Shown here in pieces: positions 1-64,000 of a stretch of DNA of 64,000 bases. This DNA is from Halobacteriovorax sp. (GTDB lineage: Bacteria; Bdellovibrionota; Bacteriovoracia; Bacteriovoracales; Bacteriovoracaceae), in assembly GCA_020048985.1 (NCBI GenBank), contig JAIFLR010000076.1:1-64000 (forward strand), read 5' to 3'. Position numbers and translations under genes: made by a program. The notes below the pieces were generated by a model. That model was not told where the DNA came from. It did no database searches and worked only from the letters and a program-made list of their open reading frames with translations. Positions within the stretch are counted from its first letter, which is position 1. Each line of letters starts with the position of its first letter.

Positions 1-414
1 GTGATTCAATTCGGCCAGTATGGACTGCCAGATCCATTTAGAAAAAGAATTTAAATAAGCTTTCTTTGAAGCGTAGTCAGCTTCCAGGCGTGTGATAAGA
101 AGCGTATTCATATCAAACTGTCTGACCTTATCAAATTTATACTCTAGTGTGCTTTTGATGACCTCAGTCTTCATTAGCATAAAAATGTGCTCTTTTTGTA
201 AAAAACCTAAATTGTCATTTAGGTCTTTACACAAACCAACCATCCGAAGTTTTTCAGAAGGTGTTTTAATACTGAGTTTCATGGAATCAAAAAGAAGATT
301 AAATTCCAGAGGAACACGGTCATTAATAGCTGTGAAGTCCTTATCAAAAGAGAAGGCATTATGACTGAATAAAAAAAGTAGAATGGCACTAAAGATCAAG
401 TGGCAGCTCCTCAT
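1..414 (-). CDS. Secreted protein of unknown function (3' end beyond window)
   Basis: An open frame of 138 codons runs on the minus strand from an ATG at 414 off the left edge without a stop. The first 23 or so residues form a clear signal peptide: Arg and His near the start, then a hydrophobic stretch rich in Leu, Ile and Phe ending near Asn-Ala-Phe-Ser. The rest is mixed charged and hydrophobic with no motif I recognise. The start overlaps the end of the upstream gene by 26 bases, and GAGGAG-like sequence lies inside that overlap, so it is probably translated as the last visible member of the same operon of secreted proteins. Function unknown. Confidence 0.75.
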   Translation of the reverse strand, partial: MRSCHLIFSAILLFLFSHNAFSFDKDFTAINDRVPLEFNLLFDSMKLSIKTPSEKLRMVGLCKDLNDNLGFLQKEHIFMLMKTEVIKSTLEYKFDKVRQFDMNTLLITRLEADYASKKAYLNSFSKWIWQSILAELNH

Positions 415-1450
415 CGCCCGGTAGCGGTGATTTTAATTTGTCGTCAGTCAAATTAGCGGCCCCTTCCAAAACGTGATAATCACCGCGGAAAGGCACAAGG
501 ACTCTTCCGTCCATGGCAACAAGTTGGGTGACAGTTCCTAAATCCGTGACCGTACTAACCAGAGTCGTTTTAAGATCAAGTTTTACTGCCTCAGTCTGCT
601 TAGAATTAATTTTCTTTAAATGAACTAATGTTTTAATAAAGTAAATCGAGTCCTCGAGACAAATCATATTTCCTAAATCTGAATCAGTGGAGCTGTAGAT
701 TGTGCTGTAACCGGCGAGATTAGTGGTTCCAGTCAGCTTGATTTGAAGAATCTTGCTACTGCGGGCGATGTCATCAAAAGGGAATTCCCCAATCGCCATG
801 TACCCTTTGTCTTGGCAGAGCTCTAAACGAGTCCCGTTCTGGCTGCTCTTGTAAAGGACGTTACTTTTTTGTGTCACTAGGTTGTATTGAATTAGGGCAA
901 TATACCCTTTTTCATTGGTGTCAGTGTAGACAACGGTATCAGCACTGATCATCTCCACTTCTGGAAAGAAGTAGGGGGAAGTTTTACTGGATAATTTAAT
1001 TTGATACTGTCTTTGGGTCAGAATGTTTTTGAGGGAAATTATTTTTTCAATAGGATTATAGAAACTGATCCACTCGTCTTCAAGGTGCAGCTTAGAAACC
1101 CTTCCAAAGCCCACTTCACGAGTTTGTGTTTTGCCCCAATCTACAACCACAATTTTATGATTCTTAATTAGGTTAAATTCTTTTTGTTCATTAGGGATAA
1201 TTTCAATGGCCAGTCGCTGCTTGAAGCGGGAGTCCTTGATGATGAAATCGCTCTGGGAGTGGTCAGAAATGAAATCAACACTTCTAAAACTACTCACTAG
1301 ACCCAGAACCCCCTGACGTTTTTGAACATAAGCATAACGTCCATCAAGAGTGATAAATCTAATCGATTCCGTAGAATGCTTGGTAAGGAACTTAGGAAGT
1401 TCTTTCGCCATAAGATTAAGGGATAAGATTACTAAACTAATCCAGACCAT
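389..1450 (-). CDS. Secreted protein, possibly beta-propeller-like
   Basis: A 353-residue protein with an N-terminal hydrophobic leader of about 15 residues ending near Met-Ala-Lys, so probably exported. The rest is rich in alternating hydrophobic beta-strand-like segments, with recurring short stretches such as VVVDWG and IALIQYN. This could be a beta-propeller, but no repeat is clear enough to prove it. The C-terminus is acidic and proline-rich. The start overlaps the end of the upstream 645-residue gene by 14 bases, and its own end overlaps the next gene, so the three are very likely cotranscribed. No known family was recognised. Confidence 0.7.
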   Translation of the reverse strand: MVWISLVILSLNLMAKELPKFLTKHSTESIRFITLDGRYAYVQKRQGVLGLVSSFRSVDFISDHSQSDFIIKDSRFKQRLAIEIIPNEQKEFNLIKNHKIVVVDWGKTQTREVGFGRVSKLHLEDEWISFYNPIEKIISLKNILTQRQYQIKLSSKTSPYFFPEVEMISADTVVYTDTNEKGYIALIQYNLVTQKSNVLYKSSQNGTRLELCQDKGYMAIGEFPFDDIARSSKILQIKLTGTTNLAGYSTIYSSTDSDLGNMICLEDSIYFIKTLVHLKKINSKQTEAVKLDLKTTLVSTVTDLGTVTQLVAMDGRVLVPFRGDYHVLEGAANLTDDKLKSPLPGDEELPLDL

Positions 1451-3374
1451 ATAATGTCCATAGTCTTAGAGGGTGAGAGCGTTGGTAACTTTTAACTGCA
1501 GAATAAATAAGGCTCCAGCTAATGATCCTTGGGGCCTGAAGTGTATCCGCTGCACTTCTAGTAACGAAAGAGGTTTTGTCATTTTCTCTAATCAGTCCAT
1601 CGATAATAAATGGCATCGGAGTGCATTGGTTAAAGGCACGAGTTTTAAAAAAGGAAGGTAATAGGTCTTCAGCGCATCCAACCCCGTGAATGATTGCGGC
1701 TTTGTTCTTTTTAAAGAAAGCATTGATAGCTCCCATATTACTCATGATTCTTCCGTTTTGGCGGTAGTCATGAGTCAGGAGATAATGTTGTGAGAATTTC
1801 TCATCAATGATATTTGTGGCGAAATAATCAAGGAGCACACGGTTTTTTAATTTAATGAAATCAATCACACGATCATTATATAAAATCCGATGTTTGCACT
1901 CTGAGGTAAAACAACGGTTTCGCTCATAAATAATGAAACAGCCAGATTTATACTGAAGGAGAAGTGAATTGTAGTCTTCCGAGTCGATCATCTCACATTT
2001 AAGAGACTCATCGGCACCCCGGGTTCTTCTTAAAATATTCGCCACAACGACATTATATGACTCTTCGATGGTACCGTACCCACCAAAAAAAGTTTTGTAA
2101 CAAACCTCTTTGTCCGCCAGAGCATCATCAAAGCATGCTTCAAGTTTCCAGTTCTCATCGTTATCAAAACGTTTATTGAACTCAAAAGCAACGGCTGATG
2201 AAATAACAGAACAGGGCCCGTTCATCGGAGCGATTTTTTCTTTGCTGATATTGAGTAGTAATCTGCTTACGTTGGTAACAGCTTGCTGATCATTCGATGC
2301 AGGGCAGTCCTTATAGTCGGCACGTAGTGAGGAAAAATTTAAAGCAGTGGCAAGAGTGTCACACTGAGGGGCCGGAACGAGGCCTTGATTTCGACCACCG
2401 GGATAAAGGCACAGGTCGTTTTCCTTGCGGATTTTAGAAACGCACTGCTTGAGCTGAAGATCATTCAGAGATTTTGTGTTAAGAACCTTTTCACAGATAT
2501 CTTCGATATAAATTTTACTTTGGGTACCATTAGCAACTTTGGACCAGAATGAAACGTTTAAAAACTCTTCACAGAAAAGTTCTTCGTGATCAAGATTTTC
2601 GCAAATGTTCTCTAGGTAATCTCTTTGGTTGGCATTTAATTTCTTTTGCAGAATGGCGGATATTGCCTGTCTCTGTACGAGATCCTTAGGATCACCTGAT
2701 TTGGTTTGCGCCTCTTTCATAAATTCGTGAAGCTTACAGAAATAAGGTGTCTTAGAATTATTTAACCACTCAAGGTAAGTGTTATGGCACTGTTCTTTTC
2801 CTGTTGGTGCATCAAAGTTTGCTCTACTGATGGTTGTATCGAGATTTTTTACCTGGAACTGATCGATTAATTTGGAGGTCTCTGGACACTCTAGACTGGC
2901 GACTTTATTGATGAAGTCTTTTTTCAATAAAATTGCCGAATCTCTCTCTTTGTTCGAATTCACAAAGGTCACGAAAACATTCTTGAGCTTCCCCTCAGAA
3001 TTTCTCAGAAGGTCGTTGATGATGCTGCTATAGAATTGGCATTTATTACTAGAGGCCAGTTTCACGTAACCCGGGTCCGAGTGAAGGATAATGGAATTGA
3101 GATAATCAGGATCAATATCTAGGGCCGTGACCGAGGTTAAATCGTTGCCAAGTTTGCCGCTCTTAATAAGTAGGTCATTTTTCTTGGCGAACTTGGTGTT
3201 ATCAATTTGAATGAGTTTTTCAAGACTTTCAATAATGCCGGGATACTCAACTGAGGCAGGAGTCGGGAGCGGAGTTGTTTGGGCGTTTACATAAAAGGAA
3301 AGGCACAGCCCCATAAGAGCTGTGCCCAGATTTTTATAATACTGATTTGGCCAAAATGGAGGCAACGTCTTCAA
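1437..3374 (-). CDS. Large cysteine-rich secreted protein of unknown function
   Basis: This frame encodes up to 645 residues with about 20 cysteines spread along the chain, suggesting a disulfide-stabilised exported protein. A signal peptide (LGTALMGLCLSFYVNA, cleavage before Gln) is well formed only if translation begins upstream of the internal ATG at 3314. The listed start is a TTG at 3374 and is uncertain. That start overlaps the end of the Fe-S oxidoreductase gene by 41 bases. A terminator-like hairpin sits inside the signal-peptide codons. Low-cysteine helical segments alternate with cysteine clusters. I recognise no domain. It shares an operon with two further secreted orphans. Confidence 0.65.
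   Translation of the reverse strand: MKTLPPFWPNQYYKNLGTALMGLCLSFYVNAQTTPLPTPASVEYPGIIESLEKLIQIDNTKFAKKNDLLIKSGKLGNDLTSVTALDIDPDYLNSIILHSDPGYVKLASSNKCQFYSSIINDLLRNSEGKLKNVFVTFVNSNKERDSAILLKKDFINKVASLECPETSKLIDQFQVKNLDTTISRANFDAPTGKEQCHNTYLEWLNNSKTPYFCKLHEFMKEAQTKSGDPKDLVQRQAISAILQKKLNANQRDYLENICENLDHEELFCEEFLNVSFWSKVANGTQSKIYIEDICEKVLNTKSLNDLQLKQCVSKIRKENDLCLYPGGRNQGLVPAPQCDTLATALNFSSLRADYKDCPASNDQQAVTNVSRLLLNISKEKIAPMNGPCSVISSAVAFEFNKRFDNDENWKLEACFDDALADKEVCYKTFFGGYGTIEESYNVVVANILRRTRGADESLKCEMIDSEDYNSLLLQYKSGCFIIYERNRCFTSECKHRILYNDRVIDFIKLKNRVLLDYFATNIIDEKFSQHYLLTHDYRQNGRIMSNMGAINAFFKKNKAAIIHGVGCAEDLLPSFFKTRAFNQCTPMPFIIDGLIRENDKTSFVTRSAADTLQAPRIISWSLIYSAVKSYQRSHPLRLWTLYGLD
3302..3326 (-). 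terminator. Hairpin after Fe-S oxidoreductase, inside next gene's leader codons
   Basis: Read on the minus strand, an 8-base perfect stem (GGCACAGC / GCTGTGCC), extendable to 10 pairs with one G-T wobble and a five-base loop, starts 8 bases after the stop codon of the oxidoreductase. It is followed by TTTCCTTTT. This is a plausible intrinsic terminator or attenuator. It overlaps the signal-peptide codons of the next gene, so it can only be partial if that gene is read from the same mRNA. Confidence 0.5.
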
Positions 3375-5331
3375 CTTGAAGTTCCTCAGTTTGTTTTACT
3401 GATCCCTTGGAGGAATTGAAGTTAATCATACAATATGAGCACGATGTGGCAAGTTTCTCGACTTTTGTTTCACCGATTTGTTCCAGACGGTTGAGAGCAG
3501 GGTGGTGACCTTCAGGAAGTTCGTACCACATATTTCCCCCACCCATACCGCAGCACAGGGCCTTATCTTTATTGGTCTTCATTTCTTTGAGTACAACCCC
3601 AGGAATTGAAGTCAGGATGTCTCTTGGAGCATTGTACTCACCGTGGTGGCGACCTAAGTAGCATGGATCGTGGAAAGTCAGCTCACCGGCCACAGCCTTG
3701 AGTGCTTTTAGTTTCCCTGATCTGAGGAGGTCAGAAAGTAGTTCAGTGTGGTGTACAGTTTCAAAAACTCCATCATCAAACTTGGCATATTCCTTACCAA
3801 TAGTGTGAAGACAGTGAGGACAGTGAGTCACAACTTTATCAAAAGTGTATTGTCTCATATTCGCAATGTTTTCAATGGCGATTTCGTAGAAAGAATACTC
3901 ATCACCAAAGCGGCGAACGGGGTCTCCGTTACATTTTTCAGTTTTCCCCATAACGGCAAAACTCACGCCGGCCTTGGTTAGAAGATTAATGGTGTCACGT
4001 ACCACTTTTTGGTTAGAGCCATCATAAGATCCCGCACAGCCAACGTAATAGAGGTAATCAACTTTTTTCCCAGCTTCGATAACTGGAACGTCCATACCTT
4101 CGGCCCATTTAAAGCGATCATCCTGAGAAATACCCCAAGGATTTCCATTCTTTTTAATTTTGTTAGTTGCATCGGCTGCTGCTGGAGGAAGATCCCCTAG
4201 AGTTAAAGCCTTATAGCGTTTAAGATCCATGATGAGTTGAACGTGCTCGATATTGGCCGGACATTCTTCCATACAAGCACCACAGGTCGTACATGAATCA
4301 AGTTCATTTGAAGCATAAAGCGGATTTTCCCATAGATTGACTTCTTCACCCTTAACAAGAACGTCACGCATTTTTGTCACAATCAATTTAGGATCAAGAG
4401 GCTTCTCTGCCAAATTGGCAGGGCAAACCTGAGTACAGCGTCCGCATTCCACACAGGCCAGAGTATCGAGACGCTCTTTCATGGTGAGTTCAGAAGTTTT
4501 ACCCAGACCAAAGGTCTCGGCACTTTCGTTGGCAAAATCCATTGGATTTAATACTGCGCCACGGCGAGCAGGAGTGATCAAAGCATTGAGAGGCAAAGCG
4601 ATGATGTGGAAAAATTTTGTATGGGTCAAACTGGCCACAAATGCCATGGTGTTAAGCATGTGGAAAAGCCAAAGCCCTTGGTAACTAAGTCTCCAGGCGT
4701 TGTCCGAAAACGGAAGAGTGCTGAAAATAGTCGCTAGAGTATAACCTAGAGGGGACCAGGTCTTTTCAATTTCAGGAAAACTATTGGCCATGATCCTGAT
4801 GCCTTCAAGAAGAAATCCTACGACAACCAGAGTTGCCAGCATCGCATACATGAACTTTTCTTGATTAGGTTTCGTAGCAGAAAGATATTTGGGATTTTTA
4901 ACGTAGCGGCGGTAGTAGGCCAAAACGATTCCCACTAGAACAAAAAAACCACCTACATCTGCGATGAGGGACACAATTTTGTAGGCAGTACCAGTAAAGA
5001 CCTTAAACGGAGTATCAAACTGGATCGCAACAAATTCAGTTGCAATAAAAAGAGTGATGAATCCATAAAACAACATTGAGTGATAAATCCCAACATAAGG
5101 GTCACGAGTGACTTTACCCTGAAAGAAAATGGTTCTCAGAAAGTTTTCGTAGTTCAGCTTCTTGGGAAGTATTTGTTTAGGGTCTTTGCCTTGAGTGACG
5201 AACTTATACTTCTCAATGAATCCCATCACAAGGATGACATTGGCCGCGGCAAGCGCAAGGTACATGGCCACTTTCATCCAAAAAGGAATAATCCACATAA
5301 TTTCCCGACTAGCTTCTACTGCGACTTCCAT
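3334..5331 (-). CDS. Membrane-bound Fe-S oxidoreductase (NarI-like plus 4Fe-4S plus CCG domains)
   Basis: The 665-residue protein begins with five or six membrane segments resembling a nitrate-reductase gamma/heme-b domain (about residues 15-255). Two 4Fe-4S motifs follow (CVECGRCTQVCPA and CTTCGACMEECPA, about residues 295-365), then two CCG cysteine-rich domains typical of HdrD/GlpC-type proteins (one contains CCGMGGGNMWYE). Such proteins pass electrons between soluble flavoproteins, often ETF or acyl-CoA dehydrogenases, and membrane quinones. The ATG at 5331 is chosen because AGGAGA lies 7 bases upstream; an in-frame TTG at 5346 overlaps that site. No etfAB is adjacent, so the electron donor is unknown. 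Confidence 0.88.
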   Translation of the reverse strand: MEVAVEASREIMWIIPFWMKVAMYLALAAANVILVMGFIEKYKFVTQGKDPKQILPKKLNYENFLRTIFFQGKVTRDPYVGIYHSMLFYGFITLFIATEFVAIQFDTPFKVFTGTAYKIVSLIADVGGFFVLVGIVLAYYRRYVKNPKYLSATKPNQEKFMYAMLATLVVVGFLLEGIRIMANSFPEIEKTWSPLGYTLATIFSTLPFSDNAWRLSYQGLWLFHMLNTMAFVASLTHTKFFHIIALPLNALITPARRGAVLNPMDFANESAETFGLGKTSELTMKERLDTLACVECGRCTQVCPANLAEKPLDPKLIVTKMRDVLVKGEEVNLWENPLYASNELDSCTTCGACMEECPANIEHVQLIMDLKRYKALTLGDLPPAAADATNKIKKNGNPWGISQDDRFKWAEGMDVPVIEAGKKVDYLYYVGCAGSYDGSNQKVVRDTINLLTKAGVSFAVMGKTEKCNGDPVRRFGDEYSFYEIAIENIANMRQYTFDKVVTHCPHCLHTIGKEYAKFDDGVFETVHHTELLSDLLRSGKLKALKAVAGELTFHDPCYLGRHHGEYNAPRDILTSIPGVVLKEMKTNKDKALCCGMGGGNMWYELPEGHHPALNRLEQIGETKVEKLATSCSYCMINFNSSKGSVKQTEELQVEDVASILAKSVL

Positions 5332-5440
5332 AGGCTTTCTCCTCAATCACGCTGCGTATCATTTTTATAGTAAATGACTCTAAGACTTTTATCTAAAAAT
5401 GTTTATAATCAGAATAATATTTTATCTGGCGGATGGCACG

Positions 5441-6070
5441 ATGGATAGTTCTTTCCTTACTGGGCTCCATATCAGCTTGGCCCTTTTTGGCTGTTTCTTA
5501 TTTATTAAAATGATTGTTCAGTTTGGGCTACCAAACCATCCACTGAGATTTATCAGCTACATGGTAGGGCTGTCTGTAGCCGTGTATTTTGTTGGTCTGG
5601 CCGCAACGGATCTGAACTTACTTAGTCCCTGGATTTGGATGAAGTGGCGGGCCCTCCCCATGGTGGCTGGGAGTTTGTTCCTCCTTTTTCAGATCATCAT
5701 GCTACTGGGAAGTTTTAGTTTTATTCAGCAAAAAGTTGTTTCACGTTTGCCACTTATGGCTGCTCTTTTGTGTTTTGCCTTCTTCGCTGATTATGCGGAT
5801 CATTTCATGAGTTGGTTTCTCGGGATTGGTGGATTGTTTCTCCTTGTCTCAGTCAAAAAGGCCCGTTATCAAAAACGGCTTTATTTGAAGATGTTACTGA
5901 TGTTTTTGATTCACTTAGGGTTCAACTACGTAAATTATTATTGGGCTTACCTTATCGGGCAGCTCTTCTTATTTTTAATTATATTCTATGTCTTTTTGTT
6001 TGAGCATAGCTTTGGCGTGTCTGCCATGGTGGATGATTTCAGAGAGTCACTTGAAGGAGATATTAAATGA
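5441..6070 (+). CDS. Multi-spanning membrane protein of unknown function
   Basis: About 209 residues, nearly all hydrophobic, with six or seven predicted membrane segments separated by very short loops and an acidic C-terminal tail. An in-frame ATG also lies at 5399. However, a perfect TATAAT at 5404-5409 would place the transcript start downstream of it, and a GGCGGATGG stretch precedes the 5441 ATG, so the later start is preferred. The next gene begins at the overlapping ATGA, implying translational coupling with a lipoprotein. No family recognised; a membrane partner of that lipoprotein is possible. Confidence 0.65.
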   Translation: MDSSFLTGLHISLALFGCFLFIKMIVQFGLPNHPLRFISYMVGLSVAVYFVGLAATDLNLLSPWIWMKWRALPMVAGSLFLLFQIIMLLGSFSFIQQKVVSRLPLMAALLCFAFFADYADHFMSWFLGIGGLFLLVSVKKARYQKRLYLKMLLMFLIHLGFNYVNYYWAYLIGQLFLFLIIFYVFLFEHSFGVSAMVDDFRESLEGDIK

Positions 6071-7083
6071 AGTGGTTATTGTTCCTTCTTATTGTTTCCG
6101 GTTGCGCCCAAGTGACCAGTCTTAATATGCAACAACATGAATTTGGAATTCTACCTACTAAAATTATCTGGTTTCAGGTGGCAGGTCTTGAGGAAGAGCA
6201 ATTAGCGATGCTACGTTTTCAATATTCCGGAGAGCGCAAGACTGCTTTTGAAGAAAGCACCTGTATTGGGAAAATCTGGAACTACAGCCTTTATAATCTT
6301 CGAAATAATTCTCAGGCCAGTTTTCTGTCTCAATTAACGGGCAAGAAAAATGTTAAATCAAGCTGTGAAGATGCAGAACTCCGTCCCATATGGAGTTATC
6401 TGTACGGAAATGGCTACAATACGGGGATCTTTGAAACGGGATCTTCAGATAGTCAGTCGATCATTTCGATGAAGGAATGTGGGGACAAGGGACAAGAGTT
6501 TTTAAATTCTCTCTACATTTGGTTAAGAAAGGAGCCAGTTGCTGGGGCCGGAACTTTTCATTACCGCGAGCCACTTGCCTTAAATCAAAATCAAGTGATG
6601 TACGACCGCACCTGTGACAAGCAGGGGTGTTCTTCAACGATTGTAGAAAATTTTAAAGGTCTCTATCAGTCATTTAAAAAAGTTTCTAATAAACATCTCA
6701 TGATTGTCCGCGATTTTAGTTATCTAGCCGCTCTTGAGAAAAAAGATTTTATCAAGGCCCGAACAATTTTAAGTGACCTCGAGCGCTCAGTTGCCGAAGC
6801 ACTTGCACTGACAAAAACTTCAAACGAATATTTAGTTCTTGTGACATCCGGTGATTCCCGCTATGTCGATATGCCTGATCAGGGGAAACAATGGTACGAG
6901 TTTGAAAAAAGCGGCGCCCATCCTCAGGCCAAACGAACAAAGTTAACTAACCTCGTGATGGCAACCGGCGCAAGATCTGAGAACTTTTGTGGTATTTATG
7001 ATGACTCACAGGTGTTTGAAAGAATTCTCAGTGGGCCAAAACAATTGGGTCTTGAATTAAAATTCATTAATCCGTTTAAGTAA
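6067..7083 (+). CDS. Lipoprotein, possibly a degenerate alkaline-phosphatase-fold protein
   Basis: A 338-residue protein with a lipoprotein signal (LLIVSGC, lipidated Cys near residue 13). AAGGAG precedes the ATG, which overlaps the previous stop by 4 bases. Features that loosely recall the sulfatase/alkaline phosphatase superfamily are a 'YGNGYNTGIFETG' stretch (about residues 117-130) and 'LVLVTSGDSRY' (about residues 256-266) in the C-terminal half. A metal-binding aspartate set is not evident, so catalytic activity is doubtful. This assignment is a guess from pattern. It lies in a short operon with a membrane protein and an M14 peptidase. Confidence 0.6.
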   Translation: MKWLLFLLIVSGCAQVTSLNMQQHEFGILPTKIIWFQVAGLEEEQLAMLRFQYSGERKTAFEESTCIGKIWNYSLYNLRNNSQASFLSQLTGKKNVKSSCEDAELRPIWSYLYGNGYNTGIFETGSSDSQSIISMKECGDKGQEFLNSLYIWLRKEPVAGAGTFHYREPLALNQNQVMYDRTCDKQGCSSTIVENFKGLYQSFKKVSNKHLMIVRDFSYLAALEKKDFIKARTILSDLERSVAEALALTKTSNEYLVLVTSGDSRYVDMPDQGKQWYEFEKSGAHPQAKRTKLTNLVMATGARSENFCGIYDDSQVFERILSGPKQLGLELKFINPFK

Positions 7084-7089
7084 CAATCG

Positions 7090-8796
7090 ATGAATAAATT
7101 TATTCTTTCTGCCCTAATGATTTCAAATTTTGCCTGGGGTGGAAAAACACCAGATATAACTACCCATGCTGAAAAAACTGGATGGATCGAGACTGGAAGA
7201 GCACAAGAAGCGGAACAGCTTTGCCACAATTTTGAAAAAAAATTTCCTTCAAAGGTTAAGTGCCGAAGTTATGGCAAGACTCCTGAGAAAAGAAACTTAA
7301 TGTACATGGTTGTCGGAAATCCAGCGTCCCCAGTGGTTTGGGTACAGGCTGGAATTCATGCCGGAGAAATCGATGGTAAGGACGCGGTTTTTCTTCTTTT
7401 AAAAGAAATCTTAGAAAAAAAGCGGACTTCAGGCTTACTTAAAGGTCTTTGTCTGGTCTTTGTTCCAATTGTTAACCTTGATGGACATGAGCGATTTGGT
7501 GCCTATAACCGTCCCAACCAGATTGGCCCAAAAGAAATGGGATGGAGAACCACATCACAAAATATAAATCTCAACCGTGATTTTCTAAAAGTCGATTCAT
7601 CAGAAATGCGAGACCTGCTAACTCTTTGGCACAAAGTTGATCCCGTTCTGAGTCTCGATCTGCATGTTACTGATGGTGCTCAATTTCAACCCGAGGTGGG
7701 TTTGATCATTCATCCCAAAAAAAGTTTTGGCGACTCAAATTTGCACGAGGCTGGTTCGCGTTTCGAGGACGAGATCATTTCTAAGCTGAAGGATTTAAAA
7801 CACCTGGCACTTCCTTTTTACCCTAGCTTTGAAAATAATGTTGATCCCAAAACTGGATTCTCTGTTCATGTTTCAACTCCACGTTTTGCCCATGGATATT
7901 GGTATAACAACAATCGACTGGGTGTTTTAGTGGAGACTCATTCATGGAAGGACTATGCAACTCGAGTAAAAAATCAACATGACGTGGTTATGGCGGCTTT
8001 AGAGATTGCGCAGAGGGATGCGTTGTCATGGAAAAAATATGCTCAAGAACTTGATCGTGAAAGCTTGGCCGGTAAGAGCGTGCCACTAAGTTATAAACAT
8101 AACGATAAATTTCGTCTGATAGAGTTTCCTGGCTATAAATACTCCGTTGAGAAATCAAATATTTCTGGCGCCGATGTCATTAAATATGACCCCTCATTAC
8201 CTGAAATATGGAAGGTTCCTTTTTATGAAGAATTACGACCTGTTCTCACAGTAGTTGCCCCAGCAGAGGGTTACTATCTGCAGCCAGCAGATGCAGAATT
8301 GATTCTACCGAAGCTTGTTGCGCATGGGGTAATCTATTCCCAGATAAAACAGTCCCATGCACGAGAGGTTGAAGTTTTCCATGCCATCAAAGCGCAATTC
8401 TCTGTAGGCTCCTTTGAAGGCCACCAGAATTTAGTTGTCGAAGGTGAGTGGAAGAAAGAAAACGTTGAGATTCCAGCTCATACAATTTTCATCCCTATTA
8501 ACCAGCCCAAAGGGAGACTTCTGCTTCAAATGTTTGAACCTCTTTCTCTGGATTCATTTTTATGGTGGGGATTTTTTAATCGGTCTTTTGAAAGAAAAGA
8601 ATATATGGAAGATTATGTTGCAGAAGATATCGCAGTGGAAATGTTGAAAAATCCATTGGTGAAAGAAGAATTTTTCGCCAAATTAAAAGACGATAAGGAA
8701 TTTGCTAAAAGTCCCGAAAAGCGGTTTGAGTTTTTTTATAGAAAACATTCGTCCTGGGACGTGAGATTTAATAGGTACCCAGTATTTAGAAAGTAA
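7090..8796 (+). CDS. Secreted M14-family zinc carboxypeptidase
   Basis: A 568-residue protein with a signal peptide (about 18 residues). The M14 zinc carboxypeptidase signature is present: HAGEID (the HxxE zinc ligands, about residue 91), INLNRDF after it, the third zinc ligand in LDLHVTDG, and the likely catalytic Glu in VETHSW. The catalytic domain covers roughly residues 50-320; the remaining 250 residues are an unassigned, beta-rich C-terminal region. Enzymes of this family remove C-terminal residues from proteins or cut peptidoglycan stem peptides; which applies here cannot be told. No ribosome site is clear, so coupling to the lipoprotein gene seven bases upstream is likely. Confidence 0.88.
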   Translation: MNKFILSALMISNFAWGGKTPDITTHAEKTGWIETGRAQEAEQLCHNFEKKFPSKVKCRSYGKTPEKRNLMYMVVGNPASPVVWVQAGIHAGEIDGKDAVFLLLKEILEKKRTSGLLKGLCLVFVPIVNLDGHERFGAYNRPNQIGPKEMGWRTTSQNINLNRDFLKVDSSEMRDLLTLWHKVDPVLSLDLHVTDGAQFQPEVGLIIHPKKSFGDSNLHEAGSRFEDEIISKLKDLKHLALPFYPSFENNVDPKTGFSVHVSTPRFAHGYWYNNNRLGVLVETHSWKDYATRVKNQHDVVMAALEIAQRDALSWKKYAQELDRESLAGKSVPLSYKHNDKFRLIEFPGYKYSVEKSNISGADVIKYDPSLPEIWKVPFYEELRPVLTVVAPAEGYYLQPADAELILPKLVAHGVIYSQIKQSHAREVEVFHAIKAQFSVGSFEGHQNLVVEGEWKKENVEIPAHTIFIPINQPKGRLLLQMFEPLSLDSFLWWGFFNRSFERKEYMEDYVAEDIAVEMLKNPLVKEEFFAKLKDDKEFAKSPEKRFEFFYRKHSSWDVRFNRYPVFRK

Positions 8797-8802
8797 TAGG
8801 CT

Positions 8803-9630
8803 TTAACTGCCAATCACGTCGGCTTTTGAAATATTATATTCCTTGCGACAGTAGTCACACTTAATTTCCAGACTGTCTTTGCCATCGAACAAATGGTCTA
8901 TGTCATGGGAATAGAGACCCCTAAGATTGAGTACCATGCGTTCCTGCGAGCAAGGGCAGAAAAAAGAAATCTGTCTTGAACCAAGGTAGGCCAAGCCGTG
9001 GTCTTCAAATTTTGTCACAATTTTTTCAATATCATCTGACGCCATTTCAAAAACATCATGAAAAAACTGCTGATTTTTACGGACATAGTCCTTACGAGAA
9101 ACTGTCTCATCCACAAGGACATTTCCACTCAGAGGGGGAAGTTTTGTTATCAGAAGTGACTGATCACTTTGTTTACCCACAATGACTTCCGAATTGGTCT
9201 GATAAGACTCATGCAAAATTTGGTTCATAACCTCTTCTGAATGAACATCTTTGAGCTCCAGCATGGAGGTGTAAGGAGTCGCGTTACTTGAAATTTTGGA
9301 AATTCTGACTTTACCGGTAATCTTATTGGGGAAGAGATTAAAATTTTCAGGCAAGAGGAGAGTTCTGGTGTGGCCAGCACTATTTGTTTCAATTTTTAAG
9401 CGGAAGTAGGGTTCATCAGAATCAATGTAAATTCCGAGGCTTTCGCCTGGTTTTAAAAAGAATACAATGGGCATAATCCCTAGAAATGTATCACGAAAGT
9501 ACGCAAACCCATTCCCTTGCATAGGGTGCAAAAGTACCAAATCATGAATGAGTTTTTGACCCTCAAGGAAATGTACATTCACTCCATTTTTATGGTCTAG
9601 AAAACTATATAAACGACTTGCGGCCAACAT
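8803..9630 (-). CDS. hslO: Hsp33 redox-regulated chaperone
   Basis: A 275-residue protein whose C-terminus carries the Hsp33 zinc/redox switch: CPC near residue 224 and CDYC near residue 258, the CxC...CxxC pattern that releases zinc and forms disulfides under oxidative stress to activate the holdase. The N-terminal part follows the Hsp33 substrate-binding fold (RLYSFL near the start). The ATG at 9630 is preferred over one at 9717. It has GGAG 4 bases upstream and a near-consensus promoter just before it, and the protein then starts where Hsp33 proteins usually start. The gene diverges from the addB-like gene. Confidence 0.88.
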   Translation of the reverse strand: MLAASRLYSFLDHKNGVNVHFLEGQKLIHDLVLLHPMQGNGFAYFRDTFLGIMPIVFFLKPGESLGIYIDSDEPYFRLKIETNSAGHTRTLLLPENFNLFPNKITGKVRISKISSNATPYTSMLELKDVHSEEVMNQILHESYQTNSEVIVGKQSDQSLLITKLPPLSGNVLVDETVSRKDYVRKNQQFFHDVFEMASDDIEKIVTKFEDHGLAYLGSRQISFFCPCSQERMVLNLRGLYSHDIDHLFDGKDSLEIKCDYCRKEYNISKADVIGS

Positions 9631-9652
9631 AGATGCTCCTGTGAATTCATAT

Positions 9653-9681
9653 TTTATAGTACACCTATCCTTTTTTGTTAA
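9653..9681 (-). promoter_or_regulatory. Sigma-70-type promoter of hslO
   Basis: On the minus strand TTAACA (-35) and TATAAA (-10) are separated by exactly 17 bases. The expected transcript start leaves a leader of about 15-20 bases containing GGAG before the ATG at 9630. This arrangement rules against the upstream ATG at 9717. Confidence 0.7.
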
Positions 9682-9700
9682 TCTTTCTCTTGGGGCGGGG

Positions 9701-9706
9701 TAGAAT
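9701..9706 (+). promoter_or_regulatory. Probable -10 element of the addB/addA operon
   Basis: TAGAAT ends 9 bases before the ATG at 9716, and no Shine-Dalgarno sequence lies between. If used, the mRNA would be leaderless or nearly so. The -35 region (TTAATC with a 17-base spacer) is weak. Confidence 0.4.
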
Positions 9707-9715
9707 CTCGTTATC

Positions 9716-12109
9716 ATGATGCAGATCGTTTATTTTTCCAGAAAGAGTCAGTTTTTGGCCGAAATGCAGAGCATTTCCGGGGAAAAGATTTATATTACCC
9801 CTAGTCCTGCTAAAGCTGATGGGTTGCGCTCTCTGCTTCAGGAGAACTCTTCTTCAGACGTTGTGACCATTGCTAAATTCACTTCTGAGCTGGTTAAGCA
9901 TCTTTGGGAAGGAAATGACCCTCCCGAGGTCAAACGCAAGGCCGATTTACTCCTCATTTTTGGCATTCTTAAAAATAAATACCTCCCTGAGCTGGGCTAT
10001 GAGCAGTTTACACAGGCCTATAACTTATTTTCAGATCTAAGAAGTTTCACTCTCAACGAAGATGCTCTAAGTACCGTCATGGAAGAGCAGTCCCCAGAGG
10101 TGCGCAAAGCAGTGGAGCTTTTTTGGCGCTTGCTGGAAGTCACTGGTTATCTGGATGAGCATGGGGCCTATCAGAAAATTTCCGAAGCTCTCAGGTCATT
10201 TGAAGAAAAAGAAGAATTAAAAAAAACGTATATTTTTTGGGGCTTTCAGCATTTAAACGGCCAGCAGGTAGATCTTCTCAAAGCACTCAGCATACGTTAT
10301 CAAGTGATTATCCCGTTTCCGCTGGAGCTGAAAGAAAAACTCAAAAGATCAGATTGGCTAAGTTGGTTGCGTGATTCAAAGGTCGTTGAAAAAGATCTCC
10401 CAACAATCTCGCAGGAACCAAAAGCTTCTTGGATAAAAATAAACTCCCGTGAAGTCGCCCTTAATTTGAAGTCATTTCTAAAATCCGGTGATCAGGTTGT
10501 CTTGGGAGTCTCTAAGCTTTCACCACTTCACATGGATATTGTTCCATCGAGAGAAGTCTTTTATAAAATTCCTCATCAATTGATTCAAGCCGAGTTGCAA
10601 GAATTGAGTTACGAAACTAAAACGGCATTGAAGGGTAAAGATTCGTATGCTGACCTGGAATCTTTTTTAATTGAGAGAAGAAAGGAAATTATTCAAGGCT
10701 TAGCACTGAAAGGTTCTTTTAAGAATTTAAAGGCGGTTGAGCTTTATCAAGACGCCTTAGATGCTATCCGGGAATTGACTGACGAGGATATTAAGGTTGA
10801 TCGTTTTTTTCTTAAACTTCTTCATGAAGTAGCAGCTCTGAACCAACCACGATCTTCTTATGTCCCGGTTTCATCAGAAAAATTAACCATTGATCTTAAA
10901 GACATGTCTTCTCTAGAAGACGTTAAAAGAGACCGGAGAGTAATTCTTTGTGTTGATGACCGCTTTGATGAAATTCAAAGCCTAAGTCAAAATTACACAG
11001 AGACGATCCAAAAGGCTCTCACTGCCCTGGGCCCCCTGAAACGAAATGAACTTGAGCTACTATTTAAACAGTGGGAGTTTCATGATTTATTTACCCAAGG
11101 AGATGTCCACGTACTGATGTCAGAGTCGACCCTCAAGCACAGTCTCATTTGGAAAAGACTCTTCACGGGTGTAAAGCTGGCGGATGCCGATACTAAATAC
11201 AAATCTAATGACCATGTGATAATTGATCATCTTGGTAAAGGTGAGAAAAAATCATTTGCGGGCTCTTTTTCTGCCAGTAAATTTCAAACCTACATGGATT
11301 GCCCACGAAAGTTTTATTTCAGTTACGTGGATAATGTTTTTCCTCAGGTGGCACTTGCCAATGATCTCAATCCTCTTGTGTCGGGAACAATTTCCCACAA
11401 GATCATTGAGGTTTTCTACAAAACAAAATTAGAAATTGAAAAACTTCCTGATTTAACCAAAAAAATCATGCAGGAATTCATCCATAAAGAGAAAATCACT
11501 CTCTCCCAAGAGAAGTTTCTTAAACATGAATTAGTTTTTAATCACCGATCAATGAATGGCATTCATTTCCTTATGAGAATTAATGAACTCCTGGGCGCTA
11601 CCATCGATTGGTCCATCGAAGAGGATTTTTCATTTACCGATATTTATAAGCTTAATGGGAAAATAGATTGTCTGGGAATTCATCAAAACATTGTGTTCTT
11701 ATTCGATTTTAAATCCACCAAATATGGGGCCTCTTCCAATAAAGAAATAGAACAAGTTGATAGTGTCCAACTGTGGGCCTATGCCCAGGCAGCGGCAAAA
11801 AAAATCGAGGGATTTGAGCACAAGTCTATCGTGATGGGTTTTATCTCCCTGGACAATCCTTCCGAGTCAAATCTTCTGACAAATGACTCGGAGTTATTTG
11901 AGAAATTTAAAGCAGCTAAAATGTGCAAACAACAAGTTTTCAAGACACCTTTTCCGGAACTTTTTCAAGCGGCTAAAGAAAAAATGATTTCAGTCGCCGA
12001 TTTTATTCAGACCGAGAAAGTTTTTCCCGCTCGTCCCCGCAAAAATGATACCTGCACCTTTTGTGAACTCACGAAAATCTGTGTCAAAAGCGAGATGAGT
12101 CATGAGTAG
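9716..12109 (+). CDS. AddB/RecB-like PD-(D/E)XK nuclease with Fe-S staple
   Basis: A 797-residue protein. The C-terminal third is a RecB/AddB-type PD-(D/E)XK nuclease: a substrate-domain opening at FSASKFQTYMDCPRKF, GKIDCLG then FLFDFKSTK as the Asp and Asp-x-Lys catalytic motifs, and QLWAYAQ as the following helix. Cysteines C529 and C780-x2-C783-x5-C789 match the iron-sulfur staple of AddB. The N-terminal two thirds resembles an inactive helicase, and I see no Walker A motif. It overlaps the helicase gene downstream by 8 bases, as expected for the two subunits of a double-strand-break resection complex. Start at 9716 or at the next codon, 9719. Confidence 0.8.
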   Translation: MMQIVYFSRKSQFLAEMQSISGEKIYITPSPAKADGLRSLLQENSSSDVVTIAKFTSELVKHLWEGNDPPEVKRKADLLLIFGILKNKYLPELGYEQFTQAYNLFSDLRSFTLNEDALSTVMEEQSPEVRKAVELFWRLLEVTGYLDEHGAYQKISEALRSFEEKEELKKTYIFWGFQHLNGQQVDLLKALSIRYQVIIPFPLELKEKLKRSDWLSWLRDSKVVEKDLPTISQEPKASWIKINSREVALNLKSFLKSGDQVVLGVSKLSPLHMDIVPSREVFYKIPHQLIQAELQELSYETKTALKGKDSYADLESFLIERRKEIIQGLALKGSFKNLKAVELYQDALDAIRELTDEDIKVDRFFLKLLHEVAALNQPRSSYVPVSSEKLTIDLKDMSSLEDVKRDRRVILCVDDRFDEIQSLSQNYTETIQKALTALGPLKRNELELLFKQWEFHDLFTQGDVHVLMSESTLKHSLIWKRLFTGVKLADADTKYKSNDHVIIDHLGKGEKKSFAGSFSASKFQTYMDCPRKFYFSYVDNVFPQVALANDLNPLVSGTISHKIIEVFYKTKLEIEKLPDLTKKIMQEFIHKEKITLSQEKFLKHELVFNHRSMNGIHFLMRINELLGATIDWSIEEDFSFTDIYKLNGKIDCLGIHQNIVFLFDFKSTKYGASSNKEIEQVDSVQLWAYAQAAAKKIEGFEHKSIVMGFISLDNPSESNLLTNDSELFEKFKAAKMCKQQVFKTPFPELFQAAKEKMISVADFIQTEKVFPARPRKNDTCTFCELTKICVKSEMSHE

Positions 12110-15100
12110 ATCCCCTAATGCTGAACAACTTCTGGCCATTCAACATCAAGGAGGCGTTCTGCTTCGGGCAGGAGCAGGATCCGGTAAGACGTTCGTACTT
12201 GTTGAACATATTGTTTATTTGACCAATATTTGGATTGAAGAGTTCGCTCAAAAACCTGAATTTAGTTTTGAAGAATATATCCGGCAGAAGTATTCCCAAG
12301 TCGTCATGATGACGTTTACGAAAAAAGCCGCCGGAGAGATGAGCATTCGCCTGACTGAAAAATTCCTCGAGATTACCGAGACGATAGAAACTAATACTGC
12401 GTTTTGGAAAATCGCTAATGAAGCGCTTCCTATGCTCATGGTGACTACTATTGATGGGTTCTGTCGAAAACTCATGACAGCGGGCTATTTCCCTCATCTT
12501 TCTACTGAGGCCAAGGTCATTTTTACTCCCGAGAGAAAAGATCAAATCAGTGAACTTATGGATTCTTGGTTTGAAAAAAAATCAGATCTTGCTTCGCAGG
12601 AGATGTTAGAAATTATCATCCGAGAAAAAGAGGTTCTACTTAAAGCTTTTTGTAATATCTTTGGTGATCCTGGGCTCAGATTATCCTGGAAGAAATTCTC
12701 AATGGAAGATTCACGTCCAGAAAAACTAGGGAAAGTCATATCTGATTCTTATAAGCTTAATGATCTTGCGACCCACATTTCAAATATCCACATGGTCGAT
12801 TTACCATCTGAATCCGAGCGCAGCGCTTTTGAAAAAGGCTTGGCCGAATTTCAGGCGACTGGTCTTCCTGAAATTCATTCGGTTGAGACTCTTAATACCT
12901 ATTATCAATATTTAAGCTCAAAGTCTTTTCAGCCTGAGAGAACTGCCAGTAAAAAATGCGAATCCTATGATACTGCCCATAAGTCTCGCAAAGAACTCAA
13001 AGAGTGGGTCACTCAATGGATGCCAGAAATTGAACTGTATATTGAGAATTATGATAACAAAATTCTTCCATGGATTCAGCTCTGCCATAATATTTTTGTT
13101 TGGATTGATGAGGGTCTAGATCCGAATCAAGGCCTCACATTTGGGGATATTGAATATCTGGTAGCCTTGGGACTGGAAAATAAAGAAGATCTTCTTCGTA
13201 TTCAAAAAATCTATCGCTACTTTATTGTCGATGAATTTCAGGATACTTCGGCCCTGCAGTTTAAAATTGTTCAGTCATTGATTGGAAGCGACTACAGCAA
13301 ACTTTTTTGTGTTGGCGACGCCAAGCAGGCGATCTATGGTTTCAGAGGCGGGGAGTTATCTGTCTTCAAGGATTGCGCCAATTTAGTCCCCCAAGTAAGA
13401 ACACTGGCCAACAACTATCGCTCCTTACCAGAAATTATCCATTTCAATAATTCGCTTTTTAATACAGTTCTGCCATTAGGACAGGGTTTTGAAGGTCATG
13501 ATGCCTTTTCAGTTGAGGCCGAAGATCAAAATGTTCCCCTTGAATCACTATCTTCTATCCCAGGTTCAATTGAAATCCTTTCTGCCGCCTTGGCAAGAGA
13601 TCTTGAAGAAGAAGATAAATTCAAAAATGAGCAGATTAATCGTATTGAAGCCTTTCTTCTGTCTGAGTCTATCTTTAAGGAGCGGTCATCAGGGCCTCAG
13701 AATGTTTGTACCGTTCTCTATAGTAAATTAAAACCAAGTATTGACCTCATTCGTTTTCTGATGGAAAAAAAGATAGGTTTCACGGCACAATTTAAAATTG
13801 ATTTATTAGATGATCCTATTATTGGTATTTTTCTTGCTTTACTTAAAAGACGCTTTGATACAAATCACTTAACTAAGAATAGATACCCTTTATTTTTAAT
13901 TCAAAGTTATCTTAATATTCTCAATCTTCCCTCTACTCTTGCACAGGAGGAACTGGAAGCTTTTGATCACAACATCCAGTACTGGGGATTAGTTGAGGCT
14001 TACCGCAAGTTCCTCCATGCTCTTGGGGTTACCAACGAGAATTCTGATATCAATATGCAGATCATCGAGACGATCACTGATATTTACCACCAGGATCCTG
14101 AAGCAGTTATGATTCAAGTTTCAAAGGGTGATAATGACCGAATAAGTTTGGACTTGAGATCTGGCGACAATTCCCACATGGTGCAGATCATGACTGCCCA
14201 CGCTTCCAAGGGATTAGAGTTTGATATCGTCTACCTTGGAGGTATTTATACTAATGGTAAGGAAACAAACGATGGTGCTTTATTTGGTGATATGCCAGGA
14301 AGCTTTAAATGGTTTTTAGATTTGTCTCAGAGAGATAAAAGATCCTCACCTTTTTATCTTTTTGAAAATGAGCTTTCAAAATATAAGAGTTTTTCAGAAT
14401 CCAAACGTCTCTTCTATGTCGCCTGTACCAGGGCCAAGAAAAAACTGGTTTGGGTGAGCCTGGATCTTCCGGAGAAGAGCTTTAGTATCCCTGAGAATAG
14501 CTGGATCGATGGCCTAAACCATTGGTATGAGATTGGTCTTTCGGCCGAATGTGCAAAATCCGTTAAGGTGACTCATTTTACAGATTTTGATGCTGGCAGG
14601 CTTTTGCATTCCCAGTCCAGACCTCAACTCCCTCTCTTTTTTCATGATTCAGTCGGTATTTTTTCTAAAGGGAATACCAAAAGTGAACTGAGTTTGGCGG
14701 CAGAGTTGAGTGTGACTCGACTAAATTCTCTGATTGATTGTCCTCGGAAGTTTTATCTTGAAAATGTTTTGAAACTTAAATCCGTGGAATCCGAAGCAAT
14801 AAAATACGAACCCGTTTCCGATGAGCCTGAGGAATTAGCGGTTGTGATGCGCTCATCGGCCGATCGAGGAACCTATATTCACGCTCAGATAGCGGAGGGG
14901 ATAGAGAAGAATTTTGTCGTCCCTCGGGCAGCTTTTTCTTCCGAGAACCATGCGCCGGTTGAATGGGCCCTCTCTCAGCTGCGAGATTTGTCCAAAGACT
15001 TTGATATGGTTTCTGAGAAATCCCTCAAATTTAAATTTTTCAATTTCATGATCTCGGGTATTCCCGATTTAATCCTGATGCCTAAAGGAGATCAAATAAC

Positions 15101-15392
15101 TCAAATTTGGGATTATAAAACTGGTCGCATCACCGAAGAGAATCTTGGACACTATTGGATCCAGTTAAAAGTTTATGCCTACGCCCTCTACGAGCTTCAA
15201 CGCATCCCTTCTAGCTCAGAAATAATACTAAAGCTGGTATTTGTAGATCAAAAAGAAATTCTGCAAGTCACAGTCACTCGTGCTCAATGTGAAGTCGAAC
15301 TTTTTCCCCTTTGGCAGTCACAAAACGAGCCATGGAAAACTAATCCTGACCATTGTTCTCAATGTTCTTATGGTGATATTTGCCCTCGTTAA
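12102..15392 (+). CDS. addA: AddA-like UvrD/Rep helicase-nuclease
   Basis: A 1096-residue superfamily 1 helicase with a fused nuclease. Helicase motifs are intact: Walker A GAGSGKT (residues 24-30), MTFTKKAAGEM, Walker B with VDEFQDTS, GDAKQAIYGFRGG, NNYRS, MTAHASKGLEFDIVYL and LFYVACTRAKK. The C-terminal part has nuclease motifs GIPDLIL and IWDYKTGR with QLKVYAYAL. It also has its own cysteine set, C880 with C1085-x2-C1088-x5-C1094, the same iron-sulfur staple pattern as the partner. It should unwind and degrade DNA ends for RecA-mediated repair. The initiating ATG lies within the end of the addB-like gene. Confidence 0.87.
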   Translation: MSRSPNAEQLLAIQHQGGVLLRAGAGSGKTFVLVEHIVYLTNIWIEEFAQKPEFSFEEYIRQKYSQVVMMTFTKKAAGEMSIRLTEKFLEITETIETNTAFWKIANEALPMLMVTTIDGFCRKLMTAGYFPHLSTEAKVIFTPERKDQISELMDSWFEKKSDLASQEMLEIIIREKEVLLKAFCNIFGDPGLRLSWKKFSMEDSRPEKLGKVISDSYKLNDLATHISNIHMVDLPSESERSAFEKGLAEFQATGLPEIHSVETLNTYYQYLSSKSFQPERTASKKCESYDTAHKSRKELKEWVTQWMPEIELYIENYDNKILPWIQLCHNIFVWIDEGLDPNQGLTFGDIEYLVALGLENKEDLLRIQKIYRYFIVDEFQDTSALQFKIVQSLIGSDYSKLFCVGDAKQAIYGFRGGELSVFKDCANLVPQVRTLANNYRSLPEIIHFNNSLFNTVLPLGQGFEGHDAFSVEAEDQNVPLESLSSIPGSIEILSAALARDLEEEDKFKNEQINRIEAFLLSESIFKERSSGPQNVCTVLYSKLKPSIDLIRFLMEKKIGFTAQFKIDLLDDPIIGIFLALLKRRFDTNHLTKNRYPLFLIQSYLNILNLPSTLAQEELEAFDHNIQYWGLVEAYRKFLHALGVTNENSDINMQIIETITDIYHQDPEAVMIQVSKGDNDRISLDLRSGDNSHMVQIMTAHASKGLEFDIVYLGGIYTNGKETNDGALFGDMPGSFKWFLDLSQRDKRSSPFYLFENELSKYKSFSESKRLFYVACTRAKKKLVWVSLDLPEKSFSIPENSWIDGLNHWYEIGLSAECAKSVKVTHFTDFDAGRLLHSQSRPQLPLFFHDSVGIFSKGNTKSELSLAAELSVTRLNSLIDCPRKFYLENVLKLKSVESEAIKYEPVSDEPEELAVVMRSSADRGTYIHAQIAEGIEKNFVVPRAAFSSENHAPVEWALSQLRDLSKDFDMVSEKSLKFKFFNFMISGIPDLILMPKGDQITQIWDYKTGRITEENLGHYWIQLKVYAYALYELQRIPSSSEIILKLVFVDQKEILQVTVTRAQCEVELFPLWQSQNEPWKTNPDHCSQCSYGDICPR

Positions 15393-15421
15393 TACGAGAA
15401 CTTGCACCCGTTCCGAAGCAT

Positions 15422-15451
15422 GTTAGACTTTTATAAGCAATCAAGTCTAAC
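15422..15451 (+). repeat. Perfect inverted repeat before the Glt-like cluster
   Basis: GTTAGACTT and AAGTCTAAC form a perfect 9-base inverted repeat around a 12-base centre, 14 bases before the start of the first cluster gene. There is no T-run after it, so it is more likely an operator or an RNA hairpin in the leader than a terminator. Confidence 0.55.
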
Positions 15452-15464
15452 AAGTGAAGTGAAT

Positions 15465-16178
15465 ATGTTGAAAAAAGTATTTCTCCTAATCTGCATTTTT
15501 TTAATCAGCAGCGTAGTAGTTGCTAGCGAAAAATCCGTCTACGAATTTTCGTGGTTGGATAAAGACAAAGAAATCTATGTCTTGCAAAATCGAAAATTTC
15601 GCAAAGTTGGAAAAGTCTATATCGGTGCTGACGCGGTTAAAACCATAAGCGGTGCTTTTGTAGATGCTTACGGTGGAAACGTGAGAGGCGGCTACTTCTT
15701 TAGCGAAGACTGGGGAGTCGAGGGAATCTTTGGCAAGAGCACTGGTGACAAGAATGACACTGCTAAAGGTGTTGAAGATCAGCAATCAAAAGCCTTTTAC
15801 CGCAAAGTAGACACCTACATTGGTGCTATGGCGATGTGGTCTCCTTTTTATTCAAAGATTAATACCTTTAATAAAGTTTTTTATTACGACTGGATGTTTG
15901 GTCTGGGTGTTGCCAGTGTAAAAATGCTGGATAACAGAAGCGAATTTGCCAGCACTGCCAGCGACACTCTTACGAGTTCTAATGGAATTGGTGCGATCTG
16001 GAACACGGGCCTAAGAGTCTATATTAATGAGAGTTGGTCTCTAAGAATTGATATTACGGGTCTTCATGTTAAACCAGAAGATTCAGATATTGAAGATCCA
16101 GACAATGGAAACTCGGTTACGACGAGTAGCCTCTTTAGTAATTATGATCTTGGTTTTGGGCTTAACTACGCATTTTAA
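15465..16178 (+). CDS. Outer-membrane beta-barrel protein of the Glt-like cluster
   Basis: A 237-residue protein with a strong signal peptide (LKKVFLLICIFLISSVVVAS). The rest looks like an eight-stranded outer-membrane barrel of the kind annotated 'outer membrane beta-barrel domain' in deltaproteobacteria, with aromatic residues alternating in the strands (GGYFFSEDWGVEGIFGKS, WNTGLRVYINESWSLRIDI) and a C-terminal ...NYAF ending in Phe. An in-frame ATG at 15402 is rejected because it would bury the signal peptide 21 residues in. As the first gene of the cluster, it is the likely outer-membrane partner (GltA/GltB-like role), inferred from context. Confidence 0.8.
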   Translation: MLKKVFLLICIFLISSVVVASEKSVYEFSWLDKDKEIYVLQNRKFRKVGKVYIGADAVKTISGAFVDAYGGNVRGGYFFSEDWGVEGIFGKSTGDKNDTAKGVEDQQSKAFYRKVDTYIGAMAMWSPFYSKINTFNKVFYYDWMFGLGVASVKMLDNRSEFASTASDTLTSSNGIGAIWNTGLRVYINESWSLRIDITGLHVKPEDSDIEDPDNGNSVTTSSLFSNYDLGFGLNYAF

Positions 16179-16192
16179 AAAGGAGAACACGG

Positions 16193-17602
16193 ATGTTCTC
16201 AAAAATTATTATCGCTCTTGTAATTTCATCTTCAGCTTTTGCCTCTTATGAGTCTGCTGAAAGGCTATATGGTAAAGGCGCAATTTCTCTCAGTGGATAC
16301 AGAAGAACCATTATTGAATTAGTAAATAGTGGTTATCATTTTTCTGCTGTCCCATGGATGAAAGACTTTCTAGTCAAAAATTCAAAACCATTGGACTCAG
16401 ATCTTGAAAATGCATTTGATAGTATGCTTAATGTGACTGGGGTAAAGCCCTTTGAGACATTGCCAGAAGATATTCTTTCGCGATCAAGTTCAGGCAATAT
16501 CAGGTATATTCTGGCAAAAAGATTACTCAAAAGAGGTAAGTATCAGGAAGCTCTTGCTCAGCTAAGCAAAGTTGATGGGGATCACCCGGCCTACCCTTAT
16601 GTTTCACACATGAAGGGGACGACCTATACACTTCTTGGAAATAACAAAGAAGCGGAAACTCAGTTTAAAGACTGCATCAGGACTTCTAAGAGCGGTGTCG
16701 GTGATGCTGATTCGCAGCTCAAGAAAAATCAGTTACTACTCAACCGTGACTACTGTATCGCTGGAGTTGCAAGGGTTCAGTTTGCCAATAAAAACTATAA
16801 AACAGCTGAGGTGAGTTACCTCGATATTCAAAAGTCATCGTTCGTTTGGCCTGAGATCTTGTTCGAGGAAGCTTGGACGAGTTATTATGTAAAAAATTAC
16901 AATCGAACCCTTGGTAAACTAGTTTCTTACAAAGCCCCTGTTTTTGATTTTGTCTTTAAGCCTGAAGTTGAAGTTCTTAAATCCTTAACCTATATGAAAA
17001 TGTGTCTCTATGAAGATGCTAAAAAAACGGCTGATGATTTTTACCGGGACTTATATCAACCGTCTAAGGAACTAAGAAGTTTTATTAATTCACGCGGGAA
17101 AGATTATAAGTATTATTATAATTTGATGGCAGACTTGGAGACCGATAAGCCCCTTCCTCTTCCAATTGTTGAATCAATTTTGAAATCCATAAGAAAAGAC
17201 GGCGCCTACATTGAGATGAAAGGTGCCTATACCTCAGCAGTAGTGGAGTATAACAAACTTCACAAACAAAGAAAAACGGGCTTCAGATCTAACCTGATGA
17301 AGAACGTTAAGATTGTTTTAGATGAATATAAAACAGTTCTCGGGGCCTATATTAGATCAGGAATGGTTTCAAAATACGCTGAACTTTATTCAGCATTCGA
17401 AGGAATGAGCTATATCAAGTTGGAAATTCTCGCCTTAAGGAAAGAAAGACTCTATCAGGCCTCGGCTCCTCAATCGAAAAAGAAACGTGGAGACGTTAAA
17501 TATATTCAGAGGAACGATAAGCAGTATTTCTGGACATTTAATGGCGAGTTTTGGGCCGATGAACTTGGGGATTACGTTTTCGCCTTGAGGTCAGAATGTT
17601 AA
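16193..17602 (+). CDS. Periplasmic TPR protein of the Glt-like cluster
   Basis: A 469-residue protein with a signal peptide (cleavage near SAFA-SY). AAGGAG precedes the ATG. Helical pairs with TPR-like spacing cover about residues 100-260, for example YILAKRLLKRGKYQEALAQL and VSHMKGTTYTLLGNNKEAE. The rest is helical with basic patches. TPR proteins of this sort scaffold the Agl/Glt envelope complex in Myxococcus; assigning it to a single Glt letter is not possible by eye. It overlaps the next TPR gene by 7 bases, so the two products are probably made together. Confidence 0.75.
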   Translation: MFSKIIIALVISSSAFASYESAERLYGKGAISLSGYRRTIIELVNSGYHFSAVPWMKDFLVKNSKPLDSDLENAFDSMLNVTGVKPFETLPEDILSRSSSGNIRYILAKRLLKRGKYQEALAQLSKVDGDHPAYPYVSHMKGTTYTLLGNNKEAETQFKDCIRTSKSGVGDADSQLKKNQLLLNRDYCIAGVARVQFANKNYKTAEVSYLDIQKSSFVWPEILFEEAWTSYYVKNYNRTLGKLVSYKAPVFDFVFKPEVEVLKSLTYMKMCLYEDAKKTADDFYRDLYQPSKELRSFINSRGKDYKYYYNLMADLETDKPLPLPIVESILKSIRKDGAYIEMKGAYTSAVVEYNKLHKQRKTGFRSNLMKNVKIVLDEYKTVLGAYIRSGMVSKYAELYSAFEGMSYIKLEILALRKERLYQASAPQSKKKRGDVKYIQRNDKQYFWTFNGEFWADELGDYVFALRSEC

Positions 17603-20463
17603 AAATTCTTATTGCCTGTACTATCTTAGTTAATATTGCCTTCGCCCAGAAATTGGATGATCGCAGAAAGCAGATCCTGGCCATTGTTGAGGATGAGTTG
17701 GATGAAGTTACCAAACTGGCAAAACAAGAGGACTTCAGGTCCCCTGATACGCTTTTAAGAATATCTGAATTAAACCTTGAAAAGGCAAGACTTTGGCGTG
17801 AAACAGAGAATGAGCAATACCTCGCTCTACCAGCAGAAGAAAGACGGACAGTAAATAAGAGTGATTATTTCAAACGTTCTTCGCAGTATTTTGATGTTGC
17901 TAATGATTCTGCTGAAACAGTCGTTAAACGTTTTCCTAACTATAAAGCGATTGGTGAAGTTTATTACATCTTAGCCTACAACTACAAGGAATTAGGTCGC
18001 CACGAATTGGCCCAAAAGTATTTCCAACTGTCAGATAAAAAATCATCGCCTTCATCTAAAATTGCTGTCAAATCTAAAACGGCTCAAGCTGATTACTATT
18101 TTAATGCTCACAAATACAAAGAAGCGGTTCCTCTTTATGAAACGTCACTAAGTAAGACTAATGAAAAATGGTGGACTAAAGATGCGTTCAATCTTGCATG
18201 GTGCTACTACAGAACAATGAACTACGACAAGGCGATAAGTCTGATGCGTGAGATTCACAAGAAAAGCTCTAATAATAAGTTCATAGATATGAGAGGGCAA
18301 GTCGAGCGTGATATTGGCGTTTTTTACGTAGATTCAGGTCGCATGAATGATGCTGTGAAGTTCTATGAGTCATTGGGGATGAATTACACAGAGCAATTCA
18401 TCAAGATTGCAAGTGCCATCACTACTCAAGGGCGCTTCTCGCAAGCTGAAAGTTTACTAGAACAAGCGGCTAAGTATGAAAAAAACCGGGACCGCCAAAT
18501 TGAAATTTTTATGGCCCAGCTGGATCTTTTTGATAAATACAATAAAGTGAATGAGCATCTTGAAGTAAGTGGTAAATTGATGAAACTTCATGCTGATAAA
18601 CCACTGAATGAAGATCAAGTGAAGCGTCTTTCTTACCACGTAAACAAAAAGGCTGCCGAACTTCAAAAAGTTACAGCTTCGGACGTCTATAAGCAGGTGC
18701 CTAAAGTCCAAAAATTAAAATCGACTCAGGCGATCACTTATTTCGAATATGCAGCACAGTTAGATCCTAAGGGCAGATCAGAGAAGATCTTTTTTCAAGG
18801 CGAAACGGCATACGCTGCTGGCGACTACGATAAAGCCATTAGTCTGTACCTTTTGTCATTTGACAGTGCTAAAGCCGTTAATGATAAGAAGATAGTCTCC
18901 CAGAGTCTTGAAGGTATGCTTTCGTCACTAGGACAAGATTCATTAAGTAAGAAGACTGCCGAAAATTTCTATCTCCCTGTTTATACGCGATACCTGTCTG
19001 TTGACAAAAAATCAGACAGAGCTAATTCCATCTTTGTGAAGTTATTTAACACTCAGTTTGGGAGTGGTGATGTTCCTGCAGCCGAAATTACCTTGGCTTC
19101 GTTTGCGGAAAACTTTCCTGGAGATTTTAAAACTCAAGAAGGGATGCTGGCCAAAATCATGGAGCATTACCGAGAGAAGAAAAACTATCTTAAGGTTAAG
19201 ACATACGTTGCTGATATCAACGATGGAAAATTCAAAGTCTCAAAGAAATATGCAGATGCCTTAAGAACTTTAATGACAAAAATCCAGATTGAGGGAGTAC
19301 AGCAGTCTCTTGAGAAAGGTCATAAAGATGTCGCTTTGAAGGGATATCACAAAATTTATGAAAGTCCTGACAGCACACCTAAGGCAAAAGTTAACGCAGC
19401 CTACAACTTATCCGCACTTTATTATGAATTAGGTAACTCTAATCAGAGCTATCAGTGGGGAGTCACAGCAGTGACTGAAATGGATGCATCAGATGTGGTT
19501 AAATTTTCAGACTCATATCTTTCCATCTCGGCTGGCCTATTTTTAAAACAAAACTTCAATCAGTCCTCTGATTTATCCTACAGAGTCTTGATAAAGTTAT
19601 GCAAAGAGAACTCTTCCAATAAAAACATCGCTTTCAAAAATGCTGCCTTTATTGCTTTAGCAAATGGTCAGCTGGATAAAGCTTTGGAAATTAAGGAATA
19701 CGGAAAGTCATGCCTCATTCCTGATACTGTGATCACAGAAGTTACAGTTGAGCTAATAAAAGATCTAGGCAAAGCTAAAAAATGGGAGCAGTTTGAAGCG
19801 CAGGTGGTTGAACTTGAGAAAAATTCAAAAAACTATCCCAATCTTATCAAACCCTATGAAGATCTACGCAAAGTTTATTTGAATATTGGTGATACCAATA
19901 AAGTTAAAGAAATTGAGGAAAAACAAAACAAGTTTTATACTCAAGCTAAAAGTCAAAAACTTGATATTCCCGTAGAAGCGCTAGATCTCATGGCATGGAA
20001 AATGCTGGGGATTTTGGCCGAAAGAAAACAAAAATTAGACCAGGTTGTCCTCAAGTTTCCTGAAAATGAATTTAATGCTGCTGTTAAAACTAAATTGCAA
20101 ATCCTGGATCAGATGACTGTTCAAGTTAATGTGATTCAGAAAATTGGATCAGGTAAGGGCATTGTTGACGCTTACAAATACGTAATTGAAGCTTACGAGA
20201 GTTTTGGAACTTCGCTCAAAGGGTTTTCTCCTGAAGGCAAGTCTCCCGAGTACGTAGCAAGCTTTCAGAAAGCAATGGCCGATGTTTATAATCCTATCCT
20301 TGCGAATGCTCGTAAACACCGAGCAGAAATCAAAAAACTGGTAATTGAAAATAAAATATTAAGTTTATCCAATTTTTCAGTCCTGCTTGAATCTCAGGAT
20401 CGTTATAAGAGATATCTTACATCCAAACAAGCTATCCTGATGGATCGTGGAGGTAAAAGATGA
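17596..20463 (+). CDS. Large periplasmic TPR protein (GltD/AgmU-like role)
   Basis: A 955-residue protein with a signal peptide (MLKILIACTILVNIAFA-QK) followed by TPR-type helical repeats over most of its length. Clear examples are AIGEVYYILAYNYKELGRHE, KEAVPLYETSL and FNLAWCYYRTMNYDKAISLM. Size and architecture are like the large TPR scaffold of Agl/Glt gliding machines. It starts inside the end of the previous gene and ends in a 4-base ATGA overlap with the lipoprotein gene that follows, so it sits in the middle of a tightly coupled operon. Confidence 0.75.
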   Translation: MLKILIACTILVNIAFAQKLDDRRKQILAIVEDELDEVTKLAKQEDFRSPDTLLRISELNLEKARLWRETENEQYLALPAEERRTVNKSDYFKRSSQYFDVANDSAETVVKRFPNYKAIGEVYYILAYNYKELGRHELAQKYFQLSDKKSSPSSKIAVKSKTAQADYYFNAHKYKEAVPLYETSLSKTNEKWWTKDAFNLAWCYYRTMNYDKAISLMREIHKKSSNNKFIDMRGQVERDIGVFYVDSGRMNDAVKFYESLGMNYTEQFIKIASAITTQGRFSQAESLLEQAAKYEKNRDRQIEIFMAQLDLFDKYNKVNEHLEVSGKLMKLHADKPLNEDQVKRLSYHVNKKAAELQKVTASDVYKQVPKVQKLKSTQAITYFEYAAQLDPKGRSEKIFFQGETAYAAGDYDKAISLYLLSFDSAKAVNDKKIVSQSLEGMLSSLGQDSLSKKTAENFYLPVYTRYLSVDKKSDRANSIFVKLFNTQFGSGDVPAAEITLASFAENFPGDFKTQEGMLAKIMEHYREKKNYLKVKTYVADINDGKFKVSKKYADALRTLMTKIQIEGVQQSLEKGHKDVALKGYHKIYESPDSTPKAKVNAAYNLSALYYELGNSNQSYQWGVTAVTEMDASDVVKFSDSYLSISAGLFLKQNFNQSSDLSYRVLIKLCKENSSNKNIAFKNAAFIALANGQLDKALEIKEYGKSCLIPDTVITEVTVELIKDLGKAKKWEQFEAQVVELEKNSKNYPNLIKPYEDLRKVYLNIGDTNKVKEIEEKQNKFYTQAKSQKLDIPVEALDLMAWKMLGILAERKQKLDQVVLKFPENEFNAAVKTKLQILDQMTVQVNVIQKIGSGKGIVDAYKYVIEAYESFGTSLKGFSPEGKSPEYVASFQKAMADVYNPILANARKHRAEIKKLVIENKILSLSNFSVLLESQDRYKRYLTSKQAILMDRGGKR

Positions 20464-21365
20464 AAATACCAAACCTTCTGGTATTCATTTTGTTAGCAAG
20501 TTGCTCTTCAGGTAAAGTGTCAAAAGACAATAAACCCGAAAATGCTTCATCTGAGGTCTCTCAATCTTCTTTTAAAAAAGAGAAAGTACTCACTTCAAGC
20601 GAAGTTAAGGATTATTACATTGATGGTCAGAAAACTTTCAATCCTGCTCTACAGGACGAAACGATTGACCGTAATTCAAATGAAGAAATTTCCGGCCTTG
20701 CAGATTCTAAAGATCCCCTCATCGACATTGCTGTGAAATGTTCTAAAAAAGACTTCGAAAAAGCTTTCTCTGTTGCTGATAAAATATTTAATCGGTACCA
20801 GAAAATTCCTGCATACTGGAATTTGATTGCCAATTGTCATCTTAATCAGGGATCCAGTCGTAAGGCGCTGCTGTTTTACAATAAATCCTTAGAAGTTAGT
20901 CCTGGCTACGTCCCAGCATTAAATAACATTGGTGTTTTGTATTCTCGCCAGGGAGAGGATCAAAAAGCACTGGTTGCTTTTGAAAAGGCTAATAGACAGT
21001 CACGTTTTGCAAAAACGCCTCGTTATAATCTGGCCCGTCTCTATTTGCGCTATGGATTGGCAGAGTTGGCCCTCCCACTTTTTCAGGGTCTTCTTAATGA
21101 ATCTACGAATGACATTGATTTACTAAATGCTGTTGGAAATTGTTATTTTTTAACATCTGATTACCAGCAAGCGGCTGCTCACTTTAGTCGAATTCCAAGC
21201 TCGCATCTTTCACATGCAGAGGTAGGACTGAATTTTGCAGTTACTCTCAATAAACTTGGGAAAACTCAACAAGCACAGGATATTTTTTCTGACATAGACA
21301 AGCCTAAATCACAGGCCTTAAACGAATATTATTCGACTGTTGCTAGTCAGCTAGGGGTTCAGTAA
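20460..21365 (+). CDS. TPR lipoprotein (GltE/AglT-like)
   Basis: A 301-residue lipoprotein: the signal ends in LLASC with the lipidated Cys at about residue 15, then a Ser/Lys-rich linker, then at least four TPR units (residues about 95-290), including YWNLIANCHLNQGSSRKALL and YVPALNNIGVLYSRQGEDQKA. A TPR lipoprotein is a standard part of Agl/Glt clusters, where it is anchored to the outer membrane. AGGT lies just before the ATG, which overlaps the previous gene by 4 bases. The stop overlaps the next ATG by one base (TAATG). Confidence 0.78.
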   Translation: MKIPNLLVFILLASCSSGKVSKDNKPENASSEVSQSSFKKEKVLTSSEVKDYYIDGQKTFNPALQDETIDRNSNEEISGLADSKDPLIDIAVKCSKKDFEKAFSVADKIFNRYQKIPAYWNLIANCHLNQGSSRKALLFYNKSLEVSPGYVPALNNIGVLYSRQGEDQKALVAFEKANRQSRFAKTPRYNLARLYLRYGLAELALPLFQGLLNESTNDIDLLNAVGNCYFLTSDYQQAAAHFSRIPSSHLSHAEVGLNFAVTLNKLGKTQQAQDIFSDIDKPKSQALNEYYSTVASQLGVQ

Positions 21366-21613
21366 TGAAAGCCATATTTCTTTTAATCTTATTCTTTTCT
21401 ATTAATGCTTTTGCTCAAGACAAAAACAATGTTCGTTATGAGTACAAAAAATTTGAGAAATTTGATTTTGATGAGATTGGGGTTGAAGGTGAAGCAGGAG
21501 CTCCGGGAGACATTTCTGTTTCTCCCAGACTTAGAAATGAATTTAAAAACAAATTACCAGAAAGAGTAGATTTTAATAAAGAAATGAAAAAAGCAATAGA
21601 TGGTATTCGCTAG
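21365..21613 (+). CDS. Small secreted protein of the Glt-like cluster
   Basis: An 82-residue protein with a signal peptide (ending INAFA-Q). The mature part of about 64 residues is charged, with aromatic-rich YEYKKFEKFDFDEIG, then GEAGAPGDISV, then a basic helix. Its place between the TPR lipoprotein and the FHA protein, with TAATG overlap upstream, makes a structural or adaptor role in the envelope complex likely. I recall similar short proteins next to TolQ/TolR-Glt genes but cannot name the family with confidence. Confidence 0.65.
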   Translation: MKAIFLLILFFSINAFAQDKNNVRYEYKKFEKFDFDEIGVEGEAGAPGDISVSPRLRNEFKNKLPERVDFNKEMKKAIDGIR

Positions 21614-21622
21614 GAGTTACTG

Positions 21623-23647
21623 ATGGAAGCCCAGAGAGATGTCCAGGGTCAGATGTTTGAATTAAAACCGCTTAACCAGGCCGCCAAGGTCCAGGGTGGT
21701 GTTTTTTCAAAAGGACGAATTTTACTCGGACGCACTGAAAGTTGTGATCTTGTTATCAACAATGATGCTATCTCTGCCGTTCACGCGGTAATTGAGATCT
21801 TTGAAAACAGGGCCTTGATCTACGATATGAATTCCACCAACGGAACTTATGTTAAAGATGAGAAAGTCATCAAAGCTGAATTAAAAGTGGGGGACGTCTT
21901 TCGTCTCGCCAATATTGAGTTTGCCTTTCTTAAGTACGATGTAAAAGATAGTTTACCTCCGGTGCTAGATACTCTAGAGCCGGGGCATGGTTCTGCATCT
22001 GTAAAACTTCCACCTACATTGCCGGAAGAAGTGACTGCCCGAAGACAACTTCCTAAGGGGTCTCCGGCAGTTTCGGATGTCTTGCCTTCTATCGTTTACC
22101 CTCTTGCTTCTGACCCGAAAGCTGAATTTAGTGAGTACATCTTCGAAGATAAACAAGATTTGTACCCCATCTTTAAATATGAATCCACTAAGCAAGCCGT
22201 TGAGGTTATTGTTCTATTTAAAGATCAGGTCTTTAGTGTTGATTACCTTCCAGAGGCAAAATCGACATATTATATTTCAGGTATTATTTCTGCGAAAGAT
22301 GAAGTTGAATTTCCTTATCTTGGAAAGACGGACAGATTTCCATTCGTTGATATTCATAATGGGCATACGACTGTCCATACAATCCCTGGTTTTGGTGTAT
22401 TCCACCTGAGTGATAAGAAAAAAGACACCGGACATCAAGGTGCTGTGATTGACCTACAAGGCCAAGATCTTGTTCGGTTACATAAAGGTGACTTACAGAT
22501 TTTTGTTCGTAATGTTCAGGCCCCTCCTCAAGTTTTACCTGCGCCTATTTTGAAAAGAGATGCACTTTTTCAAAAATATCTTTTGTTGTTTTTATCATTC
22601 GTCGTTTTGATTTCAGTAGGAATGAATCTTGTAGTTTTACCTGAAAAACCCAAGGAAGACGAGTTAGCCCCTGAGCGCCTGGCAACGATTCTCTACAAGC
22701 AGCCCTTATTTGTGAATAAAAATATCTCAGTTGCTAAGACGGAGAAGGCGCCTCCCATTGCCCAAAAAGCACCTGCCAAAGTTGCCGTTGCTAAAGACGC
22801 TCCAAAAGAAAATCAGCCTGTAATCAAGAAACCAGATGTCGTCACTACTAAAGATCAAAGTAAAAAGCCTGATCCTGGTAAAAAAACGGCGACAGAAAAG
22901 AAAGTTGTTAAACAAGGCACTGAACCAGTAACTAAACCTACAAATCAGGTTGCTTCACCAGTTCCTTCAGCAGTGAGTGCAAGTAAAAGCGCTTCTACTA
23001 GTGGACCATCAGCTTTTTCACCTACGAATACAAAATCTGTTGGTCACGTTGAAGTCTACAAATCGGCTGACTTTTCTTCCACTGTTAGTTCACTTGTGGC
23101 CAAGGGTGGTTCACTCTCTGGCGTTCAAACAAAATCTGCCTCAGGTGGTGGTGGAGAATTTACGGGGAGCGTCTCTGGTGTCAGCACTGGATCTGGATCC
23201 GTTAAAACGGCTGGAATTCAAACCAATCAGGGAAGTTTAGTGGGTGCTACGACAGGTGTTCTTGGTGACTCTAAGGGTGCCGAAGGTCTTTCGGCCAAGA
23301 AGGCTATTTACACAGCTGGAATTCCCTCAGAAACAGTTGTTCTTGGTTCTATGGATCCTGATGTCATTCGCAGAATTCTTCTCGATCATCTTCCACAATT
23401 CAGATACTGCTACCAAAAAGAGCTTGAAAGGGCCGCTTCAGAAGTTTCAGGGATTATCAAATTGGATTTTACCATTGGTGCTTCGGGACACGTTTCAGGA
23501 GCCGGCGTTGACAGTGCCTCGGGACTTCCAGTTGATGTTAAGAAATGTGTCGTGGGAGTTTTGAAAGGGATTACATTTCCAGAGCCGATGGGTGGGGGAT
23601 CAGTGGGAGTTAAACAACCAATGAACTTCTACTCTAAGAGACTGTAG
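21623..23647 (+). CDS. FHA-domain protein with AgmX/PglI (TonB-like) C-terminus, GltG-like
   Basis: A 674-residue protein. Residues about 25-105 are an FHA domain (GRTESCDLV, the S...H pair in SAVHAVIEI, and DMNSTNGTYV), expected in the cytoplasm for binding phosphothreonine. A single membrane segment follows at about residues 317-337. After it comes a long Lys/Pro/Ser/Gly-rich periplasmic linker, then a C-terminal domain of the AgmX/PglI type (RYCYQKEL ... GIIKLDFTIGASGHVSGA ... ITFPEP, about residues 580-670). The architecture matches GltG of the Myxococcus gliding machine, which links motor, inner membrane and outer-membrane parts. AGGAG precedes the start. Confidence 0.87.
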   Translation: MEAQRDVQGQMFELKPLNQAAKVQGGVFSKGRILLGRTESCDLVINNDAISAVHAVIEIFENRALIYDMNSTNGTYVKDEKVIKAELKVGDVFRLANIEFAFLKYDVKDSLPPVLDTLEPGHGSASVKLPPTLPEEVTARRQLPKGSPAVSDVLPSIVYPLASDPKAEFSEYIFEDKQDLYPIFKYESTKQAVEVIVLFKDQVFSVDYLPEAKSTYYISGIISAKDEVEFPYLGKTDRFPFVDIHNGHTTVHTIPGFGVFHLSDKKKDTGHQGAVIDLQGQDLVRLHKGDLQIFVRNVQAPPQVLPAPILKRDALFQKYLLLFLSFVVLISVGMNLVVLPEKPKEDELAPERLATILYKQPLFVNKNISVAKTEKAPPIAQKAPAKVAVAKDAPKENQPVIKKPDVVTTKDQSKKPDPGKKTATEKKVVKQGTEPVTKPTNQVASPVPSAVSASKSASTSGPSAFSPTNTKSVGHVEVYKSADFSSTVSSLVAKGGSLSGVQTKSASGGGGEFTGSVSGVSTGSGSVKTAGIQTNQGSLVGATTGVLGDSKGAEGLSAKKAIYTAGIPSETVVLGSMDPDVIRRILLDHLPQFRYCYQKELERAASEVSGIIKLDFTIGASGHVSGAGVDSASGLPVDVKKCVVGVLKGITFPEPMGGGSVGVKQPMNFYSKRL

Positions 23648-23670
23648 TAAATAAGAAGTGAAAGAAAAAA

Positions 23671-23696
23671 GGAAATTAAGCAGAAGCTTAATTTCC
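23671..23696 (-). terminator. Intrinsic terminator of the TolQ/TolR motor operon
   Basis: A perfect 11-base stem (GGAAATTAAGC / GCTTAATTTCC) with a four-base loop. On the minus strand it is followed by TTTTTTCTTTC. It overlaps the stop codon of the last motor gene. On the plus strand the following bases are not T-rich, so it terminates the GltG-like gene less well. Confidence 0.85.
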
Positions 23697-24206
23697 TTCG
23701 GCGAGAACGATAAATTTAAATTCTTTAAAACCTGCAGCAGCACATGTGTACATCACTCGCTTGAGATAACTATACTTCAAGCTTTTATCAACTACCAAGT
23801 TAGCCACCCCCGAAAATGCCTTCGCATCCGGTGATAACTTTCCAGAAAGTTTGATTGTTTCTTTGATTTTAACTAGCTCGTTATAAAGTGGAATGATTCG
23901 TCTTCCACCTTCATCGAATAGTTGTGCGGAGTCAGTTGTTTCGGTATTTATGATTTCTTTGTCATCAATCCAGATTTGGCTCTTAGAAACTTGAATGTTT
24001 ACACCAAAAGTATTGAGTGACTCTGAGTTTGATCTTGGAAGTTCAATTTCTTTAGGAACGTTGATGACAACCCCAGAGGAGTTATAACTTTGAAGCAAGA
24101 AAACCATCATGATGGTTAAAATATCGAGGAGTGAGGTGATATCAATGTCAAAAGCACCTCCGCTCTTACTTCTTCTTCTGCTTTTCATCGATCTGCTTCT
24201 GGCCAT
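23688..24206 (-). CDS. ExbD/TolR-family motor protein (AglS/AglQ-like)
   Basis: A 172-residue protein with a basic N-terminus, then one membrane helix (IDITSLLDILTIMMVFLLQSY). This includes the Asp of the TSLLDILTIMMVF motif that carries protons in TolR/ExbD proteins. A periplasmic domain follows. GAGGA lies just before the ATG. It is the second TolR-type gene in the motor operon behind a TolQ gene, as in the AglR-AglQ-AglS motor that powers gliding. Confidence 0.85.
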   Translation of the reverse strand: MARSRSMKSRRRSKSGGAFDIDITSLLDILTIMMVFLLQSYNSSGVVINVPKEIELPRSNSESLNTFGVNIQVSKSQIWIDDKEIINTETTDSAQLFDEGGRRIIPLYNELVKIKETIKLSGKLSPDAKAFSGVANLVVDKSLKYSYLKRVMYTCAAAGFKEFKFIVLAEGN

Positions 24207-24214
24207 AAAATCCT

Positions 24215-24745
24215 CTAACTCATCAAATTGCTAAAGATAATTTTGCTGAAAAGCTCTTTGAGTTTTTCATCTACGCCTTCTTTATTAGGTCGATAGATTG
24301 CCTCGTCTGTCTTGTTCAACTTTCTAACCGCGTCCATGGCCTTTACAATTTCTTCGTAGGTAAGATCTCCAACCGGTTCGAAGAGAATAGAATTTTCTTC
24401 AACATGGTCTTTTTTAATCGCCACTAAAACAGTGTGAAGTTCTTCAAAATTGAAAAGTCCATCAGCTTGCCTGCGAAACGTTTGGATTGGTCTTGAAGGA
24501 AGGCCCTTGGAGAGAGTGATTTCATTGGTATTTAAAACCAAAGTTAAGGCCAATGGATCTTTTTCATTTTTAGGAGGTTCTGAGTCTGAAATGATAGGAA
24601 CATCACTTCCTACTTCTTGGATTTTTAAAAATGTCGCAGACATAAGAAGAAAGAAAATAAAGATAAAGATTGAGTCCATAATCGGAATCAAGTTTAACTT
24701 TTCTTCAGGCTTTTTTCTCTTTCGAGATGTTGGAACTTTTAGCAT
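24215..24745 (-). CDS. ExbD/TolR-family motor protein (AglQ/AglS-like)
   Basis: A 176-residue protein with the ExbD pattern: a basic Lys/Arg-rich start, then a membrane helix beginning LNLIPIMDSIFIFIFFLLMS with the conserved membrane Asp, then a periplasmic domain. The ATG at 24745 is chosen because AAGGA sits 7 bases upstream, just after the TolQ stop. A start at 24784 would overlap TolQ by 29 bases. Two different TolR paralogues with one TolQ is the hallmark of the Agl/Glt motor rather than of Tol-Pal. Confidence 0.85.
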   Translation of the reverse strand: MLKVPTSRKRKKPEEKLNLIPIMDSIFIFIFFLLMSATFLKIQEVGSDVPIISDSEPPKNEKDPLALTLVLNTNEITLSKGLPSRPIQTFRRQADGLFNFEELHTVLVAIKKDHVEENSILFEPVGDLTYEEIVKAMDAVRKLNKTDEAIYRPNKEGVDEKLKELFSKIIFSNLMS

Positions 24746-24755
24746 GTCGTCGTCC

Positions 24756-25397
24756 TTAGTCGTCGATAGCTTTTTTAGTACCAAGAATATCTTGAAGCTT
24801 CACAGAGAATTCATCTACTTCATTAATGATCTTTTCAGATTTAGCCATTAAAAAAGCGTGAATCATCATAATGGTAATAGCTGCTCCAAGACCAAGTGCA
24901 GTTGTGTTCATTGCGACGGCGATACCTTTAGCAAGAACTTCACCTTTTTGTGTCGGATCTGCTGCTGATACAGCAGAGAACGACATGATCAAACCTTGAA
25001 TTGTTCCAAGAAGACCAAAGAGAGTTGAAAGGTTTGCAGCAAGTGCGAGGTAGCCTAATCTCATTTCAATTTTAGGAATAACTTCCAGTGCAGTGGCATC
25101 AATCGCATTCTGGATTTGTTCAGGTGATTGATTGGCGCGTTTTAATCCACTCTTTAAAACTCTAGGAAGTGCAGCTGTTGAGCCAGAGCAAACACGAATA
25201 GCACCTTGAATATCATTGGAAAGAATATATCTCTGGAGCTCATTCATAAATGAAGGACCATCAACATCATACGTATAAGAAAGTTTTTTAAATCTTTCAA
25301 AAGCTACAGCGAGAGCAAATGCCCAAACTGCCAGAATCACATACATAAAAATTCCACCTTCAACGATGAAACTAATAAACCATTGGATAAATTCCAT
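24756..25397 (-). CDS. TolQ/ExbB/MotA-family motor protein (AglR-like)
   Basis: A 213-residue inner-membrane protein with three membrane segments in the TolQ layout: one near the N-terminus, a long cytoplasmic loop, and two near the C-terminus. The MotA/TolQ signature LAANLSTLFGLLGTIQGLIMSF and the following GIAVAMNTTALGLGAA are clear. It would form the proton channel with the two TolR proteins downstream. The ATG at 25397 has GGGGA 5 bases upstream; another ATG at 25412 adds only five residues. Confidence 0.9.
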   Translation of the reverse strand: MEFIQWFISFIVEGGIFMYVILAVWAFALAVAFERFKKLSYTYDVDGPSFMNELQRYILSNDIQGAIRVCSGSTAALPRVLKSGLKRANQSPEQIQNAIDATALEVIPKIEMRLGYLALAANLSTLFGLLGTIQGLIMSFSAVSAADPTQKGEVLAKGIAVAMNTTALGLGAAITIMMIHAFLMAKSEKIINEVDEFSVKLQDILGTKKAIDD

Positions 25398-25487
25398 AAC
25401 TTCCCCTTCCATGGACGAATAAAGATCTTTGATTAAGTATAAACGTAATTTGAAAGGGATAAAGGATTTTTCTGCTATACTAAATAA

Positions 25488-25514
25488 GTCAGGTAGCTTT
25501 TTATTCTACCTGAC
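25488..25514 (-). terminator. Terminator-like hairpin between a secreted-protein gene and the motor operon
   Basis: A perfect 9-base stem (GTCAGGTAG / CTACCTGAC) with a nine-base loop lies 9 bases beyond the stop at 25524. On the minus strand the trailing sequence TTATTTAG is only partly T-rich, so termination may be moderate. A TATACT element at 25436-25441 (minus strand) further on could serve the motor operon. Confidence 0.6.
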
Positions 25515-25523
25515 CGAATGACT

Positions 25524-25952
25524 CTAGAAATTACACTGAATGATTTGTTGCTGGAATGGAAAAGAGGTACTGACGATTCGTCCCTCTTCATCAATTGTCA
25601 CTTTGACGTTTTCAGCTGTTGAAAAATACTCAAAGTCTTTAACTTGTCTGAGATTTTTATCTAAATGGAGATTTGTGACCGTTAAATCCTTGTCAAGTTT
25701 GACCTTGATCCCTCGCTCAATATCGCGCCCATCTAGGGAGAGCTGAACTCGGGCAGAATAACCAGGGTTCCCAAAACTATCTTCTTCCAGAAGATTTTTA
25801 ACCTTCTCAACTTTAAATTTACAGACTGTTTTTACTCCGTTCACCATTATGTTGGTTTTTAGTGAGCCTTTGAGCATCAGAGTGCCTTGAATTTCATTCG
25901 CCAGTGCCCCTACCGAGATCAAAGAGAGAAAGAGAACTAATTGCTTTTTCAT
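25524..25952 (-). CDS. Small secreted protein of unknown function
   Basis: A 142-residue protein with a signal peptide (MKKQLVLFLSLISVGALA-NE). The mature part is probably all beta, with two cysteines (in TVCKF and at IIQCNF). AAGGG precedes the ATG, 9 bases after the stop of the protein-glutaminase-like gene, so the two are likely cotranscribed. No family recognised. A role as partner, immunity or pro-protein for the upstream enzyme is possible but unsupported. Confidence 0.65.
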   Translation of the reverse strand: MKKQLVLFLSLISVGALANEIQGTLMLKGSLKTNIMVNGVKTVCKFKVEKVKNLLEEDSFGNPGYSARVQLSLDGRDIERGIKVKLDKDLTVTNLHLDKNLRQVKDFEYFSTAENVKVTIDEEGRIVSTSFPFQQQIIQCNF

Positions 25953-25961
25953 ATATGACCC

Positions 25962-26867
25962 TTAATGTGTGATTGTTGGTTTACCTGTATCAAGACCTTC
26001 GTAAGATTTTTCGTAATCCTTGAAGGCCCTACGAGCGTCTTGAAGTTCTTCCAATACCCAATGATTGCGAGGGATATTTTTTGTATCCCTATTTTCAATA
26101 TTTAGCGGACTGAAGAAATACATTGGCACTTTCATCAAAAAACAAAGGCGAGACCACTGATTTTTTGAATATTCAGAATAATTGGTAGCTACCGGGCAAG
26201 TGATTTTTTCTGATTTGATAAAGTAACTCTTCCACTCATTTACAGTGATTGGCTTAGACATAAATGTACCATCAAGAACGTACTCTTCACCCTGGACGAC
26301 AACCATAGGAGCGACGTGGAACCACCATTCAAAATCTTCCAGTTGGATGTATCTCTGAGTGTAGAAAATAAAAACTTTCTGGGAAGAAATTCCCATCTTA
26401 GACCACATATCAAATGCCCACATGTGAGCACGTTTGAAACACTGTGAGCGTCTGCGGTCCCCGTCGTTCAACATTCCTTTGAAGATATCCGTAGCTGTCT
26501 CGATTGACTGAAGGTCAGTGGGAGCAAATTCTCTCAACTGATTATACTGGAAGTGATTCAGATCCATCGTGACCGGATCAACTTCTGCCGAGGTTGCTCT
26601 TGCAATACGGTTAATGAACATGTCTTTTGAGTTTTCAGTAAAAGATATTTTTACGACTTGTCCGATAAATGATTTGAAATATTTTAAATTTTCTTCTGAT
26701 TTATGCGTTCTGTAGATTCGGCCATCAGTGCCAGAAAGCACAAGAAGGGTCTCACTACGCTGAGATTCAATAACATTGAAAACAGTTGTGACTAATTCAC
26801 CTGCTTGGGCAAATGCTTGAGTCAGCAGAAAGAAAGCAATCAGCGTTACCCATTTTTTCATGGCCAT
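25962..26867 (-). CDS. Secreted protein-glutaminase-like enzyme (Cys-His-Asp)
   Basis: A 301-residue protein with a signal peptide (about 20 residues). The second half has the motif order of bacterial protein-glutamine glutaminases (papain-like deamidases): Cys143 in SQCFKRAHMWA, His184 in WWFHVAPMVVV and Asp199 in EYVLDGTF. These would form the Cys-His-Asp triad that converts protein-bound Gln to Glu. Residues 25-110 look like a propeptide or small beta-rich domain, as in the known secreted enzyme. In a predator, a deamidase acting on prey proteins or peptides is an attractive but unproven role. The motif match is by eye. Confidence 0.65.
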   Translation of the reverse strand: MAMKKWVTLIAFFLLTQAFAQAGELVTTVFNVIESQRSETLLVLSGTDGRIYRTHKSEENLKYFKSFIGQVVKISFTENSKDMFINRIARATSAEVDPVTMDLNHFQYNQLREFAPTDLQSIETATDIFKGMLNDGDRRRSQCFKRAHMWAFDMWSKMGISSQKVFIFYTQRYIQLEDFEWWFHVAPMVVVQGEEYVLDGTFMSKPITVNEWKSYFIKSEKITCPVATNYSEYSKNQWSRLCFLMKVPMYFFSPLNIENRDTKNIPRNHWVLEELQDARRAFKDYEKSYEGLDTGKPTITH

Positions 26868-26873
26868 AAAAAT

Positions 26874-26893
26874 CCCTCACTTTAATGTGGGGG
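26874..26893 (-). promoter_or_regulatory. Hairpin covering the ribosome site of the glutaminase-like gene
   Basis: On the minus strand CCC-C-CAC and GTG-A-GGG pair around a six-base loop. The 3' arm contains the GAGGG ribosome site, and the hairpin is followed by ATTTTTATG, the start codon. It may be the end of the gmhA transcript, a translational block, or both. Confidence 0.45.
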
Positions 26894-26948
26894 CTTTATA
26901 GATCAAGTTTGGGTTTTAAGGGGTGTGGTATGTACTATTTACAGGTTT

Positions 26949-27527
26949 TTAGTAGTTCTCTGGGAATAGCTGGCGCTCAATTCCCTCGATGAAAATATGA
27001 ATGCACTTAATGTGCACTTCCTGAATTCTGTCGGTAATCGGGGAATTGATAATGAGGGCCACATCAACCATATCTTTCAGCTTGCCGCCGTCTTTACCAA
27101 GCAAACCAACAACCTTCATGCCCTTACTTTTGGCAACTTCTGTCGCCTTGATAACATTGGCAGAATTTCCACTGGTAGAGATAGCAAGAAGAACGTCTCC
27201 TTGTTGTCCCCAGGCTTCGACGAAACGGGAGAAGATATATTCAAATCCAAAATCATTAGCGATGCAGGTAATATGGCCAGCCTCAGAAATTCCTGTGGCC
27301 GGAAGGGGAGCACGGTCTTTACGATAGCGCCCGGTTAACTCTTCAGCAAAGTGAAGAGAATCGCACATTGATCCACCATTCCCACAGCTGAAAACACGCC
27401 CTTTATTTTTGAATGAATCCACAAAAGTGTTAACGGCCTTATCTATAAGGGCGACATTCTTTGGGTCTTCAACAAAGGTATTGAGGGTTTTTTGAGCTTC
27501 TTGCAGAGATGATTGAATATAGTTCAT
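26949..27527 (-). CDS. gmhA: Sedoheptulose-7-phosphate isomerase (phosphoheptose isomerase)
   Basis: A 192-residue protein that follows E. coli GmhA along its whole length, with the SIS-fold motifs FSCGNGGSMCDSLHFAEEL, GRYRKDR, FGFEYIFSRFVEA and LAISTSGNSANVIKA. It makes D-glycero-D-manno-heptose 7-phosphate, the first step to the heptose of lipopolysaccharide inner core. The ATG at 27527 is fixed by the match to the E. coli start, yet it follows directly on the eight T bases of the trxA terminator, leaving no ribosome site. Confidence 0.95.
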   Translation of the reverse strand: MNYIQSSLQEAQKTLNTFVEDPKNVALIDKAVNTFVDSFKNKGRVFSCGNGGSMCDSLHFAEELTGRYRKDRAPLPATGISEAGHITCIANDFGFEYIFSRFVEAWGQQGDVLLAISTSGNSANVIKATEVAKSKGMKVVGLLGKDGGKLKDMVDVALIINSPITDRIQEVHIKCIHIFIEGIERQLFPENY

Positions 27528-27533
27528 AAAAAA

Positions 27534-27556
27534 AAGGCCGGCATTAAACCGGCCTT
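27534..27556 (-). terminator. Strong intrinsic terminator of trxA
   Basis: A perfect 8-base GC-rich stem (AAGGCCGG / CCGGCCTT) with a seven-base loop, followed on the minus strand by a run of T bases that ends at the gmhA ATG. It starts 9 bases after the trxA stop. Confidence 0.92.
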
Positions 27557-27564
27557 CCTTGAAA

Positions 27565-27888
27565 TTAGATTAAAGACGTGATGTTTTTGATGATTTCAGC
27601 TTTCGGCTGGTTGCCCACCAAAGTACTTTTCACTTCACCATTTTTGAAGAAGATCAAAGTAGGAATACCACGGATTCCGTATTTTTGAGCAAGATCAGAA
27701 GCCTGATCAACGTTAACTTTAACAACATTGGCCTTGCCGCCCATTTCTGTTGCAATTTCTTCCAACACTGGCCCAAGCGCCTTGCATGGTCCACACCACT
27801 CGGCCCAAAAATCAACCAATACCGGTTTATCAGAGGCCATAACTTCTTGTTCAAAATTTGCAGAGGTCACACTAGTTAAATTAGACAT
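27565..27888 (-). CDS. trxA: Thioredoxin
   Basis: A 107-residue thioredoxin with the active site WCGPCK and the conserved cis-proline region GIRGIPTLIFFKNGE. It reduces protein disulfides in the cytoplasm. The ATG at 27888 is preferred because AGGAGA lies just upstream; an ATG at 27909 would add seven residues that overlap that site. It is a single-gene unit ending at a strong terminator. Confidence 0.96.
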   Translation of the reverse strand: MSNLTSVTSANFEQEVMASDKPVLVDFWAEWCGPCKALGPVLEEIATEMGGKANVVKVNVDQASDLAQKYGIRGIPTLIFFKNGEVKSTLVGNQPKAEIIKNITSLI

Positions 27889-28019
27889 AAATTCTCCTAT
27901 ATAAAGCACTGCTTCACTTTAACGTAAGAGGATCCTTCGGACAAGATTAAAACCCTTGCGGCACCTGATCAAAATTATCCGAAATGAACGAAAATCCGTT
28001 CAAGTGGTGATTTTTTAGT

Positions 28020-28025
28020 TACAAT
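28020..28025 (+). promoter_or_regulatory. -10 element placed for a leaderless RDD/polA transcript
   Basis: TACAAT ends 7 bases before the ATG at 28033, so a transcript started the usual distance downstream would begin at the ATG. No purine-rich ribosome site is present. The -35 region is poor (TTCAAG-like). Confidence 0.4.
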
Positions 28026-28032
28026 ACTGTGG

Positions 28033-28530
28033 ATGAAACGGAAGGACCTTATCAACGGGCCGCTTGCAAGGGCCCGCTTAAGTAGATTAATCGCGAAACT
28101 CATAGATATAGGTCTGGTGACCTTAGGTGCAGTTTTTTACTATCCGATGGGGCTTCTTTTAGGGGTTATTTACCTCTGTATCTCTGATTCCCTCTATGAC
28201 GGACAGTCCATCGGTAAGCGTTTGATGGGATTCGGGGTCATTTCCTTAGTTGACGGCTCGCCCTGCTCCACCCGCCAGTCCTTTATTCGTAATCTACCTT
28301 TTACAGTTCCTCTCTTCTTTTTGATTTTTCCATTTTGGGGCTGGGTCTTTTCAGCTATTTTTGCAGTGCCTTTAGCCTTAATGGAAGTGTACTTCTTGTT
28401 TAAACAAAATTCAGTTCACCGCCTGGGGGACATTATGGCCGATACCACCGTTATCGCTAATGATGGCACCAGATTGGATTTGCGAAAGCAGAAGGCTCCG
28501 TGGTTTGATAGCCGTCCCGTTCCCATGTAA
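28033..28530 (+). CDS. RDD-family membrane protein
   Basis: A 165-residue protein of the RDD family: ARLSRLIAKLIDIGLV carries the first Arg and Asp, and SVHRLGDIMADTTVI is the usual C-terminal motif. Three or four membrane segments lie between, with the GKRLMG motif after the second. The role of RDD proteins is poorly defined; some act in ion or small-solute transport. It has no ribosome site, and its stop is 9 bases before the polA start, so it is probably cotranscribed with polA. Confidence 0.82.
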   Translation: MKRKDLINGPLARARLSRLIAKLIDIGLVTLGAVFYYPMGLLLGVIYLCISDSLYDGQSIGKRLMGFGVISLVDGSPCSTRQSFIRNLPFTVPLFFLIFPFWGWVFSAIFAVPLALMEVYFLFKQNSVHRLGDIMADTTVIANDGTRLDLRKQKAPWFDSRPVPM

Positions 28531-28539
28531 TAGGTGAAT

Positions 28540-31167
28540 ATGAAAAAATTAATTATTATTGATATCTCGAATTATATCTTTCGTGCATTCTTTGCCATTC
28601 GGCCACTCCATGCCCCGGATGGAACACCAGTAAATGCCGTTTATGGTGTGTTGAGCATGATTCACAACATGATTGTGAAACACAAACCAACCCACATCCT
28701 GATTGCAAAAGATACGAAAGAAGGATCTTTTAGAAAGGAAATTTATCCTGAGTATAAGGCGCATCGAACTGAGCCGCCTGACGAGCTAATTCCCCAATTT
28801 GCCTTAGTTGATGAACTCATACAGGCTTTGGGAATTCCAGAAATCAAAATGGCCAGATATGAAGCTGATGATGTGATTGGCTCAGTGGCCATCCAGTGGA
28901 AAGATTATTTTGAAGAGATCCTGATTGCTTCCGGTGATAAAGACCTCATGCAGTTTGTTGATGGTCCCATCAAAATGCTGGATACCATGAAGGATAAAAC
29001 TTACGAGCGAGAAGACGTTAAAGATAAAATGGGTGTCTACCCGGAACAGATCGTGGACTATCTCGCTTTGATTGGGGACACCTCGGACAATATTCCTGGG
29101 GTGCCAGGCATTGGACCCAAGGGCGCTCAGGGTCTCCTCGAGGATTTTGGAAGCCTTGAAAGTGTCCTTGAAAACGTTGAGGCGATTAAAAACAAAAGAT
29201 GTCAGACTGCCCTGATGGAGCATAAAGACAAGGCCATCATCTCCAAGGAACTGGCCAAAATCGTAACAGATTTAAAGCTCGCTTTTGATGCTGATAAATC
29301 CCAATACCAATTGAGAGTGACTCCAGAGCTTGAAGGATTTTTTGAAAAAGTTGGATTTCGTACATGGCTGGACAAACTGGCCGACTTCAAACCAATAGCA
29401 CCAACAATCGTTTTGAAGCCTAAAGAAAAAAAGAATCATAAGACTGAAATCTGGACACTCATTGATTTAAAACAAAATATTATTGGTGAGAAATCCATCG
29501 GTCTGTGTCATGTGTGTGATGATGAACTTAACCAACTTCAGACATGGAGTGGTGTCGCCATCGCGACTCAAAACAAGTGCGGTTACCTCACTTTGAGTAA
29601 AGAAGAGGTTTTCAATTTTATTGAAATCCTGCAGGAATCTCACGCTCTGATTATTTGTTATCAATCTAAGCCGCTGCTTCAGCAAGCCTATATTTCAGGC
29701 ATCAATCCGACATTTAAATATTTTGATCTGGCTCAGGCCCATTTCATTATCAATCCAGAATACCGTCATGATCTCTCAACCTTAAGTGAAGAATTTTTGG
29801 GTCATAAGGTTGAGGAGAGTAAAGGACAGGCAGACTTATTTGGGGGCTTGAATGATGAGGATATCTCCTTAAATGGGCAAAAGGCTCAGGCCATATGGGA
29901 TTTATTTCCCATCTTAAGGGCAAAAATGCATGAGCTGGACATAGAGCGCGCCTATGATGAGTTAGATATTCCTCTGATAAAAGTCCTTGCAGCCATGGAA
30001 CTAGAAGGTGTGAACTTGGATGTTCCTTTCTATAAAGAATTAGAAATTGAATTTTCTAAGCAAATTGAAGAAATTGAAGGCGAAGTCATCAAGGTTTCTG
30101 GCGATAAAGTTAATCTGCGTTCTCCAAAACAAGTAGGGGAATTGTTATTTGAAAAACTTCAGTTACCGGTAATTAGAAAAACTAAAACAGGGTATTCAAC
30201 CGACGCTGAAGTCTTAACAGAATTAGTATCACTGAACTTGAGTCCCATTCCGGAGCTTCTTTTGCGCTACAGAGAGGTTGAAAAGCTTCTCAGTACTTAC
30301 GTGAAAACTCTGCCGGCCATTATTAATCCTAAGTCAGGAAAAATTCATACTCATTTTCAACCCAGTAATGCCGCTACTGGGCGTTTGTCCTCTGATAACC
30401 CGAACTTACAAAATATTCCAGTTCGCACAGAGAATGGAAGAAAACTAAGAAGGGGTTTTGTGGCATCCAAGGGAAGAACACTTCTTTCAGCGGATTATTC
30501 TCAAGTTGAATTAAGGCTACTGGCGCATTTTTCACAAGATCAATCGATGCTCGAAGCTTTTCATAACGATCTGGATATCCACCGTCAGACGGCTTCAGAA
30601 ATCTTTGAAGTCCCACTAGATCAGGTCACAAAAGATCAGCGAAACAGTGCCAAGGCGATTAACTTTGGTCTCATGTATGGGCAGACAAGTTTTGGTCTCT
30701 CACAAGCTTTGCGGATTTCCCAAGGTGAAGCTAAAAAATATATTACTAACTATTTTAGAAAGTTTCATTCCGTTAAAAGTTACCTTGATGGATTGAAAGA
30801 ACTAGCAGAAGAAAAAGGTTATGCTGAGACGATGTTTGGCAGACGCCGGGCCCTTCCAGATATCAAATCCACCAATCGGCAAGTTAAGGCCATGGCCGAA
30901 AGAGTTGCCATCAATAGTCCTATTCAGGGCACAGCCGCGGACATCATTAAGTTGGCGATGATTAATATTCAGGACCTCATCTTTCAACGTAAAATGAGCT
31001 CACGCATGATTCTTCAGGTTCACGATGAACTCATCTTTGATGTGGCCCCGGAAGAATTAGAACTGATGAAAATTCTGGTCACGGAACAAATGGAAGGGGC
31101 GGTAAAGTTGAGCATTCCGCTTCGAGTTCATGTGGGCATCGGTAATAACTGGTACGATCTGAAATAA
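28540..31167 (+). CDS. polA: DNA polymerase I
   Basis: A 875-residue family A polymerase. Residues 1-290 form the 5'-3' flap exonuclease (IIDISNYIFRAFFA, the acidic ADDVIGSVA and IASGDKDLMQ motifs). Residues about 300-420 match the 3'-5' exonuclease fold, but the DxE motif of a proofreading site is not visible. The polymerase domain is intact: motif A DYSQVELRLLAHFSQD, motif B with NSAKAINFGLMYGQT, and motif C LQVHDELIFD. It fills gaps in repair and replaces Okazaki primers. ATG at 28540 is chosen, with AGGTG upstream; a GTG lies two codons earlier. Confidence 0.96.
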   Translation: MKKLIIIDISNYIFRAFFAIRPLHAPDGTPVNAVYGVLSMIHNMIVKHKPTHILIAKDTKEGSFRKEIYPEYKAHRTEPPDELIPQFALVDELIQALGIPEIKMARYEADDVIGSVAIQWKDYFEEILIASGDKDLMQFVDGPIKMLDTMKDKTYEREDVKDKMGVYPEQIVDYLALIGDTSDNIPGVPGIGPKGAQGLLEDFGSLESVLENVEAIKNKRCQTALMEHKDKAIISKELAKIVTDLKLAFDADKSQYQLRVTPELEGFFEKVGFRTWLDKLADFKPIAPTIVLKPKEKKNHKTEIWTLIDLKQNIIGEKSIGLCHVCDDELNQLQTWSGVAIATQNKCGYLTLSKEEVFNFIEILQESHALIICYQSKPLLQQAYISGINPTFKYFDLAQAHFIINPEYRHDLSTLSEEFLGHKVEESKGQADLFGGLNDEDISLNGQKAQAIWDLFPILRAKMHELDIERAYDELDIPLIKVLAAMELEGVNLDVPFYKELEIEFSKQIEEIEGEVIKVSGDKVNLRSPKQVGELLFEKLQLPVIRKTKTGYSTDAEVLTELVSLNLSPIPELLLRYREVEKLLSTYVKTLPAIINPKSGKIHTHFQPSNAATGRLSSDNPNLQNIPVRTENGRKLRRGFVASKGRTLLSADYSQVELRLLAHFSQDQSMLEAFHNDLDIHRQTASEIFEVPLDQVTKDQRNSAKAINFGLMYGQTSFGLSQALRISQGEAKKYITNYFRKFHSVKSYLDGLKELAEEKGYAETMFGRRRALPDIKSTNRQVKAMAERVAINSPIQGTAADIIKLAMINIQDLIFQRKMSSRMILQVHDELIFDVAPEELELMKILVTEQMEGAVKLSIPLRVHVGIGNNWYDLK

Positions 31168-31170
31168 GAC

Positions 31171-31197
31171 TTTAATCCATACAGAGAGTGACGATAA
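31171..31197 (+). promoter_or_regulatory. Possible sigma-28-like promoter, leaderless geometry
   Basis: GACGATAA at 31190-31197 matches 6 of 8 bases of the FliA -10 (GCCGATAA). The -35 octamer at the standard 11-base distance (TTTAATCC) is poor. The expected start falls at about the ATG at 31204, with no ribosome site between. Confidence 0.35.
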
Positions 31198-31203
31198 GTC
31201 GGT

Positions 31204-31617
31204 ATGTTTAAATTTATTTTAAGCCTTATCGGATTTTGGTCGTTTGCTGCTTTCGGCATTCCTTGTGATTGCGAAGTGAGAGTTCATTCACCTTTAACAG
31301 GGTCCCATAGAATGTCACCAGTGGTGATCAAGACCTACGAGTTAGAAGATTTTAGTTCCTTTGCACCCAAAAATATCAAGCAGTGCCAGCAATCCTGCCT
31401 GGCCGAATTTCAAAAAGACATGCCGGCCCAAAGATTAAATGCTCTGCTGATCACCTATTCTATGCAGCTCATTGAACAGAAAGTTCTTGGCTTTAACTGC
31501 ACCGGACTCACAACCTTAAAATATCCAGTCCGAGTCAAAGCGAAACTGGCCCAGACGGCACTTGGCAACGTGGCCGATATTATTCAAGTGATCAACCACG
31601 AAGAAGTCTGTTTCTAA
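31204..31617 (+). CDS. Small cysteine-containing secreted protein
   Basis: A 137-residue protein with a signal peptide (MFKFILSLIGFWSFAAFG-IP). The mature part has six cysteines, in CDCE at the start, QCQQSC, FNCTG and EEVCF at the end, so three disulfides are likely. No family recognised. Its stop lies directly against the stop of the convergent rhodanese gene with no bases between, and no terminator is seen there. It starts without a ribosome site, just behind a CGATAA element. Confidence 0.65.
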   Translation: MFKFILSLIGFWSFAAFGIPCDCEVRVHSPLTGSHRMSPVVIKTYELEDFSSFAPKNIKQCQQSCLAEFQKDMPAQRLNALLITYSMQLIEQKVLGFNCTGLTTLKYPVRVKAKLAQTALGNVADIIQVINHEEVCF

Positions 31618-31941
31618 TTATTTTGCGATGGGGTAACCGTTTTCAATCCACAGGTCCATTCCAGCATCATGAACACAAACTAGATTTGTAAAACCCAATT
31701 GATTCAAAGTCTCAAAAGCCGATTTGGCCCGTCCACCACGCTTGCAGTGAATGTAAATGGTGGAGAATTTTTTAAGCTCTTCTGAGCGCTGGCCTAGGAC
31801 ATCGAGGGGAATATTGAGGGCGTGAGGAACGTGAGCCTCGGCGAATTCCTCGGGACGTCTGACGTCTAATATCAATTCGTTAGCTGCTAATTTATCGTGG
31901 AGGGCAAAGAAGTCCGTAAGAGTTAAGTGTGTATTTGACAT
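31618..31941 (-). CDS. Single-domain rhodanese-like sulfurtransferase
   Basis: A 107-residue rhodanese with the active-site loop HCKRGGRAKSAFE (catalytic Cys in IYIHCKRGG), the typical ILDVRRPEEFAEAHVPHALNIP motif, and GMDLWIENGYP at the end. It probably moves sulfur between thiols or carries persulfide in the cytoplasm. TTAGGAG lies upstream of the ATG. It diverges from the M48 protease gene and converges on the small secreted protein with no spacing. Confidence 0.92.
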   Translation of the reverse strand: MSNTHLTLTDFFALHDKLAANELILDVRRPEEFAEAHVPHALNIPLDVLGQRSEELKKFSTIYIHCKRGGRAKSAFETLNQLGFTNLVCVHDAGMDLWIENGYPIAK

Positions 31942-31966
31942 GTTCAGTCTCCTAAAAGGTTTTACC

Positions 31967-31994
31967 TAACATTTCATATCAAAAATACCGATAA
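31967..31994 (+). promoter_or_regulatory. Sigma-28-like promoter of the M48 protease gene
   Basis: ACCGATAA at 31987-31994 matches 7 of 8 bases of the FliA -10. TAACATTT at 31967-31974 matches 6 of 8 of the -35, but the spacer is 12 rather than 11 bases. The start site would leave a short leader of about 15 bases that still holds part of the AGGAGA ribosome site. Confidence 0.45.
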
Positions 31995-32015
31995 AGTCCA
32001 AGGAGATTAAGACTG

Positions 32016-33809
32016 ATGGTCTATACGCTTTTCCTTGTTATTGCAGTTCTATACAACATGAAAAAGTTTTCTAAAGAGAGAACTGTCTTTCTTGATTCAC
32101 TCATCAAAGCAACAAATACTCAGCACCGTGAAATGATTCTTAGTCATACTTTTCATATTTTTATTTTCGAAGCGTTCTTAGGTTTTATTGTCTCCCATCT
32201 GATTTCTGAAGGGGCTTTTGTTATAGGTCTTTTGGGTCTGGGTGGTATCTATGTTGTTCTCTTGGGCTTTGGGCTTTTTCTTTATCAATATTTTTTAAAA
32301 TTTATTGAGAAATCAACTGGGCTTAATCTCCGGCAATCATTTAATCAGCATATTATTAAAGAATTACGTGTGAGTTTTGCACTTATTCTTCTACCAATAT
32401 TGCTATATTCGGTCCTCAACTGGACATTCCAGAATGAAAATCCGAATGAAGCTAGTGGGACGAGTTTCTGGCTTCTGGAAATTTTAACTAATATTATCTT
32501 TGTGTCCGTATTAACTATATCTTGCACAGTGATTATTATGCTGAGACTTTTGCCCAACCGCGAAGTCACAGAGCCCGAATATCTTGAATTGATCAATCAC
32601 CGCTTAAACCAAATAGGAATGCCTAATCTAAGGGTTAAATGGATTGAAACAGATATCAAAAACGCTTTTGTTGTTGGGATTAAGTTACTTCGTTTTTCAA
32701 ATCAGACGATGTTTATCGGCAGAAACCTTCGAACCATGTTAACCATGGAAGAGTTTGATGCTGTGATCGCCCACGAACTTTCCCACTTGGCCAACAGGCA
32801 TATCCACAAACGTGTTATTGAACTTCTGAAAAACTTCATCTCCGCTCTCATGGGCGCTGGTCTCCTCATGCTATTTACCCTGAGCTTTTTTCACCTCTAC
32901 TTTGGTGAGGACATGGGCCTCTATGAAAAACCAGTTGCAATCGTTTGTGTGATGATGTGTATGAGCTGGCTTTTTTTTAATTATTCTCTATTTTTTGATA
33001 CAATACGATCCCATGAATATGAAGCTGATGCTTTCGCTGTTATTAACTTAGGGGCGAGTTTCTCTGCCCTTAAGTCTGCCCTTGTAAAATTAACTGAAAC
33101 TGAAGAGATGCCTGAATACCTGAAATCAAAAACAAAACAGCAAAAAAAGAGAAGTCGGTTCTCGAAGATTTTCAGCACTCACCCGGAATTATCCGAACGT
33201 ATAAGTTCTTTGGAACATAAAATAGAAATGGGGCTTCCCTTCAACTATTACCTCTCAACACCTCAGAAAATTCGCTCCTCCCTTAGGTTTTGCATGCAGT
33301 GGAAGGTTTCTGTTCCAATGGCCTTTGGGTTTGTCCTTTTTTCTATTTGGACGACTCTTGCCATCAGAGACGGTGGGCGCCTGGTGAGTTTTATTAACGA
33401 GCAAAGTCCTCAAGCGGTATTAGAGAATGATTTTATTGCTAAAAATATTAATTCAAAGCCTTTCCTGATTGGGAAGAGTCTTATGTATTACATTGTGCAA
33501 AGACAAGATCCGGGCTTGATTGATTTTTATATTGATAAAGGTGCTGACCCAGGAAGAACACTGATCTATTTATCTGAGACGAAAAACTTTGATTTGTTTC
33601 GAGGCTATTATCCTACGCTGGCGCAGAATCTCTCCCATGATGAGTACTACTTGATTCTATTGAAGAGTGCAGACGTTAATTTTACTGAAGGCTACCGCTA
33701 CCTGGTGAATTCATCGAGATTTGATTCACTTAATCCTGACTATAAAGCCGAGCTGGCAAGAAACCACAAGCCAACGACAGACAGACGTCCAGCATCTACT
33801 CCTAAATAA
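32016..33809 (+). CDS. M48-family membrane metalloprotease with ankyrin-like tail
   Basis: A 597-residue protein with four membrane segments before the catalytic site, HELSH (in VIAHELSHLANRH, about residue 250), which is the HExxH zinc motif of M48 (HtpX/Ste24) proteases. The third ligand is probably the Glu in SHEYEADAF. Another hydrophobic segment lies near residue 435. The last 120 residues contain ankyrin-like units (DPGLIDFYIDKGADPGRTLIYL and similar), unusual for HtpX. The active site probably faces the cytoplasm and acts on membrane proteins. AGGAGA lies upstream. Confidence 0.88.
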   Translation: MVYTLFLVIAVLYNMKKFSKERTVFLDSLIKATNTQHREMILSHTFHIFIFEAFLGFIVSHLISEGAFVIGLLGLGGIYVVLLGFGLFLYQYFLKFIEKSTGLNLRQSFNQHIIKELRVSFALILLPILLYSVLNWTFQNENPNEASGTSFWLLEILTNIIFVSVLTISCTVIIMLRLLPNREVTEPEYLELINHRLNQIGMPNLRVKWIETDIKNAFVVGIKLLRFSNQTMFIGRNLRTMLTMEEFDAVIAHELSHLANRHIHKRVIELLKNFISALMGAGLLMLFTLSFFHLYFGEDMGLYEKPVAIVCVMMCMSWLFFNYSLFFDTIRSHEYEADAFAVINLGASFSALKSALVKLTETEEMPEYLKSKTKQQKKRSRFSKIFSTHPELSERISSLEHKIEMGLPFNYYLSTPQKIRSSLRFCMQWKVSVPMAFGFVLFSIWTTLAIRDGGRLVSFINEQSPQAVLENDFIAKNINSKPFLIGKSLMYYIVQRQDPGLIDFYIDKGADPGRTLIYLSETKNFDLFRGYYPTLAQNLSHDEYYLILLKSADVNFTEGYRYLVNSSRFDSLNPDYKAELARNHKPTTDRRPASTPK

Positions 33810-33838
33810 AGTTTTAAAAAAAAGAAAAAAAGGGAGTT

Positions 33839-34351
33839 TTATTTCCAGTCTACGATATAGGCGGAATCTATTTTCATGCCGGTGCCGGTTGGATTTGTCA
33901 GTTGTGCTTTGACCGAAGAACCTTTATCCATAGGGAAAACCATACTTTCAAGATCTCTGGTATTTGAAATAATTACTAAGCCACTGCTTGATTCACATTT
34001 CTCAAAGGCCAGCTCTTTTACACTTGTCGAAGATCGGTACGAACAACTGAATTCATAATCACCATTGCTAAACAAGTTGTAGTAGATCTTAACTTTCTTG
34101 CCAGTGGCATTGCCTTCTTGGGCGACTAGATTACTCGGGAGTTTAAACCAAGCACTCTCTTGAAGTTCATAAGTTTTAATAGGGGAGAGTGTTTCATTGA
34201 TTTGAAGAGTCAGCGCTGAGGGCAATTCTTGTTCTTGTCCTTGCGTGCTGCCGCCGATGGTTTCTGGGTCGTTGATCTTTTTCCCGCAACTGAAGGCCAA
34301 CGCCAAACTCATTAGGGGACAAAGTCTTTTTTTAAGTATCGAGAGCATCAT
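33839..34351 (-). CDS. Lipoprotein of unknown function
   Basis: A 170-residue lipoprotein: two or three basic residues, a hydrophobic core, then LAFSC with the lipidated cysteine near residue 22. The mature part looks beta-rich, with two further cysteines (FSCSYRS, FEKCESSS) that could bridge. Three ATG codons lie within 12 bases; 34351 is chosen because AAGGA lies upstream at suitable spacing. No family recognised. It converges on the M48 protease gene. Confidence 0.65.
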   Translation of the reverse strand: MMLSILKKRLCPLMSLALAFSCGKKINDPETIGGSTQGQEQELPSALTLQINETLSPIKTYELQESAWFKLPSNLVAQEGNATGKKVKIYYNLFSNGDYEFSCSYRSSTSVKELAFEKCESSSGLVIISNTRDLESMVFPMDKGSSVKAQLTNPTGTGMKIDSAYIVDWK

Positions 34352-34659
34352 TCCCATCCTTGAGACATGCCTAGTTAAAGTGTATCGTGAATACAGATCG
34401 GTCGTTTCTAAGGTGAACTTTAAGATTTCAAGCTACTGATTTTGTTAGTTGGTGAGGAATTTTTTGCGGTATGGCCCATGGAGTTAAAAGGGTGCTAGGG
34501 GCAGTGGTAAATCGGGTACTTCTGCTATGACTCGAACCTCAGAAGTCGGGATTTATTTTTTGGTAAACCTTGACACTCGCGACTCAGACATTACATTGTG
34601 AGTGCAAAAAACAAGTTCACTTATTGCGTAGCATGATTTTTATACCCTCAGGAGGATCT
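34352..34659. other. Intergenic region upstream of groES
   Basis: About 308 bases without a supportable gene. It holds the groES promoter near its right end and a 7-base inverted repeat (ACTTCTG at 34518-34524, CAGAAGT at 34540-34546) followed by ATTTATTTTTT, which may be a weak plus-strand terminator. No tRNA fold was found. Confidence 0.5.
34570..34607 (+). promoter_or_regulatory. groES-groEL promoter with flanking inverted repeat
   Basis: A perfect TTGACA (34570-34575) and TACATT (34592-34597) are spaced 16 bases apart. The promoter is bracketed by an imperfect inverted repeat: TTGACACTC overlaps the -35 and GAGTGCAA lies just past the -10, with 21 bases between arms. The arms resemble the CIRCE half-site GAGTGCTAA, but the spacing is not the CIRCE 9 bases. 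Confidence 0.5.
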
Positions 34660-34947
34660 ATGACCGTTAAACCACTTCAAGACCGAGTTCTTATTAAAAG
34701 AGTCCAGGAAGAAACTAAAACTGCTGGCGGGATCATCATCCCTGATAACCACAAAGAAAAACCAGCTCAAGGTGAAGTTATTGCTGTTGGTAGCGGTTAC
34801 CGTTTACAAGACGGTTCTGTGAAAGCTCTTGATGTTAAAAAAGGTGATAAAGTTCTTTTCGGAAAATATTCTGGAACAGAAGTCAAAGTTGGAGCTGATA
34901 GTTTGCTCATCATGAAAGAAGACGAAATCCTCGGGATTCTTCAATAA
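34660..34947 (+). CDS. groES: GroES co-chaperonin
   Basis: A 95-residue GroES with the usual [11 protein letters not shown] opening, the mobile-loop [11 protein letters not shown] and the C-terminal YSGTEVKV / [13 protein letters not shown]. It caps the GroEL folding chamber. The ATG at 34660 has GGAGGATCT directly upstream; an in-frame ATG at 34570 lies within the promoter and is not used. It is followed 33 bases later by groEL. Confidence 0.98.
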
Positions 34948-34968
34948 CTTAAATCATTCATTCCTTAA

Positions 34969-36636
<1,668 letters not shown>

Positions 36637-36665
36637 TTTTTGCCTATCGCAAATATGACTCCAAA

Positions 36666-36693
36666 GGGCACCCTAGTGGTGCCCTTTTTTTTT
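36666..36693 (+). terminator. Strong intrinsic terminator of groES-groEL
   Basis: A 7-base perfect stem (GGGCACC / GGTGCCC) with a five-base loop, followed by nine T bases. Confidence 0.95.
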
Positions 36694-36776
36694 GCCTTCG
36701 GATCTCAACAAGTTACCTTTTGTCCCTGACAACTCCAGTCTTTTAGTAAATAGGCCAATTTAGCCACACATAGACT

Positions 36777-36793
36777 TTGGCACAAACCGTGCA
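36777..36793 (+). promoter_or_regulatory. Sigma-54 (-24/-12) promoter ahead of the NTR-like/matrixin genes
   Basis: TTGGCACAAACCGTGCA has the invariant GG and GC exactly 10 bases apart and matches the consensus TTGGCACG-N4-TTGCA at all but two fixed positions. The expected start is near 36804, giving a leader of about 50 bases that contains a small hairpin (CGGGTA 36814-36819 / TGCCCG 36824-36829) and the AAGGAG ribosome site. Confidence 0.75.
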
Positions 36794-36853
36794 ATCATAT
36801 CAATCATGGAAGACGGGTATGGATGCCCGACTTGCAATGCCAAGGAGACAGGC

Positions 36854-37156
36854 ATGCCTTTATTAATAGCAGCATTATTAATGACCTCCTTTTCTTTTGC
36901 CACAATGACTGTGGGAAAAGTGGATTGCCCAGTGCAATTTGAGGGGAGAGTTGAAGACTTCATTAAGGGCGTCGGCACAAGCAGTGCATTCGCCACTCAA
37001 ACTGTTGTCTTTAAAACTCTCTCGGCTTTGAAGGGTGAAGTTGGTGATCAGGTTGCAGTTGAAGTGTTAGAGCATGGGCCATTTGAGCTTGAGCGCGGTG
37101 AAGATTACCACGTGCAACTTAGAGAAGGTCGCGTCTGTTGGATAGAAAAAATATAA
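36854..37156 (+). CDS. Small secreted protein, NTR/TIMP-like OB fold suspected
   Basis: A 100-residue protein beginning with a hydrophobic signal segment (PLLIAALLMTSFSFA). The mature part is short and strand-rich with two cysteines, in KVDCPVQFEG and GRVCWIE. The order 'C...FEGRV ... FKTLSALKGEVGDQVAVEV ... ERGEDYHV ... C' recalls the NTR/TIMP-type OB fold. AAGGAG precedes the ATG at 36854; an upstream ATG at 36806 would spoil the signal peptide. It lies 28 bases ahead of a matrixin gene and behind a sigma-54 promoter, so a role as partner or inhibitor of that protease is a testable guess. Confidence 0.6.
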   Translation: MPLLIAALLMTSFSFATMTVGKVDCPVQFEGRVEDFIKGVGTSSAFATQTVVFKTLSALKGEVGDQVAVEVLEHGPFELERGEDYHVQLREGRVCWIEKI

Positions 37157-37184
37157 ACGCCTTTGTCTTTCAGGATGAAAAACT

Positions 37185-37928
37185 ATGTGGCTTAAATGGA
37201 TTGTTCTATTTTCACTGACGTCATCTGCTTGGGCTTTTCGCTTAACCTCTGATTTTACAAATGGATTTTACTGGTCCACGCTTCCTATCAATATCACTGT
37301 CATAGAAAATGATCCGGCCCGAAAGTCGATGATGGAAGATTTGGCCCAAGCTGTAATTGATGAATGGCAAACGAGCTCCGGGTTATCTCTTTGGGACTAC
37401 ACAGGATCAGGAACTAAAAATATCATTCGCTGGTCGACTAACTTTGCCGCCGAGACCCGTATGGATCCAGAGTCTACTCTCGCTGTTGCCATCCGTTATA
37501 CCTCGGGCCCTTATTTTGCCCGAACAGAAATCGTGATTAATGGCGGGCATTCACTCAATCAAAACCAAGCGCATTTAAGAACGACTCTTACTCACGAACT
37601 TGGCCACACAATGGGGCTAGATCACTCTGACGTGTGGCAAGCAGTGATGGCACCAACTCTTCAGACTATGTACATGGGTCTTCATAGGGATGATGTCGAG
37701 GGTGTACAGGCAGCGCACGCAGAAATGGAACATCGCCAGGTCACCGGGTATGTTTCCCCATTATCCTACGAAACTGAGGAAACTCAGAACCAGCCACTGA
37801 GCTGTGGAACGGTTGGCCCGGTCACGGTGACTTCCGGAGTAAATGTGAATAGCTTTTTGTCACTCGCTGGCGGAATCCTGATCAGTTTTATCAGGAACAT
37901 CGTAAAGTGGTTCAAGTCACGCATGTAA
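37185..37928 (+). CDS. Matrixin-type (M10) secreted zinc metalloprotease
   Basis: A 247-residue protease with a signal peptide (ending SSAWA-F) and the complete matrixin/metzincin zinc motif HELGHTMGLDH (HExxHxxGxxH, about residues 139-149), with a Met-turn candidate in QAVMAPT. The catalytic domain starts directly after the signal, so no large prodomain is evident. After residue 205 comes a linker with a single Cys (SCGTVGPV), then a hydrophobic segment and a basic end (FIRNIVKWFKSRM), which looks like a C-terminal membrane anchor or sorting tail. It probably acts on proteins outside the inner membrane. Confidence 0.88.
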   Translation: MWLKWIVLFSLTSSAWAFRLTSDFTNGFYWSTLPINITVIENDPARKSMMEDLAQAVIDEWQTSSGLSLWDYTGSGTKNIIRWSTNFAAETRMDPESTLAVAIRYTSGPYFARTEIVINGGHSLNQNQAHLRTTLTHELGHTMGLDHSDVWQAVMAPTLQTMYMGLHRDDVEGVQAAHAEMEHRQVTGYVSPLSYETEETQNQPLSCGTVGPVTVTSGVNVNSFLSLAGGILISFIRNIVKWFKSRM

Positions 37929-37944
37929 ACTCCGATCAGGAGTT
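37928..37944 (+). promoter_or_regulatory. Ribosome-site hairpin between the matrixin gene and the next gene
   Basis: AACTCC and GGAGTT pair around a five-base loop. The first arm begins at the last base of the matrixin stop codon and the second holds the GGAG of the following ATG at 37945. Ribosomes ending on the protease gene would open it, a layout typical of translational coupling. Confidence 0.4.
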
Positions 37945-38415
37945 ATGAAAAATGTTGAAGCAACCTCACCCTTTATTTTTTACCTCTCACTTGAAGATTC
38001 ACTTCCAAAGTCTTTTTATACTTTTGATAAACATCTTAAGGAACTAGGTTTTATCCTGGTCCCGGTGAAAATCGATCAGCTTCAGATGCTGGTGGCTTCA
38101 AGCGAACAAGAACAAGTGATCGTTCTTTGCTCAGTTACAAATGTGCGAGAATATAAACTCTACAACGAAAAAGTTCGTGGTTTTTTGAAATATATTTTGA
38201 AATCCAAACGACTAACGTTCATGCATTGTTCAAGTTTTTCTAAGTTAAATGACCAAAGATATTTTCTCATCCAGAAAAATTATTACTTCTTAAGATATCC
38301 ATTGAACGCAAAACAACTTTCTTACAAAATCAGCAAGTATCATTCTCTGAAAAAAGAGCAGCATACAGTCTGGCCAGGTGGAAGAAGAGCGACTCTTGGG
38401 ACAGGGACCGTATGA
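37945..38415 (+). CDS. Protein of unknown function, pseudo-receiver-like
   Basis: A 156-residue cytoplasmic protein without signal or membrane segments. Alternating hydrophobic strands and helices (PFIFYLSLEDSLP, KELGFILVPVKI, EQVIVLCSVTN, KRLTFMHCSSFS, YYFLRYPLNAKQLSYKISKYHSL) look like a Rossmann-type receiver fold lacking the phospho-acceptor Asp. This is inference from pattern only. It overlaps the next gene by 4 bases (ATGA), which in turn overlaps the methyltransferase gene, so the three form one translational unit. Confidence 0.6.
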   Translation: MKNVEATSPFIFYLSLEDSLPKSFYTFDKHLKELGFILVPVKIDQLQMLVASSEQEQVIVLCSVTNVREYKLYNEKVRGFLKYILKSKRLTFMHCSSFSKLNDQRYFLIQKNYYFLRYPLNAKQLSYKISKYHSLKKEQHTVWPGGRRATLGTGTV

Positions 38416-38900
38416 AAAGTCGCAATGATGAGATGACTCAAAGAGTGTTGATGCTGCTTAAAATTGATGCCAATAATCTTTTTAACAGGATCAAAAGTCG
38501 TAAATCTGAGTACCTTGAGATTTTTGCCCTCAGAAGAACTCGAGAGCATTTTCCTATGATTTTCGATAATCGCTATGAAGATACGTCACTGGAAAATCTC
38601 GTTAGCTGCAGTACCGAATTGATTACAACGCTGGACCAGTTCTATACACCAGTGGAAGAAATGAAATGGTATCTTTTTAAGACTGAAGATATGCCAAATA
38701 CAGTGGAAGATTTTATCGATAGAAAAATTCGAAAAATGGAAAGGCTACTGGCCACACTCAATCTCTATCTTGATGCAGAACTGGGCATTCAAAATGATGA
38801 GCCAACCACGATTGATCAACCATTATTTATCGATCAGGCCGAGCCGGTTGAGAATCTCTTTTCAACAGAACTCGAAGATGATAATTCTCAAGATACATGA
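38412..38900 (+). CDS. Helical protein of unknown function
   Basis: A 162-residue, mostly helical, acidic protein with no signal peptide. Long amphipathic helices (residues about 8-45, 60-90, 100-130) suggest a helical bundle or a partner-binding protein; the C-terminal 30 residues are acidic and probably disordered. Both ends overlap neighbours by 4 bases (ATGA). I recognise no family. Its strict coupling to the preceding pseudo-receiver-like protein suggests the two bind each other. Confidence 0.6.
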   Translation: MKSRNDEMTQRVLMLLKIDANNLFNRIKSRKSEYLEIFALRRTREHFPMIFDNRYEDTSLENLVSCSTELITTLDQFYTPVEEMKWYLFKTEDMPNTVEDFIDRKIRKMERLLATLNLYLDAELGIQNDEPTTIDQPLFIDQAEPVENLFSTELEDDNSQDT

Positions 38901-39565
38901 AAATATTATTTATTCTTTTGTTTACCCTCACCGCTCATGCCAGAGATCCAATTTCTGGTAGTCGCTTCCAGCAACTCTCTGGTGTAAAGGTTTCACAAGA
39001 TACCAAAACCCAGTGGGATCAACAGTATTCCCGACCAACATTCATCTTTGGTAAATCTCCGGCCGAGTTTCTCGCAGAAAATTATCAATATATCCCTTTT
39101 GAAGGGACTGTTTTAGATATGGGAATGGGGGAAGGCAGAAATGCTGTGTTCCTCGCACAAAAAGGCTACAAGGTGACCGGCGTGGACCTGAGTTCCGTGG
39201 CGGTTAAAAAGTCATATCTTTTAGCACAGGAATTCGGAGTTAAGATCAAGGGCGTAGTGGCTTCCTTGAAGGATTATAAAATCACCCCGGGAACATTTGA
39301 CGCAATCATCTGTTTCTACTGGGTGGACCGCTCGATGGTGGAGAAAATCAAAACCTGGCTAAAACCAGGAGGAGTTTTGATTTATGAAGCTTTTACTACG
39401 CGGGAGCGAGACCGTGATCCGGGTAAACGTGCCGACCCCTTGAACGATAACTACCTTCGAGAGCAAGAACTTGTGAAACTCTTTCCTGGCATGCGGATAT
39501 TGAAGTATCAGGAGCCTCTTCACGAGAAAGAGTTTCGCTCAAGTATTATTCTTATGAAAGAGTAA
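38897..39565 (+). CDS. SAM-dependent methyltransferase with an N-terminal signal peptide
   Basis: A 222-residue class I methyltransferase related to TehB: SAM-binding motif VLDMGMGEGRNAVFLA (motif I), VTGVDLSSVAV, then FDAIICFYWVDR and LKPGGVLIYEAF. It begins with a convincing Sec signal (MKILFILLFTLTAHA-RD), odd because its co-substrate S-adenosylmethionine is cytoplasmic. No internal start with a ribosome site would skip it cleanly. Either the protein is exported and inactive or uses unusual conditions, or the N-terminus is a membrane anchor facing the cytoplasm. The substrate is unknown. Confidence 0.8.
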   Translation: MKILFILLFTLTAHARDPISGSRFQQLSGVKVSQDTKTQWDQQYSRPTFIFGKSPAEFLAENYQYIPFEGTVLDMGMGEGRNAVFLAQKGYKVTGVDLSSVAVKKSYLLAQEFGVKIKGVVASLKDYKITPGTFDAIICFYWVDRSMVEKIKTWLKPGGVLIYEAFTTRERDRDPGKRADPLNDNYLREQELVKLFPGMRILKYQEPLHEKEFRSSIILMKE

Positions 39566-39593
39566 TAGATCTTCCAAAAAAATCTCTCCGTGG

Positions 39594-39599
39594 CATAAT
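39594..39599 (+). promoter_or_regulatory. -10-like element close to a start codon
   Basis: CATAAT ends 7 bases before the ATG at 39607 and no ribosome site is present, the same geometry as at several other genes in this window. The -35 region (TTCCAA, 16-base spacer) is poor. Confidence 0.3.
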
Positions 39600-39606
39600 A
39601 AAAGAT

Positions 39607-40305
39607 ATGCCTAACCTCTTAATAATCTTCATGATTCTCTTCACCGTCAATTCTGGTTGGTCTCAATCCAATGAAAAGAAAAACGATGAAGACGCTACCG
39701 TTTTTTCTGGTCGTATCTCTCGTTTGAATCCGGCGGCAAAACTCGCACGCATCAGAACAGATTTTGCTAATATCAAGTTTCTTAACCGAAAAGATCGCTT
39801 GGATTTTTGGAATGAAACTTATCCGGATCGTAGATGTGTGGCATTAGTCGAAGGCCGCACCAATGATTATTTGCTACTTAGAATTCCTCAATACGATACG
39901 TGTATTTTAAAAGTTCATTTTTCAAGTGGTACATATTTGCATTTTGAAAGTCCAGATCTGGAGCAGACTGTAAAAGTGGCCAAGGAATTGGTTGAAATTC
40001 TCCTTAAGAAAAGACTCGCCATGAATGCCAAGAAGACAAGACATCAGCGGGAGCTTGATGGATATGTCGAAAAAGTAGATGTCGTTAATAAGCGCTACGA
40101 AATATTGAGGCAAAAGCTTGAGATTGAATGGCAAAAAGAGCTTGCCGCAATTGAAGAAGACAAGTCTGTCTCTTTCACGGAATTTAAAAACTCTGAGGCA
40201 AGGGTAAATGAAATCGATACCAAAATTGAAACGTACAGAGTGGAAGACCATAATCTTAAACTAGATCGTTGGTCTCTTGATCCTGCGCTTTATATAAGAA
40301 AATAA
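39607..40305 (+). CDS. Secreted coiled-coil protein of unknown function
   Basis: A 232-residue protein with a signal peptide (MPNLLIIFMILFTVNSGWS-QS). Residues 35-115 look like a small beta-rich domain with two cysteines (RRCVALVEG and DTCILKVHF). Residues about 120-215 are strongly helical and charged and should form a long coiled coil. It lies 14 bases before the peptide-importer operon and may be read with it. No family recognised; a periplasmic scaffold or adaptor is plausible. Confidence 0.65.
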   Translation: MPNLLIIFMILFTVNSGWSQSNEKKNDEDATVFSGRISRLNPAAKLARIRTDFANIKFLNRKDRLDFWNETYPDRRCVALVEGRTNDYLLLRIPQYDTCILKVHFSSGTYLHFESPDLEQTVKVAKELVEILLKKRLAMNAKKTRHQRELDGYVEKVDVVNKRYEILRQKLEIEWQKELAAIEEDKSVSFTEFKNSEARVNEIDTKIETYRVEDHNLKLDRWSLDPALYIRK

Positions 40306-40319
40306 TTCAAGGAGTTCAT

Positions 40320-41930
40320 ATGTTCTCAACAAGCAGGAAGCTTGTTCTTTTTATTTTAATTCTTGGTCTGGCAGCGTGCCAGGGGAAGAGTAAAAAATCC
40401 GGCAACACCATTTATATGAACATCGGTGGGGAACCAACAACCCTGAGCCCTCTCTCTTCTGTTGATGGCTATACACCTGCCGTGCACAGTTATATTTTTG
40501 AAGGTTTATTAGACCGAGATCTGGATACTTTTGAGTGGAAGCCGGGACTGGCCACAGAATGGAAAATTTCCGCTGATAAGCGCGCCTTTGATTTTAAACT
40601 GCGCGAAGGAGTTAAATTTCACGACGGCACCGAATTTACGGCAGAAGATGTTAAGTTTTCTTTTGACGTAATTTTTACAGATGATTATAAAGCTGTTCAG
40701 GCCCGCTCATACTACGAAGCGATTAAAGAAGTGCAGATCATTGATAAATATAATGTAAGATTTGTGCTCAAAGACGATTATTTTCAAAACTTCGAATACT
40801 GCGCTGGTTTAACGATCCTACCCAAGCACTTTTATACCAATCCCGAAAATAAAAAAGATTTTGGAAAAAAGCTAAGTGGAACTGGTCCTTACATGTTCAC
40901 CAAGTATGACAAAGGTCAGAAGATTATTCTGGTTAAAAATCCAAACTGGTGGGGAAATACTGCTGAGACTGAGAAAGGTGCCCATACGATTCCTAAAGTC
41001 GTTCTGCGATTTTCCGGTGAGGAAAATGTATCTTTGGAACTTCTTAAAAAGGGCGATATCGATTTCCTGGGTTTAAGACCAGATGGTTTTGTTAAAAAAA
41101 CGGTCGGTAAAATATGGGAAGAGAAAATTGTAAAAGTAAAAACGGAAAACAAAACGCCAAAAGGTTACAACTTTATTGGCTTCAATTTTAAGCATCCTGT
41201 CTTAAAAGATGTTCAGGTTCGTAAGGCCCTAAGCATGCTATTTAACCGTCCTCTTATGCAAGATAAGTTTGAATATAATCTATCTGATTCTGCAAGTGGA
41301 CCAATCTACGTTCAGTCAGATTATGCTAATCATAGCGTGAAGCCAGTTACGTACGATCCTCAAGCTGCTCTGAAAATTCTAAAAGATGCTGGATGGAACG
41401 ATACAGATAAAAATGGAGTCTTGGATAAAGTTATTGGCGGAAAGAAAACAAATCTTTCTTTCACTATTTTAGAGCCTACGCAAGAAATGATGAAGTATTT
41501 AACTGTCTTTAAAGAAGATGCCTCCAAGTCTGGCGTTGAAATTAATATCAAAAACGTTGAATGGAACTCATTTATTAAACTTCTTGATGAGAGAAACTTT
41601 GATGCTGTACGCCTGGCATGGGGAGGCGGAGGCGTTGATATAGACTTAAAACAAGTTTGGCATAGTTCTTCTATAAGTGGTGGCGGCTCAAACTTCATTG
41701 GTTATTCCAACAAAGAAGTAGACCGTATTATTGATCAATACCGAAAGATCTATGAAAAAGAAGCACGGATTCCACTGCTAAGAAAAGCTCATGAGATCAT
41801 CGCTTCTGAGTACCCGTATATCTTCTTTTTTAATAATAAATACACTCTCTATGGACATACCAAGAGAATTAATAAACCCAAGGATACGTTTCAGTACGGT
41901 TTGGGCCAGCAATTTTGGACTATAAAATAG
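40320..41930 (+). CDS. Peptide ABC transporter substrate-binding lipoprotein (OppA/DppA family)
   Basis: A 536-residue family 5 solute-binding protein with a lipoprotein signal (ILGLAACQG). Family hallmarks are present: GGEPTTLSPLSSVDGYT near the start, SYIFEGLLDRD, KFHDGTEFTAEDVKFSFDVI, and VRKALSMLFNR. It should deliver oligopeptides to the two permeases encoded just downstream. AAGGAG precedes the start. Peptides released from prey protein breakdown are an obvious but unproven substrate. Confidence 0.93.
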   Translation: MFSTSRKLVLFILILGLAACQGKSKKSGNTIYMNIGGEPTTLSPLSSVDGYTPAVHSYIFEGLLDRDLDTFEWKPGLATEWKISADKRAFDFKLREGVKFHDGTEFTAEDVKFSFDVIFTDDYKAVQARSYYEAIKEVQIIDKYNVRFVLKDDYFQNFEYCAGLTILPKHFYTNPENKKDFGKKLSGTGPYMFTKYDKGQKIILVKNPNWWGNTAETEKGAHTIPKVVLRFSGEENVSLELLKKGDIDFLGLRPDGFVKKTVGKIWEEKIVKVKTENKTPKGYNFIGFNFKHPVLKDVQVRKALSMLFNRPLMQDKFEYNLSDSASGPIYVQSDYANHSVKPVTYDPQAALKILKDAGWNDTDKNGVLDKVIGGKKTNLSFTILEPTQEMMKYLTVFKEDASKSGVEINIKNVEWNSFIKLLDERNFDAVRLAWGGGGVDIDLKQVWHSSSISGGGSNFIGYSNKEVDRIIDQYRKIYEKEARIPLLRKAHEIIASEYPYIFFFNNKYTLYGHTKRINKPKDTFQYGLGQQFWTIK

Positions 41931-41931
41931 C

Positions 41932-42969
41932 ATGCTGAAATATTTTCTTCACCGATTGGCCATCCTTCTACCCACCCTGATTGGGGTGACGATTGTCGTC
42001 TTTGCGATTATTAATATGGCCCCAGGTGGACCAATCGAGCAAAGAATTCAACAAATGCGTTTTGGTGGGGGAGATGGAAGTAGTTCCATGACTAAGTCAT
42101 CGAATCGAGGTTCTGAGCAGGGCGTATCAAATGAAATTATGGAAGCTCTGAAGAAACAATATGGTTTTGATAAACCGGTCCATGAACGGTATTTTTTATG
42201 GCTAAAAAATATTGCGACTTTGAATTTTGGCGAAAGTTATACTTATGAAGAGCCAGTTCTTGATGTGATTGTCAGTAAGTTTCCTGTTTCACTGCAGTTT
42301 GGAATTATCTCACTTCTTTTGAGTTATCTTATTTCCATACCTCTGGGGATTTTGAAGGCGATCAGGCATGGTAGCTTCTTTGACGTTTCTTCCAGTTTTG
42401 TTCTTTTTGTTTTTTATTCTATCCCGTCCTTCATGCTGGCGATTCTTTTGATTGTGGTTTTCTCGGGTGGAAGTTTTTTTGAGATTTTTCCCATCGGCGG
42501 AATTCAGTCCGAAATGTTTGATGAGTTAAGTTCTTGGGAGCAATTCGTTGATAGAGTTCATCACTTCACTCTGCCACTTATCTGTTACACCATTGGATCT
42601 TTTACCAGTTTAACGATTCTCATGAAGAACTCTTTGATTGAAGAAATCAAAAAAGACTACATCCGAACTGCCCGCGCAAAAGGCGTAAGTGAGAAAGTAG
42701 TCTATATGAAACACGCCCTTCGAAATGCGCTAATCCCAATTGTTACAGGGCTTGGAGGCTTTCTTTCAGTTTTCTTTGCTGGATCTCTTTTGCTTGAAAC
42801 TATTTTTCAAATCGATGGGATAGGTCTCCTGAGTTATAAGAGTATTTTATCCCGCGATTATAATGTGATTATGGGTCTGGTCTTTATCCAAAGTGCTCTC
42901 TTCCTTTTAGGAAACGTCATTTCAGATTTTGCCTATGTACTAGTTGATCCAAGGATTGATTTTACATGA
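41932..42969 (+). CDS. Peptide ABC transporter permease, OppB/DppB type
   Basis: A 345-residue inner-membrane permease with the first membrane segment at residues 9-30 (LAILLPTLIGVTIVVFAI), five more near the C-terminus, and the EAA loop that docks with the ATPase (YIRTARAKGVSEKVVYMKHALRNALIPI). A Gly/Ser-rich insertion (about residues 45-65) is longer than usual. One base separates it from the upstream binding-protein gene, and it overlaps the next permease by 4 bases. Confidence 0.93.
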   Translation: MLKYFLHRLAILLPTLIGVTIVVFAIINMAPGGPIEQRIQQMRFGGGDGSSSMTKSSNRGSEQGVSNEIMEALKKQYGFDKPVHERYFLWLKNIATLNFGESYTYEEPVLDVIVSKFPVSLQFGIISLLLSYLISIPLGILKAIRHGSFFDVSSSFVLFVFYSIPSFMLAILLIVVFSGGSFFEIFPIGGIQSEMFDELSSWEQFVDRVHHFTLPLICYTIGSFTSLTILMKNSLIEEIKKDYIRTARAKGVSEKVVYMKHALRNALIPIVTGLGGFLSVFFAGSLLLETIFQIDGIGLLSYKSILSRDYNVIMGLVFIQSALFLLGNVISDFAYVLVDPRIDFT

Positions 42970-43988
42970 TAGAAAAATTTATAAGTAATGATGATACTTT
43001 AAAAAAATGGCGAAGATTCAAGTCTCGCAAACTCGCAGTTATTTCATGCTGGCTAATTGGTATTGCCTGTTTTTTAAGTTTTACCGCTGAATTTTGGGCA
43101 AACAGCCGGCCCCTATTTCTCAAGTTCGACAATACATACTACTTTCCTGTTTTTAAAGAATACCATCCTTCTAATTTTGGTGATGAGAGCAGTCTTGTGA
43201 CAAATTACCGCGAAATTGAAATGGACGAAGATAAAGGTGATTTCGCCATATGGCCTATTGTGAGTTGGAATCCATACGAATCAAATAAAGAGGTTGAAGC
43301 TTATCCGTCAGAACCCACTTCTGAGAATTGGATGGGAACCGATGATCGAGGTAGAGACATTCTAACTCGTCTTTTGTATGGGCTTAGGTATTCCATTAGC
43401 TTTGCATTTTTAGTTTGGGTTATTACTTTCATCACTGGAACCATTATCGGTGGTTTAATGGGTTATTTTGGTGGTCGCCTTGATTTCTGGGGACAGCGAA
43501 TAGTTGAAGTTCTCTCCACAGTTCCACAATTTTTTCTCCTGATCATTATCATTTCCATATTCAAGCCAACCTTGGTGTTGCTTGTATTTCTCTCAAGCCT
43601 TTTTGGTTGGATCAGCATCAGTTATTACGTGCGCGGAGAGTATCTGAAGAATCGTAAAAAAGAATTCATCGAGGCAGCCCGCGCCTTAGGTGCTGGCCAC
43701 GCGAGAATTTTCTTCAAGCACTTACTCCCGAATTCATTGTCTCCCATTATTACTTTTTCGCCTTTCGTGATCGCTGGAAATATTACCTCACTGGCAAGTT
43801 TGGACTACCTTGGTTTTGGTCTTACTCCCCCGACGCCTAGTTGGGGAGAGCTCCTGAACCAGGCGCAAAAGCACTTTACTGAGGGATGGTGGCTTGCCAT
43901 ATATCCATCACTTGCGCTGTTCTTGACTCTCACTATGCTCTCGCTCATTGGTGAGGGAGTGAGGGATGCTATGGATCCTAAAGATTAA
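42966..43988 (+). CDS. Peptide ABC transporter permease, OppC/DppC type
   Basis: A 340-residue permease partner of the OppB-type protein. It has a first membrane segment near residue 25, a periplasmic loop, WMGTDDRGRDILTRLLYG before the main membrane core, and the EAA loop FIEAARALGAGHARIFFKHLLPNSL. No OppD/OppF ATPase gene follows; the next gene is a peptidoglycan enzyme with its own promoter. The ATPases must therefore be encoded elsewhere. The 3' end overlaps the -35 region of that promoter. Confidence 0.93.
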   Translation: MIEKFISNDDTLKKWRRFKSRKLAVISCWLIGIACFLSFTAEFWANSRPLFLKFDNTYYFPVFKEYHPSNFGDESSLVTNYREIEMDEDKGDFAIWPIVSWNPYESNKEVEAYPSEPTSENWMGTDDRGRDILTRLLYGLRYSISFAFLVWVITFITGTIIGGLMGYFGGRLDFWGQRIVEVLSTVPQFFLLIIIISIFKPTLVLLVFLSSLFGWISISYYVRGEYLKNRKKEFIEAARALGAGHARIFFKHLLPNSLSPIITFSPFVIAGNITSLASLDYLGFGLTPPTPSWGELLNQAQKHFTEGWWLAIYPSLALFLTLTMLSLIGEGVRDAMDPKD

Positions 43989-44005
43989 CCGAGCATTTCC
44001 GATAA
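43979..44005 (+). promoter_or_regulatory. Near-perfect sigma-28 (FliA-type) promoter
   Basis: TAAAGATT, an 11-base spacer, and TCCGATAA match the FliA consensus (TAAAGTTT-N11-GCCGATAA) at 14 of 16 positions with exact spacing. It overlaps the last codons of the OppC-type gene. The expected start is at about the ATG at 44013. Confidence 0.72.
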
Positions 44006-44012
44006 GAAGGCT

Positions 44013-46835
44013 ATGGTATTCAGATGCCTTTTTATTTTTCTATTTCTTGGCTCTTTGCCGTCAATGGCGCAGGTCACGGCCGAGTGTGAAGCCGCGCTAA
44101 AATCATTATTCGCTTCAAGTGTATCCAAGGAACAAGCTTCAGATTTTTTGAAAGTCCAAGGTGATATCACCTTACACCGAATGGCCTGGGCGTATTTAAA
44201 GGTCCAGAAATCTGATCAGAGCGCTAAATTAGAAAACGTTGAAAGAACGATTCTGACACTTCTGGATGAAAAATATACCTCCCCTGATCCGAAATTTATT
44301 AAGGCCAGAGAAGCCTTTGAATCTCAGCCACTCAGTCGCACGACCTTGGCCGATATTGGTCCCTACTTGAAAGACGTGCTCTCGCAAGAATTTGGACCAG
44401 AGTCTCAAGCCTTTATTTTAAATGCCTCTGACTTAAAACTTCTCCACGCCCTTTCAAAATATGAAAAACAATCTGCCGTGAATGGGAAATTCAATTCCCG
44501 CATGCTCGCCCGCAAGTCACCGGAAGGCATGTTGAACTTTATAAAACTTATTAACTCTTCTTATAAAACTGATACTTCTGAAAATGAAAATGCCCTGAAT
44601 GTAGAACTTAAACTTCAAGGTCTAGAAAAAACCATTGGCCACCTTCAGAAGAAGATTAACGACTTCATAAAGGATTTAAACGTACCGAGTCAGTGCAAAG
44701 AAACAGAAGTCTGCAGTGATGAAGATAAAAAGATGATCGGTTTTTTTGAGAATAGTGACCAAATTCAAAATATGTTCTGGGACAGTCTTGCTGACAAGTT
44801 AGAAACTGACGATATGCTCTTAAACAATCTAACCTATGGAGAGATTTGGCTGCGAACAGGGCCTTCCTCGGCCTTGATCAAACAAAGTCCAACGAATCCA
44901 AAGAAAGTGACTACAACTGTTGTTGCGAGCAAAACCAAAGTCACCCATACTTCACCTGTAAAAGAATTCTATGCAACGAGTACTGGCTACTATGTTGAAG
45001 ACCCTATTGCCATTATTGTCAAAGATGATCCAAAGAGAAATTCCAATGCCTGGAAGGGGTTCGATCCAGTTTTCTTGGGGAAAATGTCTGATGCAATTAT
45101 AAACGACGACATGGTTTTTGAAATCGATGGGAAACTCTATAGTCGCAAGACTGGTAGAGTTCTATCAATCGAGGCAGCCCTTAAACTTTTACCTCCTAAG
45201 AAGTCTGCTGAGTCAGCACTTTTATTAAAATCCAAAGATCCAAAATTTATCTCCAAGCAACTCGCTTCCATTTTAAATGGGGACCAAACATTTATTTATG
45301 GCACTGGTCTTTATGGGGCCAATGGAAAAGTCCTGAATCCAGAGCTGGTTATTGCTCAGGAAATGTCAAAAAAGACGGGTGGGAAATTTGAAGCCTCTCG
45401 GTATTCGGGAATGGAACGGGGGTATCTGATAGCCCGCGCAGATGGGTTGAAAAATAACAAACCTCATTTTATGTATAAAAACCAGGTCCATGATTCTTTC
45501 ACCGGAAGAAATTTAACTTCTCCATTTAGAAGCACAGCTTCCATTGAAGATGTAAAAATCAATAAACAAAAACGGATTCAGTACCAAAGTTTGTCAGACA
45601 AAGAGACCATTATTAATTTTCATTTGGATAATCCGAGAAAAGATGGATGTCAGCACTATGCAATCGTAGATAAGAAAAAGGCTGAAATCTCCGTTTACAA
45701 TCTTTCCGGCACAAAAGTGTTTAATAAAGAAGTCTTGATTGGGGTGAAAGCCTCTGATGAAAAGACTAAATGGACTGAGTATAATGATAGAAAGCATCAA
45801 GGTAATTACACTACTGGTGCCGGATCCTTTACTATTGCTCAACCCAAGAAAGGGGATTATTACAGCAAAAACTTTAGTAATAATATTCTTCAAATTGAGG
45901 GTCAGCTAGTTTTTGCCATTCATCAGGTTCCAAATGATCTTGGGAAAAGATATCAGTCTTTTGGAACCGGAAACCCGCTGCACAGAAGGGTTTCTCAGGG
46001 CTGCGTGAATATGAAACAAACAGATTTTCAAGAGTTGTCTAAATGGATGAAGCCGTCTTGCCAAGTATATGTTTTGCCGGAAGAAAAAAATAATAAGTTC
46101 ACTGTTAAAGATGGGAAATTAGAATTCGTTTCAACCACAGCAGTGACCAATAGTAATAATTATAATTATTCAAAAAATGGTCCAAGTTATAAACCTATCA
46201 ACATCATCATTAATGCTCCCGTAGCCAAGACCAAAGATTCGGTTCCTTTTGTGAAGGCCCTTGAGGACGAAAAATCAAAACTCATGAAGCTCTTTAATTT
46301 AAATAATGATGATTATAATGATTTGGCCTCTATTGCTTTTGGGATCATGGGCAATGAATCCAATTTTGGTACCAGTAAAAAATATTGGATTAAAGAGCAT
46401 GATCAGGGTGACGTGATCCTGGCCAAAGCGGCCAAGCGCTTATTTAGTGGTAAGAATCCCTTTGATAAATCAGTTCTAAATACTTCCCGTGGTTTTACTC
46501 AGATTAAGGATTTGCCAGATGGGGCGTGGAGAAAGGCCTATCCAGGAATTAATAAAGAAACTTTGGGTGATCCAAAAAATTCTGCCGTCTCAACCATTGC
46601 TTACCTGGTTGGCGCCACCAAAATTCTGAAAAGTATTGCCGCTGAAAACGCTAAAGACCCCCGGAAAGTGAGGATAACTAAGGAAAACCTGGTGGATTAT
46701 CTGGGGTATATCTATCAAGGCCGCAAAGGGGCCTTAAAGTCCGCTGATGATCCGGCCAACGCCGATTTTAATACCTATGTTCAAAAACTTCGTAAAAATA
46801 TGAGTTATATTGAGATAGCCCAAAAAATTGAATAG
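44013..46835 (+). CDS. Secreted L,D-transpeptidase fused to a lysozyme-like domain
   Basis: A 940-residue protein with a signal peptide (cleavage near SMAQ). Residues about 540-690 are a YkuD L,D-transpeptidase domain with His637 and the catalytic Cys664 in RRVSQGCVNM. Residues about 765-935 look like a lysozyme/lytic-transglycosylase fold: IMGNESNFG with Glu782 as the likely catalytic acid, then SRGFTQIKD. The first 500 residues are unassigned. One chain could thus cut glycan strands and link or trim stem peptides, suited to prey-wall remodelling or to growth inside prey. The start follows a sigma-28-like promoter; only a weak GAAGG lies 2 bases before the ATG. Confidence 0.82.
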   Translation: MVFRCLFIFLFLGSLPSMAQVTAECEAALKSLFASSVSKEQASDFLKVQGDITLHRMAWAYLKVQKSDQSAKLENVERTILTLLDEKYTSPDPKFIKAREAFESQPLSRTTLADIGPYLKDVLSQEFGPESQAFILNASDLKLLHALSKYEKQSAVNGKFNSRMLARKSPEGMLNFIKLINSSYKTDTSENENALNVELKLQGLEKTIGHLQKKINDFIKDLNVPSQCKETEVCSDEDKKMIGFFENSDQIQNMFWDSLADKLETDDMLLNNLTYGEIWLRTGPSSALIKQSPTNPKKVTTTVVASKTKVTHTSPVKEFYATSTGYYVEDPIAIIVKDDPKRNSNAWKGFDPVFLGKMSDAIINDDMVFEIDGKLYSRKTGRVLSIEAALKLLPPKKSAESALLLKSKDPKFISKQLASILNGDQTFIYGTGLYGANGKVLNPELVIAQEMSKKTGGKFEASRYSGMERGYLIARADGLKNNKPHFMYKNQVHDSFTGRNLTSPFRSTASIEDVKINKQKRIQYQSLSDKETIINFHLDNPRKDGCQHYAIVDKKKAEISVYNLSGTKVFNKEVLIGVKASDEKTKWTEYNDRKHQGNYTTGAGSFTIAQPKKGDYYSKNFSNNILQIEGQLVFAIHQVPNDLGKRYQSFGTGNPLHRRVSQGCVNMKQTDFQELSKWMKPSCQVYVLPEEKNNKFTVKDGKLEFVSTTAVTNSNNYNYSKNGPSYKPINIIINAPVAKTKDSVPFVKALEDEKSKLMKLFNLNNDDYNDLASIAFGIMGNESNFGTSKKYWIKEHDQGDVILAKAAKRLFSGKNPFDKSVLNTSRGFTQIKDLPDGAWRKAYPGINKETLGDPKNSAVSTIAYLVGATKILKSIAAENAKDPRKVRITKENLVDYLGYIYQGRKGALKSADDPANADFNTYVQKLRKNMSYIEIAQKIE

Positions 46836-46856
46836 TCCTTCCATCAATGTTATATA
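46828..46856 (+). promoter_or_regulatory. Sigma-70-type promoter of the aminotransferase gene
   Basis: TTGAAT and TATATA are spaced 17 bases apart, at the end of the preceding gene. The leader of about 12 bases contains GAGGAA before the ATG at 46876. Confidence 0.6.
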
Positions 46857-46875
46857 CCTCTGATCGAGGAAAATT

Positions 46876-48027
46876 ATGAAAGACACCGCCCTAAGAATTG
46901 CTGATTTTAAAGACTCTATCTTTGGAGTTATTTCTCGCCTGGCCCGTGAACACAATGCTGTGAATTTAGGTCAAGGTTTTCCTGATTTTGACGGACCTAA
47001 TTGGTTAAAAGATATTGCTTATAAAAAGATGCAGGAAGGTCATAATCAGTATGCCCCTTTTCCAGGTACTCCCAATCTGCGCCAAGAAATTTCAAACTAT
47101 TATAAAAAATTCTACTCTCTCAATTACCATCCAGATTCTGAAATCACCGTAACTGTAGGTGCTACTGAAGCTATTTATCTCGTCATCATGGGGCTGATTA
47201 ATCCTGGTGATGAAGTGGTTGTTTTAGAACCCTTCTATGATTCTTATGTTGCCTCTATTAAAATGGCCGGTGGTATTGCTGTTCCTGTTACTATGCACGC
47301 CCCAGATTTTACTATCGACCAAAAAGAGCTTGAAGCTGCGGTTTCTCCTCGAACAAAACTTTTAATTCTCAATAATCCTCATAACCCAACCGGAAAGGTT
47401 TGGACCAAAGAGGAGCTTGTTGCAGTTTCGAATGTGGCGATCAAAAATGATCTCTACCTTCTTTCTGATGAAGTTTATGAATTTCTCGTTTTTGACGGTG
47501 CCAAACATCTCCCTACAGCAACTCTGGAAGGAATGATGGATAGAACGATTACCGTATCAAGTGCGGGAAAAACGTTTGGTTTAACTGGGTGGAAGATTGG
47601 TTGGATCTGCGCCAATCAAAAAGTAACGAATGCTTGTCGTTTGGTTCACCAGTATGTGACTTTTTCTGTTTCAACTCCTATGCAGGAAGCTGTCGCTGAA
47701 GGTCTTAAACAGTTGCCTGATTATTTACCGGGTTTTGTTTCCCTTTATAAAGAGAAACGTGATTGGTTTTATAAGGAAATGAAGCTTCTTGGTTTTGATT
47801 TCCCGATACCCAAGGGTACATACTTCATGATGGTTCCCCTTTTGAAGCATACTAATCTTAAAGATGTCGACTATGCATTGAAGCTCATTACTGAGAAAAA
47901 GGTCGCCACAGTTCCTCCTTCAGCATTTTATTTAAAATCTGCCGAAGGAGAAAAGTATTTAAGATTTTGTTTTGCGAAGAAGGAAGAAACTTTAAAAAGC
48001 GCCATTGAGAATTTAAAGGGCCTTTAG
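46876..48027 (+). CDS. Class I/II PLP-dependent aminotransferase
   Basis: A 383-residue aminotransferase of the YbdL / kynurenine aminotransferase subgroup: NLGQGFPDFDGP at the start, NNPHNPTGKVW, LLSDEVYEF, and the PLP lysine in SSAGKTFGLTGWKIGW. Relatives use methionine, glutamine or aromatic amino acids with 2-oxo acids. The exact substrate cannot be told. GAGGAA precedes the ATG. Its 3' end overlaps the end of the convergent HtrA-type gene by 15 bases. Confidence 0.92.
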   Translation: MKDTALRIADFKDSIFGVISRLAREHNAVNLGQGFPDFDGPNWLKDIAYKKMQEGHNQYAPFPGTPNLRQEISNYYKKFYSLNYHPDSEITVTVGATEAIYLVIMGLINPGDEVVVLEPFYDSYVASIKMAGGIAVPVTMHAPDFTIDQKELEAAVSPRTKLLILNNPHNPTGKVWTKEELVAVSNVAIKNDLYLLSDEVYEFLVFDGAKHLPTATLEGMMDRTITVSSAGKTFGLTGWKIGWICANQKVTNACRLVHQYVTFSVSTPMQEAVAEGLKQLPDYLPGFVSLYKEKRDWFYKEMKLLGFDFPIPKGTYFMMVPLLKHTNLKDVDYALKLITEKKVATVPPSAFYLKSAEGEKYLRFCFAKKEETLKSAIENLKGL

Positions 48028-49044
48028 TTTTACTTTTACAGTTAGAGTCTTACCACCTCGGCGATATTTCACGTCCACGAAGTCGCCGATGTGTTTTTGT
48101 TCAATGACCTGGTAAATATCATCCAGGTTATTAACTTCTTTCCCGTCCACGCTGACAATGATGTCCCCAATATAAATTCTTCCATATTGGTCCTGAGTCA
48201 TTCCTTTAAGTCCGGCCTCAGCGGCGCCGCCTTTCTCATCAATGTAGGAAATGATTAATCCCTTCGAGCTTTGGATCATTCTCTGCTCCATAGAATCAGG
48301 CACAATTCCAATCCCTAAACCTGGACGAATAATTTTTCCATGCTTGATTAGCTGGGGGACGATTATTTTGATCGTATCCACAGGTACAGCAAATCCCAGA
48401 CCTGCGCTGGAGCCACTGGTTGAGAAAATGACTGTGTTCATTCCAATTAAATTTGAAGATGAGTTAAGCAGCGGCCCCCCAGAGTTTCCCATGTTAATGG
48501 CAGCATCTGTTTGAATCATGTCGTTGATTTTTACTCCGCCGATCCCGTCAATTTTTCTTCCAAGGGCAGATACCACTCCTGTTGTCAGAGTGTAATCAAG
48601 CCCAAAAGGAGAACCGATGGCAAAAGAATACTGACCAACCTGCAGATCGCTGGAAGAGCCGACAGGTATAGGTATTAATTTGGCCGGTTTTTCTTCAAGT
48701 TTGAGAACCGCAATGTCTTTTTCGGGAGCAGTGCCGACAATCTTTGCTTTGTATTGTTTAGGGTCATTATGGAAGGTCACAACGAATGTTGACCCACCTT
48801 GAACCACGTGAAAATTTGTGACGATGTGGCCCTGGTCATCCCAGACGAAGCCCGAACCAGCACCCTGAGGCACCTCCACCTCACCGTAGAAGAAGTTTCT
48901 CGCCAGAATTATGTTGGATACGTTCACCGTCGAAGGAACAACCTTGCGGTAAATTTCAATAGTCTTAGTCTCAACTGGAAGAAGATTGGCCGAGAAACCT
49001 GAAATAGAAGCTGTAATCAAGAAAAACAACACCAGGGACTTCAT
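48013..49044 (-). CDS. HtrA/Deg-type serine protease with one PDZ domain
   Basis: A 343-residue envelope protease with a signal peptide (cleavage near GFSA). The trypsin-like domain has its full triad: His in VTNFHVV, Asp in KDIAVLKL and Ser in NMGNSGGPLL. One PDZ domain follows (about residues 235-340, with YIGDIIVSVDGKEV). It would clear damaged envelope proteins or cut signalling substrates in the periplasm. AAGGAG precedes the ATG. It diverges from psd through overlapping sigma-70 promoters. Confidence 0.94.
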   Translation of the reverse strand: MKSLVLFFLITASISGFSANLLPVETKTIEIYRKVVPSTVNVSNIILARNFFYGEVEVPQGAGSGFVWDDQGHIVTNFHVVQGGSTFVVTFHNDPKQYKAKIVGTAPEKDIAVLKLEEKPAKLIPIPVGSSSDLQVGQYSFAIGSPFGLDYTLTTGVVSALGRKIDGIGGVKINDMIQTDAAINMGNSGGPLLNSSSNLIGMNTVIFSTSGSSAGLGFAVPVDTIKIIVPQLIKHGKIIRPGLGIGIVPDSMEQRMIQSSKGLIISYIDEKGGAAEAGLKGMTQDQYGRIYIGDIIVSVDGKEVNNLDDIYQVIEQKHIGDFVDVKYRRGGKTLTVKVKLKAL

Positions 49045-49058
49045 GATAACTCCTTTCT

Positions 49059-49108
49059 TTGACTCTATTTAGCGAGGTCAGTATAATATTTTTACTCAAA
49101 TCACCCAA
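49059..49108. promoter_or_regulatory. Overlapping divergent sigma-70 promoters (htrA-like / psd)
   Basis: Plus strand: TTGACT (49059-49064), 17 bases, TATAAT (49082-49087). Minus strand: TTGGGT (49108-49103), 17 bases, TATACT (49085-49080). The two -10 elements overlap by four bases, so one short AT block serves both directions. Confidence 0.75.
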
Positions 49109-49119
49109 GAGGAATCAAA

Positions 49120-50049
49120 ATGACGACCGTCAGCAATCCGCCGGAAATTAAATACTTTAATCGTATGACCGGTAAGAATGAAATTGAGAAGGTGTATGGG
49201 GACTCATTCATTAAGTTTTTATACTGCTCCGTAGCAGGAAAGAAGATAGGAAGCGCCTTTACCAATAAGTTTTTTAGTAAGGCCTATGGTGCCTTTCAGG
49301 ATCTTCCTTCTAGTCACAGGAAGGTTAAACCCTTCATTGAAAAGTTCAATATTCCTATTCAGGATTATGAGCCTGGTTCAAGACCTTCGCTAGATTCAAG
49401 TGATTCTTACCGCTCATTTAATGAATTTTTTATTCGCAAATTTAAACTAGGGAAGCGCTCATTTGTTTCAGAATCTAATCGTATGGCGGCGTTTGCTGAG
49501 GCCCGCTACGTAGGTTTTGATTCTATCGATGAGAAAAGTGTCTACCCAGTTAAGGGCCAGTACCTTCTTGCGAAGGACCTAATTGCTAACGATCAAATTG
49601 CTAAGATTTTTGAGGGTGGCCCGCTTTTGATTGCTCGTCTGTGCCCTGTTGATTATCACCGCTACCACTACCCTGATAATGGAAAAGTAATCGAGCATTA
49701 CCCAGTTGCCGGTGCATTTGATTCCGTTAATCCGCTGGCCTTGAAATATAAAAATCAAATTTTCATCCAGAATGAAAGACACGTTTCAATACTCCAGACC
49801 GAAAATTTTGGACGACTGGCCTATATTGAGGTCGGCGCTATTTGTGTTGGTAAAATTGTCCAAACACATCGCTGGAATAAACCTTTCATGCGCGGTGAAG
49901 AGAAGGGCTATTTTCTCTTCGGTGGATCGACTGTGATCCTCATTGGTGAAAAAGGTGCCTGGAAACCTTCTGGTGACATCACAATGAACACTAAGAATGG
50001 AATTGAGACCTATTTACATCTTGGTCAAGAAGTCGCTGTTAAAGCCTAA
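49120..50049 (+). CDS. psd: Phosphatidylserine decarboxylase
   Basis: A 309-residue enzyme with the family motifs LCPVDYHRYHYP and VGAICVGKI. The self-cleavage site is FGGSTV, where the serine becomes the pyruvoyl cofactor of the alpha subunit. It decarboxylates phosphatidylserine to phosphatidylethanolamine at the inner membrane. AGAGGA precedes the ATG, and a near-consensus sigma-70 promoter lies upstream. It converges on the EEP hydrolase gene with an 11-base overlap of 3' ends. Confidence 0.94.
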   Translation: MTTVSNPPEIKYFNRMTGKNEIEKVYGDSFIKFLYCSVAGKKIGSAFTNKFFSKAYGAFQDLPSSHRKVKPFIEKFNIPIQDYEPGSRPSLDSSDSYRSFNEFFIRKFKLGKRSFVSESNRMAAFAEARYVGFDSIDEKSVYPVKGQYLLAKDLIANDQIAKIFEGGPLLIARLCPVDYHRYHYPDNGKVIEHYPVAGAFDSVNPLALKYKNQIFIQNERHVSILQTENFGRLAYIEVGAICVGKIVQTHRWNKPFMRGEEKGYFLFGGSTVILIGEKGAWKPSGDITMNTKNGIETYLHLGQEVAVKA

Positions 50050-50812
50050 TTTTGCATATAATGGGATAATGATCTGTTGGGTAAAGGCCGTTTGAGGCTG
50101 ACTTATCCATCAGACAGCTCTCTACCGAAAGTTTGGCATCAACCATGATCCAATCAATGCGCGAGCCATTTTGAATTTCACCTTTAAAGGCGTGATGAGA
50201 AGTCTCTTCAACGCTGTTAAAAAGACTCCAGGCGTCCTGTAAAAATGAAAACTCATCCATCAAAAATTCCCGCACTTTACTGGAAGGTGAGTCGTTAAAG
50301 TCGCCCATAATAATAAGTGAACTTTGCTTATCCCAAATTCTTTTTATCTCCTGGGCAAGCACCTTGACCTGACCTAATCTGGTTTCTGGTTTGACGTGGT
50401 CTAAATGGGTGTTCACAATAAAGAGATTTTCTCCAGAACCTTTCACTTGAATTTTGGTCCAGGTCATAAGTCTAGGGAAGGCACTTTCAAAGGAGTGACT
50501 TCCGGCAATGTCGGGTGTTTCTGAAAGCCACATGTCTCCACTTGCAATGAACTCAAACTGATTACGCTCGAGAAAAATCGAGGGATACATCCTCTCACCA
50601 ATCCAAGACCGATGTTGATCAACAAGATCAAAATTTGTTAATGACGATTTAAGTTGGTTTAACTGATGAATTCGCCCCTCTTGAGTCGCTATAAGTGAGG
50701 GAGCGTGTTTAAGGAGAGTTTGAGCAAGAAATTCCCGCCGATGTGGCCAAGAGTTTTGGCCATCTGCGGGATTATCGAATCTAATATTGCAGGATATGAG
50801 GCACAGTTCCAT
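50039..50812 (-). CDS. Endonuclease/exonuclease/phosphatase (EEP) family hydrolase
   Basis: A 257-residue EEP-fold protein: LISCNIRFDNP at the start, a catalytic Glu in ATQEGR, the Asn/His pair in VNTHLDH, the Asp/Asn pair in IMGDFNDSP, RIDWIMVDA and the terminal Asp-His in YPTDHYPIIC. It has no signal peptide. Relatives include nucleases, phosphodiesterases and lipid phosphatases, so the substrate is open. The ATG follows 6 bases after a perfect TATAAT, with no ribosome site. Confidence 0.9.
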   Translation of the reverse strand: MELCLISCNIRFDNPADGQNSWPHRREFLAQTLLKHAPSLIATQEGRIHQLNQLKSSLTNFDLVDQHRSWIGERMYPSIFLERNQFEFIASGDMWLSETPDIAGSHSFESAFPRLMTWTKIQVKGSGENLFIVNTHLDHVKPETRLGQVKVLAQEIKRIWDKQSSLIIMGDFNDSPSSKVREFLMDEFSFLQDAWSLFNSVEETSHHAFKGEIQNGSRIDWIMVDAKLSVESCLMDKSASNGLYPTDHYPIICKIRL

Positions 50813-50818
50813 CTCGCT

Positions 50819-50847
50819 ATTATAAGTCTATTCGTGGACATTCTCAA
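50819..50847 (-). promoter_or_regulatory. Sigma-70 promoter giving a leaderless EEP transcript
   Basis: TTGAGA and a perfect TATAAT are spaced 17 bases apart on the minus strand. The -10 ends 6 bases before the ATG at 50812, so transcription should begin at or beside the start codon. It lies across the end of the upstream lipoprotein gene (stop at 50828). Confidence 0.75.
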
Positions 50848-52207
50848 CAAACGTTTCAATGTGTAACTTTAAACTTCTCTCAGCGCTTTGGAGGTTGTCA
50901 TTGTAGACACCATTACGACTATTCCCAATACAATCGGTGGATTGATAAAGACCGGTAGGTCTGTATTCCAAAGAAGGCAAATTGACTAAACTGAGTTCAA
51001 CATTATTAAGTCCCAAAAATTCAATTTCCCAAAATACTCCTTTTTCATCCATCGATTTAATCATGGTGAAATTTTTTATACGGTTATTTAATGGATTGCC
51101 GTTAATGAGTAAAATGTTTTGAAGATTAAGATCTTGTTGATTCGATAAAAATTCAGCTCCGAGGTTTCTTGAATGTTCGATGCATCCCCATTTGTCACTA
51201 CTTTCCTTTCCCCCAACTCTTTTACGCTCATCTTTACTAGACTCAACAAATGAAGCAAAATTTTGTTCTGTCCGAATTTTGAGCAATACTCTTGGACCTG
51301 AGAAATCATTAAAAACGTATTTGCTCGAACTAATGCCATTCATGCGTGCCGCCACGGCATTTAATTTTTTAAGTCCGTGGATGTAGTAGTTGGAAATGTT
51401 CTTGATGTTTTCCTTAATAACAATGATTTCATTTTTATCATTAAATCGAACCCACCATTTAGGTGTTACATCTATCTGTGTTGTTGTGAGGAGGTTTTGA
51501 CTATCAATGAAATGGTATTCGTCAATGTTAAGCTTCGCTAAGACCTCATCCAAAGAAAGTTCTTTGGATAGGTATGATACTTCCGTTTTGAATCCATCAT
51601 CATAAAAAACGCGGTAAGTTTTTTCCTTAATATCGTCTCCCTTCGTTTCCCCGGAAGAATGTCGTTTTCCATCCATATGGGAAAGACTCAGGAAAGCTTC
51701 TCCTGAAAGAATGGAGTTGAGTTCATCCCCCTTAAGAGAGATTTCCATAACGGGCCCCCAGCTTCCTAACCTCGTCTTCTTTGTTTTTGATACCAAATAA
51801 AGTGAAGAGGGTGGGGATTTAATTTGGGCAAATGTAATTTGGATTTTTGCCGAATGATCAGCAATCGTCGGGATTTCTTTTTTCGAATTTACTTTTAAAA
51901 GAGAAAACTCAGAAAAGTAATCATAGTCTGGAGTCTTTGTGCCCTTATTGACCAATAAATTTTTGGAATACGACTTAAGATCAACATTATTACTGAGACT
52001 GAAACGATGCCTGGCCAGATTTGTTTCTCCTGTGATGAACTCAAGCTCTGCGTCTATGGCTTCAATTTGGATGACATTGGCCTGAAACTTATCTTCATCC
52101 ACCGCATTTGCCACATGATCTCCATCACTATCTCTGAAGTCTTTAGACATAGGTTCGCTATTCTTTCCACATGAAACAACCAGAATGAGTAGAATTAAAA
52201 GTTTCAT
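50828..52207 (-). CDS. Lipoprotein with a calcium-loop-like segment, unknown function
   Basis: A 459-residue lipoprotein (LILVVSCGK, lipidated Cys near residue 13). Soon after comes FRDSDGDHVANAVDED, an acidic loop like the calcium-binding thrombospondin type 3 or OmpA linker repeats. The rest is beta-rich with no family recognised. Only one base separates it from the gene upstream, so it is translated with the two DNA-binding-like proteins ahead of it in an operon that starts at a sigma-54-type promoter. Confidence 0.72.
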   Translation of the reverse strand: MKLLILLILVVSCGKNSEPMSKDFRDSDGDHVANAVDEDKFQANVIQIEAIDAELEFITGETNLARHRFSLSNNVDLKSYSKNLLVNKGTKTPDYDYFSEFSLLKVNSKKEIPTIADHSAKIQITFAQIKSPPSSLYLVSKTKKTRLGSWGPVMEISLKGDELNSILSGEAFLSLSHMDGKRHSSGETKGDDIKEKTYRVFYDDGFKTEVSYLSKELSLDEVLAKLNIDEYHFIDSQNLLTTTQIDVTPKWWVRFNDKNEIIVIKENIKNISNYYIHGLKKLNAVAARMNGISSSKYVFNDFSGPRVLLKIRTEQNFASFVESSKDERKRVGGKESSDKWGCIEHSRNLGAEFLSNQQDLNLQNILLINGNPLNNRIKNFTMIKSMDEKGVFWEIEFLGLNNVELSLVNLPSLEYRPTGLYQSTDCIGNSRNGVYNDNLQSAERSLKLHIETFVENVHE

Positions 52208-52208
52208 A

Positions 52209-52688
52209 TTAGTTACCTGCCACTATTTGATTCATCAGTTGATGAACTTCGCCAAGGCCCCAAAAGATAACTTTGCGCTCTTTAACTGGGACCGTACTCT
52301 GAGCTTTCTTGTGGGCATCTGCCAAAAATGATTCAAGATTGGATAACATCGCAATGAAGATTTTCTCGTCTCTTGAATCCATTGCAACTTTTTGTAGACG
52401 AAAAATACGATTGTCCTTTTGAGCAACAAGAGCTTCCATTAGCTCCAGATATTCTGCCTCTTTAGCTTCTTTTCCATTGATCTCTTCTATCATCAAGGGA
52501 GAAAGTTTTTCAGAGATTCTATATCTTGCTCCATCCGTACTAACTAAGCCTCTTATGACGAGTGCCTGAATGACGTTAAAGCATACGTTCTCATGCAGAC
52601 CTGATTGGTTTTGTATTTCTTCAAAAACTAACACTTGTTTTCCAATACTTTCTAAGATGATTCTCTCTAGCGATGATAGGCCTTTCAT
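52209..52688 (-). CDS. Winged-helix-like regulator or adaptor
   Basis: A 159-residue cytoplasmic protein. Residues 5-70 resemble a winged helix-turn-helix (ERIILESIGKQVLVFEEIQNQSG, VIQALVIRGLVSTDGARYRIS). The second half is two or three long helices (KEAEYLELMEALVAQKDNRIFRLQK) that could dimerise. AAGGAG precedes the ATG. It lies between a small helix-turn-helix gene and the lipoprotein gene in the sigma-54 operon. The DNA-binding role is inferred from pattern, not from a named family. Confidence 0.65.
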   Translation of the reverse strand: MKGLSSLERIILESIGKQVLVFEEIQNQSGLHENVCFNVIQALVIRGLVSTDGARYRISEKLSPLMIEEINGKEAKEAEYLELMEALVAQKDNRIFRLQKVAMDSRDEKIFIAMLSNLESFLADAHKKAQSTVPVKERKVIFWGLGEVHQLMNQIVAGN

Positions 52689-52697
52689 ATATGCTCC

Positions 52698-53045
52698 TTA
52701 AGCGATAATTGCTGATTCAAAATTAGGTTTGATATAAAATCTTCCAAACGTTTTTGCCGATACTTTACGTGCGACGTATTCTGCAATTTTGGCGAGTTCT
52801 TCGTTGGTTAAGATCGTTGAAGCTTCTTCAACGACTGATGAGAGTTTTGCAAAACTTGGATTCTCTGCAATCTTTGCATTGATTGCGCTTTCGAAGGCCT
52901 CGAGTTCTCCGACCTTCATGATCTTTCCATTGAAGAGTCGGAAAACACGGGTGATTTGAATGCCTGTACGGGCAGAGATTTCGCGCAGTGGTTGATTGGG
53001 ATATAGTTGGCGGTAACGGTGAAGGGTCTTTTCTTGCAATGTCAT
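52698..53045 (-). CDS. Small helix-turn-helix protein
   Basis: A 115-residue protein with a helix-turn-helix-like segment at residues about 18-45 (PLREISARTGIQITRVFRLFNG), followed by helices. The ATG at 53045 is preferred because AGGAG lies just upstream; an earlier in-frame ATG at 53093 lies upstream of the expected transcript start. It is the first gene after the sigma-54 promoter, directly behind the activator gene. It may bind the nearby inverted repeat GTCGGC (53047-53052) / GCCGAC (53071-53076), a guess from position. Confidence 0.7.
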   Translation of the reverse strand: MTLQEKTLHRYRQLYPNQPLREISARTGIQITRVFRLFNGKIMKVGELEAFESAINAKIAENPSFAKLSSVVEEASTILTNEELAKIAEYVARKVSAKTFGRFYIKPNFESAIIA

Positions 53046-53081
53046 AGTCGGCTCCTGTTTAAGTTCAGTTGCCGACCTTAA

Positions 53082-53098
53082 AGCAAGGACCATGCCAA
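53082..53098 (-). promoter_or_regulatory. Sigma-54 (-24/-12) promoter of the regulator-lipoprotein operon
   Basis: On the minus strand TTGGCATGGTCCTTGCT has GG and GC exactly 10 bases apart and differs from the consensus TTGGCACG-N4-TTGCW at a single fixed position. It begins just after the stop codon of the sigma-54 activator gene; the expected start is near 53071. Confidence 0.82.
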
Positions 53099-53099
53099 A

Positions 53100-54425
53100 T
53101 TAGAAAGTGAGTTGATGCTCTTGGAGAATGCGGTAGAAAGCGGAGCTGGATATTTTGAGTTCTTTGATACAGGCAGTGATTTTGCCATTATTTCTTTTCA
53201 TTGATTCTTCAACTGCGCGCTTTTCCAGGTTAGTGATGTATGACCTAAGTCCATGGTTTTGAACGTAATCTTCCCAGCCACTAACCAGCGGCACCTGGGC
53301 CTGTGCTTGAGGGATAATTGTTTTCTTCACTAAGGCGAGGTCTACTATTCCCGAGAGGCTTTGCGAGAATCTCTCGCAAACTTTTGATAGTTCCCGCACG
53401 TTACCAGGCCAGGGATAATTCTTCATCGCTTCCAAAGCTTCGGGTTTAATGACAAATCTTCGGGAAGATTTTTTTTGAAAATATTTAACCAGCAAATCAA
53501 TATCATCAGGTCTCTCTGAAATGGACTTTAAATGAAAGTGAAACCCGCTTAATCTAAAATATAAATCCTCTCTGAATTCCTTGCGCTGAACCTTCTCCAA
53601 TATGCCTTCACAAGTTGCAGAAATGAGAGTGAAATCACTCTTAATGGGAGTAGATGAACCAACTGGATAAAATGTTTTTTCATCCAGGGCCTTTAAAAGT
53701 TTTTGCTGCATTGATAGTGACATGGTGGCGACTTCATCCAGAAATAGAGTCCCCCCATTGGCAAGTTTGAGCTTCCCATCTTTCTTTTGATCTGCCCCCG
53801 TGAACGCACCTTTCTCGTGCCCAAAGAGTTCTGATTCGAGCAGAGTTTCTGAGACTTCCGAACAGTTGAGATGAACCAAAGGAGCATCGGGATGAGTGAT
53901 ATCGTGAATCAGTTTTCCTAAAAGGCTTTTACCTGTACCTGTGTTTCCAGAGATAAACAGATTTTGATTCTTTAAATTGATTTCGCAAAGTCGTCTAAGT
54001 TCCTGGATTGTTTCCGAATCTTGGGTGATAAACTCTTCACTTAGAAATTTCTCAAAGCGGGCACTTTTGCTCTGTAGGAACTTGTTTATGTAAACTGGAA
54101 GCTGATCCCGTAATTTGAATTTTGAGAGGTAGTGAGAGGCCCCTAGAGTATAGGCTTTTTCGATGATGTCTTCATGTTCATAGGAGCTAACTACAATACA
54201 ATGTGAGCCCTTTCTGACGATGGTGGGGATGATATCCACGCCCGAGCCATTTCCGAGCTCGATATCAGTAATAACGATGTCATAAAAGTTGTTTTTAAGT
54301 TTTAAAAACGCAGTCTCGCTATCAGGCGCCTCGTCCAGTACTCCATATTGCCCAAGTATTTCCCGCAAGTTAAGGCGGGCATACTTATCATCTTCAATAA
54401 TTAGAATACTAAGTTTTGATTTCAT
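53100..54425 (-). CDS. NtrC-family sigma-54-dependent response regulator
   Basis: A 441-residue activator with three domains. The receiver (residues 1-115) has its acidic pair Asp12-Asp13, phospho-acceptor Asp54 in VITDIEL, and Lys in YLSKF. The AAA+ domain (about residues 135-365) has Walker A GNTGTGKS, the sigma-54 contact loop GAFTGA and Walker B LFLDEVA. A Fis-type helix-turn-helix closes it (ITACIKELKISSSAFYRIL). No histidine kinase gene is nearby. The ATG at 54425 is chosen over a GTG two codons earlier. The sigma-54 promoter directly behind it is the obvious target. Confidence 0.94.
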   Translation of the reverse strand: MKSKLSILIIEDDKYARLNLREILGQYGVLDEAPDSETAFLKLKNNFYDIVITDIELGNGSGVDIIPTIVRKGSHCIVVSSYEHEDIIEKAYTLGASHYLSKFKLRDQLPVYINKFLQSKSARFEKFLSEEFITQDSETIQELRRLCEINLKNQNLFISGNTGTGKSLLGKLIHDITHPDAPLVHLNCSEVSETLLESELFGHEKGAFTGADQKKDGKLKLANGGTLFLDEVATMSLSMQQKLLKALDEKTFYPVGSSTPIKSDFTLISATCEGILEKVQRKEFREDLYFRLSGFHFHLKSISERPDDIDLLVKYFQKKSSRRFVIKPEALEAMKNYPWPGNVRELSKVCERFSQSLSGIVDLALVKKTIIPQAQAQVPLVSGWEDYVQNHGLRSYITNLEKRAVEESMKRNNGKITACIKELKISSSAFYRILQEHQLTF

Positions 54426-54470
54426 GTTCACATAGGTTTATTCTAGAAACATTCCGATTTCAAATACTGG

Positions 54471-54485
54471 ATTCGGAATCCGAAT
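54471..54485. promoter_or_regulatory. 15-base palindrome between divergent regulator and nagB genes
   Basis: ATTCGGA and TCCGAAT flank one central base as a perfect inverted repeat. A related half-site ATTCCGAT lies at 54451-54458. It sits 46 bases before the activator ATG and 33 before the nagB ATG, well placed to be an operator for either gene. Confidence 0.5.
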
Positions 54486-54517
54486 ATTTTACATAGTTTT
54501 TCTTGAGTTGGACCTAT

Positions 54518-55237
54518 ATGCGAATCATTTTAAGTAAGAGCACAGAAGAAGCAGTTGATGCCGTAACGACCATCATCCTCGATAAGTTGGCCTCCCGTCC
54601 TTCCATGGTTCTTGGTTTGGCCACGGGAAGGACGATGGAGCCCGTTTATGCCGAATGGGTCTCTAAGGTTAGGGCGAACCCAATTAAAATGGATAAGGCC
54701 TTCTTCTTCATGCTGGATGAGTATCTGGGAATAGATGAAAACCATCCTTCAAGTTTTAAAAGCTATATTAAAGATCGCCTGATCCATCCTTTAAATCTTG
54801 CCGAGTCTCAGTTTGCTTTTCCACCTATCCATCTTGGTGGTGAATATTACGAAAGACTCATTAAGGAAGCCGGTGGAATTGACCTGCAGCTTTTGGGAAT
54901 CGGGGTCAACGGACATATTGGTTTCAATGAGCCCGGATCATCAGTGAAGTCCCGAACCAGAGAGGTCGAGCTCACACCTGAAACGATGGAGGCCAACAAA
55001 AGTCATTTCGGTGCTGGTAAAATGCCGAGCAAAGCCTTGAGCATGGGGATTGGTTCTATTTTGGAAGGAAAAGAACTTCTGATGCTAGCAACCGGAAAAT
55101 CGAAGGCAACGGCGATTAAATATCTACTTAATCATCACGACGATGAGTCTTGTCCCGCAACTTTTTTAAAGTCACATCCTCATTTTACTTTAGTTTTGGA
55201 TCCAGATGCGGCTTGTAGAATTTCATTAAATATTTGA
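54518..55237 (+). CDS. nagB: Glucosamine-6-phosphate deaminase
   Basis: A 239-residue NagB: LGLATGRTMEPVY (phosphate loop), MLDEYLGI, and the core LLGIGVNGHIGFNEPGS. It turns glucosamine 6-phosphate into fructose 6-phosphate and ammonia, feeding amino sugars (for instance from prey peptidoglycan) into glycolysis. The ATG at 54518 is preferred over a TTG at 54503. Its 3' end overlaps the convergent PIG-L deacetylase gene by 58 bases, unusually long for this window. Confidence 0.92.
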   Translation: MRIILSKSTEEAVDAVTTIILDKLASRPSMVLGLATGRTMEPVYAEWVSKVRANPIKMDKAFFFMLDEYLGIDENHPSSFKSYIKDRLIHPLNLAESQFAFPPIHLGGEYYERLIKEAGGIDLQLLGIGVNGHIGFNEPGSSVKSRTREVELTPETMEANKSHFGAGKMPSKALSMGIGSILEGKELLMLATGKSKATAIKYLLNHHDDESCPATFLKSHPHFTLVLDPDAACRISLNI

Positions 55238-55989
55238 CCGAGATCAGCCAGAGAAGACAGGAAGGGTGAGGGAAGTTTTGCATTTGAAAATTTGCCATTT
55301 TTAAAAAGCTGCAAATGATAAATTACACCAAACGGCATCTGTGGAACCTCGCCACCAACGTTCGAAATAATTTCTCCACCACGACGTACATTGTCCATCA
55401 TCCAGGCAGGAAGTCTTAGGTGATAAGGATTGCGGGCAACTTCACCCTCGTGCATAGCAAGTGCTTTCATTTGAAATTCTAATATTTCATTTGGTACTTC
55501 AATAAGACAATTTGGTTTTTCCATCGCCCCCCAGAATTCAGTCCAGGCCACGAGTGTATTCATTTTGGAAGTTTTCAGAACTTTTTCCAAAAGCTTGCCG
55601 GTTTTTATGTGAGTCGGGTGATGATCTTTTAAATGGGGAGCAAGAATCAGGTTTGGCTGATACTTCTGGATAAGACTCTTAAGTTCTTTGGCCTTGGTTG
55701 GCCAATCTTCACTTAAGATATCCAAATCCATTTCTAAAAAATCGCAGGCACTCTTAAGTTCTTTAAGGCGCGCCTTCTGTCTTTCTTTTTTAGATCCAAG
55801 AGTCACGGCCACATTAATGATATGAGCATTGTTCTCATGCATAAGCCTGAGGGGTAAAGATCCAATAATGGATTCATCATCAGGATGCGGAGAAAGTATA
55901 AGGATAGTGAACGGTAAAGATGATTTTTGAACTAAGGGATAAGAAGGAAAAGGAGAACTGAGAGTTTTGATAAGTTGGGTGAATTCCAT
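55180..55989 (-). CDS. PIG-L/LmbE-family deacetylase
   Basis: A 269-residue zinc-dependent deacetylase with the motif SPHPDDE near residue 33 and a later LAPHLKDHHPTHI that supplies the third zinc ligand. The family removes acetyl groups from N-acetylglucosamine-type substrates. No signal peptide is seen, so it should act in the cytoplasm. The ATG at 55989 has AAGG and GGTGA upstream; a longer TTG start at 56037 is less likely. It converges with nagB over 58 bases, and a shared amino-sugar role is plausible. Confidence 0.88.
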   Translation of the reverse strand: MEFTQLIKTLSSPFPSYPLVQKSSLPFTILILSPHPDDESIIGSLPLRLMHENNAHIINVAVTLGSKKERQKARLKELKSACDFLEMDLDILSEDWPTKAKELKSLIQKYQPNLILAPHLKDHHPTHIKTGKLLEKVLKTSKMNTLVAWTEFWGAMEKPNCLIEVPNEILEFQMKALAMHEGEVARNPYHLRLPAWMMDNVRRGGEIISNVGGEVPQMPFGVIYHLQLFKNGKFSNAKLPSPFLSSLADLGQIFNEILQAASGSKTKVK

Positions 55990-56167
55990 TTCACCGGCCT
56001 TCATTAAATTCGCGTAAGCGTTGTTAGAACGTAACAAAACGCTATTAGGATCAAAACGGATCTAAACATATTGCCTCTCAAGTGTGTACTTGAAATGAAT
56101 CTACCAACTGTTGAATTGAAACGTCTAGAGGTGAGATTAAGGTTACAATACACTAATTGAGTTTCAA

Positions 56168-57544
56168 TTAGTTACGCTTGTAATCGTCTTGAAGGCGCAC
56201 AATGTCATCTTCTCCCAGATAGGTTCCCACCTGAGCTTCGATCAAAACCAGGTTTTCTGTGTGGTTGTTGAATAAGCGGTGCTTGGCCTCTTTAGGGATG
56301 TAGGTGGACTCATTTTGCTTAAGCTCAAAGACGCGATCATCGATCGTGATGGTGGCAATTCCACTGACAACAATCCAATGTTCTGAGCGGTGGTGGTGAT
56401 ATTGAAGTGAGAGTTTAGCACCCGGTCTGACGGTGATTTGTTTTACTTTGTAGCCAGGATTTTCTTCAAGGATAGTGTATGTTCCCCATGGCCTGTGGGC
56501 CGTCGTGTGAACATTAGTCATTTCAACATTTAATTTTTTAACTTCTGCTACGAGCTCTTTAACTTTTTGAGTTGAACCTTTTTTGGCGATTACGATGGCA
56601 TCCGTTGTATCCACAATCATTAAATCTTCGACGTCGATGGTTGATATCAAACGTTTGTTTCCAATGATGAGATTATTTTTTGATCCAATATGAATCACAT
56701 TTTCGCTAATGGTATTCCCTGAATTATCTTTTGGAAGAGCATCATAAAGAGCATCAAAGGAACCTAGATCACTCCATCCGATATCTGCTGGAACAACTTT
56801 GACCAACGTTGATTTTTCCATAACAGCGTAGTCAATGCTCTCTGACCTTATGGCCTTCATGTCTTCCATACGAACTCTTATGACTTCAGCTTCTTTTTTA
56901 GCAGCATTAAAGGCTTTAAGTGAATCAGCATAAATATCAGGAGTGTGCTTTTTTAATTCACTTAAAAACGCACCGGCCTTAAAGCAGAACATTCCACTGT
57001 TCCAGAAAAAGTTTCCTGCCTTCAAATAACTTTCCGCTGTTTGCGCGTCAGGTTTCTCTTTAAATGATTTAACATCGAAACCGCTGGCTTCAATATAACC
57101 GTAGCCGGTCTCCGCATAGTGCGGCTTAATTCCAAAAGTCACAAGATTATCAGCATGGGCCAGTTCCACTGCCTGCTTGATTGCTTTTTCGTAGTCAGAT
57201 TGTTTTTCAATCAAATGGTCTGAGGGCACGATTAAAAGAATCTCTTCTGGATCAGCTGCGAGTGCGGCAATGGCAATCGCAGGGGCCGTGTTTCTTCCCA
57301 CTGGCTCAAGAATAAACTGACAAGGCTTTTTGGCGTGGATTTGTTCAGTCTGATCAAGACCCAAAAAATATTGTTCTTGATTGATCACAACTTTAAATGA
57401 ATCGGCGTGATTTATATTTCTTGAAATCGTTTTTTGAAAAAGAGATTCATCGCCAAATAGCTGGCAAAATTGTTTGGGATAAAGTGTCCGGGAGACAGGC
57501 CACAGGCGTGTACCAGACCCACCACAAAGGATTACAACTTGCAT
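56168..57544 (-). CDS. manC: Mannose-1-phosphate guanylyltransferase / mannose-6-phosphate isomerase
   Basis: A 458-residue bifunctional enzyme of the ManC/AlgA/CpsB type. The N-terminal nucleotidyltransferase has CGGSGTRLWPVSR with PKQF and FKEKPD. The C-terminal cupin isomerase domain has LSLQYHHHRSEHW and RPWGTYTIL. It makes GDP-mannose for surface polysaccharide. The ATG at 57544 has GGAG 7 bases upstream. It follows mgtE closely (18 bases). A weak 7-base hairpin (56154-56172) spans its stop. Confidence 0.94.
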   Translation of the reverse strand: MQVVILCGGSGTRLWPVSRTLYPKQFCQLFGDESLFQKTISRNINHADSFKVVINQEQYFLGLDQTEQIHAKKPCQFILEPVGRNTAPAIAIAALAADPEEILLIVPSDHLIEKQSDYEKAIKQAVELAHADNLVTFGIKPHYAETGYGYIEASGFDVKSFKEKPDAQTAESYLKAGNFFWNSGMFCFKAGAFLSELKKHTPDIYADSLKAFNAAKKEAEVIRVRMEDMKAIRSESIDYAVMEKSTLVKVVPADIGWSDLGSFDALYDALPKDNSGNTISENVIHIGSKNNLIIGNKRLISTIDVEDLMIVDTTDAIVIAKKGSTQKVKELVAEVKKLNVEMTNVHTTAHRPWGTYTILEENPGYKVKQITVRPGAKLSLQYHHHRSEHWIVVSGIATITIDDRVFELKQNESTYIPKEAKHRLFNNHTENLVLIEAQVGTYLGEDDIVRLQDDYKRN

Positions 57545-57562
57545 AAGTGACTCCAAGTAAAC

Positions 57563-58969
57563 TTAGGAAATGCCAAAAGTAATAGAGGCTACTGTGAAAT
57601 ATATCAGAAGGCCGGTGATATCGACAATGGTAGAAATAGCGGGGCTAGCTACAACTGCGGGATCTCCACCCATACGACGGACAATTAACGGGAGTCCGGC
57701 CCCAATGACAGCCGAGGTGATGACCTGAATGGCAATGGCAAACGAGATAGTGAAGGCAATATAACTCATGCTAAATCCCGAAGGAAGTAGGGCATGAAAA
57801 GAGAGAAAAGCGATTTTTAAATAAGTGAGTATTGCTACCGTCAAAGAAAGCATGAAAGAAATTTTAGCCTCTTTAAAAATAATTTTTGCCCAGTCCTCGT
57901 CATGAATTTCACCCAGTGAAAGTGAGCGGATAATAACGGTCGCTGCTTGAGAACCAGTGTTTCCACCTGTCGCCGCCATCATGGGCATGTACATGGCAAG
58001 AATGATAAAGCTCTCAAGCACACTCTGGTAGGCACTAATAATCATCCCGGAAATAATGCCGATGGCTGCAAGGGAAACGACCCATACCACTCGTTTTTTA
58101 AAGTGGTGGAATGACGAGGTTTGAAGATACTCATCATCGTTCGGCGAGGTCATGATCCCCCCGAATTTTTCAAAGTCCTCTGCCTGTTCGGCTCGAATAA
58201 TATCGATGGCTTCTTCGTGAGAAACAATTCCTACAAGCTGGTTCAGTGAATTTAAAACAGGTATAGCAACAAGGTCATACTTTTCAATTTTCTGTGCAAC
58301 TGATTCTCTGTCTTCATTTACTTCTGAATAAACAAAAAACTCATTAATCATTTCTATGACTTTGTCTTTTGGATCTGACATGACGAGATCTTTAAGTGTC
58401 ACTAAGCCTTTCATCACCATGGAATCATCAACGACGTAAATATAATAGATCATGTCTTTAGAAGGAGCATCTTTGCGAATTTTCGCCAGGGCTTCCGCAG
58501 CCGTCATGTCGGCAAAGATCGTGGCAAAATTCGTCGTCATAATCCCACCGGCCGTTTCTGGCGGGTAGGCGGAAAGAATAATAACATCTTCCCTGACGTG
58601 CTTGTCTAAATAGGGGAGTAATTCGATCTGTTGTTCTTTGGTCAGTTCCTGGTAAAGATCTGCCCTGATATCAGAAAACATATGCCCAAAGACCTTAGCA
58701 AAAGACCTTCGGTCAAGAGCATGGAACAATTTCAATTGAATTGATTGAGAGAAATCTGAAAAAATACGGCCCTGATCTTCAATATCCAGCTTACGCAAAA
58801 AGGCTATAACCTCTTCAAGAGGCTTTTCTTCCATGAATTCGGCAACGTCCATGGTCGGAAGTTCTTCAAACATTTCAACGAGTTCCGCAGTTTTACCCTG
58901 CTCAGATAGATCCTGGAGGATCTCCTGGTTCTCTGCTTCTTGAAGTTCTTCTCTATCTTCTGATGCCAT
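57563..58969 (-). CDS. mgtE: MgtE magnesium transporter
   Basis: A 468-residue MgtE. The N-terminal helical superhelix domain spans residues about 1-140, a pair of CBS domains 145-270, and five membrane segments 300-468 with the pore signature NTGSQAATVIIRSLSLGE. Magnesium binding to the CBS and N-domains closes the channel in this family. The ATG has no ribosome site; GATAAT ends 8 bases before it, another possible leaderless start. Confidence 0.95.
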   Translation of the reverse strand: MASEDREELQEAENQEILQDLSEQGKTAELVEMFEELPTMDVAEFMEEKPLEEVIAFLRKLDIEDQGRIFSDFSQSIQLKLFHALDRRSFAKVFGHMFSDIRADLYQELTKEQQIELLPYLDKHVREDVIILSAYPPETAGGIMTTNFATIFADMTAAEALAKIRKDAPSKDMIYYIYVVDDSMVMKGLVTLKDLVMSDPKDKVIEMINEFFVYSEVNEDRESVAQKIEKYDLVAIPVLNSLNQLVGIVSHEEAIDIIRAEQAEDFEKFGGIMTSPNDDEYLQTSSFHHFKKRVVWVVSLAAIGIISGMIISAYQSVLESFIILAMYMPMMAATGGNTGSQAATVIIRSLSLGEIHDEDWAKIIFKEAKISFMLSLTVAILTYLKIAFLSFHALLPSGFSMSYIAFTISFAIAIQVITSAVIGAGLPLIVRRMGGDPAVVASPAISTIVDITGLLIYFTVASITFGIS

Positions 58970-59071
58970 AAATAAATATTATCTGCAAAATAGGCGTTGG
59001 TATATGAATCTATAGTACTTTAAAGCCTTAATTTTCCATAGTTTAAAGCTAATGGTGATAGAAAAAAAACA

Positions 59072-59098
59072 TTAAGAAATTCTGAGAAAGTTCGATAA
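59072..59098 (+). promoter_or_regulatory. Sigma-28-like promoter of the modular receiver/TPR gene
   Basis: TTCGATAA at 59091-59098 matches 6 of 8 bases of the FliA -10. At exactly 11 bases upstream stands TTAAGAAA, a partial -35 (4 of 8). The -10 ends 8 bases before the ATG at 59107 with no ribosome site. Confidence 0.45.
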
Positions 59099-59106
59099 GT
59101 ATTCGT

Positions 59107-62100
59107 ATGACGAACGTCCCAATTATAAAATTTATGTTTCGATCCGAATGGAAGGCTTTGCCTGATGCTTTGCATATGGGTCCGGTCTACGAGTCTGAAA
59201 ATTTTGATTCTGCCAATGACATAACTACTTTTTTAAGTGGAGTCCCAGCAGGATTGGTTATTGTCTCTCTCCAGGATAAGAACGATCTCGTCCAGCTAGC
59301 AACGATGATGAAGCTTGTGAAGAAAGTCGCATCAGGTACTACTTTGAAAGTGATGGTAGTTAATTTTTCTGCCAATAGGCAGTTTGAAAAAGCTGTCGAA
59401 AAATTAGGAATTTTAGATTTAATTGATGGAAAAATCCAGACCAAAGCCTTGAGATATAAGATCGACTTTATGATGAAGTCGATAAACGCTCAGTTAAAGA
59501 AAAGTGCGAACGCTGCTACTAGTTCGGTTAAGGCTTTAGAAAATACAAAATCCCAAGAAAAGAAAGCTGCTGAAAATATCCCAGTTTGGTCAAGTCCACT
59601 GGATTGTGAAGATGATATCTGGATCCTTCGCGCGGAAGTCGATTGTAAAAAGATTATTAGCAGATGGTTAATCAAGCTTGTTGGCCCTAGCCCCTACGTT
59701 GCGGGCTGGGTAGAGTCAGGCACACCTGGGCTCTGGAAGTTCGATTTCAAATCAAACAAAGATTCATTTATAGCTGGTGAGGGGACTTGGTACTTTAGCG
59801 GGGATCAAAAACCAGATTTCATTTGGAATGAAAATATATGGACTTTTACTGGTGAATCATTCGAATTATATTACAAAGAGAAAGACCAGAATTTATCTCG
59901 CCTGAAGCTAAAAGATAAAACACTAACTATCTCTAAAACATCTGAATTTGCCAGGATGAGAGAGAAAGTCATTCTTGAAAGCTTTGACAAAGACCTAGTC
60001 TTTAAAAAAGAGCTTCAGGAAAATATTGAAAATGAAAATTTTGATGGTGAAAAAGAGAAACTTCAGAATCTTGCAGGCAAGGGAAAGACTGAATCACTTA
60101 CCCAAGGGCCACTTTCAGGAAAAAGCAAGACCGATGCTCTGAACAATGATCCTCTTTCAGGAAAAAATAAGACAGACTCCTTAAATCAGGGTCCACTATC
60201 AGGAAAAACTGAGCCTTCTGGGAACAAAAAAGATGATCCTCTAGCGATGGATCTTGAGTCTGGCGATAACTCATTAAACAATGATCCTCTTTCACAGAAG
60301 ACCAAGACCACAAAGGGATCCACTTTCTGGAAAGGTAAAAATGAATACGAAAAAGAGGGCAAGCCTGAGGCTGATGACTTGCATTCTACTGCTAGCGAAG
60401 GAGTAAAGTCTGGAGCAGAACTTTCTCTGGATGCAAATGGTAAGCACGAGAAATATTATAAGAATCATAATGAAGCTGAAAAATTTGAGGCTAAAGATGT
60501 TGGCCACGCGATTAAAAAAGATGGAGTCAGTGACAATCTTAAGGGAAAAACTGATCCTACCCAAGCTGCGCAAAATGGTGCAGCTGATTTAAACGGGAAG
60601 TCCTCAACTGACAAGTTGAAGGCGCACCTTACTTCACCAGAATCGGCAAAGGACAAGTCGGGTCAAGGTGAAACTCAAAAGTCTGAGAGAGATTTGAGTG
60701 GAAGAAATTCAACCGATAAACTTCAGGGGCATTTAACATCTCCAGACGCAAAAAAACAAAATGCTACGAAAGAACTTTCGGGTGAAAAGACGCTAGGTCA
60801 TGCAGCTGCTGAAAAAGAAGCCAAAGAAAAAGCAGCCAAAGATGCGACTACTTCTAAAACTGAAATTGAGAAAAAGACAGAGTTACTGGCCGCTCTTAAG
60901 GCAAAAAAACAAAAAATAGAAGAAGAGAACCAAGAGAAAGAAGCCATCGCTAAAAGAAAAGAAAGCGCTTCATCAGCAGCCTCTAAACAAAACGCTGATG
61001 GAGAGAATCTTGATATAGATAAAGATAAAACACGGTCTAAAGAAATATTGGATAAAGAGAAATCATCGGCCACTAGACTGGAAAGCGAAACCAAGTCAGG
61101 CAAGTTACTTAATTTTAAAGACAAAGAAGTTGAGAGTAACTTTGAAGCAACTAATATCTGGTCCAGAGATTTGGATGAATCGATACAAACGGCAAAAGTA
61201 ACCTCTTATCTTGTGCAAGATCAAACCAGGGTTAGTTGTAATCTGGATGATCATTTTGACCAGTCGATTATTTTCACGACCACCGAAAGTGGTATATCAC
61301 AGTCTGAAAAAGTTACTTTAAATTTAAACTTTAAATATCTCAATAAGAGCACGGATCTAAAGTTTGATGGAAATATTACTCAAATGGAATCAGATCATGA
61401 AGGAACTCAATACATTACGGTTGAGATCTCAAAAGAGAACGTTTCGGCTTTTAATGCTTTTATGAAGTTGTACAATATGCGACAGAAGAACATCGACTTT
61501 TATTCTGAGAACGAGATCCTAGTGGTTGATAAGAATCCTGGATCACGCAATAGACTTCTCAAAATTGTCTGTGACATGGGTGCCAAGAGACACTTGGTAC
61601 ACACGGCCAGCGGCTTGGTAGAAGCGACAAATGTATTGAATGAAAAAAAGATAACTCTTGTTTTGTCCGATTATCTGGTTGCTGGTGGATCAGGCTTTGA
61701 TCTATTCAAGATGCTGCGTGAGCAGCAGCCAACCAATAAAGATCTTTGTTTGGTCCTGGTTACTTCAAACATATCTCAAACGGCTGTCGCTAAAGCTGCC
61801 GAGGAAGATGTAGATTCGTTTATCATTAAGCCTTACACCCTTCAGAGTATCCAAGAGAATTTAATTTCAACCATCGTCGCGAAGGTTAGTCCCTCTGAGT
61901 ATATGCTTAAGATAGATGAGGCCAAAAAATTCATTCAAATAGCAGATTTGGATAAAGCAACTGAGCTTCTAAATCAGGCGATGAAGCTTCATCCTAAACC
62001 GGCACTTGCTCTCTTTTACATGGGTCAAGTTGAATACATGAGAACCTATGTTGAAGAGGCACAGGGTTCATACCAAGAAGGACTTTCATTCAACACTATT

Positions 62101-62754
62101 CATTACAAATGTCTGGTTGGTCTTTATGAGCTGTTTTTAAGGGAAAAGAAATTTACTGAAGCATACGGAATCGTCAAAAAGATATCAAAATACTTTCCGG
62201 CAAATCCAGACAGATTGAGCCAGATTGTTAGGCTTGCTGTACGCACAGAAAATTTCAAAGATATGCAGTTCTACTACGACATCTTTATTACGCTTGATGA
62301 GCGGTCTCCAGCCTTGACGAATTATATGGGGGCAGGACTGTATGTTGCTGGTAAATACCTTCTTAATAATAATGACGCTACCACGGCCTTGAAGTATTTT
62401 GATAATATCGCTGTCTCTTGTTCTGAATTTACGAAATTCACCCGCGCGATCATTACATTCTTAGTTTCAAATAATCGTGGGGAAGCCGCCCAGAAATTTA
62501 TGGGGCGTTTTCCTGCTGGATCGAAAGATGATGAGGATTATTTGGTCAGTGATTATTTACTAGATTCGGGTACCAACGCTGAATCCCACGTGTTGGTTAA
62601 AAAAGGCCTGGATCTCTACAACAAAAACATTCGGGATTATCATTGCATGAAAATTCTTTTGCATGCTATGGAGCTGAGTGGTTACAAAGAAGATAAAATA
62701 TCCAAGTACCGGGCTGAATTTAATCAGCTTTGGCCTTTATCAGTTGCTGCCTAG
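59107..62754 (+). CDS. Large modular regulator: pseudo-receiver, repeats, receiver and TPR
   Basis: A 1215-residue cytoplasmic protein. Residues 1-130 look like a receiver fold without the phospho-Asp. Residues 155-275 form an unassigned Trp-rich domain. Residues 324-370 carry three 14-residue repeats, and related LSGKxxTD motifs recur to about residue 560, in low-complexity sequence. Residues about 565-640 form a coiled coil. A beta-rich, PilZ-like but motif-lacking segment lies at 690-790. Residues 800-920 are a true receiver (Asp808, phospho-acceptor Asp855, Lys908). Residues 930-1190 are TPR-like helices. There is no output domain, so it probably acts by protein-protein contacts. Confidence 0.82.
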   Translation: MTNVPIIKFMFRSEWKALPDALHMGPVYESENFDSANDITTFLSGVPAGLVIVSLQDKNDLVQLATMMKLVKKVASGTTLKVMVVNFSANRQFEKAVEKLGILDLIDGKIQTKALRYKIDFMMKSINAQLKKSANAATSSVKALENTKSQEKKAAENIPVWSSPLDCEDDIWILRAEVDCKKIISRWLIKLVGPSPYVAGWVESGTPGLWKFDFKSNKDSFIAGEGTWYFSGDQKPDFIWNENIWTFTGESFELYYKEKDQNLSRLKLKDKTLTISKTSEFARMREKVILESFDKDLVFKKELQENIENENFDGEKEKLQNLAGKGKTESLTQGPLSGKSKTDALNNDPLSGKNKTDSLNQGPLSGKTEPSGNKKDDPLAMDLESGDNSLNNDPLSQKTKTTKGSTFWKGKNEYEKEGKPEADDLHSTASEGVKSGAELSLDANGKHEKYYKNHNEAEKFEAKDVGHAIKKDGVSDNLKGKTDPTQAAQNGAADLNGKSSTDKLKAHLTSPESAKDKSGQGETQKSERDLSGRNSTDKLQGHLTSPDAKKQNATKELSGEKTLGHAAAEKEAKEKAAKDATTSKTEIEKKTELLAALKAKKQKIEEENQEKEAIAKRKESASSAASKQNADGENLDIDKDKTRSKEILDKEKSSATRLESETKSGKLLNFKDKEVESNFEATNIWSRDLDESIQTAKVTSYLVQDQTRVSCNLDDHFDQSIIFTTTESGISQSEKVTLNLNFKYLNKSTDLKFDGNITQMESDHEGTQYITVEISKENVSAFNAFMKLYNMRQKNIDFYSENEILVVDKNPGSRNRLLKIVCDMGAKRHLVHTASGLVEATNVLNEKKITLVLSDYLVAGGSGFDLFKMLREQQPTNKDLCLVLVTSNISQTAVAKAAEEDVDSFIIKPYTLQSIQENLISTIVAKVSPSEYMLKIDEAKKFIQIADLDKATELLNQAMKLHPKPALALFYMGQVEYMRTYVEEAQGSYQEGLSFNTIHYKCLVGLYELFLREKKFTEAYGIVKKISKYFPANPDRLSQIVRLAVRTENFKDMQFYYDIFITLDERSPALTNYMGAGLYVAGKYLLNNNDATTALKYFDNIAVSCSEFTKFTRAIITFLVSNNRGEAAQKFMGRFPAGSKDDEDYLVSDYLLDSGTNAESHVLVKKGLDLYNKNIRDYHCMKILLHAMELSGYKEDKISKYRAEFNQLWPLSVAA
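60076..60201 (+). repeat. Three tandem 42-base coding repeats
   Basis: Units at 60076-60117, 60118-60159 and 60160-60201 encode 14-residue repeats of the type GKxKTDxLNxxPLS, with a partial fourth unit after. Later in the gene the related LNGKSSTDKL and LSGRNSTDKL recur, each with HLTSP behind it. Confidence 0.85.
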
Positions 62755-62868
62755 TTGATCGTTCTTGTCAGTTTAATTCATACATCTTCTTACCGAGTGA
62801 CGTTCTTCTTTTACTAAACCCTCTGCATTTGTTGTCCTTCTATGTAATCGACATATAAGGAGTAGAGT

Positions 62869-64000
62869 ATGTTTAATTGGAAAGGAAGCCTGATCGCACT
62901 TGCGCTAGTTTCAACGAGTGTTTGGTCACAAGAATCATTTATTGTTAGATTTGATTTAAATGAAGGTATGAAAACATATCTACGTGCAAATGAATTTGAT
63001 ATCACTGGTGTGAACTACCAAACAAACGAAATCGAAGCATTGTTAACTGAAGCTGAGCTCGCTCAAGTGAGTTCACAGAAATCTGCAGTGATGAAATTTG
63101 CTTTTCCTCAGAATCTTGCTGTGGCACCGGATGATGGATACAAAAACCCTGATGAAATTACTGATTTTGTAAATGACATCCATGCCAAGTACCCTGACAT
63201 AACAACGATTAAAGTAATTGGAAAAACACTTGAGGGCAGAGATATTCTTGCACTTAAGATTTCTGATAATCCAACAATCGATGAAGCTGAGCCAGCGATT
63301 CTGGTAAATGCCATGCACCACGCCCGAGAGGTAATGACGCCGGAAATTACTACGGACATGGTTGAATATCTGACTACTAATTATGGCCAAAAGAGTGAAG
63401 TCACGAATTGGGTAAATGATACGGCTATCTGGGTTATTCCGATGTTTAACCTCGATGGAAATAATAAAATGTGGAACGAGAACTCCATGTGGAGAAAGAA
63501 CACAAGAAATGGACACGGCGTAGATATCAACCGGAATTACCCTACTGGGTGGAATTCGTGTAATGGATCAAGTGCTTCGACTAGTGCTCAAGACTACCGC
63601 GGAACAGGACCTGCCTCTGAACCTGAAACTCAGGCGATGATGAATTTTGTTGCGAGCATCAAGCCGGTTTTCAATATTTCTTATCATTCATATTCAGAAA
63701 TTGTGATTTATCCCTTTGGTTGTCGCCCAAATAAAACTCCAACAACAGAAGCTGTTGAACAGATTGGAGCTGAGATTGGCAAGAAGCTTGATTACAAACC
63801 AGGAACTGCTTGGGAGCTTCTTTATAATGCTGATGGTGGAGATATTGACTGGATGTACACTCAGCACCAGGTAATTCCGTTCGTTATTGAAGTTAACAGC
63901 ACTAACCAAGGCTTTCACCCAGGTTATGATAAGTGGAGAGACAAGACAGTTCTGAGAAACCGTCCAGGTTGGATGCACTTATTTGCTCGTTTAAATGGCC
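62869..64000 (+). CDS. Secreted M14 zinc carboxypeptidase (3' end beyond window)
   Basis: The frame is open for 377 codons from the ATG at 62869 to the right edge. AAGGAG precedes the start and a signal peptide (ending TSVWS-QE) follows. A propeptide-like region of about 80 residues leads into a carboxypeptidase T-like M14 domain: zinc ligands in HHAREVMTPE, GVDINRNYP, third ligand in SYHSYSE, and catalytic Glu in FVIEVNS. The catalytic domain seems complete; what follows is unknown. This enzyme is closer to classical metallocarboxypeptidases than the other M14 protein in the window. Confidence 0.92.
   Translation, partial: MFNWKGSLIALALVSTSVWSQESFIVRFDLNEGMKTYLRANEFDITGVNYQTNEIEALLTEAELAQVSSQKSAVMKFAFPQNLAVAPDDGYKNPDEITDFVNDIHAKYPDITTIKVIGKTLEGRDILALKISDNPTIDEAEPAILVNAMHHAREVMTPEITTDMVEYLTTNYGQKSEVTNWVNDTAIWVIPMFNLDGNNKMWNENSMWRKNTRNGHGVDINRNYPTGWNSCNGSSASTSAQDYRGTGPASEPETQAMMNFVASIKPVFNISYHSYSEIVIYPFGCRPNKTPTTEAVEQIGAEIGKKLDYKPGTAWELLYNADGGDIDWMYTQHQVIPFVIEVNSTNQGFHPGYDKWRDKTVLRNRPGWMHLFARLNG

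Follow-up and report, generated by a model that had tools for sequence, protein, structure and literature searches.

Among the closest described systems is the FliA attack-phase regulon of Bdellovibrio bacteriovorus, which belongs to the same phylum as the present organism (Karunker et al. 2013, PMC3627812). As given in the main text of that paper, a FliA-type motif was found at 92 of 140 attack-phase promoters, and this motif, TTAAG-N16-CCGATA, governs many non-flagellar genes, including those for surface proteins and proteases; the spacer in the present lineage is mostly one base shorter, and the word 'leader' does not occur in that main text (PMC3627812). FliA was reported to be essential in B. 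bacteriovorus (PMC5430801). In reporter constructs of the same species, deleting the ribosome site lowered expression from the tested promoters, which were not native leaderless junctions (PMC12622784). In a survey, 8 of 33 delta-proteobacterial genomes were reported to contain leaderless genes, and Streptomyces coelicolor whiH, which is read by sigma-WhiG and has the arrangement GCCGACAA-N7-GTG, was listed as experimentally leaderless (Zheng et al. 2011, PMC3160421). The locus described here resembles whiH in the FliA/WhiG class of its predicted sigma factor and in the 7 nt that separate a -10 element of the GCCGACAA type from the start codon. However, whiH is a single regulatory gene of an actinobacterium, whereas here a class of genes, mostly for exported proteins, is found in Bdellovibrionota. 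A search of the open-access literature for leaderless mRNAs in connection with Bdellovibrio, FliA or sigma-28 found no description of such a class, and an mRNA layout that begins at the start codon appears to have been overlooked in the attack-phase literature searched.

The window, i.e., the whole stretch of 64,000 nt that was analysed, contains a FliA-type element immediately before a gene for an exported L,D-transpeptidase. We propose with a probability of about 0.78 that the element at 43979-44005 is a functional promoter giving a leaderless mRNA from the A of the ATG. RNA polymerase with FliA, or with a second FliA/WhiG-like sigma factor, would read the element, and the first base of the RNA would be the A of the ATG (44013) or lie within about one base of it. 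Translation would then begin directly at the AUG that forms the 5' end, with no Shine-Dalgarno site involved, and by analogy with Bdellovibrio the L,D-transpeptidase would be produced while the cell is in its motile attack phase, a timing that we regard as plausible. The features of the locus, together with the gene for the second sigma factor, are listed below.

42966-43988, forward strand: oppC-type ABC transporter permease gene, the gene next upstream; its stop codon and the -35 element overlap
43979-43986, forward strand: -35 element TAAAGATT, 7 of 8 positions of the sigma-28 consensus
43987-43997, forward strand: promoter spacer of 11 nt, which is 11 nt in most orthologues and 12 nt in the others
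43998-44005, forward strand: -10 element TCCGATAA, 7 of 8 positions of the consensus
44006-44012, forward strand: gap GAAGGCT of 7 nt between the -10 element and the ATG, with G first and a pyrimidine last, as in the class
44013, forward strand: first base (A) of the start codon, predicted to be the transcription start from the pyrimidine/purine step, class statistics and the whiH precedent
44013-46835, forward strand: exported L,D-transpeptidase gene, 940 aa, with the N-terminal signal peptide MVFRCLFIFLFLGSLPSMAQ
45654-46073, forward strand: YkuD L,D-transpeptidase domain, aa 548-687, with the motif SQGCVN
46149-46832, forward strand: helical C-terminal domain, conserved and containing the motifs GNESxFG and SRGxTQIK, which alone make it muramidase/GH23-like
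46836-46875, forward strand: conserved gap ahead of an aminotransferase gene; it contains a GAGG ribosome site and, at 46848-46856, the extended -10-like sequence TGtTATATA
L032:1468-2172 (G000 contig C2): second FliA/WhiG-family sigma factor gene, 234 aa

The initial annotation had described a near-perfect FliA promoter with exact spacing whose -10 element ends 7 nt before the ATG, and its sequence and coordinates were found to be correct. The element, TAAAGATT-N11-TCCGATAA, agrees with the consensus TAAAGTTT-N11-GCCGATAA at 14 of 16 positions, and its 11-nt spacer lies in the 10-12 nt range that separates the TAAA(G) and CCGATAA cores of FliA promoters. It was the sole match with two mismatches or fewer on both strands of the window, for which about 0.07 matches were expected from base composition; with up to three mismatches, chance alone predicts about one match per window. 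Across the whole genome, 12 matches with at most two mismatches were found against about 3.7 expected. With three mismatches and no ATG condition, the genome gave 99 matches and the reversed pattern 86, and because this count is near background, a bare 13/16 match says little. The same annotation had called the GAAGG before the start codon (ATG, 44013-44015) crowded as a ribosome site; it ends 2 nt before the ATG, closer than a normal Shine-Dalgarno site would lie.

The genome also encodes the proteins that such a promoter calls for. One protein (L031) is a clear FliA, scoring 268 bits against a curated cut-off of 189.6, and eight flagellin-domain matches were found, with apparent FliA elements before flagellin genes that were judged by eye only. 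Together with the conservation described below, these findings agree with the assignment of the element to the sigma-28 type, and 43979-44005 is very likely a real promoter.

The encoded protein had been annotated as a transpeptidase-muramidase, and the first half of this name was confirmed. The YkuD domain (Pfam PF03734) was recognized at 29.9 bits against a cut-off of 23.4, its catalytic Cys lies in an SxGC(I/V)x motif, and H637, G663, C664 and N666 are invariant in eight orthologues. A Pfam YkuD score above the cut-off and the SxGCxN motif are shared with YkuD-family L,D-transpeptidases; unlike the family norm, the present protein is 940 aa long, with a long N-terminal region and a C-terminal domain that has no Pfam assignment. 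No such confirmation was obtained for the muramidase half of the name. The GNESxFG and SRGxTQIK motifs recall lytic transglycosylases, and E782 in the GNES motif is invariant among the eight orthologues. However, the C-terminal domain of the window copy had no Pfam match, and NCBIfam and PDB sequence searches gave nothing decisive. The structure model of this domain had a pLDDT of 81, and a fold search with it returned no PDB structure at E ≤0.001; MltF had the highest probability among the matches listed, at only 0.33. The muramidase label for the C-terminal half is hence a guess.

Absence of the element in related genomes had been named in the initial annotation as evidence against the promoter, and the comparison came out in its favour. 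A FliA-type element was present in all 11 same-genus gene copies with readable upstream DNA (L045-L051, L053, L055, L235 and L245), with N-CCGA(T/C)AA kept at the -10 position across the orthologues, and it was also present in L054, from a second genus. When nine of the same-genus copies and L054 were scored against shuffled upstream DNA, each gave P ≤0.03 and most gave P <0.001. In 8 of the 11 same-genus copies, one of which (L053) starts with GTG, exactly 7 nt separate the -10 element from the start codon; the distance is 6 nt in L055, 11 or 20 nt in L235 and 12 nt in L051. Among these copies the distance between the -35 and -10 elements is held at 11 or 12 nt and the distance to the ATG is usually held too. 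In L054 a tRNA gene is found upstream in place of oppC, and GCCGATAA still lies 8 nt before the ATG. Among more distant homologues, L233 has the -10 element alone, and L230, from another genus, has no such element upstream and carries a GGTGG sequence resembling a ribosome site instead; in those with fused or split frames the start codon is unassignable.

The same comparison bears on the origin of the match. In the window, the -35 element overlaps the final codons and the stop of oppC (protein end ...DPKD*), and this overlap recurs in the closest relative, as would be seen if AAAGATTAA were merely the end of the oppC coding sequence and the match had arisen by chance. In the other same-genus copies, however, the gap is longer and the -35 element is located past the end of oppC, with its distance to the -10 element kept; the length of the gap varies, and the position of the element tracks the start codon and not the stop of oppC. 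Because the overlap is confined to the window and its nearest relative, and given the P values of the scored copies, an accident of coding sequence was ruled out, and we consider a chance match highly improbable.

In Actinobacteria and Deinococcus-Thermus, leaderless genes read by sigma-70 carry a -10 box about 6-7 nt before the start codon and have no Shine-Dalgarno site. The transpeptidase gene, with its 7 nt and no usable Shine-Dalgarno site, falls within the 6-8 nt typical of leaderless genes; unlike that case, an alternative sigma factor would act here, and leaderless genes of the FliA and sigma-70 types appear to coexist. FliA-type elements form two groups. In the first they lie 5-9 nt before an ATG that lacks a Shine-Dalgarno site; in the second the distance is about 20-36 nt, and a Shine-Dalgarno site is present in many cases. 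In a set of 101 sites picked regardless of ATG, the ATGs peaked at 7 nt, with 10 against 1.1 per distance (P = 2e-7, or 1e-4 when counting 7 gene families), and a second group appeared at about 20-36 nt, with Shine-Dalgarno sites in many. Exact-ATG matches numbered 92 at the 7-nt spacing and 40 at a 12-nt spacing. The base before the ATG was a pyrimidine in 65 of 68 close sites, compared with 84 of 129 Shine-Dalgarno genes (P = 5e-7); the orthologues in this test are not independent, and a smaller set of start contexts, freed of identical duplicates, gave P = 0.004. Transcription usually starts at a pyrimidine/purine step, and the pyrimidine excess thus fits a +1 position at the A of the ATG.

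The extent of the class was estimated by pattern searches with reversed-pattern controls and from the stretches around the matches. Among 10 genus-mates, 138 matches with at most two mismatches were found against 37 for the reversed pattern. With an ATG required at 7 nt and at most three mismatches allowed, the pattern was found 192 times in 26 genus-mates, or about five times as often as its reversed control (hand-summed). In the family, the ATG-linked pattern with at most two mismatches matched 93 of 129 genomes, with more than 140 occurrences among the matches listed against 12 in the control, and in a sample of the phylum the ATG-linked pattern was matched in 98 of 192 genomes. By a simple hydrophobicity and lipobox rule, 28 of 40 genes with close sites look exported, compared with 10 of 33 leadered genes and 14 of 39 window genes (P between 0.001 and 0.003). 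The transpeptidase gene is one case of a phylum-wide class of FliA-type, probably leaderless genes that is biased to exported proteins. The leaderless layout proposed in the initial annotation agrees with both the geometry kept among the orthologues and this class-wide pattern, and from this arrangement the transpeptidase mRNA is likely leaderless.

Where exactly the RNA begins and how the gene is mainly expressed could nevertheless differ from the proposed reading. If transcription started a few bases upstream of the ATG, the mRNA would be short-leadered, with 1-5 nt ahead of the ATG, and the ribosome might be aided by GAAGG or by a standby mechanism. Start sites can shift by a base or two, the -10 element lies 11-12 nt from the ATG in L051 and L235, and GAAGG is present in the window copy. 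However, this sequence is replaced in orthologues by GAAAGCT, GAGAAGT, GAACGCT, GTCTTCT or GTAAGAT, and both whiH and the pyrimidine at position -1 point to the A of the ATG, so that we regard a short leader as unlikely. Equally unlikely, in our estimate, is a real promoter that only provides a phase-specific boost by FliA, while expression comes mainly by read-through from the oppABC-type operon and translation is coupled to oppC. The gap between oppC and the transpeptidase gene is 24 nt, a terminator scan between the two genes found none, and oppC is the upstream neighbour in nine genomes of the genus, counting that of the window. Against such read-through, L054 keeps the element without an opp neighbour, and in relatives the two genes lie up to about 50 nt apart, with no Shine-Dalgarno sites in between. 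Downstream, the -10-like sequence in the conserved gap suggests that the aminotransferase gene has its own promoter.

The proposed reading allows for either of two sigma factors. The FliA/WhiG-family protein of L032 scores 176.6 bits, below the 189.6-bit cut-off, and if it read the element, the gene would belong to a regulon apart from the flagella. This is somewhat less probable still, as the genome has a clear FliA in L031, and the elements seen by eye at flagellin genes do not distinguish the two factors.

With a FliA-type promoter and a leaderless mRNA as the preferred reading, the results suggest that the motility sigma factor of predatory-type bacteria controls envelope enzymes via mRNAs that start at the start codon. 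If so, some genes of the attack-phase regulon would be misjudged by programs for gene prediction and expression that rely on the presence of a ribosome site. A bolder proposal, which we make only tentatively and hold to be doubtful, is that part of the FliA regulon in Bdellovibrionota forms a dedicated leaderless branch, rich in secreted proteins and lipoproteins, in which translation from 5'-terminal AUGs would act as a second switch between attack and growth, at the level of the ribosome.

Leaderlessness as a trait of FliA genes only was considered and rejected. The hexamer TATAAT, with one mismatch allowed, peaks 6 nt before ATGs (12 against about 1.5 per distance), although this is weaker evidence, as the reversed hexamer gives 7 at 6 nt. 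With a sigma-70 -10 peak at this position, leaderless genes seem general in the lineage, and leaderless sigma-70 genes seem to be present alongside those of the FliA type. The leaderless interpretation of the initial annotation was therefore supported, but it is peculiar neither to the transpeptidase gene nor to FliA. Three genes in the window, at 50039-50812 (reverse strand), 39607-40305 (forward strand) and 28033-28530 (forward strand), have TATAAT, CATAAT or TACAAT 6-7 nt before the ATG and no Shine-Dalgarno site, and are likely leaderless genes of the sigma-70 type.

Several other FliA-type sites were observed. At 31165-31206 of the window, GACGATAA lies 6 nt before the ATG of a gene for a small exported protein (31204-31617), and a homologue of this protein in L080 (54% identity over 59 aa) is preceded by TTAAGTAA-N11-GCCGATAA-N7-ATG; the gene is probably another leaderless FliA-type gene. 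At 59072-59109, TTAAGAAA-N11-TTCGATAA lies 8 nt before the ATG of a gene for a 1215-aa response-regulator/TPR protein, possibly a further member of the class. At 31984-32016, ACCGATAA followed by AAGGAG precedes the gene at 32016, and this may be a leadered FliA-type element. A 16/16 FliA element lies exactly 7 nt before an ATG in a genome from another family of the phylum (G223:C17:115747-115783). The identical arrangement TCAATTTT-N11-GCCGATAA-N7-ATG recurs in four genomes of one genus (G180, G199, G203 and G217; genus g83, family f6), which suggests a conserved leaderless gene outside Bacteriovoracaceae.
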